Below, piece after piece: positions 1 through 64,000 of a stretch of 64,000 nucleotides of DNA. Source of the DNA: Chromatiales bacterium (GTDB lineage: Bacteria > Pseudomonadota > Gammaproteobacteria > JAGRGH01). The stretch is from the NCBI GenBank assembly GCA_020445605.1, contig JAGRGH010000049.1, forward strand, positions 248,001 through 312,000, read 5' to 3'. Every line of letters begins with the position of its first letter. Position 1 is the stretch's first letter. The notes beneath the pieces were generated by a model that ran no database searches, had not been told where the DNA came from, and worked only from the letters and a program-made list of their open reading frames with translations. The translations under genes were made by a program, and so were the position numbers.

Positions 1-2205
1 CTTGCGCCGGACGTGGTCACTCGGCCCGTGGATATCGGCGACAACCGATTGCAGCACGGGCGGGCCGGGCGGCATCTCGACAACGGCGATTCGCGCGCCC
101 AGTTGCTGCGCCATCGGTGTGAGCAGTTCGCGAGCGGCCTCGGCGATCTCGTGACTGGACCGGTCACGCTCGGCGCGATGCAGCAACTGCACCTGCACCT
201 CGCCCTGCCAGGGCTGCTCGCGCAGGTAGTAGTGACGGACCATGCCGTTGAAGTCGAACGGCCGCGGGACGCCCACATAGGTCTGCACGGCCGTGACTTC
301 CGGAAAATCCCGCAGGGTTGCCGCGAACTGATAGGCAAGGTTCGCCGTGACCGGTAGCGAAGTGCCTTCAGGAAAGTCGATCGTGACGCTGAACTCGGGC
401 TTGTTATCCAGCGGCAGCATCTTCACCTTGACGGCCTTGACGTAGAACATCGTGCATGCAAGCGCGAACAATGCCCACAGGACCAGGTTGAACATCCGGC
501 GTTTCTTTGGATGATCGATCAGCGGCACCAGCACCCGCTCGTAGATGCGGCCGAGCCGCTCCGCTTCGCGCGCCTCGCGCTCGTGCGCGACGGTCAGATA
601 ACTCATGCGCGGGCGCAGCGCGCCGTGATGCGCCAGATACGGCACGAACATGAACGCCGCGAACAGCGACAGGATCATCGCGACGATGCCGAGTGCCGGA
701 ATCGGCTCCATGTACGGCCCCATCATGCCGCTGACGAATCCCATCGGCAGCAGGGCTGCGACCACGGTGAAGGTCGCGAGAATCGTCGGGTTGCCGACCT
801 CGCGCACCGCGTCCACGGCGACATCGATGTCGGTATTCGTGTCGTGCAGCCAGCGGCGGTAGATGTTCTCGACCACGACGATCGCATCGTCAACCAGGAT
901 GCCGATGGCGAAAATCAGCGCGAACAGCGATACACGATCGATGGTGTAGTTCATCACGAAGGCCGCGAACACGGTCATCAGGATGACGACCGGGATCACC
1001 ATGAACACGACCAGGGCGGGACGCACGGCGCGGAACGCCCCCACCACCAGCAACACGACGGCGCCGGTTGCGATGAACAGTTTCAGGATCAGACCGTTGA
1101 CCTTGTCACGCGCCGTTTCGCCGTAGTTGCGGGTGACTGAAACACCCACGTCACTGGTCAGCAAGCCGCCTTCCAGCACCTCCACCTTGGCGATGATGTC
1201 CTCGGCGACCTGCACGCCATTGGTGCCCTTCTTCTTGGCAACGGCGATCGTGACGGCCGGCGCCCCGTCGGCGAGATCGATACCGGCGTCAGCCCTGCCG
1301 GTGAAATAGTTGACGATCTGGCTGGCGTCCTCCGGGCGCTGGCGAACGTTCGCCACGTCGCGGACGTAGACCGGAGAACCGTTGTGGCTGCCGACGATGA
1401 GTCGGGAGACTTCATCGGCGCCGCGCAGAAACGAACCTGTGGTGACGGTCAGTCGCGAACCGCCGGCCTCCACTCCGCCGGCACTTTGTTCGACGTTCGC
1501 TGAACGGATGGTCTGCGCCACCTGATCCAGGCTGATGCCGAACCCGGCCAGCCGATCCGGCGCGACCTCGACGACCACCTGCTCGCGCCGGCCGCCGACG
1601 ACAAAGCCGTTGCCCGTCTCTGGAATCTCCTTTATCTTCTGCAGCACCTCGAATGCAAGGATGCGCAGCTGGCCATCGTCGACCTCCGGCTGTCCGTCGC
1701 CATTGACGTCACGGCCCCACAGCGTGATGTTGACGATCGGCACATCGTCGATACCCTTGGCCTTGACCAGCGGTGGGTCCACGCCGGGTGGAACGATGTC
1801 CATGTTGGAATCGAGCTTGTCATTGATCTTGACGAGCGAGTCTTCCATCTGCTCGCCGACTTCAAACTGCACCGTCACCACGCCCTGTCCGCGTTGGCTT
1901 GCGGAGTAGACGTGTTCAACGCCGGGAATCTCGAACAGGATTCGCTCCAGCGGTTCCACCGCCAGGCTTTCAACCTGCTGCGCCGGGGCGCCGGGGTACG
2001 ACACGAAGATGTCGATCATCGGCACGGAGATCTGCGGATCCTCCTGCCGTGGCGTCAGCATGAGCCCCATGATTCCCATCGCCAGACAGGCGAAATAGAT
2101 CAGCGGCGTCAGCGGCGACTCGATGAACTTGCGCGCCATGTTGCCCGCGAAACCGAGGTTCGGCTTCGCGTCGTGCGACTCGCTGCTGGTAGGGGTGTGG
2201 CTCAT
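1..2205 (-). CDS. RND efflux permease, C-terminus cut by window edge
   Basis: Inner-membrane, proton-driven resistance-nodulation-division pump subunit (AcrB/HAE1-like). 735 residues are visible; the family is usually about 1000-1100, so the C-terminal part lies outside the window. The visible part runs from TM1 (about residue 28-45), through the first periplasmic porter domain, a TM block containing GILVDDAIVVVENI (the RND motif with the proton-relay acidic pair), to the start of the second half (LPLDNKPEFSV). An in-frame TGA lies 12 nt upstream of the ATG at 2205, so this is the earliest start; no clear ribosome site is visible. It lies 111 nt downstream of an adaptor gene on the same strand, as in a typical MFP-RND operon. 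An acidic DVNGDGQPEVDD loop near residue 164 is unusual. Substrate unknown. Confidence 0.93.
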   Translation of the reverse strand, partial: MSHTPTSSESHDAKPNLGFAGNMARKFIESPLTPLIYFACLAMGIMGLMLTPRQEDPQISVPMIDIFVSYPGAPAQQVESLAVEPLERILFEIPGVEHVYSASQRGQGVVTVQFEVGEQMEDSLVKINDKLDSNMDIVPPGVDPPLVKAKGIDDVPIVNITLWGRDVNGDGQPEVDDGQLRILAFEVLQKIKEIPETGNGFVVGGRREQVVVEVAPDRLAGFGISLDQVAQTIRSANVEQSAGGVEAGGSRLTVTTGSFLRGADEVSRLIVGSHNGSPVYVRDVANVRQRPEDASQIVNYFTGRADAGIDLADGAPAVTIAVAKKKGTNGVQVAEDIIAKVEVLEGGLLTSDVGVSVTRNYGETARDKVNGLILKLFIATGAVVLLVVGAFRAVRPALVVFMVIPVVILMTVFAAFVMNYTIDRVSLFALIFAIGILVDDAIVVVENIYRRWLHDTNTDIDVAVDAVREVGNPTILATFTVVAALLPMGFVSGMMGPYMEPIPALGIVAMILSLFAAFMFVPYLAHHGALRPRMSYLTVAHEREAREAERLGRIYERVLVPLIDHPKKRRMFNLVLWALFALACTMFYVKAVKVKMLPLDNKPEFSVTIDFPEGTSLPVTANLAYQFAATLRDFPEVTAVQTYVGVPRPFDFNGMVRHYYLREQPWQGEVQVQLLHRAERDRSSHEIAEAARELLTPMAQQLGARIAVVEMPPGPPVLQSVVADIHGPSDHVRRK

Positions 2206-2316
2206 GAAAAAAGATCAGTCAATGCCTGCGTGTGTCGGTGACCGGCCGGCATATCGGCGGGCCGAAGACGCAACGCGACTGCGGGCAGTCGTCCGCTGCA
2301 TACGCACGAAAAAAAC

Positions 2317-3447
2317 TCAGCGACTCGGGGTTTCCCGCTCCGCCAGTGCCGGATCGAGTTCCTCGGGGTTCACGACGATCTGGTCGCCCGGCGTCACGCC
2401 GGCCAGCACGGTTACGAAGTCGTTGCCCTTTTCTTCCCCCAGGCGGACCAGGCGCGGGATCCGCTTTCCATCGCTGGTCTGCACATACACACGCGGCAGG
2501 CTGCCGAAGTAGCGCACGGCGCTTTTCGGAATGACCGGGGCGGCAAGCATGTTCGAGGTGTAGTCCGGGATCTGCACCGTTGAATACATGCCAGGCGCCC
2601 CGAAGCCTTGCGGAACATCCAGCTTCACGGTCACCGTGTGCCGGGTCGCATCGGCCATCGGGAAGATTTGCGCGACCTTGACCGGCACCTCGATGCCCGA
2701 GATGTCGAGCCGGCCGTTCAGCAGCTGCTTTTCACGCAGGCCGGCGACCAGTCTTGACGGCACGTCCACAACGAGTTGCAGAAACTCGACATCCGCGAAG
2801 GTCAGCAGCGGCTGCCCGGGCTGGACGGTGTCCCCTTCTTCGACGAACTTCTGCGTGATGACGCCGTTGAACGGCGCCAGGCTGCGTGCGTCACGCAGCT
2901 TCGCATCGATTGCGCGCACGCGGCTTTGCGCGCTCTGAATGGCGTTCCAGGCCTCGCGAATCTGCGAGCCCGACTGATACAGATCCGCGCGGCGCTCGAC
3001 ATACGGGTCGGTGACACCGGCCGCTTCCGCGAACGGCTTGGTGAACATCTGATCGAACATTGACGGCAGCCCCATGCCGCCCTGGATGCTCCGCGAACGC
3101 GGTGAGTAGAGCTCGCGCTGATAGGCGACCTGTGCGGCGCGCAGGCCGTTCTCGGCATTCGCCAGTTCAGCGACCGATGCGTTGCGTTGCGCGATCAGTT
3201 CCGCATCGTCGATTGCAACCAACAGGGCACCGGAAGTGAACGCACTGCCTTCGGTTCCGGCGATGGTCTTGACGCGGCCCGGAATCTGCGCGGCGAGAGT
3301 GACCTGCTTGTACGGAACGATCGTGCCGCCAACCGACACCATGGGCGGATCTTTCGAATCCTTGACGACGTAGATCTCGGGCGTGGCGGCACTCACCGCG
3401 GCGTGAATGCTCATCAGCAGGCCGAATACGAACGCAATCCGCTTCAT
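2317..3447 (-). CDS. RND efflux periplasmic adaptor (HlyD/AcrA-type MFP)
   Basis: Periplasmic adaptor that would link the downstream RND permease to an outer-membrane channel. It has 376 residues with a signal peptide at the N-terminus (MKRIAFVFGLLMSIHAAVSA). A split lipoyl/barrel-sandwich follows (PGRVKTIAGTEGSAF and APFNGVITQKFVEEGDTVQPGQPLL), separated by an alpha-helical hairpin, then a beta-barrel domain and a C-terminal membrane-proximal domain. The length is normal for the family. A candidate promoter lies about 55 nt upstream, so adaptor and permease probably form an operon. No TolC-like gene is nearby. Assignment to the MFP family is firm; substrate is unknown. Confidence 0.93.
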   Translation of the reverse strand: MKRIAFVFGLLMSIHAAVSAATPEIYVVKDSKDPPMVSVGGTIVPYKQVTLAAQIPGRVKTIAGTEGSAFTSGALLVAIDDAELIAQRNASVAELANAENGLRAAQVAYQRELYSPRSRSIQGGMGLPSMFDQMFTKPFAEAAGVTDPYVERRADLYQSGSQIREAWNAIQSAQSRVRAIDAKLRDARSLAPFNGVITQKFVEEGDTVQPGQPLLTFADVEFLQLVVDVPSRLVAGLREKQLLNGRLDISGIEVPVKVAQIFPMADATRHTVTVKLDVPQGFGAPGMYSTVQIPDYTSNMLAAPVIPKSAVRYFGSLPRVYVQTSDGKRIPRLVRLGEEKGNDFVTVLAGVTPGDQIVVNPEELDPALAERETPSR

Positions 3448-3500
3448 TTCTCATCCTCGGCCGCCACCCGCGCGCAGGCGACGAGCATTAAAGGTTTATC

Positions 3501-3531
3501 AGAATATCAAATTTTGCTTATTTTTGTAAGC
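3501..3531 (-). promoter_or_regulatory. Candidate promoter and operator for the MFP-RND operon
   Basis: On the minus strand a -35-like TTACAA (3524-3529) and a -10-like TATTCT (3501-3506) are 17 bp apart in an AT-rich patch. A 5-bp inverted repeat GCTTA/TAAGC (3516-3531) overlaps the -35 box and could bind a repressor of the TetR kind that often controls such pumps; this is inference. The rest of 3448-3771 shows no convincing gene. Confidence 0.4.
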
Positions 3532-3771
3532 AGACCTGAGCGCCTGATTGCAATTACATGGCGCTGTGAGACAGGTCTAGGTCCCGCTGCCGAATGTTCA
3601 GAGCGGACCTGCGACAACCGGCCTAACCGGCTGATTTACAGTGCTGACTGCTGCCGTGGACCTGGGCACAAGCGAGGCTGGCGCGGACAGAAATCGAAAT
3701 GAAGCGGCCCCGTCGCAGGGCCATCTCGCGCCGGGGCCGGACGACCGCCCGACCCGGCGCGCGATCCTCGA

Positions 3772-4167
3772 TCAGGCGCGACCCATTGCGCTGAAGCTCT
3801 TCACAAACGGCTTCGCCATGCGCGGATCCTTGATCATCGCGCCGTAGTCGCCGGTCTTGAACTTGAGCTTGCGGGTCGTATAGGCCATGCCAAGGCCCAT
3901 CATGTTGGGCGGGCTGCCCATCCACTTGTTCCACTGGTCGGCGGACGCACGCAGGTCCCAGTTCACGGTTTCACCGCTATAGGCGCCGGCGGCGGTGACG
4001 TGGCCATTTTCGATGCTCAGAACGCCGCGCGGTGCATCCTCACCGTCGATGCCGTATGCGATCACGGAATTGAAGCCAATCTGGCCGAGTGCGCCCGCGA
4101 GCTCCGGGTCGGCATTCCAGGCATCCTTGAAACGGTCCATCCAATCGGCGCTGAACAAATCTGACAT
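3772..4167 (-). CDS. SCP2 sterol-binding domain protein
   Basis: Small cytosolic-type protein of 131 residues (MSDLFSADWMDRFKDAWN...). The pattern resembles bacterial single-domain SCP2 proteins: an amphipathic N-terminal helix, a central sheet (APRGVLSIENGHVTAAG), the WNKWMGSPPNMMGLGMAY loop and the closing LKFKTGDYGAMIKDPRMAKPFVKSF. The fold binds lipids or acyl chains; the ligand here is unknown. The start is supported by GGAGAG about 7 nt upstream of ATG. It is transcribed toward the efflux operon and divergently from the GTPase gene, with a 9-bp inverted repeat between them. No signal peptide is visible. Confidence 0.8.
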   Translation of the reverse strand: MSDLFSADWMDRFKDAWNADPELAGALGQIGFNSVIAYGIDGEDAPRGVLSIENGHVTAAGAYSGETVNWDLRASADQWNKWMGSPPNMMGLGMAYTTRKLKFKTGDYGAMIKDPRMAKPFVKSFSAMGRA

Positions 4168-4278
4168 TAGGTCTCTCCGAACAGTGATTTAGCGAGCGAA
4201 CAGGCCCGGGATCAACCCCGGCGCCCAACTTTGGGGCAGCCCAGTCGAGCCGCCGCCAGAATCCGAGAAACGAGTGAC

Positions 4279-4315
4279 AAAATACTCCGTAACTTAATGA
4301 ATCAATGAGTATTTT
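4279..4315. promoter_or_regulatory. 9-bp inverted repeat in divergent intergenic region
   Basis: AAAATACTC (4279-4287) and GAGTATTTT (4307-4315) form a perfect inverted repeat around a 19-nt AT-rich spacer, in an otherwise GC-rich 431-bp region (4168-4598) between the SCP2 gene and the divergent GTPase gene. Placement and symmetry suggest an operator for a dimeric regulator. No strong promoter pair could be assigned, and the rest of the region shows nothing else I can support. Confidence 0.4.
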
Positions 4316-4598
4316 TAGGCCAACAATCTTGGCCGCCGGAGCGGCGTTGACCTTGCCAAGCGATGTGGATCGGCGCGGAATTCTCCAGAAGGCGGCCAGT
4401 CATTGCAACCGTGCGTGGGCGTTGGAACGTACGTTAAACTGCGGGCACAGTCTCGCAATGTCCGCAAGCGTTTGAACACGCCCGCGACGTGTCCGGGACC
4501 GCAACAACGAACCGCAGCGAGCGCTCCACGGAGCGCTCCCCGCTCCCGCCCTCGGCCTCTGTGCCTGCGAGAGCCCATCTCCAAGGACCGCCACACCG

Positions 4599-6122
4599 AT
4601 GATCGACGATCGACTGAACCTGCTCGAATCGCACCTAAAAGAAGAAAACCCGGTACTGCTCGATGCCGTGCGCGGATTCCGGCAGCTCGACCGCATCGCA
4701 CATCGCATGGGCTTGCTGGCGGCAGATCAGTCCTACGCGACGCAGATTTCCTGGTGGCCATTGATCGCGATTCTCGGCACGTTCTCGGCCGGCAAGTCAT
4801 CGTTCATCAACTACTTTCTCGACACCAACCTGCAGCGCACGGGCAACCAGGCCGTCGACGACAAATTCACGGTGCTGTGTTTCTCGCGCGAGCCGACCCC
4901 GCATGCGCTGCCTGGCGTTGCGCTCGATGCCGACCCGCGCTTTCCGCTGTATCGAATCAGCGCGGAGATCGATCGCGTCGCCGCGGGTGAAGGCAAGCGC
5001 ATCGACTCGTACCTGCAGATGAAGACCTGCCCTTCGGAGGAACTGCGCGGGCGCATCCTCGTGGACTCGCCGGGATTTGATGCCGACGCACAGCGTACCG
5101 CGACGCTGCGGATCACTGACCACATCGTCGCGCTTGCCGATCTGGTGCTGGTGTTCTTCGATGCCCGGCATCCGGAACCCGGTGCAATGCATGACACCCT
5201 GCATCACCTGGTCGGCGCAACGCTGAAACGCCCGGATTCCAGCAAGTTTCTCTACATCCTCAATCAGATCGACACCGCCGCGCGCGAGGATAATCCGGAG
5301 GATGTTGTCGCGGCCTGGCAACGTGCACTCGCCGAGCAGGGACTCACCGCCGGCCGCTTCTATACGATCTACAACCCGAAGGTCGCACAGCCGATTGACG
5401 ATCCGGCGCTGCGTCGGCGTTTTGAAACGAAGCGTGATCTGGATCTTGGCGAGATCATCGGGCGCATGCGTCAGGTCACCATCGAGCGCGCCTACCGCAT
5501 CGTCGCTTCGCTGGAAAAGACCGCGCGCGACCTTGATGCCCATGCGGCACCGGCCATCGACCGGCTGATCGACCGCTGGCGCCGGCGCGTGCTGGTCGGT
5601 GACGCAATCGTCGCCGGACTGGTTGCCGTCGGCGTTGGTGTCGCAGCGTGGAAGTTCGGCTGGTGGACGAACGGCGCACTGGCGATCCCGGGCATCGACT
5701 GGCTTCGTGGTCATCCGGGTCGCATCTACGCCGCGCTGGCGGTTGCCGCGGCATTGGCAATCGCCGTGCACTTTGTCGTGCGCAGCGTCGCCGCCGCGGG
5801 TATTGCGCGGTCGCTCGCGCGGACCCGGCCGCCCGCGGATGTCCCCGGAAACCTGAAGTCCGCATTCATCCGCAACACCCGCCCGTGGCGCAGCATCTTC
5901 GCGCGCAAGCCCGCCGGCTGGGGGCGGTTCGCACGCAAGCGGGTTCTGGCGGTGCTCGCCGAGACCGACCGTTTCGTCCAGCGTCTGAACGACCGCTTCA
6001 CCGATCCGTCCGGTCGACGCGACGCGGCTGCCGGGCCAAACGCGGTCGAGGTTGAAGCCGTGGCCGCTGCGACCGCTGACGCTCCCGCACAACCGTCGCC
6101 GGCCCCCGCCTCGTCGAGCTGA
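4599..6122 (+). CDS. Dynamin-like GTPase with two C-terminal membrane segments
   Basis: Large GTPase of 507 residues. The G1 P-loop is GTFSAGKSS at residues 60-68, G3 is DSPGFD near 153-158, and G4 is NQID near 222-225. This GTFSAGKS form is typical of bacterial dynamin/EHD-like proteins. After the GTPase domain come two hydrophobic segments (about residues 325-345 and 374-395) and an arginine-rich cytosolic tail ending in an Ala/Pro-rich stretch. Such proteins bind or remodel membranes, but the role here is unknown. AAGGA precedes the ATG. It ends 15 nt before nadA and probably shares a transcript with it. Confidence 0.82.
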   Translation: MIDDRLNLLESHLKEENPVLLDAVRGFRQLDRIAHRMGLLAADQSYATQISWWPLIAILGTFSAGKSSFINYFLDTNLQRTGNQAVDDKFTVLCFSREPTPHALPGVALDADPRFPLYRISAEIDRVAAGEGKRIDSYLQMKTCPSEELRGRILVDSPGFDADAQRTATLRITDHIVALADLVLVFFDARHPEPGAMHDTLHHLVGATLKRPDSSKFLYILNQIDTAAREDNPEDVVAAWQRALAEQGLTAGRFYTIYNPKVAQPIDDPALRRRFETKRDLDLGEIIGRMRQVTIERAYRIVASLEKTARDLDAHAAPAIDRLIDRWRRRVLVGDAIVAGLVAVGVGVAAWKFGWWTNGALAIPGIDWLRGHPGRIYAALAVAAALAIAVHFVVRSVAAAGIARSLARTRPPADVPGNLKSAFIRNTRPWRSIFARKPAGWGRFARKRVLAVLAETDRFVQRLNDRFTDPSGRRDAAAGPNAVEVEAVAAATADAPAQPSPAPASSS

Positions 6123-6137
6123 GCGACGGCTTCGCCG

Positions 6138-7226
6138 ATGGCGATTCGCGAGTCGGACTCCGCGACCAGCCGGTCGTTCGTGCCGCTGGTCCCGGCAATC
6201 GAGATCCCGCCACACCCGCCGGCGGAGACACTTTCGCCGGCCGAGCGCGATGAGCTGCGCAAGTTCATCGCGGCCGAGCTGCGTCGTCAGAACGCCGTGC
6301 TGGTCGCGCATTACTACGTCGACGAGGAACTCCAGCGTCTCGCCGAAGAGACCGGCGGACACGTAGCCGATTCACTCGAGATGGCGCGCTTTGGAAATTC
6401 ACATCCAGCCTCGACGCTGATCGTGGCCGGTGTGCGTTTCATGGGTGAGACGGCGAAGATCCTGAACATGGAAAAGCGTGTGCTCATGCCCACGCTGGAG
6501 GCCACCTGTTCGCTGGACCTGGGCTGTCCGGCCGATCAGTTCGCGACGTTCTGCGATGCGCATCCGGATCGAACCGTGGTCGTTTACGCAAACACCTCCG
6601 CCGAGGTGAAGGCGCGATCCGACTGGGTCGTGACCTCGGGCATCGCGCTGCCGATTGTGGAGCATCTCGCCGAACGTGGCGAAAAGATCATCTGGGCGCC
6701 GGACAAGCACCTAGGGGATTACGTCGCGCGCGCGACCGGCGCCGACATTCTGTTGTGGAACGGTTCGTGTGTTGTACATGAGGAGTTCCGGTCCGTCGCG
6801 CTCGAGCGTCTGCGCAGGCTGCACCCGCAGGCCGCCGTGCTGGTACACCCGGAATCACCACAACATGTGCGCGATCAGGCCGATGTGGTCGGTTCGACCA
6901 CTGCGCTCATCAACGCAGCGCGCGATCTGAAGCAGAAGGAACTCATCGTAGCGACCGACAAGGGCATCTTCTACAAGATGCGCAAGGCCGCGCCGCAAAA
7001 GATCTTCATTGAGGCGCCAACCGTCGGCGAAGGCGCAACCTGCAAGAGTTGCGCGCACTGTCCGTGGATGGCGATGAACGGCCTGAAAAATCTCGCCTCG
7101 GTACTGCGCACCGGGGCCAACGAAATCCTCATCGATCCCGCGATCGCCGAGCGCGCGGTCGTGCCGATCCGGCGAATGCTCGACTTTGCGCGCGAGCACG
7201 GAATTGGCGCGCGCGGAAACGCCTGA
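6138..7226 (+). CDS. nadA: Quinolinate synthase
   Basis: Condenses iminoaspartate with dihydroxyacetone phosphate to quinolinate in de novo NAD synthesis, using a 4Fe-4S cluster. The 362 residues match the family length. The three cluster cysteines are visible at C124 (EATCSLD), C211 ([10 protein letters not shown]) and within [14 protein letters not shown] (C302/C305/C308). The substrate-binding AHYY (58-61) and the [10 protein letters not shown] segment are present. nadB and nadC are not in the window. The start gives a 15-nt gap from the GTPase gene; a start further in, near SPAERDEL, is possible because the first 30 residues are low-complexity. Confidence 0.96.
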
Positions 7227-8272
7227 GTACTCAGATCATCAAACCGACTTGTGCATCGTCCGACGCCAGATCGGATGATCTGACTTCGACACAGCGCATT
7301 CCCTGCCTGCTGTGCATCGATATCGAGCCGGATCCGCGCGACATCGATCCGGCGTCCGCACAGCCCTGGATCAGCGTCGAACCCACCTTCGAGCGCATGG
7401 CAGGTTTCCGCGAACGCGCGCAGAACGTCACCGGGCGGCCCGCACGCCTTCACTGGCTGGTGCGCATCGACCCGCAGATCGAGCAGTGCTACGGATCCGC
7501 CACATACGCACTGGATCGCTATGCCGCCCGGATCGAAGCATTACGCGCAGCCGGCGATGTGATCGGCCTGCACCCGCATCTGTATCGCTGGGAGTCCGAT
7601 CGATGGCTGGTGGATTCGTCGAGTCCGACCTGGATCGAGCACTGCATGGGACTGGCGGTCGAGACGTACAAACAGCACTTCGGTGAGGCTGCCGAGGTGC
7701 TGCGCATGGGCGATGCGTGGCTGGACACGACCACCGCCAATCTGGCCGAAAGGCTCGGGATTCGCTACGAGCTTTCGATTGAACCCGGGTTTCGTATGCG
7801 CCATGACAGCGACATCAATTCCCGCGGACCGCTGGCCGACTATCGCTGGTTTGCGCGCAGCCCGTATCAGCCGGACCGCGATGCACTGGCGAAACCTCTG
7901 CCGCCGGGTGCCAGCCGATTACTGTGGGCGATCCCGCTCAGTTCGGCACGCATCGTACGCCCTGATCTCGCCGGGCACCTCGACGCGCTGCGGCGAGACG
8001 GATGGCGCTATCGGCAACGTCCGCGGATGCTGAAGATGTACCAACGTGGCGTTGCGCCGAACCGGTTCGCCGACCTGCTCGACCGGGCCCTGCGCGAGAC
8101 ACCGATGCCCTATCTAGCGCTTGCGTTCCGTACGGACCAGCGGTCCTGGGACATCGTGGGTGAAAATCTGCAATCCCTCCTTTCGCATCCGCTGGCGGGG
8201 CGCATGGACTTCTGCACGGTCGCCGACTTCGTGGCCCGTCACTGTGCGGCCGGCCGGCCGGTCAGGCGCTGA
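7223..8272 (+). CDS. Polysaccharide deacetylase-like protein, start uncertain
   Basis: The reading frame encodes [12 protein letters not shown], then [28 protein letters not shown] and [29 protein letters not shown]. This is a beta/alpha-barrel pattern with an early Asp and a HPH motif, like NodB/polysaccharide-deacetylase relatives. No ATG, GTG or TTG exists in frame between the nadA stop and the conserved body. The nearest are TTG 7049 and GTG 7064 inside nadA, CTG at 7223, or ATG at 7397, which would remove the conserved N-terminal strand. The coordinates given use CTG 7223 as a placeholder. The 3' end overlaps the convergent waaA by 11 nt. Function is inferred from fold only. Confidence 0.6.
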
Positions 8273-9587
8273 TCGACTGGTCGCGTATCAGCGGTCGCAG
8301 CGCCGCCAGCAACCTTCCCAGAGCGCCGCGATTGCGTGCCACCACCGCGCGAGCGTTGTCGCCGAAACGACTGCGTTCCGCCGGGTTTTCAAACCAGCCA
8401 ATCACGATTGACGACAGCTCGTCGACGCCGCGGACCTCGCGCGCGCCCTCGCCGTCCAGCAGCACCCGGGCAATTCCCGCAAAGTTGAACATGTGTGGTC
8501 CAAACAGGACCGGGACACCCAGCGCGGCCGGTTCGAGCACGTTGTGGCCGCCGCCCCGCACCAGACTGCCGCCGACAAACGCCAGGTCCGCGAGCCCATA
8601 GAAAAGCGGAAGCTCGCCCATGGAGTCGAGCACGAAGACCTCGGTGGTGGCCGCGCACGGGCGTTGCTCGCTGCGCAGCACCGTTTCGAACCCATGCCGG
8701 CTGACTAGCTGCCCTACGCGGGCGAATCGTTCCGGGTGTCTGGGCACCAGAATCAGGCGGCAATCCGCGACGCGCGAACGGACCTTGCCGAAGGCCGCGA
8801 GAATCTGCTCGTCTTCGCCTTCGTGCGTGCTCGCGGCGATCCACACGTGGCCGTCCAGTCCCAGTGCCCTGCGCAGTGCCTGCGACTGCTCGCGACGACT
8901 GGCCGGGAGCGGTTGGTCGAACTTGATGTTGCCCGTGACCCGAACGATCCCCTCCGTGGCGCCAAGATCGCGGAACCGTTGCGCATCGGGCTCATCATGG
9001 GCCGCGATCAGGCTGAACGCGTTCAGGGCAGCACGGATGAGACGCGGAAAACGCGCATAACCGCGCGCCGAACGTTGCGAAAGACGCGCATTCGCCAAAG
9101 CGACCGGAACCGAACGACGCCGGCATTCCGCCAGCAGGTTGGGCCAGATCTCCGTTTCCACGATGATCACGCAGCGTGGCCGTACGCGCTCGAGAAACTT
9201 TCGCACCGCGAAGGGTGCGTCGTAAGGCGTGAAGCGATGCACAACGCCCTCGCCCATCGCCTCGACGACACGACGCCAGCCCGTCGGTGTCGTGGTTGTG
9301 ACGGTGACCGGCATCTCGGGATTCAGTTTGCGAAGTTCGCGCACGAGCGGCACCACCGCCTGCACTTCGCCGACCGAGACCGCGTGCAGCCAGACACCGC
9401 CCGATGGAACGGGTTCGATCAAGCCGAAGCGTTCGCGCCAGCGGTGCCAGTAATCCGGCGCGCGGATCCCGCGCACGAACAAGCGCAGCAGCGCGAAGGG
9501 CAGCATCAGGTAGACCACCACGGTGTACATGCGCCTCGGCCAATCGCCGCCAGTGGTCGTCGGCGGAGGCTCGGGTCGATCGACCAT
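8262..9587 (-). CDS. waaA: 3-deoxy-D-manno-octulosonic acid (Kdo) transferase
   Basis: Transfers Kdo from CMP-Kdo to lipid IVA at the inner membrane, the first step of the lipopolysaccharide inner core. The product has 441 residues with an N-terminal membrane anchor (MYTVVVYLMLPFALLRLFV). The GT30 motifs are LHAVSVGEVQA (with the catalytic-type Glu), VETEIWPNLL, and GGSLVRGGGHNVLEPAALGVPVLFGP (split here for length; CMP-Kdo binding). The ATG at 9587 overlaps the upstream murU stop as TGATG, which favours it over a longer frame beginning at 9656. A later ATG at the membrane anchor is also possible. Confidence 0.95.
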   Translation of the reverse strand: MVDRPEPPPTTTGGDWPRRMYTVVVYLMLPFALLRLFVRGIRAPDYWHRWRERFGLIEPVPSGGVWLHAVSVGEVQAVVPLVRELRKLNPEMPVTVTTTTPTGWRRVVEAMGEGVVHRFTPYDAPFAVRKFLERVRPRCVIIVETEIWPNLLAECRRRSVPVALANARLSQRSARGYARFPRLIRAALNAFSLIAAHDEPDAQRFRDLGATEGIVRVTGNIKFDQPLPASRREQSQALRRALGLDGHVWIAASTHEGEDEQILAAFGKVRSRVADCRLILVPRHPERFARVGQLVSRHGFETVLRSEQRPCAATTEVFVLDSMGELPLFYGLADLAFVGGSLVRGGGHNVLEPAALGVPVLFGPHMFNFAGIARVLLDGEGAREVRGVDELSSIVIGWFENPAERSRFGDNARAVVARNRGALGRLLAALRPLIRDQSISA

Positions 9588-10261
9588 CACGAACCGCCCG
9601 CCATTAGGCGCTGCTCGAGCTCTGCGAGCCGTTCGGCGGTGCCTACGTCGGACCACAGGCCGGTGAAATGCGTCCCGCTCAGTCGATTCCGCTCTGCAGC
9701 AGACCGCAGCAGCGGCGCGAGCGAAAAGCGTTCTCGCATTTCACCGTCAAACAGATTGGGGTGCAAAACGGCAATGCCCGCATAGGTCAGCCGCCGCAGT
9801 GCGTTGTTGTGCACGCGCCGCCCGTCCAGCCCGAAATCACCGTCGGGATGATGGTCGGGATTGTCCACGAGGATCAGGTGCCCAAGGTCGTTGGCCGCGA
9901 GGCGGTCCAGTGTGGCGAAGTCGAAGTCGCTGTAAACGTCGGCGTTCACGACAATGAACGGTTCGTCTCCGAGCAGGGGCAACGCGCGGCGGATGCCGCC
10001 GCCAGTCTCGAGCGCCCCCGGCGGTTCATCCGACCAGTCGACGCGTACGCCGTACTGCGCGCCATCGCCAATGCGTGCGTGCAGCTGCTCGCCCAGCCAG
10101 GCGGTGTTGACCACAAGCTCGTAGACACTCGCACGCGCGAGTTGGCAGAGCACCCGTTCGATCAGGGTCTGGCCGTGAACCTCGACCAGCGGTTTGGGGA
10201 TGCGATCGGTCAGCGGCCGCAGTCGCTCGCCGCGGCCCGCGGCCAGAATCATTGCACGCAT
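9587..10261 (-). CDS. murU: MurU-like nucleotidyltransferase
   Basis: Small sugar-phosphate nucleotidyltransferase of 224 residues. The pyrophosphorylase signature AAGRGERLRPLTDRIPKPLV is at the N-terminus, followed by ETGGGIRRALPLLG, a VVNADVYSDFD metal/nucleotide motif and WSDVGTAERL at the end. Length and motifs fit N-acetylmuramate-alpha-1-phosphate uridylyltransferase of the peptidoglycan recycling route. The kinase AmgK that usually accompanies MurU is not present in the window, so the substrate assignment is family-based. It is translationally coupled to waaA. A second ATG three codons in (MILAAG) is an equally good start. Confidence 0.82.
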   Translation of the reverse strand: MRAMILAAGRGERLRPLTDRIPKPLVEVHGQTLIERVLCQLARASVYELVVNTAWLGEQLHARIGDGAQYGVRVDWSDEPPGALETGGGIRRALPLLGDEPFIVVNADVYSDFDFATLDRLAANDLGHLILVDNPDHHPDGDFGLDGRRVHNNALRRLTYAGIAVLHPNLFDGEMRERFSLAPLLRSAAERNRLSGTHFTGLWSDVGTAERLAELEQRLMAGGS

Positions 10262-10341
10262 GGGATCACGTGCCTGGAGCCGTCAGACAATCCGATCGCG
10301 CCGCGCCTGCTCGCGCACGCTGCGGACCCGGCGCGGAAATC

Positions 10342-11604
10342 TCAGCGACGCATGGAGTCGAAGAACTCGGCATTCGTCTTTGTGCCCTTGAGTTTCTCGA
10401 CCATGAATTCGATCGCGGCCAGTTCGTCCATCGGGTGCAGGATTTTGCGAAGGATCCACATCTTCTGCAGTTCCTCCGGCGAGGTCAGCAGTTCCTCGCG
10501 TCGGGTACCCGAACGGTTGATGTTGATCGACGGGAAGATGCGCTTCTCGGCGATCCGGCGATCGAGGTGAATCTCCATGTTGCCGGTGCCCTTGAACTCC
10601 TCGTAGATCACGTCGTCCATCTTCGAGCCCGTGTCGATCAGGGCGGTGGCAATGATGGTCAGGCTGCCGCCTTCCTCGACGTTGCGTGCCGCACCAAAGA
10701 AGCGCTTCGGACGCTGCAGTGCGTTGGCGTCCACACCGCCCGTGAGCACCTTGCCCGAGGACGGCACCACGGTGTTGTAGGCACGCGCAAGGCGCGTGAC
10801 GGAATCGAGCAGGATCACGACATCGCGACGGTGTTCAACCAGGCGCTTGGCCTTCTCGATCACCATTTCGGCGACCTGCACATGGCGTGTGGCGGGCTCG
10901 TCGAAGGTCGAGGAAATCACCTCGCCCCGGACCGAACGCTGCATCTCCGTGACCTCCTCGGGTCGTTCGTCGATCAGCAGCACGATCAGATAGACCTCGG
11001 GGTGCTGCGCGCCGATCGCCTGGGCGATGTTCTGCAGCATCATGGTCTTGCCGGCCTTTGGCGGCGAGACGATCAGACCGCGCTGGCCCTTGCCGATCGG
11101 CGCAACCAGTTCGATGAGCCGCGCGGTGATGTCCTCGGTGGAACCGTTGCCGCGTTCGAGCTTCATCCGGTGATTGGCGAACAGCGGCGTGAAATTTTCG
11201 AACAGGATCTTGTTCTTGGCGTTCTCGGGCGGCTCGTAATTGATCTCCGAGACCTTCAACAGCGCAAAGTAGCGTTCGCTTTCCTTGGGCGGGCGAATCT
11301 TTCCGGAGATCGTGTCACCGGTGCGCAGATTGAAACGGCGAATCTGACTCGGCGAGACGTAAATATCGTCCGGCCCGGCAAGAAACGAGCTGTCGGCCGA
11401 ACGCAGAAATCCGAACCCGTCAGAGAGGATTTCCAGCACCCCGTCACCATAGATGTCGTCCCCGCGACGCGCCTTGGCCTTGAGGATCGCGAAGATCAGG
11501 TCCTGTTTGCGCAGCCGGCCGGTGCTGGCGGCATCCAGCCCGAGTTCGCCACCCACGGCGGCCAGATCAGCGACGGGCATCTTCTTGAGTTCGGTCAGAT
11601 TCAT
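10342..11604 (-). CDS. rho: Transcription termination factor Rho
   Basis: Hexameric RNA-dependent ATPase that ends transcription. The 420 residues starting at MNLTELKK match the usual length of about 419; an open extension upstream to 11682 is discarded because it is not Rho-like. Visible are the N-terminal helical domain, the OSB fold with RNP1-like DGFGFLRS, the P-loop PPKAGKTMM near residue 178, Walker [17 protein letters not shown], the Q-loop [22 protein letters not shown] (split for length) and the closing [19 protein letters not shown]. It sits downstream of trxA on the same strand, the gene order known from enterobacteria. Confidence 0.98.
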
Positions 11605-11931
11605 GTGCGTAGAGAGTAGAAGTGGACGGAGGGATGCCGGAACGCATCCGGCGGGACTGGGTGGGGTCCACGCGGCGCGCATGCGCCCGCCGCGGACGAA
11701 AGGATCAGGGTCTGGTTATCGAGTCAATCGAAACTTTGAATCTATTGCCTGGTCGAGCGACGACAACCAGCTGCCCGCTCATGATGACCGCAGCGGCCAC
11801 TGCCGTTGTTCACGGAAGCGTCACGCACCCGGTCGAACAAAGCGTCCTGCGTAACCGGCCGATCCACGCCAAGCGTTCGGAGATCGGCTGGGTCTGATCC
11901 GAACCGGACCGACGCACGGCAAAGGCGACGT
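11605..11931 (-). other. rho leader region with two GC-rich hairpins
   Basis: This 327-nt stretch between trxA and rho carries no convincing gene. It holds a hairpin GCCGGA/TCCGGC (11636-11641/11647-11652, 5-nt loop) and a 7-bp stem CGCGGCG/CGCCGCG around 11671-11694. Neither is followed by a T-run. In Escherichia coli rho has a long leader with autogenous attenuation; a similar role here is inference. Confidence 0.35.
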
Positions 11932-12258
11932 TCAGAGATTCTTGTCGAGAAACGCCGCAAGCTGCGACTTGGTCAGCGCGCCGACGCGGGTGTCTTCAAC
12001 CTCGCCGCCCTTGAACAGCATCAGGGTCGGGATGCCACGGATGCCGTAACGCGGCGGAACGCCGGGATTGTCGTCGATGTTCAGCTTCGCGACCTTCAGG
12101 CGCCCGGCATACTCGCCGGCAATCTCCTCGAGCGCCGGCGCAATCATCTTGCACGGACCGCACCACTCCGCCCAATAGTCCACAAGCACCGGCACGTCGC
12201 TTTTCAAGACTTCCTGCTCGAAATTCGTGTCGGTCAACTGGGAGATGTCGGCACTCAT
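11932..12258 (-). CDS. trxA: Thioredoxin 1
   Basis: Cytosolic disulfide reductant of 108 residues. The active site is WCGPC at residues 32-36 (C33, C36), within the [21 protein letters not shown] segment, with a buried Asp (VLVDYWA) and the cis-Pro loop [11 protein letters not shown]. Length is standard. It lies between rho (downstream, same strand) and divergent rhlB. The trxB reductase is encoded separately at about 40 kb. Identification is firm. Confidence 0.98.
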
Positions 12259-12470
12259 TCAGATCGCTCCTGGATTGCGGCGGATCGTGGTACGGGATGG
12301 CTCGGAATCCGCGGATGCGGCGAACGGGGTTGTCGATCGACAGTGGCCGCTTCCGGCCGGGTCGTTCCCGGGGTGCGGCGTCTTTCTACTAGGGTTGCGC
12401 GCATTGTGAACGAAGCGCGCGTGGGCGTGCAAGCCCACCGACCATTTCAATTAGGGTATTCTGACGGGTT

Positions 12471-13808
12471 ATGGTTGATCAACATCTTAGCGACGTATCG
12501 TTCGCATCCCTTGGCCTGCGGCCCGAGATTCTCCACGGCCTGGCCGACGCCGGATTCGATCTGTGCACCCCGATCCAGGCCGAGTCCCTGCCGCCCGCGC
12601 TGTCCGGCAACGATGTCGCCGGTCAGGCGCAGACCGGCACCGGCAAAACGGCGGCGTTTCTGATCGCGAGCTTTCAGCGCCTGCTGACGCACGCGCCGCC
12701 ACGCACGCGCCGCGCGAACCAGCCGCGCGCGATCATGCTGGCCCCCACGCGCGAACTCGCCGTGCAGATACACCGGGATGCCGAGCAACTCGGCCGCTAT
12801 ACCGGCCTGCGCCTGGGCCTGGCATTCGGCGGAACCGACTACGAGAAACAGCGCGAGGAGCTTGCCGCGGGCGTCGACATCCTGATCGGCACGCCGGGTC
12901 GGATCATCGACTATTTCAAGCAGCGCGTGTTCGACCTGAACGCGGTTCAGGTCATGGTGCTCGACGAGGCCGACCGCATGTTCGATCTCGGCTTCATCAA
13001 GGACATCCGCTTCCTGCTGCGACGCATGCCGCCACCCGCCCAACGGCTCAGTCTGTTGTTCTCGGCGACGCTGTCGATGCGCGTGACGGAACTCGCCTAC
13101 GAGCACATGAACAACCCGGTGTCCGTGAAGATCGCGACCGACAAGGTCACGGCCGATCGGGTCCGCCAGTCCCTCTATCTGACGGCGAATGACGAAAAAT
13201 TGCCGCTGCTGATCGGCCTTTTCCGGTATATGGATCCGAAGCGCAGCATTGTGTTTGTGAACACGAAACGCGCCGCCGAACTGATTGGCTCCGCGCTGGA
13301 GGCCAACGCCCTGCACGCGGCGGTGCTGTCGGGGGACGTTCCGCAGAAAAAGCGCCTGCGTTTGTTGCGTGACTTCCAGACGGGCGAACTGCCCGTGCTC
13401 GTGGCGACCGACGTTGCCGCGCGCGGGCTGCATATCCCGGAGGTCAGCCACGTGTTCAACTTCGACCTGCCCCAGGACGCGGAGGACTACGTGCACCGCA
13501 TCGGTCGCACGGCGCGGCTTGGCGCCAGCGGCGATGCAATCTCGTTTGCCTGCGAGGATTATTCTTTTCATCTGCCGGACATCGAGCGCTACATCGGTCA
13601 CAAGATCGAAATCGCCGAGATGAACCCGGAACTGCTGGCGACCGACCTGGAGATTCCAAAGCGCACGCATCGCCCGCGCAGCGGGCCTGGTGGACGGCCG
13701 CCGCGACGCGGTGATCGATCCAGACCACCCGCTGACGGACGGCCGCCGCGACGGCGGCGACGTCCCCGATCCGGCGCGCCGGGTTCCAGCGGCGGTTCGG
13801 CGGCATGA
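12471..13808 (+). CDS. rhlB: DEAD-box RNA helicase RhlB
   Basis: ATP-dependent RNA helicase, a degradosome component in related bacteria. The 445-residue product carries the motifs in order: TPIQAESLP (Q), AQTGTGKT (I), PTRELA (Ia), GTPGR (Ib), DEAD (II), SAT (III), VFVNTKR (IV), TDVAARG (V) and HRIGRTAR (VI). The N-terminus (FASLGLRPEILHGLADAGFDLCTPIQ) and the location divergent from trxA-rho favour RhlB over RhlE or SrmB. The C-terminal tail of about 50 residues is basic and rich in Arg, Pro and Gly (RPRSGPGGRPPRRGDRSRPP), probably disordered and RNA-binding. Its stop overlaps the next gene as ATGA. Confidence 0.93.
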   Translation: MVDQHLSDVSFASLGLRPEILHGLADAGFDLCTPIQAESLPPALSGNDVAGQAQTGTGKTAAFLIASFQRLLTHAPPRTRRANQPRAIMLAPTRELAVQIHRDAEQLGRYTGLRLGLAFGGTDYEKQREELAAGVDILIGTPGRIIDYFKQRVFDLNAVQVMVLDEADRMFDLGFIKDIRFLLRRMPPPAQRLSLLFSATLSMRVTELAYEHMNNPVSVKIATDKVTADRVRQSLYLTANDEKLPLLIGLFRYMDPKRSIVFVNTKRAAELIGSALEANALHAAVLSGDVPQKKRLRLLRDFQTGELPVLVATDVAARGLHIPEVSHVFNFDLPQDAEDYVHRIGRTARLGASGDAISFACEDYSFHLPDIERYIGHKIEIAEMNPELLATDLEIPKRTHRPRSGPGGRPPRRGDRSRPPADGRPPRRRRRPRSGAPGSSGGSAA

Positions 13809-14227
13809 GCAAAAAGGACAAAAAAGACAAGAAGAAGCGCCCGGAACTGAAGGTCAAGATCACCCCCGAGAACAAGTGCAGCTTCTGCACCGGCACGATC
13901 TGTTGCAGCTACGTGACGCAGCAGATCGACGCTCCGCGTTCCAAATACGATTTCGAGCACCTGCTCTGGCAGGTCTCGCATGAAAACGTCAGCGCCTACA
14001 AGGAAGAGGATGGCTGGTATCTGATGTTCACGACCCGCTGCACGCACCTGCTCGACGACGGCCGCTGCGGCATCTACGAAACGCGCCCGGAGGTCTGCCG
14101 CGAGTATTCCAACGATTACTGCGAGTACGACAGTCCGGCCGAAGAAGGCTTCGAGCTCTATTTCCGCGACTACGACGAGCTGCTCAAATACTGCAAAAAG
14201 CGCTTCAAACGCTGGAAGCGCGGCTAG
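13805..14227 (+). CDS. YkgJ-family cysteine cluster protein
   Basis: A 140-residue protein with a lysine-rich N-terminus (MSKKDKKDKKKRPELK). Its cysteine-cluster pattern is CSFCTGTICC (C25, C28, C33, C34), TRCTHLLDDGRCGIYETRPEVCREY and NDYCEYD. This is the UPF0153/YkgJ signature, which may bind zinc or an Fe-S cluster; function is not established. The ATG overlaps the rhlB stop (ATGA), so the two are probably co-translated. It converges on the nucleotidase gene at 14270 with only about 40 nt between. Confidence 0.85.
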   Translation: MSKKDKKDKKKRPELKVKITPENKCSFCTGTICCSYVTQQIDAPRSKYDFEHLLWQVSHENVSAYKEEDGWYLMFTTRCTHLLDDGRCGIYETRPEVCREYSNDYCEYDSPAEEGFELYFRDYDELLKYCKKRFKRWKRG

Positions 14228-14269
14228 CAGGCTGCTGGATACGGTCAGCCAGCGCCTTGTGCCGGGATC

Positions 14270-14923
14270 TCAGGGAATTACTTCCGAAAGGTCGTGGACT
14301 ACGGGGAATGCCCGCACGTGTCGCGGTGGTTGGCCAAGATCGGGACGTGATACGGCCAGCACCTGGCCGACTCCGAAGCGGGTCGCCGCCTCGAGCACCG
14401 GCAGGCTGTCGTCGACCATCAGCGCATGCGCCGGGCTGAATGGATGCAGCTGGATCATGCGCTCCCAGAACTCGACATGCTCCTTGGGGGCGCCATGGTC
14501 GTGGGAGCAGACGATCCGGTCGAACCGCTGGCCGATTCCCGTTTCGGCCAGCTTGAGTTCCAGGGTCTTGCGGTGGGCGTTGGTGACCAGCCAGAGTTGC
14601 CTGCCGGTCGCGCGCACGCCATCGAGGAAGCGAACGGTGTGCGGCAGCAGCCGGATGCCATCGCGACGCTCGCGCGCCAGTGCCATGATGTCCAGCTCGA
14701 GTTCGCGCGTCCAGTGATCGACGCAGTACCAGTCGAGCGTGCCGACCGCGGCGCGGTAACGCGCGTAGACCTGTTCGCGCGCATCGGTGGCGTCCATTCC
14801 GCGGGCACCGGCATAGCGTTGCGGAACGAATTCCAGCCAAAAATGGTTGTCGAAGCCGAGGTCAAGCAGAGTCCCGTCCATGTCCAGCAAGACGGTTTCC
14901 ACGCGGTTCCAGTTCACCAGCAT
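14270..14923 (-). CDS. yrfG: HAD-family hydrolase, GMP/IMP nucleotidase-like (YrfG type)
   Basis: Haloacid dehalogenase-superfamily phosphatase of 217 residues using the start MLVNWNRVETV. Motif I is LLDMDGTLLDL (D14 and D16), motif II lies in LWLVTNAH, Lys motif III in APKEHVEFW, and motif IV is LMVDDSLPVLEAA. A cap domain follows motif I (NHFWLEFVPQRYAGARGM). This arrangement matches the purine nucleotidase YrfG, although specificity cannot be read from sequence. Its ATG is six bases from the divergent ATG at 14930, so any promoters must lie inside the coding regions. Confidence 0.85.
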   Translation of the reverse strand: MLVNWNRVETVLLDMDGTLLDLGFDNHFWLEFVPQRYAGARGMDATDAREQVYARYRAAVGTLDWYCVDHWTRELELDIMALARERRDGIRLLPHTVRFLDGVRATGRQLWLVTNAHRKTLELKLAETGIGQRFDRIVCSHDHGAPKEHVEFWERMIQLHPFSPAHALMVDDSLPVLEAATRFGVGQVLAVSRPDLGQPPRHVRAFPVVHDLSEVIP

Positions 14924-14929
14924 GGCACC

Positions 14930-15637
14930 ATGACAAGCCGTTGCACGCACACTGTCAAGGGCCTCATGGCCGCCGCGCTTGGCCTGCTGCTGGCGTCGCC
15001 GGCATCGCCCGCCGATCTACCTGCGGAAGCCGACCCGTTCGACTGGTTCGAGCAGATCGAGCGTGCGCGGGCCGTCAATGAGGGGGAACTGCGCTTCCTC
15101 GACCCGGCGCCGCCCCAACCGGTTCACCACCACCGCAACCGGATGAAGATCGACCCGGCGGCGCTGGAGTCCGGCTGGGTCGCGCTGGAACAGTGTCACG
15201 AGCACCTTGATGCCGTGCCGGCCGCCGAGGTGGTGTATCGGGCCGGCGGAATCCGCGATCTGACTATCGTCGCGACCCGCAACATCGGGCGGGCCTGGGT
15301 CGATGGCGATTCCGTGCAGCTGGAGGACGTCGGTCACGCGGCCCTGTTGTGCGTCGCGGCGATCTCGCAGGCGCTGCAACGCGACGGCGAGCGCGGCTAT
15401 CTGCTCGCCAACGGGCCATTCATGCGGCGCTTTCTGGACGGCTATTACCCCATGCGCGTGAGCCTGGAGGTCGAGTTCCCGCCCGAACAGCTCGCGTTTC
15501 GTGGCGTCACACCCGAACCGCAGCCCGGGTTGCGGGTCGACCAGCACCTCGGGCACGTGTCGGTCGACGCCAGCTTCGAGGGCCGTCTGCGGACCGAGCT
15601 GCGATTCTGCGCGATCGGCGCTGGAGCCTGCCCGTGA
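14930..15637 (+). CDS. Unknown exported protein
   Basis: I do not recognise this 235-residue protein. The N-terminus (MTSRCTHTVKGLMAAALGLLLASPASPADLP) has a basic n-region and hydrophobic core like a signal peptide with an Ala-X-Ala type site, so it is probably periplasmic. The rest is acidic and soluble, with HHHRNRMKIDPAALESGWVALEQCHEHLD and YPMRVSLEVEFPPEQL strands. An alternative ATG at 14966 has AAGGG upstream but would leave a signal peptide without positive charge. Its stop overlaps the cysQ GTG (GTGA), implying coupling with cysQ. Confidence 0.7.
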   Translation: MTSRCTHTVKGLMAAALGLLLASPASPADLPAEADPFDWFEQIERARAVNEGELRFLDPAPPQPVHHHRNRMKIDPAALESGWVALEQCHEHLDAVPAAEVVYRAGGIRDLTIVATRNIGRAWVDGDSVQLEDVGHAALLCVAAISQALQRDGERGYLLANGPFMRRFLDGYYPMRVSLEVEFPPEQLAFRGVTPEPQPGLRVDQHLGHVSVDASFEGRLRTELRFCAIGAGACP

Positions 15638-16434
15638 ACGGGCCGGAGGCCGGCTGGCTGGAGCCGGTGGTTGCCATTGCCCTGGATGCGGGCGCGGCCA
15701 TCATGGAGGTCTACCGGGCGCCATTCGCGGTCGAGCACAAGGCGGACAACTCGCCGCTGACCGCCGCTGATCTGGCCGCCCACCGCCTGATCACCGGGGC
15801 CCTGGCCCGCCTGACCCCGACCATTCCGGTGTTGTCGGAGGAGTCCGGTTCCGCGGTCGGCGCGGGGCGCCTGGGTTGGCCGCGTTTCTGGCTCGTGGAC
15901 CCGCTCGACGGCACCCGCGAGTTCGTCAAGCGCAATGGCGAGTTCACGGTCAACATCGCGCTGATCGACGCCGGCGAGCCCGTACTCGGTGTGGTCTACG
16001 CGCCCGCGCTCGAGATCCTGTACTTCGCCGCCCGGGGTGCCGGTGCATTTCGAACGCGCAATGGCGTGCGCGAGCCGATCACCACACGCCGCCCCCCTGC
16101 CCGCCCGCCGCGCATCTGCGCGAGCCGTTCGCATCGAGGTGACTCGTTGGATGCCATGCTTTCCCGCATGGGTGACCATGATCTGGTTTCCATCGGCAGT
16201 TCGCTGAAGCTGTGCCTGGTGGCCGACGGGCAGGCAGACTGTTATCCACGCCTGGGGCCGACTTCGGAGTGGGACACGGCCGCGGCCCAGTGCGTGGTTG
16301 AATGTGCCGGCGGGCAAGTCGTGGATACGGCCGGACATCGTTTGCGCTATAACAAGCCCGAGACCCTGCTGAACCCCCACTTCCTGGTGGTCGGGGACCC
16401 TGCATATGACTGGATTGCGAATCTGTCCGATTAG
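15634..16434 (+). CDS. cysQ: 3'(2'),5'-bisphosphate nucleotidase
   Basis: Magnesium-dependent phosphatase that removes the 3'-phosphate from PAP (and PAPS), relieving product inhibition of sulfur assimilation. The product has 266 residues. The inositol-monophosphatase family motifs are PVLSEESG (metal-binding Glu pair), WLVDPLDGTREF (DPLDGT) and the C-terminal SEWDTAAAQCVVECAGG (WDxAA). The start is GTG, overlapping the upstream stop as GTGA; no ATG is available at a comparable position. The 3' end overlaps the next gene by 29 nt. It adds to the sulfur-linked genes in the window. Confidence 0.94.
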   Translation: MNGPEAGWLEPVVAIALDAGAAIMEVYRAPFAVEHKADNSPLTAADLAAHRLITGALARLTPTIPVLSEESGSAVGAGRLGWPRFWLVDPLDGTREFVKRNGEFTVNIALIDAGEPVLGVVYAPALEILYFAARGAGAFRTRNGVREPITTRRPPARPPRICASRSHRGDSLDAMLSRMGDHDLVSIGSSLKLCLVADGQADCYPRLGPTSEWDTAAAQCVVECAGGQVVDTAGHRLRYNKPETLLNPHFLVVGDPAYDWIANLSD

Positions 16435-17488
16435 TGCGCGCATGACCGCACTGGTGCTCGGGTTGGTACTTGGCACTGCCCTGGCCGGTGGCGGTCCGAA
16501 CGAGCGGATCAACGAAGTCGTCTTCGCGGACGACCCTGCATTCCGCAACCTCAAGCACCCGCCGTGGTTCAAGAAGAGCTTCTACGACCTGCGCGAGGAC
16601 CTCGAAGACGCTCGCACGCACGGCAAGTTCGGGCTGATGCTCTATTTCGGCCAGGAACACTGCGCCTATTGCGAGGCGTTTCTGGAGCATGACCTCGGCA
16701 AGCTGGACATCGAAAGTCTCGTCCGCCGTCAGTTCGACGTCATCGGTTTTGATATCTACGGTGCGCGCGAAGTGACCCTGCCGGATGGCCAGAAATACAC
16801 GGAACAGGAGCTTTCGGTCTTCTTCGAGGCCCAGTTCACCCCGACCCTGCTGTTCATCGGCCCGGAAGGCAACGAGGTGTTTCGTCTGCGCGGCTACTAT
16901 CCGCCCTACCAGTTCCGCGCCGCGATCAACTACGTAACCGACGGGTTCTACCGGTCGGAGAGCTTCCGCGACTTTCTCGCCCGGGCCGATCCGACCATGA
17001 GTTTCGAGGAGGGCGGCCTGAACTATTTCGAACTCGCCGCACCGCCCCCGCTGGCGCTGGATCGAAGCCGCATGCCGGCTCAGCGTCCGCTAGCCGTGTT
17101 CTTCGAACAGGGCGACTGCCACGCCTGCGACGCGCTGCACACCGACCCCCTCAATGACGGGGCGGTTCTGGCGCGGCTGCGCGACTTTGACGTCGTGCAG
17201 CTCGACATGTGGTCGCAGAGTCCTGTGATCACGCCCGCCGGCGAGCGAACGACCGCGCGCGACTGGGCGCGGAAGCTGGGCCTGTTCTTTACCCCGACCA
17301 TCGTGCTCTACGACGAACGCGGAAAGGAGATCATCCGCGTGGATTCCGTCGTTCAGCAGTATCGCTTGGCGGGCGTGCTGGAATTCGTGCAGACACGCGC
17401 CTACCTGGAGCAGCCCAATTTCCAGCGCTGGCGTTATGAAAAGCGCCTGGAAAGCTACCGCGAGCGGCATGGAACGGAGTTTCTTTGA
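16406..17488 (+). CDS. Exported double thioredoxin-fold protein (SoxW-like)
   Basis: A 360-residue protein with an N-terminal signal-type segment (ARMTALVLGLVLGTALAGGG) and two thioredoxin-like domains. Domain 1 has HCAYCE (C86, C89) and a cis-Pro in FTPTLLF. Domain 2 has DCHACD (C238, C241) and FTPTIVL. Two intact CxxC sites in one periplasmic protein suggest a disulfide reductase or relay; SoxW-type proteins of sulfur oxidisers are the nearest relatives I can name. The ATG lies inside cysQ (29-nt overlap); an alternative ATG at 16442 just after the cysQ stop would also give a signal peptide. The stop codon is the first element of a tandem repeat. Confidence 0.8.
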   Translation: MTGLRICPISARMTALVLGLVLGTALAGGGPNERINEVVFADDPAFRNLKHPPWFKKSFYDLREDLEDARTHGKFGLMLYFGQEHCAYCEAFLEHDLGKLDIESLVRRQFDVIGFDIYGAREVTLPDGQKYTEQELSVFFEAQFTPTLLFIGPEGNEVFRLRGYYPPYQFRAAINYVTDGFYRSESFRDFLARADPTMSFEEGGLNYFELAAPPPLALDRSRMPAQRPLAVFFEQGDCHACDALHTDPLNDGAVLARLRDFDVVQLDMWSQSPVITPAGERTTARDWARKLGLFFTPTIVLYDERGKEIIRVDSVVQQYRLAGVLEFVQTRAYLEQPNFQRWRYEKRLESYRERHGTEFL

Positions 17489-17598
17489 TTCAAAGCCCTG
17501 ATCAAGCCATCCTGGCTTGCCAGGGCAACGAAAACGAAAAAGCGTGGTTTTTCGTTTTCTCCCATTTTCGACGGCTTGCAGCCGGCCAAAATGGCGGC
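17487..17598 (+). repeat. Family-1 hairpin repeat, copy A (112 bp)
   Basis: First of two tandem copies spaced 130 bp apart. It contains a perfect 12-bp stem GAAAACGAAAAA/TTTTTCGTTTTC with loop GCGTGG (17530-17559). It also has a small CTGGC-TT-GCCAG hairpin and a distal CCATTTT/AAAATGG stem with an inner GC-rich helix. It overlaps the last bases of the stop codon of the preceding gene, so it could act as a transcription end for either strand. Confidence 0.9.
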
Positions 17599-17616
17599 AC
17601 TTCCCTGTTCCGCGTG

Positions 17617-17728
17617 GATTCAAAGCCCTGATCAAGCCATCCTGGCTTGCCAGGGCAACGAAAACGAAAAAGCGTGGTTTTTCGTTTTCTCCCATTTTCG
17701 ACCGCTTGCGGCCGGCCAAAATGGCGGC
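17617..17728 (+). repeat. Family-1 hairpin repeat, copy B (112 bp)
   Basis: It differs from copy A at only two positions, both in the terminal hairpin (acggcttgca versus accgcttgcg). The inner hairpin is still formable in each copy. The central 12-bp stem is identical. It ends 22 nt before the stop of the convergent DUF4124 gene. A diverged inverted relative lies at 39802-39897. Confidence 0.9.
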
Positions 17729-17749
17729 TGTGACCGTATCAACGTCCCA

Positions 17750-18175
17750 TCAGGAACAGAACTCGCGCAGGTAACGCTCCAGTTCGCGGCGCTGGGCGCG
17801 CAGCTTGGTGCCCTGCCCGGCCTTGTAGCCGCGACGCATCGTCGATTCGATGCGTTCCAGGCGCGCCTCGCGGCTATGGCAGCGCTCGGCGATCCGGCGC
17901 TTCTCGGCGGCGCCGGCCCCCGATCGGGCGGATTTTTTCACGGCTGGCGGACTCCAAGTCCCGGTGCGGTAGTCTTTGGCGCTGGCCGACCAGCCGACCT
18001 TGGGCGCACCGTGCCCGTCCAGTTTCACCTGTCCCCCGTCACTGCACGCGGTTTCCTGAAAGACGATCCGGCCGTCCTCCAGATCGCAGCGATACACTGC
18101 CGCCTGGCCCGGCGCTGGCGTAAAAGCCGCGGTCAGGGGCAGCAGAACGATCGCAATCAGGTGTGGTATGCGCAT
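17750..18175 (-). CDS. DUF4124 domain-containing exported protein
   Basis: A 141-residue protein with a clear signal peptide (MRIPHLIAIVLLPLTAAFTPAPGQA). It is followed by the short DUF4124 pattern AVYRCDLEDGRIVFQETACSDGGQ, with two Cys likely to form a disulfide. The C-terminal half is basic and helical, rich in Arg and Glu (AEKRRIAERCHSREARLERIESTMRRGYKAG, split for length) and ends in Cys-Ser. Function of the family is unknown. It is convergent with the double thioredoxin-fold gene across the tandem repeat. Confidence 0.8.
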   Translation of the reverse strand: MRIPHLIAIVLLPLTAAFTPAPGQAAVYRCDLEDGRIVFQETACSDGGQVKLDGHGAPKVGWSASAKDYRTGTWSPPAVKKSARSGAGAAEKRRIAERCHSREARLERIESTMRRGYKAGQGTKLRAQRRELERYLREFCS

Positions 18176-18435
18176 GGGGTCATTGAACCGCGCCGGAACG
18201 GACTCCGACAGCGGCGGCGCGCGACGGGCGATGTGCGATTTTGCCGACCGCCGGCGTAGGTGCGGCGCGTGGTTCGCCGTGCGGGCATTATGGGCGTATC
18301 AAAAACTGCTTTAGCCCCAAGGGTCGGCGCTACGGTACCCTACGCCACGTTTCCCCCTGCCAGAGCCGGGCGCAGCATCCCCTTTAGCGCGTTGCACGGC
18401 CGGCATCGTCTACCGTCTTCCCGAGGGATCCCCAG

Positions 18436-19623
18436 ATGATCAAACCGCACGGTTCGGACACGCTCAAGCCGCTGTTCGTCTACGACCCTGACCGCCACCA
18501 TGCGCTGATGCACGAGGCCGAAAGCCTGCCGTCCATCGTGATCTCGTCGGCTGCTGCCGGCAATGCCGTTCAGCTCGGCGGTGGTTACTACACGCCGCTG
18601 TCCGGATTCATGAACAAGGCCGACGCAATGGCCGTCGCCGACAGCATGGTCATGACCGACGGGACCTTCTTCCCGGTACCCGTCGTCAACTGCGTTGAGA
18701 GCGCCGGCAACATCAAACCGGGCGACCGCATTGCGCTGCGCGATCCAAATGTCGAGGGAAATCCCGTGCTGGCCGTCATGGAGGTGACCGCGGTTGAGGA
18801 ATTCTCGGATGCCGACATGGCCTTCATGACCGAGAAGGTCTACGCCACCACCGATCCCGAGCATCCGGGCGTCGCCGCGTTCAACAGCGTCGGCAAGGTC
18901 TGTCTGTCCGGGCCGATCCAGGTTCTGAACTTCTCCTACTTCCAGACGGATTTCCCGGACACCTTCCGCACCGCAGTCGAGATTCGCAACGAAATCGCCG
19001 AACGCGGCTGGAAAAAGGTCGTCGCGTTCCAGACCCGCAATCCCATGCACCGTGCGCATGAAGAGCTGTGCCACATGGCACGTGAGTCGATTGGCGCGGA
19101 CGGCGTGGTCATCCACATGCTGCTCGGCAAGCTCAAGAAGGGTGATATTCCGGCGCCCGTGCGCGATGCGGCAATACGCAAGATGGTCGAGCTGTACTTC
19201 CCGCCGAACAGCGCGATGGTCACCGGCTATGGCTTCGACATGCTCTACGCCGGCCCGCGCGAGGCCGTGCTGCACGCGCTGTTCCGCCAGAACATGGGGG
19301 CGACGCATTTCATCATCGGCCGTGACCATGCCGGCGTCGGTGATTACTACGGCGCCTTCGATGCACAAACGATCTTCCAGGATCAGGTTCCACGTGGCGC
19401 ACTTGAGATCGAGATCTTCAATGCCGATCACACCGCCTACAGCAAGAAGCTCAATCGCGTGGTGATGATGCGCGACGTGCCCGACCATACCAAGGAAGAT
19501 TTCGTGCTGCTCTCAGGCACCAAGGTGCGTGAGATGCTCGGCAACGGCATTGCGCCGCCGCCGGAATTTTCGCGACCGGAAGTCGCGAAGATTCTCATGG
19601 ATTACTACCAGTCCCTGAACTGA
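18436..19623 (+). CDS. sat: Sulfate adenylyltransferase (ATP sulfurylase)
   Basis: Interconverts sulfate plus ATP with adenosine 5'-phosphosulfate plus pyrophosphate. The 395-residue product is the homo-oligomeric Sat type, not the CysDN type. Key motifs are QTRNPMHRAHE near residue 200 (the nucleotide-binding HxxH-type motif) and GRDHAGVGDYYG near 294. No APS kinase domain follows. In sulfur-oxidising bacteria this enzyme works in the ATP-forming direction with AprAB; aprAB is not in the window, so direction is inferred. It has its own upstream region and a hairpin terminator candidate just after the stop. Confidence 0.95.
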   Translation: MIKPHGSDTLKPLFVYDPDRHHALMHEAESLPSIVISSAAAGNAVQLGGGYYTPLSGFMNKADAMAVADSMVMTDGTFFPVPVVNCVESAGNIKPGDRIALRDPNVEGNPVLAVMEVTAVEEFSDADMAFMTEKVYATTDPEHPGVAAFNSVGKVCLSGPIQVLNFSYFQTDFPDTFRTAVEIRNEIAERGWKKVVAFQTRNPMHRAHEELCHMARESIGADGVVIHMLLGKLKKGDIPAPVRDAAIRKMVELYFPPNSAMVTGYGFDMLYAGPREAVLHALFRQNMGATHFIIGRDHAGVGDYYGAFDAQTIFQDQVPRGALEIEIFNADHTAYSKKLNRVVMMRDVPDHTKEDFVLLSGTKVREMLGNGIAPPPEFSRPEVAKILMDYYQSLN

Positions 19624-19634
19624 CATCGCCGACC

Positions 19635-19670
19635 GGCCACCGCGCGGATCGCGCGAACCGCGCGGTGGCC
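19635..19670 (+). terminator. Hairpin terminator candidate after sat
   Basis: A perfect 12-bp stem GGCCACCGCGCG/CGCGCGGTGGCC (19635-19646 and 19659-19670) with a 12-nt loop starts 11 nt after the sat stop. No T-run follows, so it may be a strong pause or mRNA-stabilising hairpin rather than a classical intrinsic terminator. Confidence 0.55.
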
Positions 19671-19725
19671 GTGTCTGAATCGAACCGACCTTCAGCCTCG
19701 CGCATCCTCCACCCCGGAGGTCCGG

Positions 19726-22557
19726 ATGGACGAACGTGATCGTTTCCATCAGTTCGCGCTGGAACGCGACGCGGAACTTCGCCGCCGCGTAAAGCTGTTT
19801 GGCACTCTGCTGGGCGAGGTCGTCGGCGAGCAGGCCGGCGCGCAGACGCTGGCTGCCGTCGAGCGTTTGCGCTCGGGGTTCGTCAGGCTGCGCAAGCGCG
19901 ACGACGAACGCCTGCGCCAGCGACTGATCGCCGCGATCGCGCAGCTCTCGGACATCGAGCTGGTACCGATCACCCGCGCCTTCAACATCTATTTCAGTCT
20001 CGTCAACATCGCCGACGAGATCCACCTGTTTCGTCAGCGCGAGCGTGTCAAGCGGCTCGGCCAGGGCCTGTGGGTCGGCTCGTTTGAACATACCTTTTCG
20101 ACACTGGCCGCGCAGGGTCTGAGTCGTGATCAGGTGCTTGGCCTATTCGAGCGCATCCACTACCAGCCGGTCTTCACCTCGCACCCGACCGAGGCCAAAC
20201 GTCGCACGATGCTGATGTGGTTGCGGCGGCTGTTCACCACCGCGCTCAAACTTGAACAGCCGGGCCTGGCCGAGGCCGATCGGCGCGCACTGATCGCGGA
20301 AGTCAAACGCGAAATCCAGACCATCTGGCACACCGATGAGGTGCGCGCGCATCGACCGCAGGTCGAGGACGAGATTCGCAACAACATGCACTATTTCCGT
20401 CAGTGCCTGTTCTCCACCCTGCCGGACATGTACCGGCGCATGGCCAGCGCGTTTGAGCGCGCCTACCCGGTCGCCGACGGTGGTCACCCTCTGCACCTGC
20501 CGACCATGATCCGTTTCGGCTCCTGGACCGGTGGCGATCGCGATGGCAACCCGAACGTGACGGCGGTGCAGACCTGCATGGCCGTCCGCTATCACACCGC
20601 GACGGTGCTCGGGGAATATATCCGGCGCGTGTCGGAACTGATCAGCCAGTTGACGCATTCCGCGGCCCTCAGCCCCGGCGCGAACGAAATTATCGAGAAC
20701 CTCGGCGAGGTCGACCAGACCATCAGTGTACGGCTGCGCATGCAGAACCCGCGACGTTTCGCATCGGAACCGTATCGTCACCGGCTGGACATCATCCGGA
20801 CACGACTGCGCGCACGGCTGGATGCAGTCGAAGCGCGCCTTGCGGGGTCCGAGAAGGTCACGGACGCGCCCGATGCCTACCAATCCGCGCACGAGTTCGA
20901 GTCCGATCTGAAGGCCATTCGTCACCTGCTCGTGCGCTCCGGCGACGAGGCAATTGCCAATGCAGCGCTCAGCGACCTGCTGCGCCTGGTCGAAAGCTTC
21001 GGATTCCACCTGATGCAACTGGACCTGCGCCAGGAAGCCAGACGACACACCGAAGCCGTTGCTGAAGTGCTCGCGCAGCAGTGGAATGCGCCTGATTATC
21101 AGAGTCTGCATGAGGCGGCGCGCCTGGAGGTGCTTGCCACAGCGATCGAGCGTGAATCGCTGCCGGTGGATCGCAGCCGACTCAGCGAGACAGCGAACGA
21201 GGTCATCGCGACGCTCGAGGCCGTTCCGGTCATGCGTCGCGAGGTCAGTTCACATGCGTTCGGCAGCTACATCATTTCCATGGCCTCGCGCGCCTCCCAT
21301 GTGCTTGAGGTCATGCTGCTGGCACGAATCGCAGGGCTCGCTGGTCGCCGCGGCGACGACTGGTTCTGCCGGCTGCGCGTCGCGCCACTGTTCGAGACGA
21401 TCAACGATCTCGGCAACATCAACGCCCTGCTCGGTGGCATGTACTCAAACGCCTGTTATCGAGGACTGCTGCACGCCAGCGGTGACATTCAGGAAATCAT
21501 GCTTGGATATTCGGACTCGGCAAAGGACGGCGGCATGCTGACCTCGGCCTGGAGTCTGTATCAGGCGCAAAGCCGAATCGCGGAGATCTCCCGCGATCAC
21601 GCCGTAGAGTTTCTGCTGTTCCACGGTCGCGGCGGCACGATCGGTCGTGGCGGCGGTCCGACCCACGAGGCCGTGCTCGCGCAGCCGCCGGGCACCGTGC
21701 GCGGGCGCCTGAAGTTCACCGAACAGGGCGAAGTCATCTCGTATCGCTACAGCAATCCCGAGACGGCCATCTATGAACTCGCCATGGGACTGACCGGCAC
21801 CATCAAGGCAAGCTGCGATCTGCTCGGCGAGCCGGAGGACAACTACCAGGACTTCGCGGAAGTCGCCGGCACGCTAAGCGTCGAGAGCGAGCGCAACTTT
21901 CGCGATCTGACCGAACGCACGACCGGGTTCATGGACTACTTCTACCAGGCGACGCCGGCCAACGAACTTGCGTTCCTGAACATCGGGTCGCGCCCGTCGC
22001 ACCGCAACAAGGGCGACCGCTCGAAGTCGTCCATCCGGGCAATCGGCTGGGTGTTTGCGTGGGCGCAGTCACGCCATACCCTGCCCGCGTGGTTTGGGAT
22101 CGGCAGTGCCCTGTCGACATTCGCGGACAGCGCGCCCGACGCACTTGAGAAGCTCCAATCCATGTTCAGAACCTGGCCGTTCTTCCGCGCCCTGCTGTCC
22201 AACACGCAGATGGCGCTGTACAAGGCCGAAATGCATATCGCGCGATACTACGCAGGTCTCGCCGAAGACCCCGGAACCGCCGAGCCCATCCTTTCCCGGA
22301 TCCGCGCAGAGTACGAGCGCACTGTCGCGATGATCATCGCAATCACGGGCCAGACAGCGCTGATGGAGGACGATCCGGTGCTGGCCCTGTCACTGCAGCG
22401 GCGCAACCCGTATCTTGACCCCTTGAACTTCATCCAGGTCGATCGACTGCGCCGCGTACGGGATGCACGGCTTTCCACCGAACAACGTGACAACGCCACC
22501 CAGGTCGTGCTGCGCACCATCAATGCAATTGCCGCCGGCATGAGAAACACCGGATAA
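19726..22557 (+). CDS. ppc: Phosphoenolpyruvate carboxylase
   Basis: Carboxylates phosphoenolpyruvate with bicarbonate to oxaloacetate, replenishing the citric acid cycle. The 943-residue product has the conserved FTSHPTEAKRRT (catalytic His), GSWTGGDRDGNPNVT, the LGYSDSAKDGG substrate loop, FHGRGGTIGRGGGPTH (glycine-rich loop, catalytic Arg) and the C-terminal QRRNPYLDPLNF-to-MRNTG tail involved in aspartate inhibition in other bacteria. Length is slightly above the E. coli enzyme. It ends 5 nt before the PhoH-type gene, so the two are probably one transcript. Confidence 0.97.
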   Translation: MDERDRFHQFALERDAELRRRVKLFGTLLGEVVGEQAGAQTLAAVERLRSGFVRLRKRDDERLRQRLIAAIAQLSDIELVPITRAFNIYFSLVNIADEIHLFRQRERVKRLGQGLWVGSFEHTFSTLAAQGLSRDQVLGLFERIHYQPVFTSHPTEAKRRTMLMWLRRLFTTALKLEQPGLAEADRRALIAEVKREIQTIWHTDEVRAHRPQVEDEIRNNMHYFRQCLFSTLPDMYRRMASAFERAYPVADGGHPLHLPTMIRFGSWTGGDRDGNPNVTAVQTCMAVRYHTATVLGEYIRRVSELISQLTHSAALSPGANEIIENLGEVDQTISVRLRMQNPRRFASEPYRHRLDIIRTRLRARLDAVEARLAGSEKVTDAPDAYQSAHEFESDLKAIRHLLVRSGDEAIANAALSDLLRLVESFGFHLMQLDLRQEARRHTEAVAEVLAQQWNAPDYQSLHEAARLEVLATAIERESLPVDRSRLSETANEVIATLEAVPVMRREVSSHAFGSYIISMASRASHVLEVMLLARIAGLAGRRGDDWFCRLRVAPLFETINDLGNINALLGGMYSNACYRGLLHASGDIQEIMLGYSDSAKDGGMLTSAWSLYQAQSRIAEISRDHAVEFLLFHGRGGTIGRGGGPTHEAVLAQPPGTVRGRLKFTEQGEVISYRYSNPETAIYELAMGLTGTIKASCDLLGEPEDNYQDFAEVAGTLSVESERNFRDLTERTTGFMDYFYQATPANELAFLNIGSRPSHRNKGDRSKSSIRAIGWVFAWAQSRHTLPAWFGIGSALSTFADSAPDALEKLQSMFRTWPFFRALLSNTQMALYKAEMHIARYYAGLAEDPGTAEPILSRIRAEYERTVAMIIAITGQTALMEDDPVLALSLQRRNPYLDPLNFIQVDRLRRVRDARLSTEQRDNATQVVLRTINAIAAGMRNTG

Positions 22558-22562
22558 ACACA

Positions 22563-23987
22563 ATGACAAAGCCACCCGCATCGTCTGCCACGACCGAAAC
22601 ACGCCTGTTCGTGATCGACACGAACGTGCTGATGCACGACCCGACGGCGCTGTTTCGTTTCAAGGAACACGATCTGTTCGTGCCGATGGTCGTGCTCGAG
22701 GAACTCGACTCCGCGAAGAAGGGAACCTCGGAGGTCGCACGCAACGTGCGCCAGACCAGCCGGTTTCTGGACGACATGGTGCGTGACTTGGATGCCGAGC
22801 AGATTCGTGCCGGTCTCCCGCTCGAAGGATACGGATTCGCCGGGCGACATGGGGGACAGGCCACCGGCCGGCTGTTCTTGCAGACCGAGGCGCTGGAGGC
22901 CAGCCTGCCGAAATCCCTGGCTGGACAGTCGGCGGACAATTCGATTCTCGCGATCACCATTGCCTTGCGCGAAGCACACGCCGGACGCGAGATCGTTCTG
23001 GTCTCCAAGGACATCAATCTCCGCATCAAGGCCGCGGCACTCGGCATCTATGCCGAGGACTATTTCAATGACAAGGTGCTCGACGACGTCAACCTGCTCT
23101 ATTCAGGCTATGTCGAGCTGCCCGAGAGCTTTTGGGAGACGCACGGCAAGGACATCGCCTCCTGGCAGGAAACCGACGGGCGTACCTTCTATCGCATCAC
23201 CGGCCCCGAGATCGAAGGCTGGTTTCCGAACCAGTGCCTGAGCATCGGCAGTTCCATGGATGCGATCGTTCGGGAAGTCGGCGAAGGATCGGCCGTGATT
23301 GAACGCGTACACGACCATCGCAACGAGCACCACGCGGTATGGGGCATCCGCGCGCGTAATGTCGAACAGAACTTCGCGCTGAATCTGCTGCTCGACGAAG
23401 AAATCGATTTCGTCACCCTGCTCGGCATGGCTGGCACGGGCAAGACGCTGCTCGCGCTGGCAGCCGGTCTGACCATGGTGCTGGACCGCAATCGCTATCG
23501 CGACATCATCATGACGCGCGTGACGGTGCCGGTCGGCGAAGACATCGGATTCCTGCCCGGCACGGAGGAGGAAAAGATGGCGCCGTGGATGGGCGCCCTG
23601 ATGGACAACCTCGAAGTGCTGACCGAAAAGACCGAGGGTGGTGACTGGGGCCGACGTGCGACAAACGACCTGCTTGCAAGCCGGATCCACATCCATTCGG
23701 TGAACTTCATGCGCGGGCGCACGTTCCTGAACAAGTACATCATCATCGACGAAGCACAGAACCTTACGCCAAAACAGCTCAAGACCCTGATCACGCGCGC
23801 GGGGCCGGGTTCGAAGATCGTCTGCCTGGGCAACATCGCCCAGATCGACACGCCGTATCTGACCGAGACCTCGTCCGGGCTGACCTACGTCGTGGACCGG
23901 TTCAAGAACTGGGAACACAGCGGCCACATCACGCTGCGCCGCGGCGAGCGTTCGCGACTGGCGGACTATGCGTCGCAGGTCCTGTGA
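22563..23987 (+). CDS. PIN-PhoH ATPase (PhoH2 type)
   Basis: A 474-residue fusion. The N-terminal PIN nuclease domain (about residues 10-150) has the acidic residues of LFVIDTNVLMHD, VLEELDSAKKG and SADNSILAIT. The C-terminal PhoH-like AAA ATPase has Walker A MAGTGKTLLAL and Walker B YIIIDEAQNLTPKQ. This domain order is typical of PhoH2 proteins, reported in actinobacteria as RNA helicase/RNase enzymes. It is the last gene of a pair with ppc and converges on the Sel1-repeat gene. Confidence 0.9.
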   Translation: MTKPPASSATTETRLFVIDTNVLMHDPTALFRFKEHDLFVPMVVLEELDSAKKGTSEVARNVRQTSRFLDDMVRDLDAEQIRAGLPLEGYGFAGRHGGQATGRLFLQTEALEASLPKSLAGQSADNSILAITIALREAHAGREIVLVSKDINLRIKAAALGIYAEDYFNDKVLDDVNLLYSGYVELPESFWETHGKDIASWQETDGRTFYRITGPEIEGWFPNQCLSIGSSMDAIVREVGEGSAVIERVHDHRNEHHAVWGIRARNVEQNFALNLLLDEEIDFVTLLGMAGTGKTLLALAAGLTMVLDRNRYRDIIMTRVTVPVGEDIGFLPGTEEEKMAPWMGALMDNLEVLTEKTEGGDWGRRATNDLLASRIHIHSVNFMRGRTFLNKYIIIDEAQNLTPKQLKTLITRAGPGSKIVCLGNIAQIDTPYLTETSSGLTYVVDRFKNWEHSGHITLRRGERSRLADYASQVL

Positions 23988-24039
23988 CAGGCCGTATGGT
24001 CCGGACGGAACACCGACTTTTCCCTTTTCGCAAGTCTGT

Positions 24040-24060
24040 GCGGGCCATGGTTCGGCCCGC
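24040..24060 (+). terminator. Hairpin between convergent phoH-type and sel1 genes
   Basis: GCGGGCC (24040-24046) and GGCCCGC (24054-24060) form a perfect 7-bp stem with a 7-nt loop, 52 nt after the PhoH-type stop and between two convergent genes. There is no T-run on either strand, so this is only a candidate bidirectional terminator. Confidence 0.35.
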
Positions 24061-24078
24061 CGATTGGCTGATCGTCAG

Positions 24079-24750
24079 TCAGGCCTGATGTTGGCCCCGC
24101 CCGGCGGTTGAACCGCGACTGTCCTGCTTGCCGCTCAGCAACGCCTGCGCGGCGCGACGTTCGTTCGGACTCATCTGTGCGTGGAGTTTCTCGAGCGACT
24201 TCTTGGCCGAGGCACTGCCATTAGTCGCCGCAGCAACGAGCCAGCGGAAGGCGACCAGCGGATTCCGGTCCACATGCTTTCCCTCCATGGCGAGCTTGCC
24301 CAGCTGATACTGAGCCGGGGCGAACCCGCTTTCCGCAGCGCGCGAATACCAGCGCAACATCTGCTGTGCATCACGTTCGGCGCCATAACGTCCCCAGCGA
24401 TACATCGTCGCCAGCATGTACTGGGCGTTGGCCGAGCCCTGCTCGGCCGCCGCACGATACCAGCGGCCGGCCTGCAAGTCGTCGTGATCGACTCCGAGAC
24501 CGTTGGCATACATCCAGGCGATGCGCGCCTGCGCCGGCGCGAACCCGGAATGCGCCGCACGCAGCATCCACTCGCCGGCAACCACGTAGTTAAGCCCCAC
24601 GCCGTCGCCGTTGGCATAGGCCCAGGCGAGGTGATACTGCGCCAGCGCCACACCGGCATTCGCGTGACATTCGAGTACCGGCAGTGCCGTTTCAAAGCGG
24701 CCGTCGCGCAGCGCGTCGAGCGCCACGCCCAGATCTGCACAGTCGCTCAC
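24079..24750 (-). CDS. Sel1-repeat (TPR-like) protein
   Basis: A 223-residue helical-repeat protein with about four Sel1 repeats: ALAQYHLAWAYANGDGVGLN, AQARIAWMYANGLGVDHDD, AQYMLATMYRWGRYGAERD and AQYQLGKLAMEGKHVDRN. Sel1 repeats make protein-protein contacts. No signal peptide is seen. The start chosen is GTG at 24750, which overlaps the upstream permease stop as GTGA; a longer in-frame extension overlaps the permease and is not Sel1-like. It is the last gene of a run starting at the LysR gene. Partner unknown. Confidence 0.83.
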   Translation of the reverse strand: MSDCADLGVALDALRDGRFETALPVLECHANAGVALAQYHLAWAYANGDGVGLNYVVAGEWMLRAAHSGFAPAQARIAWMYANGLGVDHDDLQAGRWYRAAAEQGSANAQYMLATMYRWGRYGAERDAQQMLRWYSRAAESGFAPAQYQLGKLAMEGKHVDRNPLVAFRWLVAAATNGSASAKKSLEKLHAQMSPNERRAAQALLSGKQDSRGSTAGRGQHQA

Positions 24751-25823
24751 GCCGGCGCGTTGGTGCCGGCTGCGGCGTCGGCCGTTCGCGGCCATGCGCG
24801 CAGCACCGCTTGCACCAGGGTTGCCAGTGGGATCGCGAAGAACACGCCCCAGAACCCCCAAAGCCCGCCAAAGAACAGGATCGCGACGATGATCGCGACG
24901 GGATGCAGATTAACGACCTCGGAAAACAGCAGTGGAACCAGCACGTTTCCGTCGATCGCCTGGATGACGAAATACGCAATCGAAAGGTAGAAGAAGTCCG
25001 AATGCCAGCCCCACTGGAAATAAGCCACCGCCAGCACGGGAATCGTGACCACGGCCGCGCCGATATACGGAATGATCACCGACAGCCCAACCAGCATGCC
25101 AAGCAGCATCGAATACTGCAGACCCATGATCGAAAACGTCAGTGCACTGGTAGCCCAGATGATGAAGATTTCCCAGAACTTGCCGCGCACGTAGTTGCCG
25201 ATCTGCGCGTCAACATCCGACCAGACCCGTTTCGCAAGATGATTGTCGCGCGGCAGCATCTGGCCGAACCAGGCAAAGATGCGATCCTTGTCCTTCAGGA
25301 AGAAAAACACCAGCAGCGGCACCAGGATCGCGTAGACCATGATGGTGATCAGGCCGACGACCGATGACAGCGACAATGACAAGATGCGCTGTCCGAAAAC
25401 GCCGATCTCGCCCTTGATCACGCGGATCACATCGTCGACCTGTTCGGTTGAAACAATCTCCGGGTAACGATGCGGAAGTGTCATCAACAGTTCCTGCCCG
25501 CGTGCGAGCATGCTTGGCAGTTCCTGGATCAGCTGCGTTGCCTGTACCGAGATTTGCGGCAACATGCCGAAAATCAGGAGCAGAACCAGCGCCAGAAACA
25601 GCAGGAACACGATGATCACGGCAAGCAGCCGCGGAATACGGGCACGCTCCAGGGGGCGAACGAGACCCTCGAGCAGGTACGCGATGACCACCCCCGCGAG
25701 CGCCGGCGCGAGCATTTCGCCCATCGACAGAACGATCGCAAAGCCGACGATCAGCGCAATTGACAGATAGACAATTTGCGGATCGGCAAGTGTTCGCTTG
25801 AACCAAGCGGTCAGGGTATTCAT
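24747..25823 (-). CDS. AI-2E family transporter (PerM/YdgG-like permease)
   Basis: A polytopic inner-membrane protein of 358 residues, the usual family length. It has two early TM segments (residues 18-50), a pair at about 60-90, a large hydrophilic region (about 95-150), then a C-terminal TM block. That block carries the family pattern FFFLKDKDRIFAWF, IGNYVRGKFWEI and SVIIPYIGAAVVTIPV, and ends in LFFGGLWGFWGVFFAIPLA. Family members export various solutes; autoinducer-2 export is shown only for some. It lies 11 nt downstream of an unknown gene and is coupled to the Sel1 gene. Confidence 0.9.
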   Translation of the reverse strand: MNTLTAWFKRTLADPQIVYLSIALIVGFAIVLSMGEMLAPALAGVVIAYLLEGLVRPLERARIPRLLAVIIVFLLFLALVLLLIFGMLPQISVQATQLIQELPSMLARGQELLMTLPHRYPEIVSTEQVDDVIRVIKGEIGVFGQRILSLSLSSVVGLITIMVYAILVPLLVFFFLKDKDRIFAWFGQMLPRDNHLAKRVWSDVDAQIGNYVRGKFWEIFIIWATSALTFSIMGLQYSMLLGMLVGLSVIIPYIGAAVVTIPVLAVAYFQWGWHSDFFYLSIAYFVIQAIDGNVLVPLLFSEVVNLHPVAIIVAILFFGGLWGFWGVFFAIPLATLVQAVLRAWPRTADAAAGTNAPA

Positions 25824-25834
25824 GGGGGGCCTGC

Positions 25835-26209
25835 CTATCCTTTCGGAGCGCCAAAACGCTTCGTGTAATGACGTGCGAACAGGGTCTCAAGTGCGGTGAT
25901 CACATCGGCGCCATCGCGCCCCTGCAGCATGTGCTCGCTCATCAGGGCGGAGGCCTCGTGCAGCAGATCGTCGGTATTCAGCATGGTGTAGTCGCCTGAC
26001 AGCCTGCGCATCGCGCCCACGACGGTTTCGGATTCAGGCCGAGGGGTGAGCACCGGAACAGCGGACGCCACTTCTGCATTGGCCTGACGACGCCCGGCCA
26101 GAACCTCGACGAGCGCGAGCACGGTTTCCTGATCACGCGCGTCCAGGTCCGCGAACAGTTTGAGCAGACGGCGTTGAAGGCCGCCCGTGATCGCCGGATT
26201 CGCAATCAA
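25835..26209 (-). CDS. Unknown protein coupled to LysR gene
   Basis: I do not recognise this 124-residue protein. It is mostly helical and acidic: GGLQRRLLKLFADLDARDQETVLALVEVLAGRR at the N-terminus (split for length), then a Pro/Thr/Ser-rich linker, then GDYTMLNTDDLLHEASALMSEHML and ALETLFARHYTKRFG. The only sensible start is TTG at 26209, overlapping the LysR stop as TTGA, so translation is probably coupled. Without coupling, TTG would be weak, suggesting low stoichiometry. No membrane segment or signal peptide is visible. Confidence 0.7.
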   Translation of the reverse strand: MIANPAITGGLQRRLLKLFADLDARDQETVLALVEVLAGRRQANAEVASAVPVLTPRPESETVVGAMRRLSGDYTMLNTDDLLHEASALMSEHMLQGRDGADVITALETLFARHYTKRFGAPKG

Positions 26210-27120
26210 ACGCTGGGTTCTACTGTCTCGGTGCAATAGTCGCGCGCGAACTCGAGCAATTCTTCCATTACCCGGTGGCGGAATTTCTGCTTCTGGCGCA
26301 CGAACGAGAATGGTCGTTCCAGCGGCGGATCCAGCGCAATTGCCCGCAGGGTGCCCAGCTGTAGCTCTTTTGCAATTGTGGTCTTGGAGATGATCGAAAG
26401 CCCCATGCCGGCTTCGACCGCACCCTTGACGGCCTCGGGACTGCCGAGTTCCATGCTGATCTTGATCGCGCTTTCGTCGCATCCGCCCGCGGTGCGCAGG
26501 TATTCCGCAATCACCTCGCGCGTGCCCGAACCTTCCTCGCGGCAGATGAACGGAAACGTCGTCATGCGTTCCACGCTCACGCTGCCGGCACTCGCGAGCG
26601 GATGATCCGGATCGACCACAACGACCAGTTCGTCGATCCGGCACACCTCGACGTCGAGATTCTTGTTCGCGACCGGTGCTTCTACAACGCCGAGATCGAT
26701 GGTGTTGTTCTCCACCATCTGCACAATGCCGTCGGTATTCGAGACCTTCAGATGTATCTCGACGTCCGGGTAACGCTTTTTGAAATCGCCAAGCAGCGAC
26801 GGCAGCATGTATTCAGCCACCGTCGTGCTCGCACCCAGCAGCAGCGCGCCGCTGACATCACCCGTGACCTCCTTGACGGCGTTCTCCATCTGCGCGTAGA
26901 GATCGAAGATGCGATCGGCGTACTCATAGACCCGCCGGCCGGCATCCGTAAGGGAGATGCGGTTATGCGTACGATCGAACAGTCGGGTGTTGAACTGTTC
27001 TTCGAGCTGACGAACCTGAAACGTGACCGCGGGCTGCGTCATGTGCAGCGCCTCGGCGGCCTTCGTGAAGCTCAGCAGCTTCGCGACCGTGAAAAACACC
27101 TGTAGACGACGATCGGCCAT
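26206..27120 (-). CDS. LysR-family transcriptional regulator
   Basis: A 304-residue regulator with an N-terminal winged HTH (SFTKAAEALHMTQPAVTFQVRQLEEQFNTRLFDRT) and a C-terminal periplasmic-binding-like effector domain (GASTTVAEYMLPSLLGDF, NNTIDLGVVEAP, EEGSGTREVIAEYL). These segments resemble CysB/CbbR-type members and the LysR genes often found beside DsrE-type genes in sulfur oxidisers. It lies downstream of dsrE and tusA but has its own strong promoter. The shared -10 motif at the tusA promoter makes those genes likely targets; this is inference. Confidence 0.93.
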   Translation of the reverse strand: MADRRLQVFFTVAKLLSFTKAAEALHMTQPAVTFQVRQLEEQFNTRLFDRTHNRISLTDAGRRVYEYADRIFDLYAQMENAVKEVTGDVSGALLLGASTTVAEYMLPSLLGDFKKRYPDVEIHLKVSNTDGIVQMVENNTIDLGVVEAPVANKNLDVEVCRIDELVVVVDPDHPLASAGSVSVERMTTFPFICREEGSGTREVIAEYLRTAGGCDESAIKISMELGSPEAVKGAVEAGMGLSIISKTTIAKELQLGTLRAIALDPPLERPFSFVRQKQKFRHRVMEELLEFARDYCTETVEPSV

Positions 27121-27184
27121 GGTGGTTCTGGTCTCATGTCCCGGCGTGAGCGAAAAAAACGCGACGCGCTTGAGAGGCGGTTCT

Positions 27185-27213
27185 TATATACAGAAATAAA
27201 TTTCTTATGCCAA
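27185..27213 (-). promoter_or_regulatory. Sigma-70-type promoter of the lysR gene with repeated TTCTTAT
   Basis: On the minus strand TTGGCA (27208-27213, five of six) and TATATA (27185-27190) are separated by exactly 17 bp. TTCTTAT (plus strand) occurs at 27181-27187 and 27202-27208, 21 bp or two helical turns apart, covering the space between the boxes. This suits autoregulation by the LysR protein. Confidence 0.6.
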
Positions 27214-27218
27214 CCGGC

Positions 27219-27255
27219 AAAAAAAACCCGCGGACCGGAACCGGACCACGGGTTT
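27219..27255 (-). terminator. Intrinsic terminator after the dsrE gene
   Basis: On the minus strand a stem starting AAACCCG and ending CGGGTTT, with an inner GGTCCGG/CCGGTCC helix, is followed by a run of eight T. It lies just after the DsrE stop and separates it from the lysR promoter. This is the clearest intrinsic terminator in the window. Confidence 0.85.
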
Positions 27256-27261
27256 GTTCGT

Positions 27262-27744
27262 TCAGATGTACAGGCAGATGTCCGATTCGCCGGCAAACTC
27301 GAAGAACGTCGCGGCACCACCAAACTCGAGCCCGTCGATGAAATCCTTGTGATCGAAGTCGAACAGATCGACCGTCATCTGGCAGGCGATCAGCTTGACC
27401 TCGGCCTCCTGACACAGTTCGCGCAACTCTTCGACGCTCGCCACACCCTTGGCCTTCATCTTGTTCTTCATCATGAAGGTCATCATGCTCTGCATGCCGG
27501 GCAGTGCGGTCAATGCAACCGGGAACCACTTGTCCATTGCCAGCGGCATGGGCATTCCGGGATTGCCGAGCGGCGTCACCTGCAGGTCGAGCTTTTTGCG
27601 CACAAGCTGGAGCCCGTAGAAGGTGAAGAAGATCTGCGTGTCGTAGCCGAGCGCCGCGGCGGTCGACGCCAAAATGAACGGCGGATACGCCCAGTCGAGC
27701 GAACCCTTTGTAGCGATGATGGCCAAGCTCTTGGTATCGGACAT
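27262..27744 (-). CDS. DsrE/DsrF-like sulfur-transfer protein (DsrE2 type)
   Basis: A 160-residue protein with the DsrE-like fold: an N-terminal strand-loop KSLAIIATKGSLDWAYPPFILASTAA, a Met-rich middle segment (MMTFMMKNKMKAKG) and VKLIACQMTVDLFDF carrying C121, the conserved cysteine position, plus C111. Relatives encoded with TusA and rhodanese in sulfur oxidisers are thought to carry or anchor sulfur in the cytoplasm. The Met-rich hydrophobic stretch suggests membrane contact. It is 43 nt downstream of the TusA gene, forming a two-gene operon that ends at an intrinsic terminator. No rhodanese gene is present here. Confidence 0.88.
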   Translation of the reverse strand: MSDTKSLAIIATKGSLDWAYPPFILASTAAALGYDTQIFFTFYGLQLVRKKLDLQVTPLGNPGMPMPLAMDKWFPVALTALPGMQSMMTFMMKNKMKAKGVASVEELRELCQEAEVKLIACQMTVDLFDFDHKDFIDGLEFGGAATFFEFAGESDICLYI

Positions 27745-27787
27745 TTGCTTACCCTCCGGTTCCGGTCTCTGGTCGGACCGCGTTCAA

Positions 27788-28018
27788 TCAGGCCCGCTTG
27801 AGCAGGAACATGAACTTGCCGTCGGCCTCGCCGGACTTCAGCAGCGCATTGCCGGTCTGCTTCGCGAACGCCTCAAAGTCCTTGACCGAGCCCGGGTCCG
27901 TCGCGATCACGCGCAGCACCTGACCACTGGTCATGCCATTGAGGGTTTTCTTCGCACGCAGGATCGGCAGCGGGCAGTTCAGGCCGGTCGCGTCGAGTTC
28001 TTGATCGAAGTCAGACAT
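27788..28018 (-). CDS. tusA: TusA-family sulfur carrier protein
   Basis: A 76-residue protein with the two-layer sandwich pattern DQELDATGLNCPLPILRAKKTLNGM. C15 of the CPLP motif is the persulfide-carrying residue. Paired with a DsrE-type gene it probably belongs to the sulfur-oxidation kind of TusA rather than the tRNA-thiolation kind, though sequence alone cannot separate them. It is the first gene of the tusA-dsrE pair with a candidate promoter at 28098-28126. Confidence 0.93.
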   Translation of the reverse strand: MSDFDQELDATGLNCPLPILRAKKTLNGMTSGQVLRVIATDPGSVKDFEAFAKQTGNALLKSGEADGKFMFLLKRA

Positions 28019-28097
28019 GGTTCACCTCGCAGTAAGAATCGCCTCCGGCAACGGCCACCAAGGGAACCGGCGCGCCGGATTTTGGGATTAGTAGATT

Positions 28098-28126
28098 CTT
28101 ATATTGTCACGTAATGGAGCGATTAA
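28098..28126 (-). promoter_or_regulatory. Candidate promoter of the tusA-dsrE pair
   Basis: On the minus strand TTAATC (28121-28126) and TATAAG (28098-28103) are 17 bp apart. The -10 lies in ATATAAGAA, the same string as at the lysR promoter -10. GATTCTTA (28094-28101) has a perfect inverted partner TAAGAATC at 28033-28040 in the leader. Confidence 0.5.
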
Positions 28127-28184
28127 TGCAATTGCGCGCTGGCGTACTGCCCGGCGATGCAACAACCGCTGGGCCGGGTTGAAT

Positions 28185-28274
28185 TGGCGGAGAGGGTGGG
28201 ATTTGAACCCACGAGGCCCGCAAGGGCCTGCCGGTTTTCAAGACCGGTGCATTCAACCGCTCTGCCACCTCTCC
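28185..28274 (-). tRNA. tRNA-Ser (UGA anticodon)
   Basis: A 90-nt class II tRNA on the minus strand. The acceptor GGAGAGG pairs with CCTCTCC, the anticodon loop CTTGAAA gives UGA, the long variable arm is GGCCCTTGCGGGCC-like, and the T-loop is GGGTTCAAATCCC. CCA is encoded. Discriminator is G. Confidence 0.97.
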
Positions 28275-28514
28275 GGGAACGTGCCCACCGATGATCAGCG
28301 CCGGCCTAGACCGATCCAGCGGAATCATCGGCTTACGCATGATTATGCCCAAACCACTGCAAGCGCGGGACCGATCGTGCCTGCCACGCGCCAGGCTCAT
28401 AGATCTGGCCCGAGCCACGACGGCTTGCATCCGTGACGCGCGCCCGCATAATACCCGAGCACAACCGTAGGTAGGATGGGTCCCGGTCGGGAACACCGCG
28501 AGTCCGCTGCGGTC

Positions 28515-28684
28515 TTAACAGGCTGTTGAAATTCTCCTTTCAACAGCCTGATGTCGCGCGACAGGGACGTCTCGCCCGAAAATCGAACATGCAAGTGTTT
28601 GATTTTCGTGAGCAACCGAAAACCGCGCTTTTCGGTTGCGACGTTGAAAAGGCCATGGATGGGCCTTTTTCAACAACCTGTTAA
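28515..28684. repeat. Family-2 multi-hairpin element with terminal inverted repeats
   Basis: A 170-bp element in the 447-bp space between tRNA-Ser and the Bax inhibitor-1 gene. Its ends, TTAACAGGCTGTTGAAA (28515-28531) and TTTCAACAACCTGTTAA (28668-28684), are inverted repeats with one mismatch in 17. Inside are four successive hairpins: 13 bp at 28519-28550, 13 bp at 28577-28608, 11 bp at 28612-28639, and 12 bp with a bulge at 28643-28674. Loops are 6-7 nt. It has no coding capacity, so it resembles a MITE. A related copy lies at 29686-29810. Confidence 0.85.
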
Positions 28685-28721
28685 GCCCCGAACCAGTCGA
28701 TTACCTGGAGGCAACGCTCCG

Positions 28722-29390
28722 ATGAATGATTCGATCCGTGCGATCCCGGCACGTGCCGGCTCCGCGCTGACCACGAACCGGGTTCTGAAAAACACCTACC
28801 TGCTGCTCGCGCTGACCCTTGGCTTCAGCGCGCTGACGGCAATGGCGTCCATGGCGCTCGAGATGTCGCCGATGACCTACCTGATCGCGGTCATCGCATC
28901 CATGGTGCTGGGCATCTTCGTGCTGCCACGAACGGCCAATTCGGCGGCCGGCATTGGCGTGATCTTCCTGATCACGGGTCTGCTCGGTTTCGGACTCGGC
29001 GCCATCCTGTCGATCTACCTGTCGCTGCCGAAGGGTCCGCAGATCGTCGCAACGGCGTTCGGCGGAACGGGCGTGATCTTCCTGGGTCTGTCCGCCTATG
29101 CCCTTACGAGCAAGCGGGATTTCAGCTTCATGGGCGGCTTTCTGGTCGCCGGCATGATCGGCGTCGTCGTGCTGATGCTCGCGAACCTGTTCTTCCAGCT
29201 GCCGATTCTCTCGCTGGCCATCTCCGCGGTGATCCTGCTGCTCATGAGCGGGTTCATCCTGTTCGACACCAGCCGCATCATCAACGGCGGTGAGACGAAC
29301 TACATCATGGCCACCTATGGCATCTACCTCAGCATTTTCAACATCTTCATCAGCCTGCTGAACATCCTCGGGCTGACGAGCGACGACTAG
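28722..29390 (+). CDS. Bax inhibitor-1/YccA family membrane protein
   Basis: A 222-residue inner-membrane protein with about seven TM segments from residue 25 on (TYLLLALTLGFSALTAMAS...). The C-terminal LFDTSRIINGGETNYIMATYGIYLSIFNIFISLLNILG (split for length) is the family pattern, with Asp residues of the pH-sensing latch. Relatives include YccA, a modulator of FtsH, and BsYetJ, a calcium leak channel. The start has GGAGG about 10 nt upstream of the ATG at 28722; an upstream in-frame extension lies inside the hairpin element and is discarded. A strong terminator follows. Confidence 0.93.
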   Translation: MNDSIRAIPARAGSALTTNRVLKNTYLLLALTLGFSALTAMASMALEMSPMTYLIAVIASMVLGIFVLPRTANSAAGIGVIFLITGLLGFGLGAILSIYLSLPKGPQIVATAFGGTGVIFLGLSAYALTSKRDFSFMGGFLVAGMIGVVVLMLANLFFQLPILSLAISAVILLLMSGFILFDTSRIINGGETNYIMATYGIYLSIFNIFISLLNILGLTSDD

Positions 29391-29397
29391 TCGAACG

Positions 29398-29430
29398 GCG
29401 TCCGGCCCCCCTGCGGGCCGGACGCATTTT
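29398..29430 (+). terminator. Intrinsic terminator after the Bax inhibitor-1 gene
   Basis: GCGTCCGGCCC (29398-29408) and GGGCCGGACGC (29415-29425) form a perfect 11-bp stem with loop CCCTGC, followed by ATTTT. It starts 7 nt after the stop codon. Confidence 0.85.
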
Positions 29431-29450
29431 CCGCCCACCGATACCCCGAA

Positions 29451-29645
29451 ATGCCCGGTCACTGGACCCAATGGCTGTGGGCCGCGGTGCTGGTCATGTG
29501 GCTGGTGATGATGATCCGCCGCTGGCGGGCGGTCAAAGAGGCCACCCCGGACGCCAAGCCCGGCGACTGGCCGGCCGCACTGCTGGCACTGGCGGTGGTG
29601 ATCGGCTTTGTGTACCTGCTGATCCAGTACGTCAAATCGTCCTGA
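29451..29645 (+). CDS. Small two-TM membrane protein, unknown
   Basis: A 64-residue protein with two hydrophobic segments, WTQWLWAAVLVMWLVMMI and ALLALAVVIGFVYLLIQYV. They are separated by a short charged loop (RRWRAVKEATPDAKPGDWP), predicting a hairpin with both ends on one side. I do not recognise the family. The composition is typical of a real small membrane protein. No strong ribosome site is seen, and it begins just after the terminator of the preceding gene, so expression would need its own promoter or readthrough. Confidence 0.6.
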   Translation: MPGHWTQWLWAAVLVMWLVMMIRRWRAVKEATPDAKPGDWPAALLALAVVIGFVYLLIQYVKSS

Positions 29646-29685
29646 TCGAGCGTCGCATTTGCGGCCTCAGCCCGGCTTTACGCGA

Positions 29686-31077
<1,392 letters not shown>

Positions 31078-31386
31078 TCAATCCAGATGAAGGGTCGCTG
31101 ACCAGGACACCATGTGGCCGGCCGCGACGCGGGTCTTCAGATGTTCGATCACCGCCGCAGCCTTCTCCGGGCGGTCGAAAAACTCGATGATGATCGGCAG
31201 ATCGGCCGACATGTCCAGCAGGCCGGCTTCATGCACGCGACCGTGCGAACCGAAACCGGCGATGCCGCGAAACGCGGTGACACCCGCGACCTGCTCCTGG
31301 TCATGCAGAATCCGGAGCAGCGAGCGATAGTGGTCTCCCGCTTCGCTACAGTAGATTCGCACCACGGTTACATCGTTCGCCTTCAT
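31078..31386 (-). CDS. DUF190 domain protein
   Basis: A 102-residue PII-like small protein: VTVVRIYCSEAGDHYRSLLRILHDQEQVAGVTAFRGIAGFGSHGRVHE (split for length), then DLPIIIEFFDRPEKAAAVIEHL. The ferredoxin-like fold and the position after crcB are typical; DUF190 genes commonly accompany crcB, so a role in fluoride export or its regulation is likely but unproven. The ATG overlaps the crcB stop as ATGA. An open extension upstream lies in the crcB region and is not part of the gene. Confidence 0.9.
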   Translation of the reverse strand: MKANDVTVVRIYCSEAGDHYRSLLRILHDQEQVAGVTAFRGIAGFGSHGRVHEAGLLDMSADLPIIIEFFDRPEKAAAVIEHLKTRVAAGHMVSWSATLHLD

Positions 31387-31760
31387 CCCACCTGCCTCGC
31401 CACCACCATACCCAGCCAGGCTGCGCCCACACAGGCCAGAACACTGATCAGCATGTTTGCCACGGCCTTGGTGTAGTCGGCCTGCTCGATCAGATTCAAG
31501 GTTTCGATCGAAAAGGTCGAAAACGTGGTGAACGCACCCAACAACCCGATCAGCCAGAAACTGCGCCATTCCGCAGCCACCGCGAGCCGCTCGATCATCA
31601 GGAAATAGAGCACGCCCATGACCAGCGACCCCGACACGTTGACGACCAGCGTGCCCCACGGGAACCCGCGTCCAAGCCACGCGTAGACGGCCTGCGCGGT
31701 CCAGTAGCGCAGCAGCGCGCCGACTGCACCGCCCCCGGCGATGGCCACTGTGTGCCACAT
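31383..31760 (-). CDS. crcB: Fluoride channel CrcB/Fluc
   Basis: A 125-residue inner-membrane protein with four TM segments that forms a dual-topology dimeric fluoride channel. Conserved features are GGGAVGALLRYW near the N-terminus, FPWGTLVVNVSGSLVMG with the pore Asn, and GAFTTFSTFSIE with the Thr/Phe/Ser core. The ATG at 31760 is preferred over an in-frame TTG 12 nt upstream; neither has a good ribosome site. No fluoride riboswitch is recognisable in the 100 nt upstream. It is followed by coupled DUF190. Confidence 0.95.
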   Translation of the reverse strand: MWHTVAIAGGGAVGALLRYWTAQAVYAWLGRGFPWGTLVVNVSGSLVMGVLYFLMIERLAVAAEWRSFWLIGLLGAFTTFSTFSIETLNLIEQADYTKAVANMLISVLACVGAAWLGMVVARQVG

Positions 31761-31860
31761 GGTTGGGCCCAAGAATCAAAGTCCGCGATGGTACCGAACC
31801 CGCCCCGCGGCGAACAGTTCTGGACCGGGCCCGGACGGCGAACTGATCAGGATATGGCGG

Positions 31861-33189
31861 CTATTCGTCGGTCGGGAAAGACCCGCTCCGCGCATCCAGA
31901 TCGCGCAGCCGGGCAAGTTTTTCAGCGATCTTGATCTCCAGTCCGCGCGGGACCGGCACATAGAAACGCCGCCCCGCCAGTTCGGGCGGTAGATAGGTCT
32001 CGCCGGCCGCGTAGGCCTCCGGCTCGTCATGGGCATACCGATAGTCGCGCCCCGCCCCAACGGACTTCATGAGCGCAGTGGGCGCGTTGCGCAGATGCAT
32101 GGGAACCGCAAGCGAACCCTGTTCCTGGACGGCGGAACGCGCTGCGTTGAAGGCTGCGTATACCGCATTGCTCTTGGCCGCACAGGCCAGATACACCGCG
32201 GCCTGCGCCAACGAAAGTTCGCCCTCCGGGCTGCCCAGCCGTTCCTGCGCCTCCCAGGCATCCAGCGTGATACGCAATGCGCGCGGATCGGCGTTGCCGA
32301 TGTCCTCGCTGGCGATACGCACGAGGCGCCGGGCCAGATACAGCGGGTCGGTGCCGCCGTCGAGCATGCGCGCAAGCCAGTACAGCGCCGCATCCGGCGA
32401 CGAGCCTCGAATCGATTTGTGCAGGGCGGAGATCTGGTCATAGAACACGTCGCCGCCGCGGTCGAACCGTCGCCCGTCGCCACCGGCGAGGAGTTCCGCG
32501 GCGCGCCCGCGCCTGACCGGATCACGCCCCTCCCCGATCCGCAATGACAGCTGCTCGAGGAGATTCAGCGCGCGCCGCGCGTCGCCGTCCGCCATGTCCG
32601 CGATCAGCGCGAGTGTGTCGTCCTCAAATCGTCCGGAGAGTCCTTCCAGCGCCGCGTCTTCTCGCAGTGCGCGCTGGAGAATCGCGACGATTTCCGTGGG
32701 CTCGAGCGACTTCAGCACATAGGTACGGGCCCGTGAGAGCAACGCGTTGTTCAGCGCAAAGGACGGGTTTTCGGTGGTCGCGCCGATGAAGGTCAGCGTG
32801 CCGTCCTCGACATGCGGCAGAAACGCATCCTGCTGCGCCTTGTTGAACCGGTGTACCTCGTCGACAAACAGCACGGTCGCCCCTGCGTGCGCCTTGGCCT
32901 CCGCGACGGCCTTGCGAATATCGGCGACGCCCGAGAGCACGGCGGACAGGCTGATCCATTGCGCGCCGCTGGCGTCGGCCAGCATGCGTGCTAGCGTGGT
33001 CTTGCCAGTGCCAGGCGGGCCCCAGAGGATCATCGAATGCAGGCGGCCGGTTCGAAGCGCCTGGGCAAGTGGGCCGGTCGGACCGAGCAGATGTGCCTGA
33101 CCGCTCAGCGCATCGATCGTAGCCGGCCGCACACGGTCGGCCAGCGGCCGTGTATCGGCTCCGGCCGGTGCGTCATCGCCGGAAGACAT
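31861..33189 (-). CDS. rarA: Replication-associated recombination protein A (RarA/MgsA)
   Basis: An AAA+ clamp-loader-like ATPase acting at stalled replication forks. The 442-residue product has Walker A GPPGTGKTT (about residue 57-65), Walker B LFVDEVHRFNKAQQDAFLP, sensor 1 GATTENPSF and the C-terminal tetramerisation domain (DPLYLARRLVRIASEDIGNADPRA, split). The ATG at 33189 lies inside a remnant of the lolA 3' end, showing that lolA once overlapped rarA by about 17 nt; a 2.2-kb insertion now separates them. Confidence 0.96.
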   Translation of the reverse strand: MSSGDDAPAGADTRPLADRVRPATIDALSGQAHLLGPTGPLAQALRTGRLHSMILWGPPGTGKTTLARMLADASGAQWISLSAVLSGVADIRKAVAEAKAHAGATVLFVDEVHRFNKAQQDAFLPHVEDGTLTFIGATTENPSFALNNALLSRARTYVLKSLEPTEIVAILQRALREDAALEGLSGRFEDDTLALIADMADGDARRALNLLEQLSLRIGEGRDPVRRGRAAELLAGGDGRRFDRGGDVFYDQISALHKSIRGSSPDAALYWLARMLDGGTDPLYLARRLVRIASEDIGNADPRALRITLDAWEAQERLGSPEGELSLAQAAVYLACAAKSNAVYAAFNAARSAVQEQGSLAVPMHLRNAPTALMKSVGAGRDYRYAHDEPEAYAAGETYLPPELAGRRFYVPVPRGLEIKIAEKLARLRDLDARSGSFPTDE

Positions 33190-33228
33190 CGAAGGCGGTC
33201 TGTGGTTCGAGTTTCAATGTGGCGGGAA
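33173..33228 (-). pseudogene. lolA: Remnant of the 3' end of lolA
   Basis: Reading the minus strand, this stretch encodes PATLKLEPQTAFDVFRR then TGA. The last residues of the intact LolA (35448-36071) are EFKFEPQNAFDVFQG. At the DNA level 33182-33217 and 35457-35492 match at 31 of 36 positions. The TGA lies inside rarA (33173-33175). This is the expected scar of a segment inserted at, or duplicated with, the lolA 3' end. Confidence 0.75.
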
Positions 33229-33276
33229 AAGCAGCACAAGCATGCATTTCGGATGATTCTACCCGGGACCGGCCCA

Positions 33277-33486
33277 TCACACCGGTACTCCGGCCCCCAC
33301 CCGTCGTCGTCGCCAGCGCGCGGTGTACCCTGTTTGGTGCATACGCCCATGCTGGCGGACCAGATTGACCAGCGGCCGCGGCAGCCGTGCCGTCAGCCGC
33401 CCAGTCAGATCCAGCGCGTCGAGAACGACGTGCCCGGTGCCGCTACGATACGACCGTTGAAACCTCTTGAACGTCTGATCAGGAAA
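33277..33486 (-). pseudogene. Degenerate IS91-type transposase C-terminal fragment
   Basis: The minus-strand frame reads SYRSGTGHVVLDALDLTGR then LTARLPRPLVNLVRQHGRM. This closely follows the C-terminal pattern of IS91/ISCR-type (Y2) transposases, which from memory reads YRDGTTHVV-x-PLDF-x-RLAALVPRP-x-NL-x-R-x-HGV. A TGA at 33487-33489 interrupts the frame, and the frame upstream of it (to about 33560) has no recognisable catalytic region. It fills most of the 372-bp space between rarA and the SoxB-like gene. Comparison is by recall, not a search. Confidence 0.65.
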
Positions 33487-33561
33487 TCATTGCCCGGGAA
33501 GCTTCGCTTCCATCAACTGCCCGTTCTGATCGACTCGCCCGCGATACCGAATAGGCTGATT

Positions 33562-35217
33562 TCAGCCTGTGGTGACTTCGCTCTTGCCGGCCTCCTGCCA
33601 GATTGTTGGCAGGTGCAGATGATCGCCGAGGATGTCGCCCTGCGGCGTGGCAAGCCTGTGATCGAGCGCCGGCGCCACGGTGCCGCGATCCTCAATGTAG
33701 GCGATGATTTCATGCGGACCGACCAAGTGGGTTTTCTTGCCGTCGACCGCTAACGGGCTGTTTCTGAGAAAGAGATTAAACTCGGCCAGGGAGTAAAGCC
33801 GGTCAGCAGCCAGCGGTTGCCCGTCGACGGTGATTTTCTGGATTCTGTTCGGGTGTTTCTTGGTTAGATCGACCACCAGCTCGACGCCGGAAAAACGCCA
33901 CATATTGCTGCCGACCTTTTGCAGAATGTCGTCGGTGACGACGTTATCCACGGCCGCTTCCAGCATCGCTTGTATATCGCGGCCGTAGAATTTCATGGTG
34001 TGCACGGGCGCCTCGGTGGGCACCAGATTGAAAACGTCTTCCACCGTGATATCGCCGGGCAGAATGCTCGCGCCGTAGCGCCCCGGCTCCGCGACGCTGA
34101 TGTTCTGACCGGTGCGCTCGCGCAGCGCGTCGGTGACAAGATTGTCGCCAGTGCTTTGCCACGTGCCTTGGCGGTAAATCACCGTTTCGGCTTTACCGAT
34201 GACCCGCTCCAGCTCTTCCTTGTATGGTGCGCGGAATTTCTCGATCATTGCCGCGATTTCTCGATCAGGTTCGATTTGGTTGGCCCGAATCGGAAACAGG
34301 GTCTGCTCGAATTCAACGACGCGCTTGTTGGCGATGTGCAGATCCAGCTGGCCCAGCAGCTTGCCGTGCGAACCGCTTTGCACAATGATGACACCGCGCT
34401 GGCTTTTGGCGTTGTGCACGAGGTCGGGTCGGTATAGCGCGTCGTGCGTATGCGCGCCGATCACCACATCAATGCCGTTGACCATTTCGGCGAACTTCGC
34501 ATCCACCTTCCAGCCCATGTGCGAGAGCAGGATCACGACGTCAACGTCCTGCTTGTTCCGCAGGTTGTCCACGTCGGCCTGCACCTCGTCCAGTCGCAGG
34601 CCGAAGCTCCACTGCGGATGATTGGTGACTTTCGACATCCAGTGATACGTCATGCCGATAATGCCGACCTTTATGCCGTTGAGTTCGCGCACAATGTACG
34701 GTTTCAGATTGGGCAGATCGGCGCGCTCACCCCACTCGGCGTCGTAGAAATTGGCTGCGACAATCGGAAACTCTGCGGCTTCGAACAAGGCCTCCACCGT
34801 ACCCTGGTCGTAAAATAAGTCCACATTGCCGGGCACCATCGCGTCATAGCCCATCGCGTTCATGACTTCCACCACCGGCTTGCCAGCCAAGCGCACCGGC
34901 ACGGCTGTGCCATGCCAGGTGTCGCCACTGTCCACCAACAAGGTACGATCTGGATGGCGCTGCCGCTGCTGATCAATGGCAGCCGCCATATGGGCCATGC
35001 CGCCCGAGCGGCCTTCCTCCCGCGCGCGATCGACAAACTGATAATCACCTTCCTCGCGATGAAAAAGCGGGCTCAAATAGCCGTGCGTGTCATTTGTCCA
35101 CAGAATGCGCAGTGTTGGCTCTGCTGCGGGTTGCAAGCCCCTGGCCGTAATCCCCAGCGCCAGGGATAGAAAAACCAGTCCCAGAATGTTCAGTGGATCA
35201 AGTGGTTTTAACGACAC
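33562..35217 (-). CDS. SoxB-like/5'-nucleotidase-family metallohydrolase
   Basis: An exported protein of about 551 residues with an N-terminal hydrophobic signal (LNILGLVFLSLALGITARG). The metallophosphoesterase core has LWTNDTHGYLSP, LVDSGDTWHG, LLSHMGWKVDAKF and IGAHTHDALYRPD; the C-terminal 5'-nucleotidase domain follows. WSFGLRLDEVQADVDNLR and GAHTHDAL are close to thiosulfohydrolase SoxB. However, the GNHE/GHWE position reads GNVDLFYD, so the usual His is missing. The start is GTG at 35217 with AAGGGG five bases upstream; GTG at 35223 overlaps that site. No other sox genes adjoin it. It lies in an insertion between lolA and rarA beside a transposase remnant. Confidence 0.8.
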   Translation of the reverse strand: MSLKPLDPLNILGLVFLSLALGITARGLQPAAEPTLRILWTNDTHGYLSPLFHREEGDYQFVDRAREEGRSGGMAHMAAAIDQQRQRHPDRTLLVDSGDTWHGTAVPVRLAGKPVVEVMNAMGYDAMVPGNVDLFYDQGTVEALFEAAEFPIVAANFYDAEWGERADLPNLKPYIVRELNGIKVGIIGMTYHWMSKVTNHPQWSFGLRLDEVQADVDNLRNKQDVDVVILLSHMGWKVDAKFAEMVNGIDVVIGAHTHDALYRPDLVHNAKSQRGVIIVQSGSHGKLLGQLDLHIANKRVVEFEQTLFPIRANQIEPDREIAAMIEKFRAPYKEELERVIGKAETVIYRQGTWQSTGDNLVTDALRERTGQNISVAEPGRYGASILPGDITVEDVFNLVPTEAPVHTMKFYGRDIQAMLEAAVDNVVTDDILQKVGSNMWRFSGVELVVDLTKKHPNRIQKITVDGQPLAADRLYSLAEFNLFLRNSPLAVDGKKTHLVGPHEIIAYIEDRGTVAPALDHRLATPQGDILGDHLHLPTIWQEAGKSEVTTG

Positions 35218-35447
35218 CGGCACCCCTTGAATAAAAAGGACCTATTGCCCAGTGTAGACGGAATGGGCCAGTTCGCCGTGCGCGCGGTGTATCTTCCTGA
35301 TGCCTTTGATAATGAGCGATCGCGCCATCTGTATGGAAAGCGAAACCCGCGCAAGTCGGGCGTGTTCACCCGGGAATTCGCCATCAGACCAATATCCAGC
35401 ACTCCGGAGCAGACACCACCCGGCCGCCGCCCGAGCGCTCCGTTGCA

Positions 35448-36071
35448 TCAGCCCTGGAAGACGTCGAAGGCGTTCTGTGGTTCGAACTTGAATTCCTTTG
35501 GATCAAGCTCGAGGTTGCGCACGACGTCGCGAAACTCGATGCGCGTCGTGCGTCCAAGTCGATCGTCGATCTCGATCACGCGCAGGTCCTTTAGTCCGAA
35601 ACCGGCCCGCAGGCGCGTGAAGTCGCCACTCTGGTCGTGCGGCGTCATCTCGGCCCACTGATAATCGCGCTCCAGGCCGAGATCGCGAACATCGAAGTCG
35701 TCGGTTATGCGCCCGCCACCGGCGAGCAGAACCGCCGGCGTGTTTCGCAACGCCAGCGACTGCAACGCGACGCTGACCTGATCGAGTTCGACATCGTGCA
35801 CCCAGATGCTGAGCCCGTCGGCGACGATGATCTGCTCGGTGGGTTCGATGTAGGTCCAGCGAAACCGACCCGGGCGGCTGAGCAGCAGGAAACCGCTCCC
35901 GCGTTGCAACTCGCGGTGATGCTCGTCGTAAACCGTCTGCACAAAACTCGCGCGCAGGGTCTTGACGTCGGACAGGAATTTTTCCAGCCGCTCGCTCGCG
36001 GTATCGCCCCGCGCGAACCCGGCGGCGACCAGCAGCGACGCGAACAGAACAAACCGGGTCAGTCCAATCAA
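35448..36071 (-). CDS. lolA: Outer-membrane lipoprotein carrier protein LolA
   Basis: Periplasmic chaperone that ferries lipoproteins from LolCDE to LolB. The 207 residues include a signal peptide (MIGLTRFVLFASLLVAAGFARG). The LolA fold follows: LEKFLSDVKTLRASFVQTVYDE, RGSGFLLLSRPGRFRWTYIEP with the conserved Arg, IVADGLSIWVHDVELDQVSV and LRVIEIDDRLGRTTRIEF. It starts immediately after ftsK (1 nt between stop and start regions). Its 3' end is repeated at 33173-33228. Confidence 0.96.
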   Translation of the reverse strand: MIGLTRFVLFASLLVAAGFARGDTASERLEKFLSDVKTLRASFVQTVYDEHHRELQRGSGFLLLSRPGRFRWTYIEPTEQIIVADGLSIWVHDVELDQVSVALQSLALRNTPAVLLAGGGRITDDFDVRDLGLERDYQWAEMTPHDQSGDFTRLRAGFGLKDLRVIEIDDRLGRTTRIEFRDVVRNLELDPKEFKFEPQNAFDVFQG

Positions 36072-36072
36072 T

Positions 36073-38433
36073 TCAGTCCTCCGGCGGTGGCGGCGCGATG
36101 ACCTCGCGCATGCCGTTGTGCATGGGCGCCGAGACGATGCCGGCCGCCTCCATCTCCTCGATCATGCGCGCGGCACGGTTGTAGCCGATCTGCAGGCGAC
36201 GCTGGACACCGGAGATCGACGCCCGGCGCGTCTCGGTGACAATGCGCACGGCCTGGTCGTACAGCGGGTCGGACTCACCGCCATTCGAGCGCGCGGAGTC
36301 GCCGTCGCGCACCTCGCCGGGCAACAGTGGCAGATCGGCTGTGTCGTCTGTGACACCGGCGACATAGTTCGGTTCGCCGGTGGATCGCAGGAATTCGACG
36401 ACCTTGTGGACCTCGTTGTCGCCCACGAAGGCCCCGTGCACGCGTACCGGCAGCCCCGTACCGGGTGGCAGGTAGAGCATGTCACCCTGTCCGAGCAGGG
36501 TCTCGGCGCCCATCTGGTCGAGGATCGTGCGCGAATCCACCTTGGCCGAGACCTGGAATGCCACGCGCGTCGGAATGTTCGCCTTGATCAGCCCCGTGAT
36601 GACGTCCACCGACGGGCGCTGTGTGGCAAGGATCAGATGGATGCCGGCGGCGCGGGCCTTCTGCGCGAGGCGCGCGATCAGCTCCTCGACCTTCTTGCCG
36701 ACGATCATCATCATGTCGGCGAGTTCGTCGACCACCACGACAATGAACGGCATCTTTTCGAGCAGCGGCGCCGGTTCCACCACCGCGGGCTCGCCATCGG
36801 CCGTAAACGGCGGCGGCGCCACGAAGAACGGGTCGCGCAGGGGCTCGCCGCGCTTGGCGGCATCGTCCAGCTTGCGGTTGAAGCCGGTCATGTTGCGTAC
36901 GCCGAACGCCGCCATCAGCCGGTAACGGCGCTCCATTTCGGCGACACACCAGCGCAGGGCGCTCGAAGCATCCGCCATGTCGGTCACGACCGGCGCCAGC
37001 AGATGCGGTATGCCCTCGTAGACCGACAGCTCGAGCATTTTCGGATCGATGAAGATCAGTCGCACCTGATCGGGCGTGCTCTTGTAGAGCAGACTCAGGA
37101 TCATGGCGTTCAGGGCCACGGACTTACCGGACCCGGTCGTTCCCGCCACCAGCAGATGTGGCATGCGCTGAAGGTCCGCAACGATCGGCTGCCCGGAGAT
37201 GTCCTTGCCGAGCACCAGCGTCAGCGGCGAGGCCGAGCGGTCGTAGTCACGCGAGTGCAGAATCTCCGACAGCGCGATGAGCTCACGCTGCTCGTTCGGG
37301 ATCTCGATGCCGATCACCGATTTGCCGGGGATGATCTCCACGACCCGCACGCTGACGGTCGACAGCGCCCGCGCAAGATCCTTCGCGAGTCCGACAATCC
37401 GGCTCGCCTTGATGCCCGGTGCCGGCTGCAATTCGAATCGCGTGATCACCGGGCCGGGCGTCGCCGCGACGACCTCGGCCTCCACGCCGAAATCCGCCAG
37501 TTTCAGTTCGAGCTGCCGGGACATCGCCTGCAGCGTCTCGGCCGAGTAACCGCCCTTCTGCGGCGGCGGCGCATCGAGCAGATCCAGCGCCGGCAGCAGG
37601 GCCCCAGCCGGACCGGGCGTCGCCTTGAACAGCGGCTTCTGCCGCTCGCGCTCCACACGCGGGCTCGGCTCGACCGTGCGTACGACCGGCTCGATTCGCA
37701 CCGGCTCGCGCTTTTCGATCTTTTTCGAGGTCGCCTTCACGGTGCGTTCACGCTCGGCCGCACTGGCGCGCGCACGCGAGGATTCGCGCAGTCGCGTCCA
37801 GCCGCTGCGGATCGCCGCGAGCATGTCCAGCGTCGCGCGGCCCACCGCATCGATGAACCCGAGCCACGACCAGCCCGTGAACAGCACGATGCCAACCACG
37901 AACAGTGCGAGCAGCAGGATCTTGGTACCGACGGCGCCCGCCTGGGCGCCCAGTGCATTCGCAACCAGGTCACCCAGGACGCCGCCCGCGGTCGCCGGCA
38001 GCCCTGCGGCCATGCCGGCATCGCCGAGCAGCAGCCGCGCGAGCGCGCTCCCCGCGATGATGGTGGCGGCCAGGGCGCCGATCCGGATCGCGAGAAGGCC
38101 CGGACCGTGTGCTGGCGCGCCGCGACTGGACGCGGGCCGTAGCCAGCGCCAGCCGGCCAGCCCGATGAGCAGGGGAAACAGGAACGCGAACAGCCCGAAG
38201 ACGTACAGGGAAACGTCGGCGACCCAGGCGCCAATCCAGCCGCCGGCGTTCTGGACGCGCGTATGCGCACCGCCCGCATGTGACCAGGCCGGGTCCTGCG
38301 GGTGATAGGTCAGCAATGCCAGCAGTACGTAGGCGGCGCACACGAGCACGACGAGCAGCGCGGCCTCGCGCACGCCGCGCGCCAGGATCGGGTGCCGTTC
38401 GGCGGCCGGCTGGGCCTTACGCGCCTGCGCCAT
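36073..38433 (-). CDS. ftsK: DNA translocase FtsK
   Basis: Septal DNA pump coordinating chromosome dimer resolution with division. The 786-residue product has four to five N-terminal TM segments (about residues 22-195), a short basic linker (about 200-290, much shorter than in E. coli), and the motor. The motor has Walker [17 protein letters not shown] near residue 431 and Walker [15 protein letters not shown]. The C-terminal gamma winged-helix domain ([22 protein letters not shown], split) reads KOPS. It is followed by lolA. An inverted repeat lies just upstream of the start. Confidence 0.97.
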
Positions 38434-38444
38434 TACGCACCTCG

Positions 38445-38479
38445 AAACAAGTGTTGAAACTGTCTATAAGCACTTGTTT
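38445..38479. promoter_or_regulatory. 9-bp inverted repeat upstream of ftsK
   Basis: AAACAAGTG (38445-38453) and CACTTGTTT (38471-38479) form a perfect inverted repeat with a 17-nt spacer, starting 12 nt before the ftsK ATG. The spacer contains CTATAA-like AT-rich sequence. It does not match the LexA box. It could be an operator or a leader hairpin with a large loop. Confidence 0.4.
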
Positions 38480-38545
38480 GATTGAATAATGTTGATGGCA
38501 TGGATTGTACCGTACCGGATGGTTCAGCGCCGGGCGGCGGCCCTT

Positions 38546-39580
38546 TCAGATCACGCGCTGATCGTCGACACTGATCGCACCGGCCAGCGCGGGATCGCCC
38601 CGCCAATCGGGGTTCGCCAGGCGTCGCACCCAGGGCATCAACACACCGGACAAAGCCAGGGTCGAGGTGCGCGGCACGATGCCCGGCAGATTCGTGATCG
38701 TCGAGTGTAGAACGCCGTTCACGGCATAAGGCGCTTCGCCATGGTGCATCGGACGGGTGGTGGCCACGCAGCCGCCCTGATCGACCGAGATGTCTACGAT
38801 TACGCTCCCGGGACGCATGGCTTCGACCATCGCCCGGGTCACGACAACCGGCGCCCGCGCACCGGGGACGAGCACGGCACCGATCACGAGATCGGCCGCG
38901 CGCACCGCTTCGCCGATGGCTGCGGGCTCGGCAAACAGCGCGCTGACATTCGGGCCGATCGCCCGCGCGCGACCCAGCGCCTCGCGTTTCAGGTCGAACA
39001 CCTCGACCGCCGTGCCGAAGGCGGCAGCCAGACCTGCTGCCGCAAGGCCCGCGGTACCCGCGCCCAGCACCACGACGCGCCCCGTCTCCACGCCCGGAAT
39101 CCCGCCCAGCAGCACACCGCGACCGCCACCGGCCTGTTCGAGCAGATGCGCGCCGATCTGAATGGACAGACGGCCGGCGATCTCGCTCATGGGCGCCAGC
39201 AACGGCAACGCGCCGTTCGCGAACAGCATTTCAAACGCCAGCGCCGTCACGCCGCGGGCCGCCAGCGCCGGCCCGAGGTCCGGCACGGCTGCGAGATGCA
39301 GGAAGCAGAACAGCGTTTGTCCGGCCTGGAGCATGGCAACCTCGTCGGATTGCGGCTCCTTGACCTTCACGACGATGTCGGTTTCGGACCAGACCTGCGT
39401 GCGGGTTCCGGTCCGGGCGCCGGCTGCGAGGTATTCGGAATCCGCAAACCCGCTCGCCACGCCCGCCCCGGTCTCCACGCTGACCGCATGACCGGCGTCG
39501 ACCAGCTCTTGGACGGCCGCGGGCGTGAACGCTATGCGCCCTTCGTGGGACTTGGTTTCGCGCGGCACGCCTATGTGCAT
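38546..39580 (-). CDS. ald: Alanine dehydrogenase
   Basis: NAD-dependent reversible deamination of L-alanine to pyruvate and ammonia in the cytosol. The 344-residue product starts MHIGVPRETKSHEGRIAFTP with the family N-terminal motif. It continues with VVKVKEPQSDE (catalytic Lys), LAFEMLFANGALPLLAPMSEIAGRLSIQIGAHLLE (split for length), the Rossmann VVVLGAGTAGLAAAGLAA, and the closing VDISVDQGGCVATTRPMHHGE (split). AAGGTGA six bases before the ATG at 39580 decides the start against a longer frame. Slightly shorter than typical 360-370 residues. Convergence or operon partners are absent; ftsK lies downstream. Confidence 0.93.
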   Translation of the reverse strand: MHIGVPRETKSHEGRIAFTPAAVQELVDAGHAVSVETGAGVASGFADSEYLAAGARTGTRTQVWSETDIVVKVKEPQSDEVAMLQAGQTLFCFLHLAAVPDLGPALAARGVTALAFEMLFANGALPLLAPMSEIAGRLSIQIGAHLLEQAGGGRGVLLGGIPGVETGRVVVLGAGTAGLAAAGLAAAFGTAVEVFDLKREALGRARAIGPNVSALFAEPAAIGEAVRAADLVIGAVLVPGARAPVVVTRAMVEAMRPGSVIVDISVDQGGCVATTRPMHHGEAPYAVNGVLHSTITNLPGIVPRTSTLALSGVLMPWVRRLANPDWRGDPALAGAISVDDQRVI

Positions 39581-39801
39581 CCCGTCACCTTTACCATTGT
39601 GGAAGGGAAACGTAGTATGACCCCAGCGACGCTCCGCGCCAGCGCCGTTCATGAAGGGTTTTCGGCGGTCTGGCCGGGTCAGAGCGGTGGCCCGCGAGGC
39701 GCCGGCCGCAACACAGCGGGGCTTGAGGTCCCGGCCCGCCAAACCCATCTGAGGAAGCGCTGATCGAATCTGCGTTTCCTGCTGCGTACGGACGCGCCGC
39801 A

Positions 39802-40937
<1,136 letters not shown>

Positions 40938-40965
40938 CCCGCAAGCAGACCACTCGGCGGCGATG

Positions 40966-40982
40966 TAACAGGCCGTTGAAAA
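40966..40982 (+). repeat. Solo end of a family-2 element
   Basis: TAACAGGCCGTTGAAAA at 40966-40982 matches the left terminal repeat of the 28515 element at all but one of 16 aligned positions. No further element sequence follows. It lies between the convergent trxB and ParA-like genes. Confidence 0.45.
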
Positions 40983-41032
40983 CAGGATTTTGGCAGCCGG
41001 CCGAACGGGGCCGAGCGACCCCGGACGCTCGA

Positions 41033-41737
41033 TCAGCTGACCTGCTCGACGGAAGGTTGCCCAGAGGTCAGGGCTGCGTCGATCCAACGCATGACGCGAT
41101 TGAGCTGCGCAACATCACGCCGCGTGTTCGCGTCCAGCGGAAGATCCGCCACCCCTTTCCCGACCGCCGCCGTCCGCACGTAGTTCTGCGTGTCGCGGAG
41201 CACGCCGACAACGGGTATCTTCACCTGCACGAGAAACCGCTGTAACGCACGATACGCAATGGTGTTCTGACGGACCCGATTGGCGACAATCCCCACGGGC
41301 TTGCCAAGCGATCGCACCTTTGCAGTCAGCAGAAGTTCCTGAACAAACCGGGCCGCGGCATGGATATCGATCGCGGACGGCAACACCGGCACCACGATGG
41401 CATCGGCCTGGCGGACATGGTCCATGAGCAACTCTCGACGGACCCCGGCCGGCGTATCAACCAGACAGACATCGGTAAAAGGCTCTACGCGCATGAACCA
41501 GGAGCGGGTCACCCCGACCGGCACCTCGTGCGCGGAAATACACTGAATGCGTGGAAGCTGCGTATCGCGCAGACTGGCCCAGCGGGCGCTGGAACCCTGT
41601 GGGTCATAATCGAGCAACGCCGCCGTCTGGCCACGGCGCGCAAACGCGGCGGCGAGATTCGTCGCAACGGTCGTCTTGCCGCAGCCGCCCTTGTGATTGA
41701 TCACGAGGATCCGGCTGACGCAGCCCCCACAGCTCAA
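41033..41737 (-). CDS. Orphan ParA-family ATPase
   Basis: A deviant Walker A ATPase of the MinD/ParA superfamily. The product has 234 residues from TTG at 41737, chosen because GGGGGA lies 10 nt upstream. Near residue 16 it has KGGCGKTT, then LLDYDPQGSSARW, VCLVDTPAGVRRELL and a C-terminal helix. The fold dimerises on ATP and moves DNA or protein cargo. No ParB-like gene is adjacent, so cargo is unknown; McdA-like or cell-pole roles are possible. A weak promoter (TTGCTG, 17 bp, TACAAA) is visible upstream on the minus strand. Confidence 0.85.
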   Translation of the reverse strand: MSCGGCVSRILVINHKGGCGKTTVATNLAAAFARRGQTAALLDYDPQGSSARWASLRDTQLPRIQCISAHEVPVGVTRSWFMRVEPFTDVCLVDTPAGVRRELLMDHVRQADAIVVPVLPSAIDIHAAARFVQELLLTAKVRSLGKPVGIVANRVRQNTIAYRALQRFLVQVKIPVVGVLRDTQNYVRTAAVGKGVADLPLDANTRRDVAQLNRVMRWIDAALTSGQPSVEQVS

Positions 41738-42039
41738 TGAATTGTAGTCCCCCAACCTTTTACCCTCCCGGCCGCTTGCAGCACCGGGCAATACTCTGGG
41801 TAATTTTGTAGCAGGAACAAGGGGTTTCAGCAAGTTTTCGTGCCACTGGCTCAGGAAAACGCTCTATGTGGACTGCGGCCGAGGGCCGCCGGGCTGCTAG
41901 AGCGTGCGCCGCCACCGCCTGCCAGCCCAGGACTCCCGGTTCGGTCGCAGCGTAGTGCCGAGCCCGGGAAGCCGCTTGCAAGCCATTGAATATCCTCGCA
42001 CTCTCGGACCATCAGGGACTGCCGACCAATCACCTGAAT
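41738..42039 (-). other. Intergenic region upstream of the ParA-like gene
   Basis: This region between the acyltransferase stop and the ParA-like start contains no convincing gene. It has a 6-bp GCGGCC/GGCCGC hairpin near 41875 and the weak ParA promoter at about 41815-41845. Nothing else could be supported. Confidence 0.4.
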
Positions 42040-43176
42040 CTAGGATCTGTGGCTGCCGCCTCGCTCTGCGCGCCGGCCGAAGTGGCTGCGCCGAAGCTGA
42101 AAATAGGGGCGTTCGGCAATTGCGAACAGCCCGATCGCAAAGACCAGGCTGAGCGCAAACTCGCTCGCCAAGAGAACGGCGTAGGTCCAGCCCCCCGCCG
42201 CCAGCTTTGCGACCTGTCCCGCCAAGTGAAAGGTCAGCACCAGCGCCGGCACGTGGACCAGATAAAACGAATAAGAGATATTGCCGAGATAGCGAATCGG
42301 TGCCAGGGTAAACAGTCCATTCAACCAACCTTTACCGAACACGACCTGAATGAACAGCCAGCCCCCGGCGAACGAATAAATGGGCGTAAAGATGGCAAAC
42401 TCGTGAATGAAGGAAAACGACAGCGTTGCCAACAGATACAACAATGCGACCCAATGATCGCTCACCCTCCGGGCAATCACCGAGAGCGCATCGTCCGACT
42501 GTTTCGCCACTATTGCCCCGGCGATGAACATCCCGAACCGGGGATTCCCCTCGCCACTAAGCCATGCTGCAATCACGATAAACGCGAACAACAAGACAAG
42601 TCGGGTCGTGGTGTTGACACTAAGATTTTTGAAAAGTAAGGGAAATACAATATAAAACGCGAATTCATAGAACAGCGACCATGTTACAAAGTTGATCGCC
42701 TGGATGCCGTGTTTGGGGACACCATTCAGGAAAAAAAGATTGCCAAGAAGAATCCATGGGTCCAGCTTGTACTGATGCAGCCACGTGGAAATGCCGATCA
42801 TCAATACTAACGACACGAGAAATGCGGGATAGATTCGCACTGTTCGCCAGAACAGAAAGCGCCCATATTCGAAGCGCGCGCGCCCAATCATGCGCGTGAT
42901 CAGAAATCCGCTGATCAAGAAAAACAGGTCCACCCCGTAGTGGGAACGAAACAGTACATACAATCCGATATCCGACCATCCCTGCAGGTCGAGAATGTTG
43001 ACCAAATCAAGATTCTGGCCTTTCATGAAGCGCGCGTACGATCCGGTCGTATGCACGATCATGACAACCAGCACGGCGTATGCCCGCAGCCCTTCCATGG
43101 CCGCGTAACGGTTCGATTCATTGGGTAGCGCGAACAGGCCGCTACCGGGCGCGTGGTTTCCGGGGTGGTTGCTCAC
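42040..43176 (-). CDS. Acyltransferase 3 family membrane protein (OafA/YrhL-like)
   Basis: A polytopic membrane protein of 378 residues with about ten TM segments. The N-terminal AAMEGLRAYAVLVVMIVHTTG has the expected Arg and the catalytic-type His. LFFLISGFLITRMI and FWRTVRIYPAFLVSLVL follow, both standard for the acyltransferase-3 domain that O-acetylates or O-acylates surface sugars. ISYSFYLVHVPALVL near the C-terminus fits. The AT-rich codons here are more frequent than in neighbours. The start overlaps the methyltransferase stop (ATGA), so both likely modify the same surface glycan. Confidence 0.92.
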   Translation of the reverse strand: MSNHPGNHAPGSGLFALPNESNRYAAMEGLRAYAVLVVMIVHTTGSYARFMKGQNLDLVNILDLQGWSDIGLYVLFRSHYGVDLFFLISGFLITRMIGRARFEYGRFLFWRTVRIYPAFLVSLVLMIGISTWLHQYKLDPWILLGNLFFLNGVPKHGIQAINFVTWSLFYEFAFYIVFPLLFKNLSVNTTTRLVLLFAFIVIAAWLSGEGNPRFGMFIAGAIVAKQSDDALSVIARRVSDHWVALLYLLATLSFSFIHEFAIFTPIYSFAGGWLFIQVVFGKGWLNGLFTLAPIRYLGNISYSFYLVHVPALVLTFHLAGQVAKLAAGGWTYAVLLASEFALSLVFAIGLFAIAERPYFQLRRSHFGRRAERGGSHRS

Positions 43177-43898
43177 CGGCGTTCGTAAACGGTCGTGCGT
43201 ATCACGCCGCCCAGCTGTGGCACCTCATGCAGTACGCGCGACCGATGGCCGGCAAAGCCAAACGGCGGCTTCGTGATGTCAACCATTGAACGCTGACGCA
43301 GACGGATACCCGGCCCGTGAGGCTTGTCTCGATTCGCCCGGACAAACAGACCGACCGGTCGATGTTCCGACACAATCAGTCTGGGATACACGTGGAGTTT
43401 GGGCACGACCTCGGCAATCTCGGCGTTGCTCAGGTGCTGTAGGACCTGCCGGATGATCGCCACATCGCCGCGCGGAAGTGCGTCGGCAACGATGTCGAGC
43501 TGCCGGAAATCGGCCCCAAGCCCGGCAAAGTGAGACCGATTGCGCTCGATCAACGCGCCGACGACGTCACAGGCCAGATACGATCCTGCCGCGCTCACCA
43601 GCTGGGCACCGATGTGAAAATCCCCGCAACCCAGATCCACCACCCTCGGGCACCCGGGCATCGATCGCAGATAGCTGCGTACCGCACGGACATATGAATC
43701 CGTGATTGCGGCGTCATGCGAACCCGAACCCGAGAAGTAACCGTCGTCACCCCGCCCCCAGGTTCCGCGGGCGTAGATGTCGGAGAACACCGACTCCAGC
43801 GTTTGTCCTTCGTACTGGAGATCGATTGCCTGCGCGGTCGCCGCTCCATGCCAGCGCCGATGCAGACGCCACCACTGCTCGCGCAGGGCCCGCAGCAT
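43173..43898 (-). CDS. Class I SAM-dependent methyltransferase
   Basis: A 241-residue cytosolic enzyme. The SAM-binding motif I is RVVDLGCGDFHIG. SYLACDVVGALIERNRSHF carries the acidic ribose-binding residue, and ADALPRGDVAIIRQVLQHLSNAEIAEVV is motif post-I/II (split for length). The N-terminal 60 residues, with EGQTLESVFSDIYARGTWG, are outside the Rossmann core. The substrate is unknown; the coupled acyltransferase gene suggests a surface sugar. It lies 23 nt after pntB and could be read from the pnt transcript. Confidence 0.85.
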   Translation of the reverse strand: MLRALREQWWRLHRRWHGAATAQAIDLQYEGQTLESVFSDIYARGTWGRGDDGYFSGSGSHDAAITDSYVRAVRSYLRSMPGCPRVVDLGCGDFHIGAQLVSAAGSYLACDVVGALIERNRSHFAGLGADFRQLDIVADALPRGDVAIIRQVLQHLSNAEIAEVVPKLHVYPRLIVSEHRPVGLFVRANRDKPHGPGIRLRQRSMVDITKPPFGFAGHRSRVLHEVPQLGGVIRTTVYERR

Positions 43899-43921
43899 CG
43901 TTCGCAGGTCCCGCGAAGTCT

Positions 43922-45316
<1,395 letters not shown>

Positions 45317-45322
45317 GGCGGT

Positions 45323-45610
45323 TTACTTCTGCTTTTTCTTGAACATCGACAGCATGCGCTGCGTGACCATGAAGCCGCCGACGATGTTGATCGTCGCCAG
45401 CAGCACGGCAAAAAACCCGAACCAGCGCGCGCCCGTTGGCGCCGTCTCCAGCCCCGTGACCAGCAGCGCGCCGACGACGATGATTCCGGAGATGGCGTTG
45501 GTCAGCGAAACCAGCGGTGTGTGCAGCGATGGCGTCACGCCCCAGATCACCCAGTAGCCGATGAAACAGGCGAGCACGAACACGTACATCGCGATCATGG
45601 TTTCGGACAT
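45323..45610 (-). CDS. pntAB: NAD(P) transhydrogenase alpha subunit, membrane part
   Basis: A 95-residue membrane protein with three TM segments: [32 protein letters not shown] and [22 protein letters not shown]. It corresponds to the C-terminal domain II part of fused PntA, as in three-gene pnt operons of Rhodospirillum and many proteobacteria. It sits between pntA1 (overlap of 1 nt) and pntB (6 nt). Confidence 0.95.
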
Positions 45611-46713
45611 CAGTGACTCTCCTCGCGATTGGCCCAGGCCGCGGCCGTGATCTCATCGGACGCGAAGTCGATGAACTCGCGTGAGCCATCGCGATCAGCC
45701 GTCATGAGTTCAAACAGGTTGAGCAGATTGCGCGCGTAGAACGAACTGGCGTCCGCCGCGAGCATGGACGGGTAGTTCGTGAAACCCACGATGGTCACCC
45801 CATGCGCCGTGATGACCTCATCGGCTTTTGTCAGCGGACAGTTGCCACCGGTTGCCGCGGCCAGGTCGACGACCACCGAGCCCTCGCGCATGCCCTGCAC
45901 CGCCGCCTCGGTCACCAGCACGGGCGCGGGGCGGCACGGAATCAGCGCCGTGGAAACCACGATGTCGGCCCGGGTCAGGGCCTGTTCGAGTGCGGCCTGC
46001 TGGCGGGCCTTGGCCTCGTCCGACAGTTCTTTGGCATAGCCGCCCTGCCCGGCCCCGCTTTCACCGACCTCCAGTTCGAGGAACTTCGCGCCGAGTGATT
46101 CGATCTGCTCGCGGACTTCCGGTCGCACGTCATACGCCCAGACCTCGGCGCCGAGCCGGCGCGCCGTCGCGATCGCCTGCAGCCCCGCCACGCCGGCACC
46201 GAGCACATAGAATTTCGCGGGCTTTGCCGAACCGGCCGCGGTCATCATCAGCGGCAGAAACCGCCCATAGCGGTTCGCGCCCTCAAGCACCGCTCGATAG
46301 CCGGCGATATTCGCCTGCGAGGACAGCGCGTCCATGGACTGCGCCCGCGAGATGCGCGGAATACGTTCCATCGCAAAGATTTTCACGCCCTGGGCGCTCG
46401 CCGCCGCGAGCGTGCCGTCGTCCTCGCACAGCTCAAGCAGGGACACATGCACGGCCCCGGACCGCATCTGCGCGAGGTCGTCGCGTTCCGGCCGCCGGAC
46501 CTTGAGCACCAGATCGGCGGCCAGCGCCGCGGCCCGGTCCACGCATTGAGCACCGACAGCCTCGAACTGTGCGTCGGTATAGGCCGCTGCATCGCCGGCG
46601 CCGCGCTCGAGCAGAACCGCCGCGCCGCGGGCGACATAACGCTTCACCGTGTCGGGAACCGCGGCGACACGCCGCTCCCCGGGCAGGGTCTCTTTGAGAA
46701 TTCCGATTTTCAT
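45610..46713 (-). CDS. pntAA: NAD(P) transhydrogenase alpha subunit, NAD-binding part
   Basis: A 367-residue soluble, NAD(H)-binding domain [21 protein letters not shown] at the N-terminus, the RVQDAMD-like loop as [20 protein letters not shown], and Rossmann [31 protein letters not shown] (split for length). Homologous to alanine dehydrogenase, but the following membrane subunits make the assignment firm. It is the first gene of the operon, with a promoter candidate at 46782-46810. Confidence 0.97.
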
Positions 46714-46781
46714 GCCGCTCGAGTTTGTGGTTTTACGAATGGGGCGGCGACCGGCGCAGGCCGGAATCGCGGTGGGCAGCC

Positions 46782-46810
46782 ATTATGATTTGTTGCAGTG
46801 CACAAATCAA
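46782..46810 (-). promoter_or_regulatory. Candidate promoter of the pnt operon with inverted repeat
   Basis: On the minus strand TTGATT (46805-46810) and CATAAT (46782-46787) are 17 bp apart. A 7-bp inverted repeat GATTTGT/ACAAATC (46787-46793 and 46802-46808) fills the space between the boxes, a typical place for a repressor. The remaining 217-bp region upstream of the next gene shows nothing else. Confidence 0.5.
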
Positions 46811-46930
46811 GGCGTTCGTGCGCCTTTGCACCATTCAATCGCATCAACCGACCGATCACGTGCCCGCCCGTCCGCAGGCCTTTGTGTCAAAATCGGCGCC
46901 CATGCGCGGGCGGACGCTCGCTTGATCCTC

Positions 46931-47965
46931 ATGCTCGTTGCAATGCAGCCGCCGCCCGATTCCGCGACCAGCGCGCCAGACCCCGTTATACCGCAGCAGG
47001 CACCATTGGACGGCGCCGTGCTTGTCGTGATCGTTCTCGCAACGCACAACGGCGAAACCCATCTGCGCCAACAGCTGGAATCGATTGCCGCGCAGACGTA
47101 CCCGAACTGGCACCTCCTGGCGCGCGACGACGTATCGTCCGACGGCAGCTGCGCAATCCTGAACGAGTTCCAGCGCGAACTGGCCGGTCGCGTAACCATC
47201 CTGAGCGCTCCGGATCTGAACCGGGGGCCGTTACGCAATTTTTCTGACCTGATTGAGGCGGCACTCGCCGCCGAACGCCCATGGAGTCGGCAGCGCTTCT
47301 GTATCGCGCTCTGCGACCAGGACGACCACTGGCGTCCGGATCGACTTGCGCGCGGCGTTGAGGCCCTATTCACACAGCCTGATCGGGAACCCTGCCTGGT
47401 GCACTCCGACCTCGCCGTGATCGCGAACGACGGCGCAGTGATCGCCAAACGATTCACGGCTTACCAGGGCCTCAACCCGCGACACAACCGATTCGCCGAT
47501 CTGCTGCTCACGAACATCGTCACCGGCTGCACGATCACACTCAACACGGAACTTGCCCGCAAGGTAGTGCCGATTCCCGAACATGCCGTGATGCACGACT
47601 GGTGGATCGCACTGGTCGCGGCGCTGACCGGGCGGATCGTGTTCGTCGATGCACCGCTCGTTGGCTATCGCCAACATGGACGGAATACGCTTGGAGCACG
47701 CGAGGACCTCAGGCGATCGGTCATCAACCGGATCAGGGCCCTGACATCGCCGCGCAATGACCAGGCGTTTCGCGCGGTTGCACGCCAGGCCGCCCGGATC
47801 GCTGACAGCCGCCCGCGCGGACTCACGCTGCGCGGGCGTTTCGCCGCCTGGGTCGCATCCACGCTGCTTCGACCGTCGAGTCGATGCCTGCGGCTGCTCG
47901 GCATCGTCGGACTGCGCCTGCTGGCCGGACGGCGTCCGGTGCGACGACGCGCGGCAGCATCATGA
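46931..47965 (+). CDS. Family 2 glycosyltransferase
   Basis: A GT-A fold transferase of 344 residues acting on a surface polysaccharide. VVIVLATHNGETHLRQQLESIAAQTYPNWHLL is the N-terminal nucleotide-sugar pattern (split). ARDDVSSDGS and CIALCDQDDHWRPDRL (the DxD-type DQDD) follow, then HDWWIALVAALTG and HGRNTLG. The pattern fits rhamnosyl- or galactosyl-type GT2 enzymes. The start is uncertain: ATG 46931 or 46943, neither with a clear ribosome site. First gene of the plus-strand glycan run, coupled by ATGA to the next. Confidence 0.87.
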   Translation: MLVAMQPPPDSATSAPDPVIPQQAPLDGAVLVVIVLATHNGETHLRQQLESIAAQTYPNWHLLARDDVSSDGSCAILNEFQRELAGRVTILSAPDLNRGPLRNFSDLIEAALAAERPWSRQRFCIALCDQDDHWRPDRLARGVEALFTQPDREPCLVHSDLAVIANDGAVIAKRFTAYQGLNPRHNRFADLLLTNIVTGCTITLNTELARKVVPIPEHAVMHDWWIALVAALTGRIVFVDAPLVGYRQHGRNTLGAREDLRRSVINRIRALTSPRNDQAFRAVARQAARIADSRPRGLTLRGRFAAWVASTLLRPSSRCLRLLGIVGLRLLAGRRPVRRRAAAS

Positions 47966-48888
47966 GTGCGTCTGGAAGTGTCTGCGCGGTCGTCGTGACC
48001 TACGATTATGACTATGCGCTGCTCGCCGAGATGATCGCATCGATTCACGATGTGCTGCCGCAGATCATCATTGTCGACAACAATGCCCGGCCCGACGAGC
48101 AGGCCATCAAAGGCATGGGCGAGCGGTTCTCACGTTGCATTTTCATTGTCAATCGGCATAACGCCGGTCTGGCAATCGCATTGAATCAGGGCATCGAACG
48201 GGCATTGAATGCCAGTCATGGCTGGGTGTTGTGTTTCGACCAGGACAGCCGGCCGACGCCAACCATGCTCAATGCGCTGCTGGAGGCTCGCGTAGTTGTC
48301 GCGCCGGAAACAACGGCGGCGATTGGTCCACGGATTCACGATGAGCCCGGCCACCGTGATCTGCCGTTCGTGCAATTCACCTGGTATGGCGTGCGTCGCA
48401 ACGTCGTGGATTCCACGGACAGCCGCTTTTTCGCCGCAGACTTCCTGATCACATCGGGATGCCTGATCAGTGCGCATGCATTGCGCACCGTGGGGTTGAT
48501 GGAAGCCGATCTCTTTGTCGACAACGTTGATCTGGAGTGGTGTCTGCGCGCTCGGGCCGCGGGGTTCCGGTGCCTGGGACTTGGCGCGGCCGTCCTGAAT
48601 CATCAGATCGGGCACGGCAGCCGACGTCTGCCCGGCGTCGCCCGGCCGATCCTGATGCACGGGCCTCGACGTCAATACTTCATGATGCGCAATCGCATCG
48701 CGCTGTATGGCCGCGCATACGTCCCGTGGCAATGGAAGACCGGCGATCTGCCGCGCCTGGTTTTCAAGCTCGTCTATTTTCCGCTGTTCGTGACGCCGCG
48801 CTGGCAGAACCTCACCAGCATGCTGGCCGGCATCCGCGACGGTGTGCGCGCGCTGCGCGCCGCCGGACGTATCCCACGCAGTGTCTGA
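47962..48888 (+). CDS. Family 2 glycosyltransferase (rhamnosyltransferase-like)
   Basis: A 308-residue GT-A protein. CAVVVTYDYDYALLAEMIASI starts the fold (split). QIIIVDNNA, NRHNAGLAIALNQGIERAL and WVLCFDQDSRPTP (DQDS as the metal site) follow. Then come FLITSGCLISAHALRTVG, LFVDNVDLEWCLRARAAGF (the EWCLR motif) and HGPRRQYFMMRNRIALYG. This closely follows RfbF/WbbL-like rhamnosyltransferases, though donor identity is inferred. ATG overlaps the previous stop (ATGA). Confidence 0.9.
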   Translation: MSASGSVCAVVVTYDYDYALLAEMIASIHDVLPQIIIVDNNARPDEQAIKGMGERFSRCIFIVNRHNAGLAIALNQGIERALNASHGWVLCFDQDSRPTPTMLNALLEARVVVAPETTAAIGPRIHDEPGHRDLPFVQFTWYGVRRNVVDSTDSRFFAADFLITSGCLISAHALRTVGLMEADLFVDNVDLEWCLRARAAGFRCLGLGAAVLNHQIGHGSRRLPGVARPILMHGPRRQYFMMRNRIALYGRAYVPWQWKTGDLPRLVFKLVYFPLFVTPRWQNLTSMLAGIRDGVRALRAAGRIPRSV

Positions 48889-49047
48889 ACGGGGCGCCCT
48901 GTAGAATGGTGCGCACGAAACCGACACCCATTGCACCGCCCAGTTATTTCAGGAATCCCGCATGAACCCGGGGCCCCGAGCCGACGCCGAACCTGAGTCC
49001 AGCGCCCGCGTGGCGACGTTTCACTAGCACGCAAGGCAAGCGGAGTC

Positions 49048-51585
49048 ATGCGCGTCTGTCTGGTCACCTACGGGAAGTTTCCCGATCCATCCGGCGTCGT
49101 GGCGGGCAACAGTGTCCGCGGACACCTGCTCGCGCGCGGTCTACTCGCGCACGGCATCGGCGTCGATTGGCTGTATCCCGCGTTTCTGGACCGGGAGAAC
49201 GACCCGAAGTTGCCCAGTACCAGCAACATTCGAGTGTACTCGTATGCCGACACCGCCGATCTGCTGTCGCGCATTGACGGGCTCGCACCCGACGTGGTGC
49301 TGGTGGGTTACTGGGAAATGCTTGAGCATTTTCCAGAGAACTACGCACGACCAATCGTCGTCGATGTCGTGGCCCCGCGCATACTCGAAAGCCTGTACGA
49401 AAACGGTCGTGATCTCAGCGAAGATGTGACGCGACTGACCACGCTGTACCGGCGTGCCGATCTGTTCATCTGCGGCACCGAGCGCCAGCGGCATTTCCTG
49501 TTGCCGTGGCTGATTCTCGCCGGGTTCGACTGCCGCGAACAGGTGCCGTCGATCGTCATCCCGATCTCTGTGGAACCCGCGGAACATCCGCTCGTGCCTC
49601 CGACCGAGCCCGAGCCGTGGCGTTTCGTGACCGGCGGTGTGCACTGGCCGTGGCGACGGACCCGGCGCTGGATCGATGCGCTGGAGCACGAAGTCAGGGC
49701 CCTGGACGGTCGTGCACACCTCGAATTGCTGAGCGGACGCTATGTCTATGCACCGGACCGGGACCAGGCCGCGGTTTCAGACGCCCGGCAGTCCGCGTTC
49801 GTAACGGAGCATGCGCTGAAGCCCTATGGAGAAATGCAGGGTTTTCTGCGCGGATGTCATGTCGGACTTGAACTCGCCGACCGCAATACCGAGCGCGAAT
49901 ACAGCCAGTCGTTCCGGGCCATGGAGTTCCTGCGCCAGGGACTCCCTCTGATCTGCAACCGATTTCTGGAGATCGCCGAGCACATCGACCATGCCGACGC
50001 AGGCTGGATCGTCGACGACCCGGCGGAACTCTCGGCCCTGGTCAGGCGCATCATCACCGATCCGTCGGAGTGGACCCGCCGCAGCAACAACGCGCTCGCG
50101 CTGGCCGATGAACGGTTTCATTTCGCGCGTACCGTCGAACCGCTGATCGCATACCTGCGCGCACCCGCGCGCCCGGCACGCGGGAATCAGCCACTGGGCC
50201 ACCGGCCCGAACCGGTTTCGCCGGCCGAAACCCAACCCGGAGAATCCACGCAATCCACCCCGCCGCTTACACCGATGCAGGCGGGCCAGGTCGACGGCCT
50301 GCCGCGAAAACACACCCTGATCCGGCGACTGGCGCAGGGTGCAGGCGCGGTGCTGCGTCGCCTGGCCCCGGGTCGATCGGCTGGCGTGATCACGATCACC
50401 CGCGACGACATCGATCCGCCGGACCATGGCGCGGCGGTCAAGATCGACCGAACGGCCTGGGCGCTGTCCCTGCAACTAGGGCACACCTGGATCGTGACCG
50501 AACGCCGGGACCGATACTTCGAATACACAGATGGCGTACGCAGCGAACGGCGCTTCCCGTTCTGGCTGCGCTGGCTCGGGCCCGATCGGCGGCGGGTGCA
50601 TGCGCGGCTGACCGCCGCCGGCATCCCCGCCGACAACGCGTTTCTGTACGCACCGCTGCATGACTGGAGCTTCATCCTGCGTACGGTGTACGTGGCGCTG
50701 CGCCACGGCGCACGTCGCTATCTCGCGGAATTTCCCGCCTATGCGCGGGCCGGACTCTGGGCGCGGCGCATGCTTGGCGGTCGGCTGATGATTGCCGAAC
50801 ACAATGTGGAATATCAGCGCCTGCACGAGCAATACCCGAGCATGCCCGAACTCGGCTATGAAATCGCACGTCTGAGCGAGCTGTTTCTGTGCGGCGCGGC
50901 GGATGCGGTGATCGCTGTATCGGATCGCGACCTTCAGACACTGGCCGCCGCCGGCGTGCCGCGCGAGCGGCTGCGAATGGTGCCGCACGGGGTGGATCTG
51001 GATGCCTTTGATCAAGCCGTTCCGCTGGATCTCCAGACACACTACGCGATTGAGCCCGGCACGCCCGTGCTCGTCTACCACGGCATCTACGGCTACCCGC
51101 CGAATCTGGAGGCCATGCAGGTGTTCGCGAAGGAAATCCTGCCGCGCATCCATGCGCGCGGCCTGCGCCCGAAGGTGCTCGCCATCGGACGTCATCCGCC
51201 CGCCCGCCCGCTGCATGAAGACATCATCTTCACCGGATCGTTGCCCGCGCTGGCGCCGGTATTGCGCGCCGCGCAGATCGCCGTGGTGCCCCTGATGCAG
51301 GGTGGTGGCACGCGCATGAAGGTGCTCGACTATTTCGCCGCCAATCTGCCCGTGATCAGCACCAGCAAGGGTGTGGAAGGCCTGCCCGTGCGCGATGGTC
51401 GCGAAGTGGTCGTGCGCGACGATTTCGGTGCATTTGCCGCCGCCGTCGTGGACCTCGTCCAGAATCCGGACCAGGCCCGCAAGATCGCCGCGAAGGGCCG
51501 CGCGCTTGTCGAACGACTGGACTGGCGTGAGATCGGTGCCCAGTATGTCCGCGCGTTTGATCAGTCACGCGCAGGCAATCATTGA
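49048..51585 (+). CDS. Tandem GT-B glycosyltransferase fusion
   Basis: An 845-residue protein with two GT4-like halves. Half 1 (about 1-370) has VCLVTYGKFPDPSGVVAGNSVRGHLLARG (split), FICGTERQRHFLLPWL and a degenerate C-terminal lobe EYSQSFRAMEFLRQGLPLIC. A Pro/Gln-rich linker follows (about 375-430). Half 2 (about 446-845) has IAEHNVEYQRLHEQYP, MVPHGVDLDAF, LVYHGIYGYPPNLEAM and GGGTRMKVLDYFAANLPVIST with the nucleotide-sugar Glu region. It could add two successive sugars or one half may be regulatory. GGAG lies very close to the ATG. Confidence 0.87.
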   Translation: MRVCLVTYGKFPDPSGVVAGNSVRGHLLARGLLAHGIGVDWLYPAFLDRENDPKLPSTSNIRVYSYADTADLLSRIDGLAPDVVLVGYWEMLEHFPENYARPIVVDVVAPRILESLYENGRDLSEDVTRLTTLYRRADLFICGTERQRHFLLPWLILAGFDCREQVPSIVIPISVEPAEHPLVPPTEPEPWRFVTGGVHWPWRRTRRWIDALEHEVRALDGRAHLELLSGRYVYAPDRDQAAVSDARQSAFVTEHALKPYGEMQGFLRGCHVGLELADRNTEREYSQSFRAMEFLRQGLPLICNRFLEIAEHIDHADAGWIVDDPAELSALVRRIITDPSEWTRRSNNALALADERFHFARTVEPLIAYLRAPARPARGNQPLGHRPEPVSPAETQPGESTQSTPPLTPMQAGQVDGLPRKHTLIRRLAQGAGAVLRRLAPGRSAGVITITRDDIDPPDHGAAVKIDRTAWALSLQLGHTWIVTERRDRYFEYTDGVRSERRFPFWLRWLGPDRRRVHARLTAAGIPADNAFLYAPLHDWSFILRTVYVALRHGARRYLAEFPAYARAGLWARRMLGGRLMIAEHNVEYQRLHEQYPSMPELGYEIARLSELFLCGAADAVIAVSDRDLQTLAAAGVPRERLRMVPHGVDLDAFDQAVPLDLQTHYAIEPGTPVLVYHGIYGYPPNLEAMQVFAKEILPRIHARGLRPKVLAIGRHPPARPLHEDIIFTGSLPALAPVLRAAQIAVVPLMQGGGTRMKVLDYFAANLPVISTSKGVEGLPVRDGREVVVRDDFGAFAAAVVDLVQNPDQARKIAAKGRALVERLDWREIGAQYVRAFDQSRAGNH

Positions 51586-51619
51586 CGAAATCATTTCCGT
51601 TGACCGTGCACGAAACCTG

Positions 51620-52117
51620 ATGAACGACGACGAACCCAGACTCACGCATCTGAACGAGGCCGGCGAAGCGCACATGGTCGATGTCGGCGACAAAACACCC
51701 GCGCGTCGCCGTGCCATTGCCAGCGGTCTGATTCGCATGGATCGACGCACGCTGGAGATGATCGCGGACGGCGCCCATCCAAAAGGCGATGTGTTTGCCG
51801 TCGCGCGTGTGGCCGGCATCATGGCCGCCAAACGTGCTTCCGAAACCGTTCCACTGTGTCACCCGCTGGCGCTTTCGCGCGTCGCAGTGGACCTGGGAAC
51901 CGATCGCGAGATCAATGCGGTTGTCGTTCACGCGACCGCGGAGACGACCGGACCGACCGGCGTGGAAATCGAGGCCCTCGCCGCCGTGCAGGCCACGCTG
52001 CTGACGGTCTACGACATGTGCAAGGCGGTGGATCGCGGGATGGTGATCGACCAGGTGCGGCTCGAGCACAAATCCGGCGGTCGATCCGGCACCTGGGAAC
52101 GCACACGCCAAGCCTGA
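51620..52117 (+). CDS. moaC: Cyclic pyranopterin monophosphate synthase
   Basis: Second step of molybdenum cofactor synthesis. The 165-residue product matches the family length of about 160. Motifs: LTHLNEAGEAHMVDVGDKTPARR (split), KGDVFAVARVAGIMAAKRASE, TVPLCHPLALSRV, and GVEIEALAAVQATLLTVYDMCKAVDRG (split) with the catalytic Asp and Lys. It starts 34 nt after the GT fusion and converges with the giant glycosyltransferase 30 nt downstream. No other moa gene is near, so it is a metabolic gene embedded in the glycan block. Confidence 0.96.
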   Translation: MNDDEPRLTHLNEAGEAHMVDVGDKTPARRRAIASGLIRMDRRTLEMIADGAHPKGDVFAVARVAGIMAAKRASETVPLCHPLALSRVAVDLGTDREINAVVVHATAETTGPTGVEIEALAAVQATLLTVYDMCKAVDRGMVIDQVRLEHKSGGRSGTWERTRQA

Positions 52118-52147
52118 CCACCCGCGGTAGCGGACCGATCCGGCGGC

Positions 52148-55100
52148 TCAGTCCGCAGGGCGATCCAGAATTCGCGCCAGCGTCTCTCTCGCGCGCGCGG
52201 TGGAAAAGTTCTCTTCGATGTTGCGCACACCGCCTGCTGCCAGACGCCGCCAGAGCGCGGAATCCGTATAGGCGCGGACGATCTGGTCGGCGAATGTGAC
52301 TGCATCGTCAGCGACGAGCACGTCCTCGCCATCGACCAGCCCCATACCCTCCACCGCAACCGCCGTTGCCACGGCCGGCACACCAAAGCTCATCGACGAA
52401 TTGATCTTGCCCTTGACGCCGGCGCCAAAGCGCAGCGGTGCCACCGTCAGACGCACGCGACGCAGCAGTGCGTCGAGATCCGGAACGAAACCCATCACCG
52501 TGACCCCGTCGCCAGACAGCGCGCGGACCTCTTCGGTGATGTTGCTGCCGACCAGCATGAGTTCGGCATCGGGAAGCTGTCGACGGACGCGTGGCCAGAT
52601 GTCCCAGACCAGCCACTGGGCCGCATCCACGTTCGGCGGGTGCCGGAACCCGCCTACGAACAGAACACCCGAGCGCTGACCAAAATCGGCGCGACTCGAC
52701 TCCGGTTCCGGTTCATGGATGTTGGAGACCACCTCCACCACGAGCCCGGGGTTCTCTCGCAGCAGCAGTTCCCGCTCGACCGGGCTCACGACCAGCGTCA
52801 CATCCGCGGACTTCATCACGCCAATCTCCTGCTGACGGGTCCGCGCGGCATCGGCACGGCGCTGATCGTCGTTGCGCAACTCGGCCTCGCGCTGCTCGCG
52901 CAGATAGTGCAGATCCACGGTGTCGAAGATGAACCGGGCCTGCGGCGCGTGACGTCGGATCAAATCGGCATACCGACCGGCGATGTGATGGCGGCTGACC
53001 AGCACGGCCGCCACACCTGCGCCGTGATTGCGAAACCACGCTTCGGCACGCGGCTGCCAGTTGCAATAGACCTCGATACCAAGATCGCGCAGCTGATCGC
53101 CGTAATCGCCGTGACACGAACCGTTTGCCGGAAAGAACACCACATGCATGCCAAGCGACTGCACGGCCTGCATGAGCCTGACGATACGCAAAGAACCCGA
53201 ATCCTGATCGGGTGTGGGCATGATCGCGTCGATGAGCACGAGCGTCGGCCGCTCGCGGCGGCTGGGCCAGTCGATGTTCGAACTTTCGGAGGCCGCCCTT
53301 GCCGAGCGCAGGCGTTCCAGCGCTGAACCTGCGGTGCTTGACTGGAATAACGCACGCGGCTGCACGAAAACCCTGCGCCCGGCCAGTCGCGCGCTCACGC
53401 TGAGTTCATACGCCGCGGATTCGAACGAATCCGCGGCAGCGGAGACCCCACCGAGCGCCTCGAAGGTCGCGCGCGTCATTGCGATTGCCCCGGGCCCCAG
53501 CGCATCCACTTCGGTAAAAAATCCAAAGCGGGCGGCATCCGCGCGCTCGCCGGCACCACGCGGCTTGACACCGCCATTCTCCAGGACTCTCAACCCCGCA
53601 GCGACCAACTGTCCGTGGACGTCGGCCAGGGAACCACCAACAATCGCCGTCGAATCCGCGACAGCGGCCGCGTACAACAGATCGACGGCACCTGCCCCCG
53701 GGACGCAGCCGGCATCGATGAAAATCAGCTTTTCCGCCCGCGCGTCAGCCACGGCGGCTGCGAGCAGACGCGGGACTTCCGCGCCCGCTGCTGCATCAAT
53801 CGCACGAACCCCTTCCACATCATTCAACGCCTCGGCGTCGGCGCCCGCGACGAGGACTTCATGGGCAACCTCCGGCCTGTGGCTGGCAAGCGCATTGAGC
53901 GACGAACGAACCGGGACGCGGGAACGACTGGCCAGGACAATCAGCGAAATGCGGGGTTTCTCGCTCGTATCCAGCCTGATCGGCGTGGCCACCGGCTGTG
54001 CAGGTTCGCCAGATTCCGGTTGCACAGCACCCGGGCGCAACCGGGAGCGAATACGCCGGGCGTACTCCGTCGCCGAGCGCAGGGGTCTGGTGATGCGCCA
54101 GGAGCGACTGTTCTCGATCAGGTTCAGGCGCTGCTGTGTCAGGCTGTGCTCGGATTCCAGCGCAAGCCGCGATCTTTCGCTCGTTTCCAGCCGTTCGCGC
54201 GTATCGCGAAGCTGATCCTTGAGGGTTTCGGAGTAGTCGACCAGCTTGTCGCGGACCGCACTGACTTCGCGCAGGGTGGCGTCAAGCTGTTCATGACGCT
54301 CCAGAAGCTGGTTGTGCCGGCCCAGCAACTTGTCGTGACGTTCAACGAGCGCGTCGTGCGCACGCAGTTGCTCCAGGAGCCGCCCGTGACGTTCCACCAG
54401 TTCATCGTGCGCCTTGAGCCGATCGAGCAGTCTCTCCTGATCCGCCATGACCCGCGCGCGTTCCTGCACGAAATGCGCATGCTCGATCTGACGATCCTGA
54501 TTGATCGCATTCAGATGTCCCTGGTGTTCATCACGCTCGCGCTGCAACTGATCCGTGGCCCGCCGGAAGTGACCGCGAGTGTTCTCCAGTTCGCGCTCGA
54601 CGACCGACGCGTGAATTTCCAGGTGCTCGAACGCGCGTGCGCGGCGCTCCGTGACGGCGTTCCAGAACGACTGTTCGGCGTCCGGCATGCGGGGCCGATA
54701 ACGTAGCTCGCTGACCTCGACAGGCCCGAGCAGGGCGGCATAGTCTGCAACCATCGCCTCTGCATCACGCTCACCGACAGACCGGGTACGGGCCGCAGCG
54801 AGACGCCCGGGGTCTGCAGCCAGCGCGACGAGTTCGGCGATCGCTTCGCGTTCGTCGTCAGGCAGCAATGCGCCGCCACCCCGCTCGATGCGCTCACCAA
54901 GCGCGCCGATCGCGGTCGCGACCAGCGGAATAGCCAGCTCTTGCAGTTCGAGCGCGATATAGGAAAACGTTTCGGCGATCTGCGATGGAATCCACGCAAG
55001 CGAAGGTTGCAGCGCGTTGACGTAACTCGCGAGCTGCGCCGGCTCGTAGTTTTCGATCATCGTCAGACCCGTGCACATCGGGACCTGATCCCCGCCAACG

Positions 55101-56617
55101 CCCGCCCCCAGCAGCACGATGTCCCAGGCGCCGAGCAGCGCGTCCAGGTTACGCACGATCAGCAGGCGCCCCTTCTCCGGAGACATGCGTCCGGGCACCA
55201 GCAACAGCGGTTTGCCCGTTCGGGAAACTCGCTGGAGCTCGGCGTCATCCGCGGCAGATTCGCCCACCGGTTCGAGCCCGTGCTCGATCACCGTAGCTGG
55301 CGGCAGGCGCCCGTCCGACAGCTCGCCCACGAGTCGCGCCGCCGCCCCAGAGGGCGCAATCAGTGCGACTTGCCGGGTTTCCACCGCCGCGACGAAACGC
55401 TGCATCCGCCGCGCCCAGCGTTGCGGTCCGAGATCGGCGAACACGCTCGCGTACGGGTTTGCGTCCAACCGATGCACATGCCCGGCCAGGGGATCCTGAC
55501 CCGGCGTCAGCCGCGCTGCGAACATCACCATGTCGTGGAAGACGAACACCGTGGGGCGACCTGTTTCCAACGCTGTGATCGTGTGGCCGATCAACGAGGA
55601 CACGAGCACGGCGTCCACCCCGTAGTCGCTCAGCACGCTGTCGAGAACGTTGTCATAGTCCAAACTGTTCGTTTCAATATCACCGTTCGGCGCATCCAGC
55701 ACCCATCGTCGCAGTGGGTCGCGTTCATTGCCGTAGTACAGGGCCAGCGACTGTCCATGCTCACAACGCTTCCATTGCCCTTCGGAACGCAGCTGCAGAT
55801 GATGGCGCGCCGCATCGGCGGCGATGAAGTCGTGTACGAAGCGCGCAATACCGCCGCCCCAGCTGTGCGTGACATGCAACACCACGGGTTTGCGATCCGC
55901 ACCCGGATATCCGGCGATCCTGCTGTGTGCATCGCGCAACGCGACGCGCAACTCGTCGAGCGCATCGCCGCGTGCGAGGGCATGCGGATCGTCCTGCGCC
56001 GCGCGCGCCACCGGCAGCGCGGGGTGCCCTACGAAGACATGGTCGCAAAGACCGATGCGTGCACCGCCGTCCCGCAGCGCTGCGAGCAGATCCGCAAGCG
56101 TGCAGCCGAACGAATCCCCGTGCGGCAATGCGTCCACCTGGAGACAAAGACACGGACCGACGGGCTCGCGGGTTTCGATGACCAGACGACGGGATGCGCA
56201 AAAGACCTGCGCATCCAGTGGGTCGGAGGCGCGCTGGTCGTGCGCAGAATCCGCTGGAAGCGGCGCGGCGTGCACGCCGGCGCCGCTCAACGGCGCGACC
56301 GCGACCAGTTTCGAATCGGCGCTGAATGCGTGTTCGAGCCGTGCGAAGCCGAGCGGCGCGATCGCGGCCTGCGGTGCAAGCAGCACCACGAATCTCGCGT
56401 TGGCTAAGCCCGCTCGATCGCGCAGTTCATTCCAGGGCATGTGCACCGCATCGAGTCTGCCGTCCTCCGGGCGCGCTCCCGCGTCGGATTCGACACCCAG
56501 CAATGCGATTGTGCCCTGTCCGTCCAGCCCTGCGAGCCAATCCGGATCCGGCGCACTCGCAGGCGAATGCATGACTGCAATCAGCCGACCGGGTGCGTCG
56601 ACCATCCGACCGGCCAT
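52148..56617 (-). CDS. Giant multidomain glycosyltransferase (1489 residues)
   Basis: Apparent order: a poorly conserved N-terminal domain (1-235); a GT-B/GT4-like domain (about 244-640: VVLHVTHSWGGGIARFVHDF, VPGRMSPEKGRLLIVRNLDA, QIAETFSYIALELQELAIP); and a long coiled coil (about 660-850) containing near-repeats AHDELVERHGRLLEQL, AHDALVERHDKLLGRH and NQLLERHEQLDATL. Then a GT2-like domain with an FIDAGC metal-type motif (about 885-1115) and a C-terminal GT4-like domain (about 1120-1489: FVGGFRHPPNVDAAQWLVWD, GAGVKGKINSSMSFGVPAVAT). It is cytosolic by sequence. Coiled coils in such enzymes can act as chain-length rulers; this is inference. TGATG couples it to the upstream GT2 gene. Confidence 0.87.
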   Translation of the reverse strand: MAGRMVDAPGRLIAVMHSPASAPDPDWLAGLDGQGTIALLGVESDAGARPEDGRLDAVHMPWNELRDRAGLANARFVVLLAPQAAIAPLGFARLEHAFSADSKLVAVAPLSGAGVHAAPLPADSAHDQRASDPLDAQVFCASRRLVIETREPVGPCLCLQVDALPHGDSFGCTLADLLAALRDGGARIGLCDHVFVGHPALPVARAAQDDPHALARGDALDELRVALRDAHSRIAGYPGADRKPVVLHVTHSWGGGIARFVHDFIAADAARHHLQLRSEGQWKRCEHGQSLALYYGNERDPLRRWVLDAPNGDIETNSLDYDNVLDSVLSDYGVDAVLVSSLIGHTITALETGRPTVFVFHDMVMFAARLTPGQDPLAGHVHRLDANPYASVFADLGPQRWARRMQRFVAAVETRQVALIAPSGAAARLVGELSDGRLPPATVIEHGLEPVGESAADDAELQRVSRTGKPLLLVPGRMSPEKGRLLIVRNLDALLGAWDIVLLGAGVGGDQVPMCTGLTMIENYEPAQLASYVNALQPSLAWIPSQIAETFSYIALELQELAIPLVATAIGALGERIERGGGALLPDDEREAIAELVALAADPGRLAAARTRSVGERDAEAMVADYAALLGPVEVSELRYRPRMPDAEQSFWNAVTERRARAFEHLEIHASVVERELENTRGHFRRATDQLQRERDEHQGHLNAINQDRQIEHAHFVQERARVMADQERLLDRLKAHDELVERHGRLLEQLRAHDALVERHDKLLGRHNQLLERHEQLDATLREVSAVRDKLVDYSETLKDQLRDTRERLETSERSRLALESEHSLTQQRLNLIENSRSWRITRPLRSATEYARRIRSRLRPGAVQPESGEPAQPVATPIRLDTSEKPRISLIVLASRSRVPVRSSLNALASHRPEVAHEVLVAGADAEALNDVEGVRAIDAAAGAEVPRLLAAAVADARAEKLIFIDAGCVPGAGAVDLLYAAAVADSTAIVGGSLADVHGQLVAAGLRVLENGGVKPRGAGERADAARFGFFTEVDALGPGAIAMTRATFEALGGVSAAADSFESAAYELSVSARLAGRRVFVQPRALFQSSTAGSALERLRSARAASESSNIDWPSRRERPTLVLIDAIMPTPDQDSGSLRIVRLMQAVQSLGMHVVFFPANGSCHGDYGDQLRDLGIEVYCNWQPRAEAWFRNHGAGVAAVLVSRHHIAGRYADLIRRHAPQARFIFDTVDLHYLREQREAELRNDDQRRADAARTRQQEIGVMKSADVTLVVSPVERELLLRENPGLVVEVVSNIHEPEPESSRADFGQRSGVLFVGGFRHPPNVDAAQWLVWDIWPRVRRQLPDAELMLVGSNITEEVRALSGDGVTVMGFVPDLDALLRRVRLTVAPLRFGAGVKGKINSSMSFGVPAVATAVAVEGMGLVDGEDVLVADDAVTFADQIVRAYTDSALWRRLAAGGVRNIEENFSTARARETLARILDRPAD

Positions 56618-57474
56618 CAGCGGGCGGACGCCTGGTGGATGTTCAACCAGGCCAGCGCACGTTCCCGAAACGGACGTGGCGGGTCCGCATCGATGAACGC
56701 CCGAACCAGCTTCCCATAGTGTGGATGCGCGGCACTGAGGACTCGATCACCGGCCTGCATCAACTCACGGCGCGACTCGCCGAAACTGCTGCCACCCTTG
56801 TGAAAGACATAGACATCCGTGGCGAGCACATTGCGCAGCCCGGCCGCCAGCGCACGCATGCACCAGTCGTTCTCCTCGCCGTAGCCGCGCGGATAACTTA
56901 CGGCATCGAACAGGCCGACCCGGTCGATCGCATCGCGGCGGATGTACATGCAGAATCCCACCGCCGTCGGGATATCAATCGTCTGGCCGCTATTCACGCT
57001 GGAGAAAGCACGATCGAGCTGCGCCACGCTCTGCCCCGGCGCCAGGGCATTGTCGATGAGGAACTCCGGAAAACTCGCAATCGTCGCGTTGTTTGAAAAC
57101 GGCGTGACGCTCGCGATATCGGGCGCGCTATGCGCGGCGTTTCGCAGTCGCGCGACCCAGTCGTTCGCAACTACTGTGTCGCTGTTCAACAGAATGACGT
57201 CATCACGCCAGGCAGCATCCATCGCGGCGTTGGCCGTCCGGGTGAATCCGAGATTCTCGGGCTGGCGAACAATCCGCACCCCGGGAGTCTGCGTGTAACG
57301 ATCGAGCAGCGCGCCGATCTCCGCATCCGGGCTCGCGTCATCGCGCAGTTCAAGCGTGAATGGCGGGTTGATCGCCATGCTCGCGACCACGCTTTCCACG
57401 CAGCGCTCGACCAGCTGCGCCGCGCCATGGATCGGGATCGCGACCACCAGGCCGCCGGGAGACACGAGGTTCAT
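56617..57474 (-). CDS. Family 2 glycosyltransferase
   Basis: A 285-residue GT-A transferase: [53 protein letters not shown], and [18 protein letters not shown] with SDT in the DxD position. [18 protein letters not shown] and [15 protein letters not shown] (the ExDW motif) close the domain. It is probably a rhamnosyl- or glucosyl-type chain-extending enzyme. It overlaps ispF upstream (ATGA) and the giant glycosyltransferase downstream (TGATG), so it is read from the ftsB-ispD-ispF transcript. Confidence 0.9.
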
Positions 57475-57944
57475 ATCGACTCAATCAGCACGACGGCAAA
57501 CGCCGCAATGCCCTCCCCGCGTCCGGTGAAGCCAAGCCCTTCGCTGGTCGTCGCCTTCAATCCAACGGCATCGACGCCGATCTGCAGGTCGCTCGCGATG
57601 TTCGCGCGCATTGCATCCACATGCGCGGCGAGGCGTGGCGCCTGCGCGACGACGGTCAGGTCCGCGTTCACAACGCGATAACCGACCTTCGCCACCCTTG
57701 CAACCACGCTGCGCAAGAGTTCGCGTGAATCGATGCCGCGATAGCGCTGATCGGTATCCGGAAACTGCCGGCCGATATCGCCGAGTGCCCCCGCACCCAG
57801 CAACGCATCGCAAAGCGCATGCAGGACCACATCGCCATCGGAATGCGCGACCAGACCGTGAGAGTGTGGAATGCGCGTTCCGCCCAGCACCACATGGTCG
57901 CCCGGTCCGAACCGATGCACGTCAATGCCCTGCCCGATTCGCAT
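57471..57944 (-). CDS. ispF: 2-C-methyl-D-erythritol 2,4-cyclodiphosphate synthase
   Basis: Fifth step of the methylerythritol phosphate isoprenoid pathway, a trimeric zinc enzyme of 157 residues. It has the metal-binding GIDVHRF (Asp, His) and [18 protein letters not shown] with the second His. [14 protein letters not shown] and the C-terminal [21 protein letters not shown] (split) complete it. Overlaps ispD by TGATG and the downstream GT2 by ATGA. Confidence 0.98.
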
Positions 57945-58648
57945 CAGCTGATCTCCCGCGAAAGGAACTGTTCGGCGCGTTCGAGATCGCCCGCACGCGT
58001 GATCTTGATGTTCTCGATCCGCCCTTCAACGATTGCCGGCCGGACGCCATGGGCCTCGAGCGCCGAGGCTTCGTCGGTGATGCGCAATCCACGGTCAAGC
58101 GCCGACTCGATTGCATCGACCAGCAGTCGATAGCGAGAAACCTGCGGTGTATAGGCCTGCCAAAGATCCGCCCGATCCACGGTCTGAACGACGACGCCGT
58201 TCGCGACGCGCTTGATGGTGTCGGCAACTGGCACCCCAAGCAGGGCCGCCTGGCCATTCTGCCTTGCCGCATCAAACACCCGATCTATATCGGAAATGCC
58301 CAGGCAGGGACGCGCGGCGTCGTGGACGGCGATCCAGTCGTCATCGCTGACCCGACCGCGAAGCGTATGCAGTGCTGCGAGCACCGAGTCGACACGCTCG
58401 ACGCCGCCGGCAACCGCCGTGACCCGCGCATCCGCATGGAATTGAGACTGCTTCCAGTGCATGTCGTCGGCACGCAGCGCTACGACCACGCCTACGACCG
58501 CCGGTGCTTGCAGCAGCGCCCGCAAGCTAATGTCGAGTACGGTTGCGCCGGCAAGCGGAAGATACTGTTTCGGCGTCTCAACGCCCATGCGGCGCCCCGT
58601 GCCGGCGGCTGGCACGACTGCCCAGAGTCGGTCGCCTGGAGAGCCCAT
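57944..58648 (-). CDS. ispD: 2-C-methyl-D-erythritol 4-phosphate cytidylyltransferase
   Basis: Third step of the same isoprenoid pathway: CTP plus MEP to CDP-ME. The 234-residue product has the nucleotide-binding [42 protein letters not shown], and [12 protein letters not shown] with [10 protein letters not shown]. Length is standard. It overlaps the ftsB stop by one base (TAATG). Confidence 0.98.
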
Positions 58649-58932
58649 TACCGGTTCGCCCGAGGTTCTACGATCTGGTAGAAGGTTTCACCGGGACGCA
58701 CGAGCCCGAGTTCGTTACGCGCCCGCTCCTCAAGGGCCTCGTTGTCGGTGCGCAGGGCCTCGACTTCGCGCTCCAGAACCAGATTGCGTTCGCGCAGACG
58801 CACGTTCTCGGCGATCTCGACCTCGGCCTGCGTCGCCAGTCTGCGTAGTTCGATCAGACCGCCGTCACCAAACCAGAGGTGGTAGTGCACGACCACCAGC
58901 AGAAAAATCAGTGCGAGAAGGATCCAGCGCAT
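58648..58932 (-). CDS. ftsB: Cell division protein FtsB
   Basis: A 94-residue single-pass inner-membrane divisome protein of the FtsQLB complex. The N-terminal TM is MRWILLALIFLLVVVHYHLWFG. A periplasmic coiled coil follows (about residues 28-75, LRRLATQAEVEIAENVRLRERN, split) and the conserved ERARNELGLVRPGETFY. Adjacent ispD-ispF confirm the identification. Confidence 0.95.
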   Translation of the reverse strand: MRWILLALIFLLVVVHYHLWFGDGGLIELRRLATQAEVEIAENVRLRERNLVLEREVEALRTDNEALEERARNELGLVRPGETFYQIVEPRANR

Positions 58933-58980
58933 GTCTCACGCCAGCGCCCGGAAATCGTGGGTAATGCGCCGCTGCGACAC

Positions 58981-60267
58981 TCAGACGCGGCCCGAAGAAG
59001 GTTCCGACGCCAACGGCCGCTCCCCCTCCAGGCGCGCGATCACAACCGAACCGCAGCTGTCGCTGAACACGTTGACACTGGTGCGACACATATCGAGCAC
59101 GCGATCGACCGCCAGAATCAACCCGATGGCTTCCAGCGGCAGGCCGATGATGCCAAGGATGATGGTGATCGCAACCAGGCTTGCGGCCGGAATACCCGCG
59201 ACACCGATCGAGGTCACCAGCGCGACCCACACAATCGTGAACTGCTGCGCGAGTGACAGATCGAGTCCGTAGGCCTGGGCAATGAAGATCGCAGCGACGC
59301 ACTCATACAGGGCCGTGCCGTCCATGTTGACCGTTGCACCCAGTGGCAGTACAAAGCTCGCAGTCCGATTGGACACGCCGGCATTCGCCTGCACGCAATC
59401 CATGGTGACCGGCAGGGTCGCGGACGAAGATGCGGTTGAGAATGCCGTCAACAGCGCGGGACTCATCGCCCGGTACATGCGAATCGGCGAAACGCCGCCG
59501 ACCATTCGCAGTATCAGCGGCAGGGCCACGCCGATGTGCAGACCCAGTGCGATGAGCACCGTCAGCGCAAACGACAGCAGCGGCAAAAGCGCGGCAAAAC
59601 CGGTGGTTGAAATCACCTTCGCGACCAGCGCGAACACGCCCAGCGGCGCGAAGCGCATCACCAGTTCGGTGATCCGCATCATGACCTCGAACACGCCGGT
59701 CCAGAAGCCGAGCAGGGTTTTCGCCGGACCATCGGCGATCCGCACCATGAAGTAACCGAACAGCAGGCTGAAGAAGATGAGCCCGAGCATCTGACCGTCG
59801 GCGGCGGCGGCCACGACGTTGGTCGGAATCATGCGGATGAAGACTTCGACAACGTCTCCCGCGCCGCGATCCTGCACCTTTGCCGTGACCGACGCGGTTT
59901 CGGCCGAAAACCCGACCTTGTCGCGGACCGGACCATCGGCGTCGATGCCGGGCTGCATCACGTTGACCATCACAAGCCCGATCAGGATTGCGATCAGACT
60001 GGTGCTGAGGTAGTAGACGATGGTTCGGGCGCCGAGTCGCCCGAACCCGCCCTCGCCACCCAGGTTGCCCACGCCCACGATCATCGACGAGACGATCAGT
60101 GGGACGATCAGCATCTTCAGCGCATTCAGGAAAAGCTTGCCGACGAACTCATAGGTATCGAGCAGAAAATGCGCGAGCCCGACCGGCAGGCTCTCATGAA
60201 TGGCGCCGGCCGCCGCGGCCAGAACCAGCGCAATCAGGATCTGCCAGTGGAGTTTGAGCTTCAGCAT
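58981..60267 (-). CDS. Dicarboxylate/amino acid:cation symporter (DAACS family)
   Basis: A GltP/DctA-like inner-membrane symporter of 428 residues. The N-terminal FLNALKMLIVPLIVSSMIVGV is family-typical. The re-entrant loop HP1 has a serine-rich FSTASSSATLPVTMDCVQ, TM7 has LPLGATVNMDGTALYE with the NMDGT cation-binding motif, and TM8 carries VDRVLDMCRTSVNVFSDS (DMCRT, substrate Asp and Arg). The substrate is probably glutamate, aspartate or C4-dicarboxylates. It begins 9 nt after the ppiD stop. Confidence 0.95.
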   Translation of the reverse strand: MLKLKLHWQILIALVLAAAAGAIHESLPVGLAHFLLDTYEFVGKLFLNALKMLIVPLIVSSMIVGVGNLGGEGGFGRLGARTIVYYLSTSLIAILIGLVMVNVMQPGIDADGPVRDKVGFSAETASVTAKVQDRGAGDVVEVFIRMIPTNVVAAAADGQMLGLIFFSLLFGYFMVRIADGPAKTLLGFWTGVFEVMMRITELVMRFAPLGVFALVAKVISTTGFAALLPLLSFALTVLIALGLHIGVALPLILRMVGGVSPIRMYRAMSPALLTAFSTASSSATLPVTMDCVQANAGVSNRTASFVLPLGATVNMDGTALYECVAAIFIAQAYGLDLSLAQQFTIVWVALVTSIGVAGIPAASLVAITIILGIIGLPLEAIGLILAVDRVLDMCRTSVNVFSDSCGSVVIARLEGERPLASEPSSGRV

Positions 60268-60276
60268 CGACCCGGA

Positions 60277-62178
60277 TTATTCCGAATCGCCCTTGGAGTC
60301 GAACCGTTCAATCTCCGCGACTGAACGTAACGTACGCAGATAGGCCGTCAGCTGCGCGCGGCCCATCGCGCGGCGGTACTCGACCGTGTCGGCCGCCGTC
60401 CCGGGTGTCTCGCCGTCCCGCACGCTCTCCAGCGACACAACCCCGCTGTCACCGTTCGCAAACTGTACCGTGCCGACACTGGACCCACCTGCGGCGGGTT
60501 TCGCGAGACCGAACAGTGTCGCAATCAGTTCCGGCGGATGGTTCGTGTCGTGCCGTGCGACGGCATCGAGCTTTTCCGCCGAGCCGCCGGCCGCGACTGC
60601 CAGTTCGGCAAACGCAGCGCCATTTCGGGCGCGGTTCGCAAGTTCGTCGGCCCGTGCCGCCACCAGATCGGCGGCACGGTCAGCACGCAAGGCCTGCACG
60701 ACCTGCGCGCGAACCTCGTCAAGCAGAGGTATCCGGCTGTCCTGGTGATCGGTGACCCGCAACACCACCAGATGCTCAGGGGCAACCTCGACGGGATCAG
60801 AGTTGTGACGGGCGCCCAGCACTTCATCGCTGAAGGCTGCATTGGATACTCGCGGCGAGGCGAGAATCCCGTCGCGCGTTTCTCGCGTCACCCAGTCGGT
60901 TGTATGCCGTGTCAGACCGAGTTCCTCCGCGGCGGGTTCGAGCGAATCGGGCTGCTCGTACGCCAGCTGGGCCAGGCGCTCGGCCTGTTCGAAATAGATC
61001 TTTTCGGCCTTTTCGCGCGCAACCAGTGTTCGCAGCTGATCGCGAATCTCGTTCAGGGCACGCACACGCTCCGGCTCGACGGAATCGAGTCGAATAAGAT
61101 GCAGGCCAAAACGCGTCTCGATGGGACCACGCAGCTCGCCAGTCTGCATCCCAAACACCGCATCGTCGAACGCCGGCGCCATGACCCCGCGGCGGAAACT
61201 ACCCAGATCGCCACCGGCGGGTGCCGAACCCTTGTCGTCTGAAACCTCTCGCGCGACGTCGTCGAACGATTCGCCTTCCGCGATGCGCTTGCGCGCCGCC
61301 TCGATCCGGTCACTGGCAGCCGTACGGGCCGTCTCGTCCGCATTCGCGTCAAGGCGAATCAGGATATGCCGTGCACGCCGCTGCTCGGGCTGGGTAAAGC
61401 TCGATTTCGCGCTCTCGTAGTGGCGTTGCAGTTCTCCGTCGTCGACCTTGATGGTCGACGCGATGTCATCGATTTGCAGTTCGACGTAAGCGAGCTTGAC
61501 CCGCTCGGCTTGCCGCCAGCGTTCGCGGTTCGCCTCATAGTAGGCGATCACATCGCCGTCGCCGGCCTCGCCCACGGCCGCCGTGGATTTGCTGACACGA
61601 AAAAAGTGGCCCGATCGCGTCTGGCCCGTCAGCCGCGCCACCGCACGCTGCTCGCCTGGGGTCAAGAAGTCAGTACCGGCGATGCCGCGCGCAAGTTGCT
61701 GATGGACGAGATCGTCACGAACTTGCAGCGCAAATCCGTCGGGACTCAGCCCCTGGCTGCGAAGCGCCTGCTGATAGCGGTCATAGTCGAACTGGCCACC
61801 GACCTGAAGCTCGGGCAGTTCTTGGATGTACTGCTGAATTGCGCCGCTGCCGGCACCCAGCCCGAGTTCACCGGCCTTCTGGCGAACGAGTTCCTGATCG
61901 ATCAGTCCATCGACCACCTGGGCGCGCAGCTCGCGATCCGCGATTGATGTCGGGTCGAAACCCGGACCCGCGAGCCGTGCGAGCTCCTGACGGGCGACGG
62001 TGAATGCGCGCTGCACCTGGCCGTCGTCGATGTCCTCGCCGTTGACAGTGGCGACCGGCGCCTGACTGCCACCGCCGATGTATTGTTGAATTCCCCAGAG
62101 GGCAAACGGAATCGAAATCAGGACCACGATGGTCCAGGCGATCCAGCCCTGCGCGCGATCACGAATCGCTTGCAGCAT
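60277..62178 (-). CDS. ppiD: Periplasmic folding chaperone PpiD
   Basis: A membrane-anchored periplasmic SurA-like chaperone of 633 residues. One N-terminal TM anchor (WIAWTIVVLISIPFALWGI) is followed by a SurA_N-like domain (about 36-200) and a parvulin/PPIC domain (about 262-362: ARHILIRLDANADE, GDLGSFRRGVMAPAFDDAVF, GPIETRFGLHLIRLD). A second, degenerate parvulin-like region ends the protein. It follows hupB and two tRNA genes in the conserved lon-hupB-ppiD order. Confidence 0.96.
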   Translation of the reverse strand: MLQAIRDRAQGWIAWTIVVLISIPFALWGIQQYIGGGSQAPVATVNGEDIDDGQVQRAFTVARQELARLAGPGFDPTSIADRELRAQVVDGLIDQELVRQKAGELGLGAGSGAIQQYIQELPELQVGGQFDYDRYQQALRSQGLSPDGFALQVRDDLVHQQLARGIAGTDFLTPGEQRAVARLTGQTRSGHFFRVSKSTAAVGEAGDGDVIAYYEANRERWRQAERVKLAYVELQIDDIASTIKVDDGELQRHYESAKSSFTQPEQRRARHILIRLDANADETARTAASDRIEAARKRIAEGESFDDVAREVSDDKGSAPAGGDLGSFRRGVMAPAFDDAVFGMQTGELRGPIETRFGLHLIRLDSVEPERVRALNEIRDQLRTLVAREKAEKIYFEQAERLAQLAYEQPDSLEPAAEELGLTRHTTDWVTRETRDGILASPRVSNAAFSDEVLGARHNSDPVEVAPEHLVVLRVTDHQDSRIPLLDEVRAQVVQALRADRAADLVAARADELANRARNGAAFAELAVAAGGSAEKLDAVARHDTNHPPELIATLFGLAKPAAGGSSVGTVQFANGDSGVVSLESVRDGETPGTAADTVEYRRAMGRAQLTAYLRTLRSVAEIERFDSKGDSE

Positions 62179-62239
62179 TTATGCGTAAACCGAAACGAGA
62201 TGCGGACCGCGTGCGAACGCGGGCCGCTGATTTGGAAGT

Positions 62240-62316
62240 TGGCGGAGTGGACGGGACTCGAACCCGCGACCCCCGGCGTGACAGGCCGGTATTCTAACCA
62301 ACTGAACTACCACTCC
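62240..62316 (-). tRNA. tRNA-Asp (GUC anticodon)
   Basis: A 77-nt cloverleaf on the minus strand. Acceptor GGAGTGG pairs with CCACTCC, the anticodon loop CTGTCAC gives GUC, and the T-arm is GCGGGTTCGAGTCCCGT-like. CCA is encoded and the discriminator is G. Confidence 0.97.
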
Positions 62317-62363
62317 GGCGTTTGGCGCGGGAACTGCGCCGCAGCTTTTTTTGGCCCGGATGC

Positions 62364-62439
62364 TGGTGGGTGCTGAGGGGTTCGAACCCCCGACCCTCGC
62401 CTTGTAAGGGCGATGCTCTCCCAGCTGAGCTAAGCACCC
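62364..62439 (-). tRNA. tRNA-Val (UAC anticodon)
   Basis: A 76-nt cloverleaf on the minus strand. Acceptor GGGTGCT pairs with AGCACCC, D-arm GCTC/GAGC, anticodon loop CTTACAA gives UAC, and T-arm GGGGGTTCGAACCCC. CCA is encoded and the discriminator is A. It lies between hupB and tRNA-Asp, so it may be processed from a common transcript. Confidence 0.97.
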
Positions 62440-62456
62440 GGACCGAGGAAAGCGCG

Positions 62457-62729
62457 TTAGTTTACGGCATCCTTCAGGGCCTTTCCAGCCTTGAATGCCG
62501 GCACTTTCGAGGCGGCGATTTCAATCATCTCGCCGGTGCGCGGATTGCGGCCCGAACGCGCGGCGCGCTCGCGCACCACGAAGCTGCCGAAGCCCACCAG
62601 ATTCACGCTGTCGCCACCGCGCATCGCATCGGTGACCACTTCGACGAGCGCATCCACCGCCCGCGTCGCCTCTGCCTTGCTCAGGTCGGCGACGGCTGCA
62701 ACGCGATCGATCAGTTCGGTCTTGTTCAT
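62457..62729 (-). CDS. hupB: DNA-binding protein HU-beta
   Basis: A 90-residue nucleoid protein. [30 protein letters not shown] is the dimerisation helix-turn-helix body (split for length). [28 protein letters not shown] (split) contains the DNA-binding arm with RNPRTG, and [18 protein letters not shown] closes it. The ATG at 62729 matches the conserved start; an open extension upstream is discarded. Lon lies upstream, and a strong promoter is at 62815-62844. Confidence 0.98.
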
Positions 62730-62814
62730 CTTCGAGAACTCCCTTGGGATTGGAATAGTGTGGATACGTAGATAGCCCGGTGCGGCGTCAGACAACCAAG
62801 CATGGCAACAAAAC

Positions 62815-62844
62815 CTTATAACAATCGAACTCCGCCTCGGTCAA
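62815..62844 (-). promoter_or_regulatory. Sigma-70-type promoter of hupB
   Basis: On the minus strand TTGACC (62839-62844, five of six) and TATAAG (62815-62820, five of six) are separated by 18 bp. The -10 lies about 86 nt upstream of the hupB ATG. No other feature was found in the 293-bp space between lon and hupB. Confidence 0.7.
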
Positions 62845-63022
62845 GCGAGCGCGCCATCGAGTCGAGTGTTGCAGACATCGCCCACGGGAACGGATTTCGC
62901 GCAAGTGGTTGATTTTCATGGTCTGCCGCGAACTGCATCCTTTCGATCTCCGCGCCAATACGGCGCCCTCGCGCGGACACCCGCGACCACCCAGCGGTTG
63001 AAACGAGCATTTCTACAGCTTG

Positions 63023-64000
63023 CTAATGATGTGTGAGTTCCGGCCCCTTGGAGCGTTCGCCCTTGCCATCCGAGGATTCCGCTGCTTCCTTGTCCTTGCC
63101 CTCGCTCAGCGGAGTCGGCGCGTGAACCAGCGCCACCTCAAGCACATCGTCAATCCAGCGTACTGCACGAATATCCAGGTTCTGTCGAACGTTTTTCGGA
63201 ATGTCGATCAGGTCGCGCTCGTTTTCATGCGGGATCAACACGATCTTGATGCCACCGCGATGCGCCGCGAGCAGCTTTTCCTTCAGACCGCCGATCGGCA
63301 GCACCTCGCCACGCAACGTGATCTCGCCGGTCATCGCCACGTCGGCGCGAACCGCAATGCCCGTCAGCGCCGAAACCATGGCCGTACACATGCCGACGCC
63401 AGCGCTCGGCCCATCCTTCGGAGTCGCGCCCTCGGGCACGTGGATATGAATATCGTTGACCTGGTGAAAATCCGGCCGAAGACCCAGCGCCGCAGACCGG
63501 CTGCGCACCACGGTCATGGCCGCCTGAATCGACTCCTGCATGACCTCACCCAAGGAACCGGTGAAGCTGAGCTTGCCCTTCCCAGGCATAACGGCCGCTT
63601 CAAGATTGAGCAGCTCACCGCCGTTCTCAGTCCAGGCAAGCCCCACGACCTGGCCAACCCGATCCTGCTCCTCGGCGCGTCCGTAGCGGAACCGTTTGAC
63701 ACCCAGGTATTGCTCAAGCGATTTTTCGGAGACCGTGCGTCGCTTGGTCTTGCGAGAGTCGAGCAGGATCTCTTTCACCACCTTTCGGCAGATCTTGGAA
63801 AGCTCGCGCTCGAGATTACGGACACCGGCCTCGCGCGTGTAGTGCCGGATGACATCGCGAATTACCGCCTCACTCACGTGAAGTTCGTCATCCTTGAGCC
63901 CGTTGTTGCGCATCTGTTTGGGCAACAGGTAACGCTGCGCAATATTGACCTTTTCATCCTCGGTGTATCCCGAAAGGTGAATGATCTCCATCCGGTCACG
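63023..64000 (-). CDS. lon: ATP-dependent protease Lon, N-terminal part outside window
   Basis: The C-terminal 325 or so residues of the Lon protease are visible; the frame continues beyond the right edge (...[12 protein letters not shown]). It includes the end of the AAA+ module ([39 protein letters not shown]) and the serine protease domain. The catalytic Ser is in [18 protein letters not shown] and the Lys in [16 protein letters not shown]. The tail after DDVLEVAL is acidic and low-complexity ([22 protein letters not shown], split). Lon upstream of hupB is the conserved arrangement. Confidence 0.98.

Follow-up and report, generated by a model that had tools for sequence, protein, structure and literature searches.

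The 64,000-nucleotide stretch of DNA analysed here (the window) carries between positions 28515 and 28684 a short element bounded by TTAACAGGCTGTTGAAA on the left and TTTCAACAACCTGTTAA on the right, as had been delimited in an earlier reading made from the letters alone (the sequence-only reading). The inverted repeats, described there as 17 bp long, are present, with a true repeat of 13 bp that is found at both ends in 54 copies: CAGGCTGTTGAAA at 28519-28531 on the + strand, and TTTCAACAACCTG, as read on the + strand, at 28668-28680 in the opposite orientation. The outermost TTAA on each side (28515-28518 and 28681-28684) corresponds to a duplicated target, according to the comparison of the outer 4-mers across those 54 copies. 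Inside this 4-bp duplication, folding and alignment of the copies define the element proper, copy 1, with 162 bp (28519-28680, + strand). The open reading frames that cross it are extensions of neighbouring frames, and it has no gene of its own.

The fold computed for copy 1 (-78.5 kcal/mol, z -8.5 against shuffled sequences) consists of five hairpins (A-E, all on the + strand), one more than previously described. Hairpin A (28519-28550) is formed by the inverted repeat facing its own inverted copy around a 6-nt loop, and hairpin B (28556-28575) has the loop ACAGGGACGU, with a GGA at 28565-28567 that constitutes a candidate CsrA/RsmA-type site. Hairpin C (28577-28608) is followed by hairpin D (28612-28639), with the loop CCGCGC, which is CCACGC in the second copy of the window, and by hairpin E (28643-28674), with the loop CAUGGAUG, a GGA at 28657-28659 and a 3' arm that overlaps the right inverted repeat.

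The second copy, formerly placed at 29686-29810, is real and extends from 29681 to 29807 (+ strand); it starts at CGCGAGAC, lacks hairpin A and is adjoined at its right end by the target sequence TTAG (29808-29811). The stop codon of a serS-like gene (29797-29799) is supplied by the right end of this copy. The solo end proposed at 40966-40982 (+ strand) is a 16-mer with one mismatch and no hairpin array beside it, and may be a left-end remnant, an uncertain assignment. Upstream of the element, a LysR-type regulator and DsrE-like and TusA-like small proteins, named by eye from the translations of the open reading frames, are encoded in a row (26206-28018) that suggests a putative sulfur-metabolism locus. 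A match to the proteobacterial small RNA sX4 on the - strand (28142-28289), below threshold with 45.8 bits against a cut-off of 70, overlaps a tRNA gene (28188-28274).

Copies and target sites in the genome

Far from being confined to the window, the core pattern was found at 63 places in the 3.36-Mb assembly, a lower bound for the copies present, and the reversed control gave 0 matches. The end motif was detected 206 times in the genome, against 4 for the reversed pattern, and a hidden Markov model applied to the stretches fetched around the search matches yielded 75 distinct matches, a number that includes partial ones. A search for the element in plasmids found none. The copies differ from one another by insertions and deletions and diverge from their consensus by 7% on average, the closest pair being 97% identical; the burst that produced them was therefore not very recent.

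The left and right outer 4-mers are identical in 16 of the 54 two-ended copies, with 5.5 expected by permutation (p 1e-4, none of 10,000 permutations reaching 16). The outer Y and R of the motif YTAR each agree between left and right in 46 of 54 copies, and the adjacent positions agree at about chance level. The duplication of TTAA, one of those for which a test had been advised, exists at copy 1, the motif of the whole family being the 4-bp YTAR. As TAA or TAG is part of YTAR, many copies lie right beside a stop codon, and no called gene spans any copy in this genome. Dispersed, short and geneless, the element ends in inverted repeats and is flanked by a duplicated 4-bp YTAR, and is thus almost certainly a MITE, as had been proposed.

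About 14 copies are devoid of hairpin A (among them L075, L097 and L102), a type to which the second copy of the window belongs, and start at or near CGCGAGAC, several of them immediately behind a YTAR-like site, such as L080, which has CTAG on both sides. Hairpin A is found alone between TTAA and TTAA in L116 (contig C24), and two hairpin A units surround hairpin B as an inverted pair in L110 (C32). Hairpin A thus comes and goes as a whole between YTAR-like repeats, in a way that looks like precise excision or palindrome slippage.

End types and related IS5-family elements

Complete IS5-family elements (NF033581, transpos_IS5_4) with matching ends were found in related carrier genomes, so that the full-length insertion sequence with the same ends, whose search had been advised, exists in relatives and was not found in this assembly. 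One of them, in genome G039 (L045/L180), has the structure CTAG-CAGGCTGTTGAAA...AATCAACAACCTG-CTAG, with class I ends, and an IS5-family element of G164 (L182) also has class I ends, with CTAA and TTAG flanks. Class II ends (GGAANCTCTGA) are present on IS5-family elements of G124, G303 and others, with CTAA or ATAA in L172 (G124) and L173. In L172, an IS5-family element (1326-2638) has inserted into the duplicated CTAA beside a hairpin element, which results in three copies of CTAA. None of the IS5-family insertion sequences that share these ends contains the hairpin array.

The core itself is combined with at least two end types across genomes, the two main ones being CAGGCTGTTGAAA and GGAANCTCTGA. 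In genomes other than that of the window, the 4-bp duplications are identical in 24 of 45 copies, with both end types, against 5.6 expected, and YTAR is the duplication motif of IS5 (PMC10359306).

No NF033581, DDE_5 or L045-like protein was found in this assembly (G000), which means that no autonomous IS5-type relative was detected in it; the missing partner could be hidden in contig gaps or could have been lost. For this reason an IS5-type mobilisation in this genome is inferred and not directly shown, although it is very probable. YTAR has also been associated with the IS701 family, a partner of this type being rejected as no DDE_5 protein was found in this genome. Two IS1182-like transposase fragments lie at contig ends (L056 and L064, at the starts of C50 and C51), one of them followed by a RelE-type toxin-antitoxin-like pair; IS1182 is their best NCBIfam family, with a score below its cut-off, and they probably represent a collapsed assembly repeat. 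They were not accepted as the partner because a relative (L070) has other ends (GAGGCTGTAGAAA).

Conservation of the fold and of two GGA loops

A first covariance model, built from 53 aligned copies of this genome, matched 54 of 369 genomes of the class and 42 of its 272 genera, nearly all at full length, and with a second, wider model members of the family were recovered from further classes of the phylum. In an alignment of 33 distinct sequences (A3), mostly one per genome, 96.7% of the cells are paired, compared to 66.5% after shuffling, and 54 of 58 base pairs show changes in both partners, a signal that is lost when the partner is slid. In a further alignment (A5) of 30 sequences from other classes, absent from the construction of the second model, 52 of 57 pairs covary. 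Both alignments were fitted to a model and hence lean to structure; the slid controls and the folding of single sequences serve as safeguards against this bias: four relatives folded without any model show the same fold (z -7.5 to -10.8), with hairpin A unformed in one of them. Selection on the fold is thus supported with little room for doubt, and the sequence-only reading was correct in this conclusion because the fold is kept by compensatory changes across many genera.

The argument originally given, a single loop difference (CCGCGC or CCACGC) beside an intact stem, is too weak alone. Covariation within the genome was also rejected as weak evidence of structure, with 94.0% of the cells paired and 93.9% after shuffling. 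The private changes among the copies of this genome comprise 68 G-U and 70 A-C mismatches, without any RNA-strand bias, and single copies are therefore not visibly maintained as RNA; single insertions decay with no detectable RNA-strand constraint. Changes are fewer in stems than in loops (4.6% versus 11.1%, or 3.7% versus 5.0% when shared polymorphisms are excluded), and the GGA positions change in 5.0% of cases versus 9-16% at the other positions of loops B and E, a weak contrast. Selection on the fold is therefore seen between lineages, on those copies from which new ones arise, and not on each insertion.

The exact core pattern gave no match in named genomes, a search from which the genome of the window was perhaps excluded, and a looser hairpin-E pattern recovered 20 stretches, mostly from gammaproteobacterial metagenome-assembled genomes (Chromatiales, Sedimenticola, Acidiferrobacterales). 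The element was also observed in groundwater metagenome-assembled genomes labelled Desulfarculus and Nitrospirae (L245 and L246), which could reflect horizontal spread or a binning error. Tandem copies occur in L147 and L149, and in L147 two successive units seem to share a hairpin, which closes the first on the right and opens the second on the left.

In the 80 copies analysed outside this genome, GGA is present in loop B of 75 and in loop E of 76, with both loops having it in 72, compared to 2 for loop C and 1 for loop D. GGA was part of the loops from which the models were built, and this slightly favours such matches. Most matches, however, score well above the cut-off, and loops C and D, although the seed sequences conserve them too, are more variable in other genomes, so that the contrast goes beyond model bias alone. 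Loop B has the CsrA/RsmA-type site CANGGANG in 63 of the 80 copies. Of these 80 copies, 55 have a loop D of the form AAYCRCRYUU and 53 have AAG at the end of loop C, and no known binding protein was matched to either.

The consensus of CsrA/RsmA sites is RUACARGGAUGU or (A/U)CANGGANG(U/A), and in Pseudomonas putida a site CATGGATG is bound and required for repression (PMC6849547). The csrA gene is present in this genome. In the phylum sample, 48 of the 50 genomes that carry the element and 172 of the 349 that do not have csrA, an association confounded with phylogeny and not significant inside the class (p 0.22); the two carriers without csrA are incomplete assemblies (74% and 69%). Binding of CsrA by an RNA of the element has about an even chance. 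A literature search found no paper on the subject joining CsrA and MITEs.

No Rfam (15) family reached its gathering score, the best matches being ivy-DE (30.2 bits versus 41.4) and RsmW (30.5 versus 52), and RsmV also matched below threshold. The TwoAYGGAY RNA motif of Rfam has two loops of the form AYGGAY, as has the element; identity with it was rejected, since a scan of the carriers with Rfam at E values up to 10 gave no match. The family, absent from Rfam 15 as searched, can be annotated at once with covariance models like those used here.

Possible function of the folded core and relation to known systems

The reading that we prefer, to which a probability of roughly 0.5 is assigned as a whole, is that of a MITE with a conserved hairpin core that is moved by IS5 transposases and whose RNA binds CsrA. 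An IS5-family transposase acting in trans would recognise the terminal repeats and excise the element, which would be inserted at YTAR with duplication of the 4 bp. In this GC-rich genome, YTAR sites often coincide with TAA or TAG stop codons, so that insertions are placed at gene ends and do little harm. A transcript in the A-to-E direction would display the GGA hairpins B and E, most likely binding a CsrA/RsmA dimer, and the element would thereby distribute a CsrA-binding RNA among gene 3' ends or yield a small decoy RNA. More tentatively, a transposon family may have carried CsrA/RsmA-binding RNA into many genera of a single phylum, a selfish element thereby titrating or recruiting the global regulator of post-transcriptional control at numerous 3' ends, with the folded core keeping its identity while the ends were swapped between IS5 specificities.

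The same MITE might use its hairpins as DNA, in single-stranded or cruciform state, to aid the transposase or a replication-linked transposition, with the loops read by a DNA-binding protein, an explanation that we regard as improbable. The strand neutrality of the private mutations agrees with it, as do the two ends, each an inverted repeat facing its own inverted copy in two end classes, and the frequent loss of hairpin A exactly between YTAR-like repeats. However, the complete insertion sequences with shared ends have no array, and the transposase therefore seemingly needs none. Furthermore, G-U exceeds A-C mismatches across genomes (103 versus 51, and 54 versus 24, in model-based alignments that favour G-U), an excess that points to a function as RNA in the A-to-E direction.

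It is likewise unlikely, to a slightly greater degree, that the array works as a terminator of transcription or as an insulator, stopping transcripts from both sides and making insertions beside genes harmless, with no role of CsrA. Insertions do adjoin gene ends: the pairs of genes flanking the copies are convergent in 26 cases, tandem in 36 and divergent in 9, and the right-hand gene is directed towards the element in 52 of 73, according to gene calls made with a simple codon-usage script and not taken from an annotation. On the + strand, the GC stem of hairpin E precedes a T5 run, but this hairpin was not called by the terminator scan. The orientation bias of the flanking genes was not seen in other genomes, and the conservation of GGA in two loops and its near absence in the others would be left unexplained. 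Against the preferred reading, orientation relative to genes shows no preference for transcription of the GGA strand.

A family of CsrB/RsmY-like RNA genes captured and spread by IS5-type ends, with a few active copies and the rest dead, would fit the association of one core with at least two end types, the neutral decay of most copies and the sub-threshold matches to RsmW and RsmV, but neither a promoter-like site within the element in the scanned stretch nor an Rfam match at threshold was found, which makes this origin very improbable. A repeat of the REP/BIME type, mobilised by a RAYT (a tyrosine transposase acting on single strands), would likewise be intergenic, palindromic and present in many copies, and is considered extremely improbable in view of the 4-bp target duplications, which such repeats should not have, and of the matching IS5-family elements.

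Compared with known systems, the MITE considered here has in common with IS5-family insertion sequences the terminal repeats CAGGCTGTTGAAA or GGAANCTCTGA and the 4-bp YTAR duplications; those insertion sequences have a transposase gene and no hairpin array, whereas the element has the array and no gene. Correia elements, ERIC and the QMITEs of Coxiella are also short, non-coding, folded, present in many copies and moved in trans, and the QMITEs give rise to small RNAs (PMC10969869, PMC5896051). In the present family, the interior is kept by compensatory change across many genera. To our knowledge, which is not exhaustive, no interior conserved in this manner is known for Correia elements, ERIC or QMITEs. 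The interiors of MITEs are usually regarded as freely drifting filler, such repeats normally sharing their ends only; an interior whose fold is maintained in many genera and occurs together with different transposon ends must therefore serve the element or its host. The two CsrA-type loops offer a simple proposal, that of a mobile element plugging into the Csr/Rsm network or draining it, and, if this were true, a regulator whose tuning has so far been ascribed to a few dedicated small RNAs would gain a dispersed multi-copy input. With CsrB, RsmY, RsmZ and RsmW, the element shares hairpins whose loops contain GGA in the form CANGGANG, and it differs from all of them in having two GGA hairpins within a fixed fold of five, in being borne by a transposon and in being present in many copies.

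Follow-up and report, generated by a model that had tools for sequence, protein, structure and literature searches.

Results and discussion

A 2.2-kb block bounded by an imperfect direct repeat of 54 nt separates lolA from rarA in the window, the whole 64-kb stretch of DNA analysed here. It contains a SoxB-like gene and, beside it on the minus strand (~33269-33452), about 184 bp of a diverged and frameshifted ISCR-type (IS91-related) transposase gene. This relic is probably a passenger in the block, brought along by recombination or duplication at the lolA-rarA junction. The features concerned are the following.

31861-33189, minus strand: rarA/mgsA (AAA+ ATPase; PF12002, E=3.1e-65)
33165-33218, minus strand: direct repeat copy 1, an orphan lolA 3' end overlapping the rarA start, a native-looking junction (sequence comparison)
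33219-35439, no strand assigned: inserted block of 2221 bp with the SoxB-like gene and the transposase relic (bounded by the direct repeat)
33269-33452, minus strand: ISCR-type (IS91-related) transposase gene fragment, ~aa 352-416 of 497, frameshifted and truncated at both ends (tblastn, DNA alignment, profile and shuffle controls)
33278-33343, minus strand: second frame of the relic (YAPNRVHRALAT...), after the frameshift, aligned with aa 389-410 (tblastn)
33346-33450, minus strand: first frame of the relic (YRSGTGHVV...RQHG), 57% identical to aa 353-387 of the ISVsa3 transposase (tblastn)
33562-35223, minus strand: SoxB-like metallophosphatase/5'-nucleotidase-family gene, 553 aa (Pfam PF02872 and PF00149)
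35440-35493, minus strand: direct repeat copy 2, formed by the present lolA at its 3' end and sharing 44/54 positions with copy 1 (sequence comparison)
35448-36071, minus strand: lolA (PF03548, E=5.3e-37)

Identity of the transposase relic

The reference for the homology searches was the 497-residue transposase of ISVsa3 (ISCR2), taken from a Phaeobacter plasmid. Its best tblastn match in the whole window is the relic, where the stretch SYRSGTGHVVLDALDLTGR...RLPRPLVNLVRQHGRM is identical at 20 of 35 residues (33450-33346) and a linked match in a second frame at 11 of 22 (33343-33278), with an Expect(2) of 9e-9 for both. An earlier note on this DNA, made from the letters alone and without tools, had quoted two peptides from a broken minus-strand frame, had named them a relic of an IS91/ISCR-type transposase and had proposed such a translated search; both peptides are found in one minus-strand frame, and a fossil of some 60 residues had thus been correctly recognised.

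The DNA itself is also alignable with the ISVsa3 gene (64.6% identity over 164 bp, 33452-33290, E=1.2e-14 with permissive scoring), and a longer local alignment, extending to ~33269, has a score that none of 300 first-order shuffles reached. A profile was built from 13 transposases, namely ISVsa3 plus 12 chosen from 27 open frames (many of them partial) that had been recovered from 29 loci. It gives 36.9 bits at the relic (37.4 for the best tile holding it) versus 4.5 for the best tile elsewhere in the window, and in a second control 38.0 bits versus 8.4 for the best of 500 six-frame shuffles, scores that are biased towards the relic, ISVsa3 and the other 12 members having themselves been retrieved with its peptide. 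Free of this bias is the sole NCBIfam match, to ISCR_clade_Ia (NF052416, ISCR clade Ia transposase), in which the relic aligns to profile positions 361-400 of 509; it is a weak one (E=5e-4), its 18.7 bits lying far under the cut-off of 925.

In plasmids, the 49-residue relic peptide matches 4,558 of 72,556 records at E<=1, all below 60% identity, the best at 52.2% over 46 aa (E=6e-8). Pfam returned nothing on the relic up to E=10, and blastn with the 343-bp region around it found no plasmid match at E<=0.01. These two null results and the low NCBIfam score are what a mere chance resemblance to a transposase would also yield, yet they fit a short, old fragment, and the protein, DNA and profile tests with their shuffled controls are all concordant; the probability of a chance resemblance is thus negligible. 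Judged from its sequence, the relic is truly homologous to the transposases of the ISCR/IS91 group, and its naming at the family level was correct.

What is left is an internal piece of the gene, about 184 bp of 1.5 kb, and not the C-terminal pattern that had been read into it, for the last ~81 codons are missing. Likewise, the homologous stretch does not coincide with the interval 33277-33560 first proposed. In ISVsa3 the HUH (HFH) metal-binding motif begins at aa 188, while RYISRP, which I take to be the catalytic tyrosine region, is found at aa 325; both lie outside the preserved aa 352-416 and are therefore missing too. The tyrosine region of ISCR transposases differs from that of IS91. 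The in-frame stop first reported lies upstream of the homologous stretch and is no part of it. Within that stretch the reading frame is broken by a frameshift near 33345, which together with the truncation at both ends leaves no open reading frame. Since the HUH motif, the tyrosine region and the C-terminus are all absent, the relic is dead DNA without a present function, an ordinary fossil of the middle-to-late portion of an ISCR-type transposase gene.

The block between lolA and rarA

Followed in the minus-strand direction, the order is ftsK, lolA, the SoxB-like gene, the relic, rarA and crcB, of which ftsK and crcB are presumptive names, given from their translations and general knowledge. 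As the earlier note had it, the relic adjoins an inserted SoxB-like gene, both lying within the block.

To place this arrangement in context, 110 rarA loci were examined, this one included (the best 80 of 592, plus 30 from the genomes of relatives), many of them short. lolA is found in 95, and in 79 of these 95 it lies within 150 bp of rarA (by extrapolated ends), the two genes being further apart in the other 16. No SoxB-like or ISCR match appeared at E<=1e-3 in the 109 other loci, many of them short. Given the usual adjacency of lolA and rarA and the lack of such matches, the block looks like an addition in this lineage. Among the RarA matches listed (in one search the best 80 of 592) identity does not exceed 68%, and none of them represents a close relative whose site is empty. 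The set of relatives comprised 56 genomes, the present one included, of which the others are 'same class' and none belongs to the same genus or family.

The block has two non-coding parts, of 343 and 216 bp. Rfam at gathering thresholds gave no match over 33100-35600, and the non-coding flanks of the insert have none in plasmids at E<=0.01. Searched against its own genome, the rarA-side flank gives, besides itself, 12 short matches (best E 0.022), and the lolA-side flank, besides itself and the direct repeat, ten (best E 0.0096). Against 369 genomes of the class the lolA-side flank gives two short matches (E 1.6e-4 and 9.1e-4), and the 3.0-kb loci around these contain no significant ISCR match (best E 0.67).

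The SoxB-like gene

The neighbouring gene resembles the thiosulfohydrolase SoxB (TIGR04486), scoring 363.9 bits over residues 62-483, but it stays below the equivalog cut-off of 550 bits. The plasmid genes annotated as soxB that appear among the 12 rows listed share 34.7-36.4% identity with it, as opposed to 63-65% within its own subgroup, to which its nearest relatives, in the genomes G032, G042 and G044, belong. That subgroup is patchily distributed: it occurs in 4 of 369 class genomes at E<=1e-120, this one included, each from a different family. Among 72,556 plasmid records, 106 have a match to the gene at E<=1e-20, all below 60% identity, and a search of viral contigs for close relatives returned none. 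Its G+C content is 58.6% (third positions 72.6%), versus 62-68% (77-86%) in five neighbouring genes.

The DNA around these three nearest relatives (stretches of 19.0, 19.2 and 4.9 kb) holds no significant ISCR match, the single match having an E of 0.81. G042 and G044 share a two-domain thioredoxin-like gene directly upstream of the SoxB-like one; remnants of this partner were sought in the flanks of the insert, where the best match has an E of 0.22. A two-domain thioredoxin-like protein is encoded elsewhere in the window (16406-17488, plus strand), 33-34% identical to the G044 and G042 neighbours (E 2e-55 and 3e-59), 16 kb from the SoxB-like gene and near inositol-phosphatase-like and ATP-sulfurylase genes. 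On a 4.9-kb contig (L197, G032:C82), an integrase-core (rve) gene at 3825-4661 adjoins the SoxB-like gene.

A direct repeat of the lolA-rarA junction

The block is bounded by two copies of the junction formed by the end of lolA and the start of rarA, 44 of 54 positions (81%) being identical at a spacing of 2275; the next-best place for this repeat in the window reaches 28/54. When the lolA-side flank is searched against its own genome, copy 1 is the top match after the flank itself (E=7e-8). Translated in the lolA frame, the copies give LKLEPQTAFDVFRR* and FKFEPQNAFDVFQG*, and copy 1 also contains the rarA start, ATGTCTTCCGG. The lolA frame is complete on one side of the block, an orphan lolA end lying on the other.

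Relatives for a comparison of the junction were chosen for an estimated overlap of 10-16 nt between the two genes; two of the ten (L106 and L117) were dropped for a wrong position. In three of the eight usable ones (L104, L148 and L152) the overlap between the rarA ATG and the lolA end has the phase of copy 1, and so copy 1 looks like the native junction, copy 2 belonging to the present lolA. The rankings of relatives by LolA and by RarA, compared in what is a weak test, agree with a rho of 0.38, above 61 of 95 others, with no odd ranking, a weak hint that the present lolA is native as well.

The likeliest course of events is that the block with its SoxB-like gene entered between lolA and rarA, which normally adjoin or overlap, and that its entry left two copies of their junction. 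Such an entry would be an illegitimate recombination of the single-crossover or duplication type at the junction, rather than the landing of a rolling-circle transposon, and the relic would have travelled as a passenger. I infer that block and repeat stem from one event, and that the relic came with the SoxB-like gene. This recombination or duplication is preferred because of the presence of the repeat, the lack of convincing ISCR ends (see below) and the lack of significant ISCR matches near the gene in its three nearest relatives. Against the proposed duplication at entry stands the divergence of the copies at 10 of 54 sites: perhaps they never were alike, or perhaps the lolA end now in place is of foreign origin.

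A repeat at the 3' end of a gene, with a complete frame on one side and an orphan end on the other, also calls to mind islands that target tRNA genes or gene ends and rebuild them, and the block might accordingly be a decayed small integrative element with the lolA 3' end as its attachment site. This is quite improbable: an intact integrase gene would not fit into the non-coding DNA of the block, the identity of the repeat is only 81%, and the 109 other loci, many short and searched for these two features only, lack SoxB-like and ISCR matches. A more specific version, to which very little probability is given, has an unrecognised small integrative element targeting the overlapping junction and rebuilding the lolA 3' end; the SoxB-like gene would be its cargo and the ISCR relic a secondary passenger. 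Should the junction turn out to be a reused site of integration, one more gene-end target, beside a conserved housekeeping pair, would be on record.

For the arrival of the block the direct repeat is more informative than the relic. More generally, a transposase scrap beside a gene is weak evidence of the route by which the gene arrived, and a flanking repeat is a better clue.

Element ends and the proposed rolling-circle delivery

The earlier note offered one-ended rolling-circle transposition as the means by which the SoxB-like gene arrived, the ISCR-like element having later decayed. The orientation fits, for the transposase fragment has the gene on its 5' (terIS) side, the one that would be carried along in one-ended transposition. 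The ends of ISCRs are oriIS and terIS (PMC13393415), these elements are described as able to move adjacent DNA (PMC5714925, PMC13393415), neighbouring DNA being mobilised when termination is missed (PMC5714925), and IS91 is stated in a review to generate no direct repeats (PMC5714925).

The present block departs from this last rule, being bounded by the 54-nt repeat, and both the oriIS-side end and the C-terminal codons of the transposase are absent. A search for an oriIS or terIS end, also proposed at the outset, used the flanks of one element, taking 600 bp on the downstream and 444 bp on the upstream side of the ISVsa3 gene; ends at the present site may be too diverged to be seen in this way. 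Compared with the edges of the insert, these flanks give chance-level matches, the best (E 0.074) agreeing with the expected position in neither end nor strand: two stretches of the DNA upstream of ISVsa3, one of 39 bp and one of 23 bp, match 33220-33256 and 33453-33475 respectively, each with that E value and on the plus strand under permissive scoring, and this flank would be expected at the lolA side, where neither match lies. Moreover, ISCR matches are not significant around the SoxB-like gene in the three relatives, and the non-coding flanks of the insert, without a plasmid match as noted, give no better than E 0.0096 in the own genome, the repeat aside. Delivery by this mechanism is therefore decidedly unlikely, whereas an ancient ISCR move may have taken place in a donor.

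Under permissive scoring two further similarities to ISVsa3 emerged, one of 27 bp of its transposase gene with 33714-33689 (E 0.005), the other between the SoxB-like ORF (~34433-34546) and DNA located downstream of the ISVsa3 gene in L029, at a distance of over 300 bp (65.8% over 117 bp, E 7e-7), the latter possibly a chance match in coding DNA. As candidate element ends these extra matches were set aside: none shows an end, and some run against or beside the preferred reading.

ISCR scraps elsewhere

ISCR fragments are common in this class: at E<=1e-4, 26 of 369 class genomes, the present one included, match the relic peptide, and PF04986 has matches in 10 of the 56 relatives, again counting this genome, whose match is to a second scrap on contig C40 and not to the relic. 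Both the scatter of such fragments and the existence of this second scrap would agree with the relic having landed, or stayed, in intergenic DNA independently of the SoxB-like gene. On the other hand, the ISVsa3 transposase finds only the relic and the C40 scrap in the 3.36 Mb of the genome, so that a chance fall within a block of 2.2 kb is improbable; this argument is post hoc, and independent landing is regarded as unlikely. With the relic peptide itself as query, the genome gives, besides the relic, two weak matches (E 0.24 and 0.73).

The second scrap (L198, G000:C40:34000-52000, ~8670-8837) covers aa 173-228 of the transposase, with the HFH motif and one TAG stop. Short 'ctgtcccca' motifs adjoin it.
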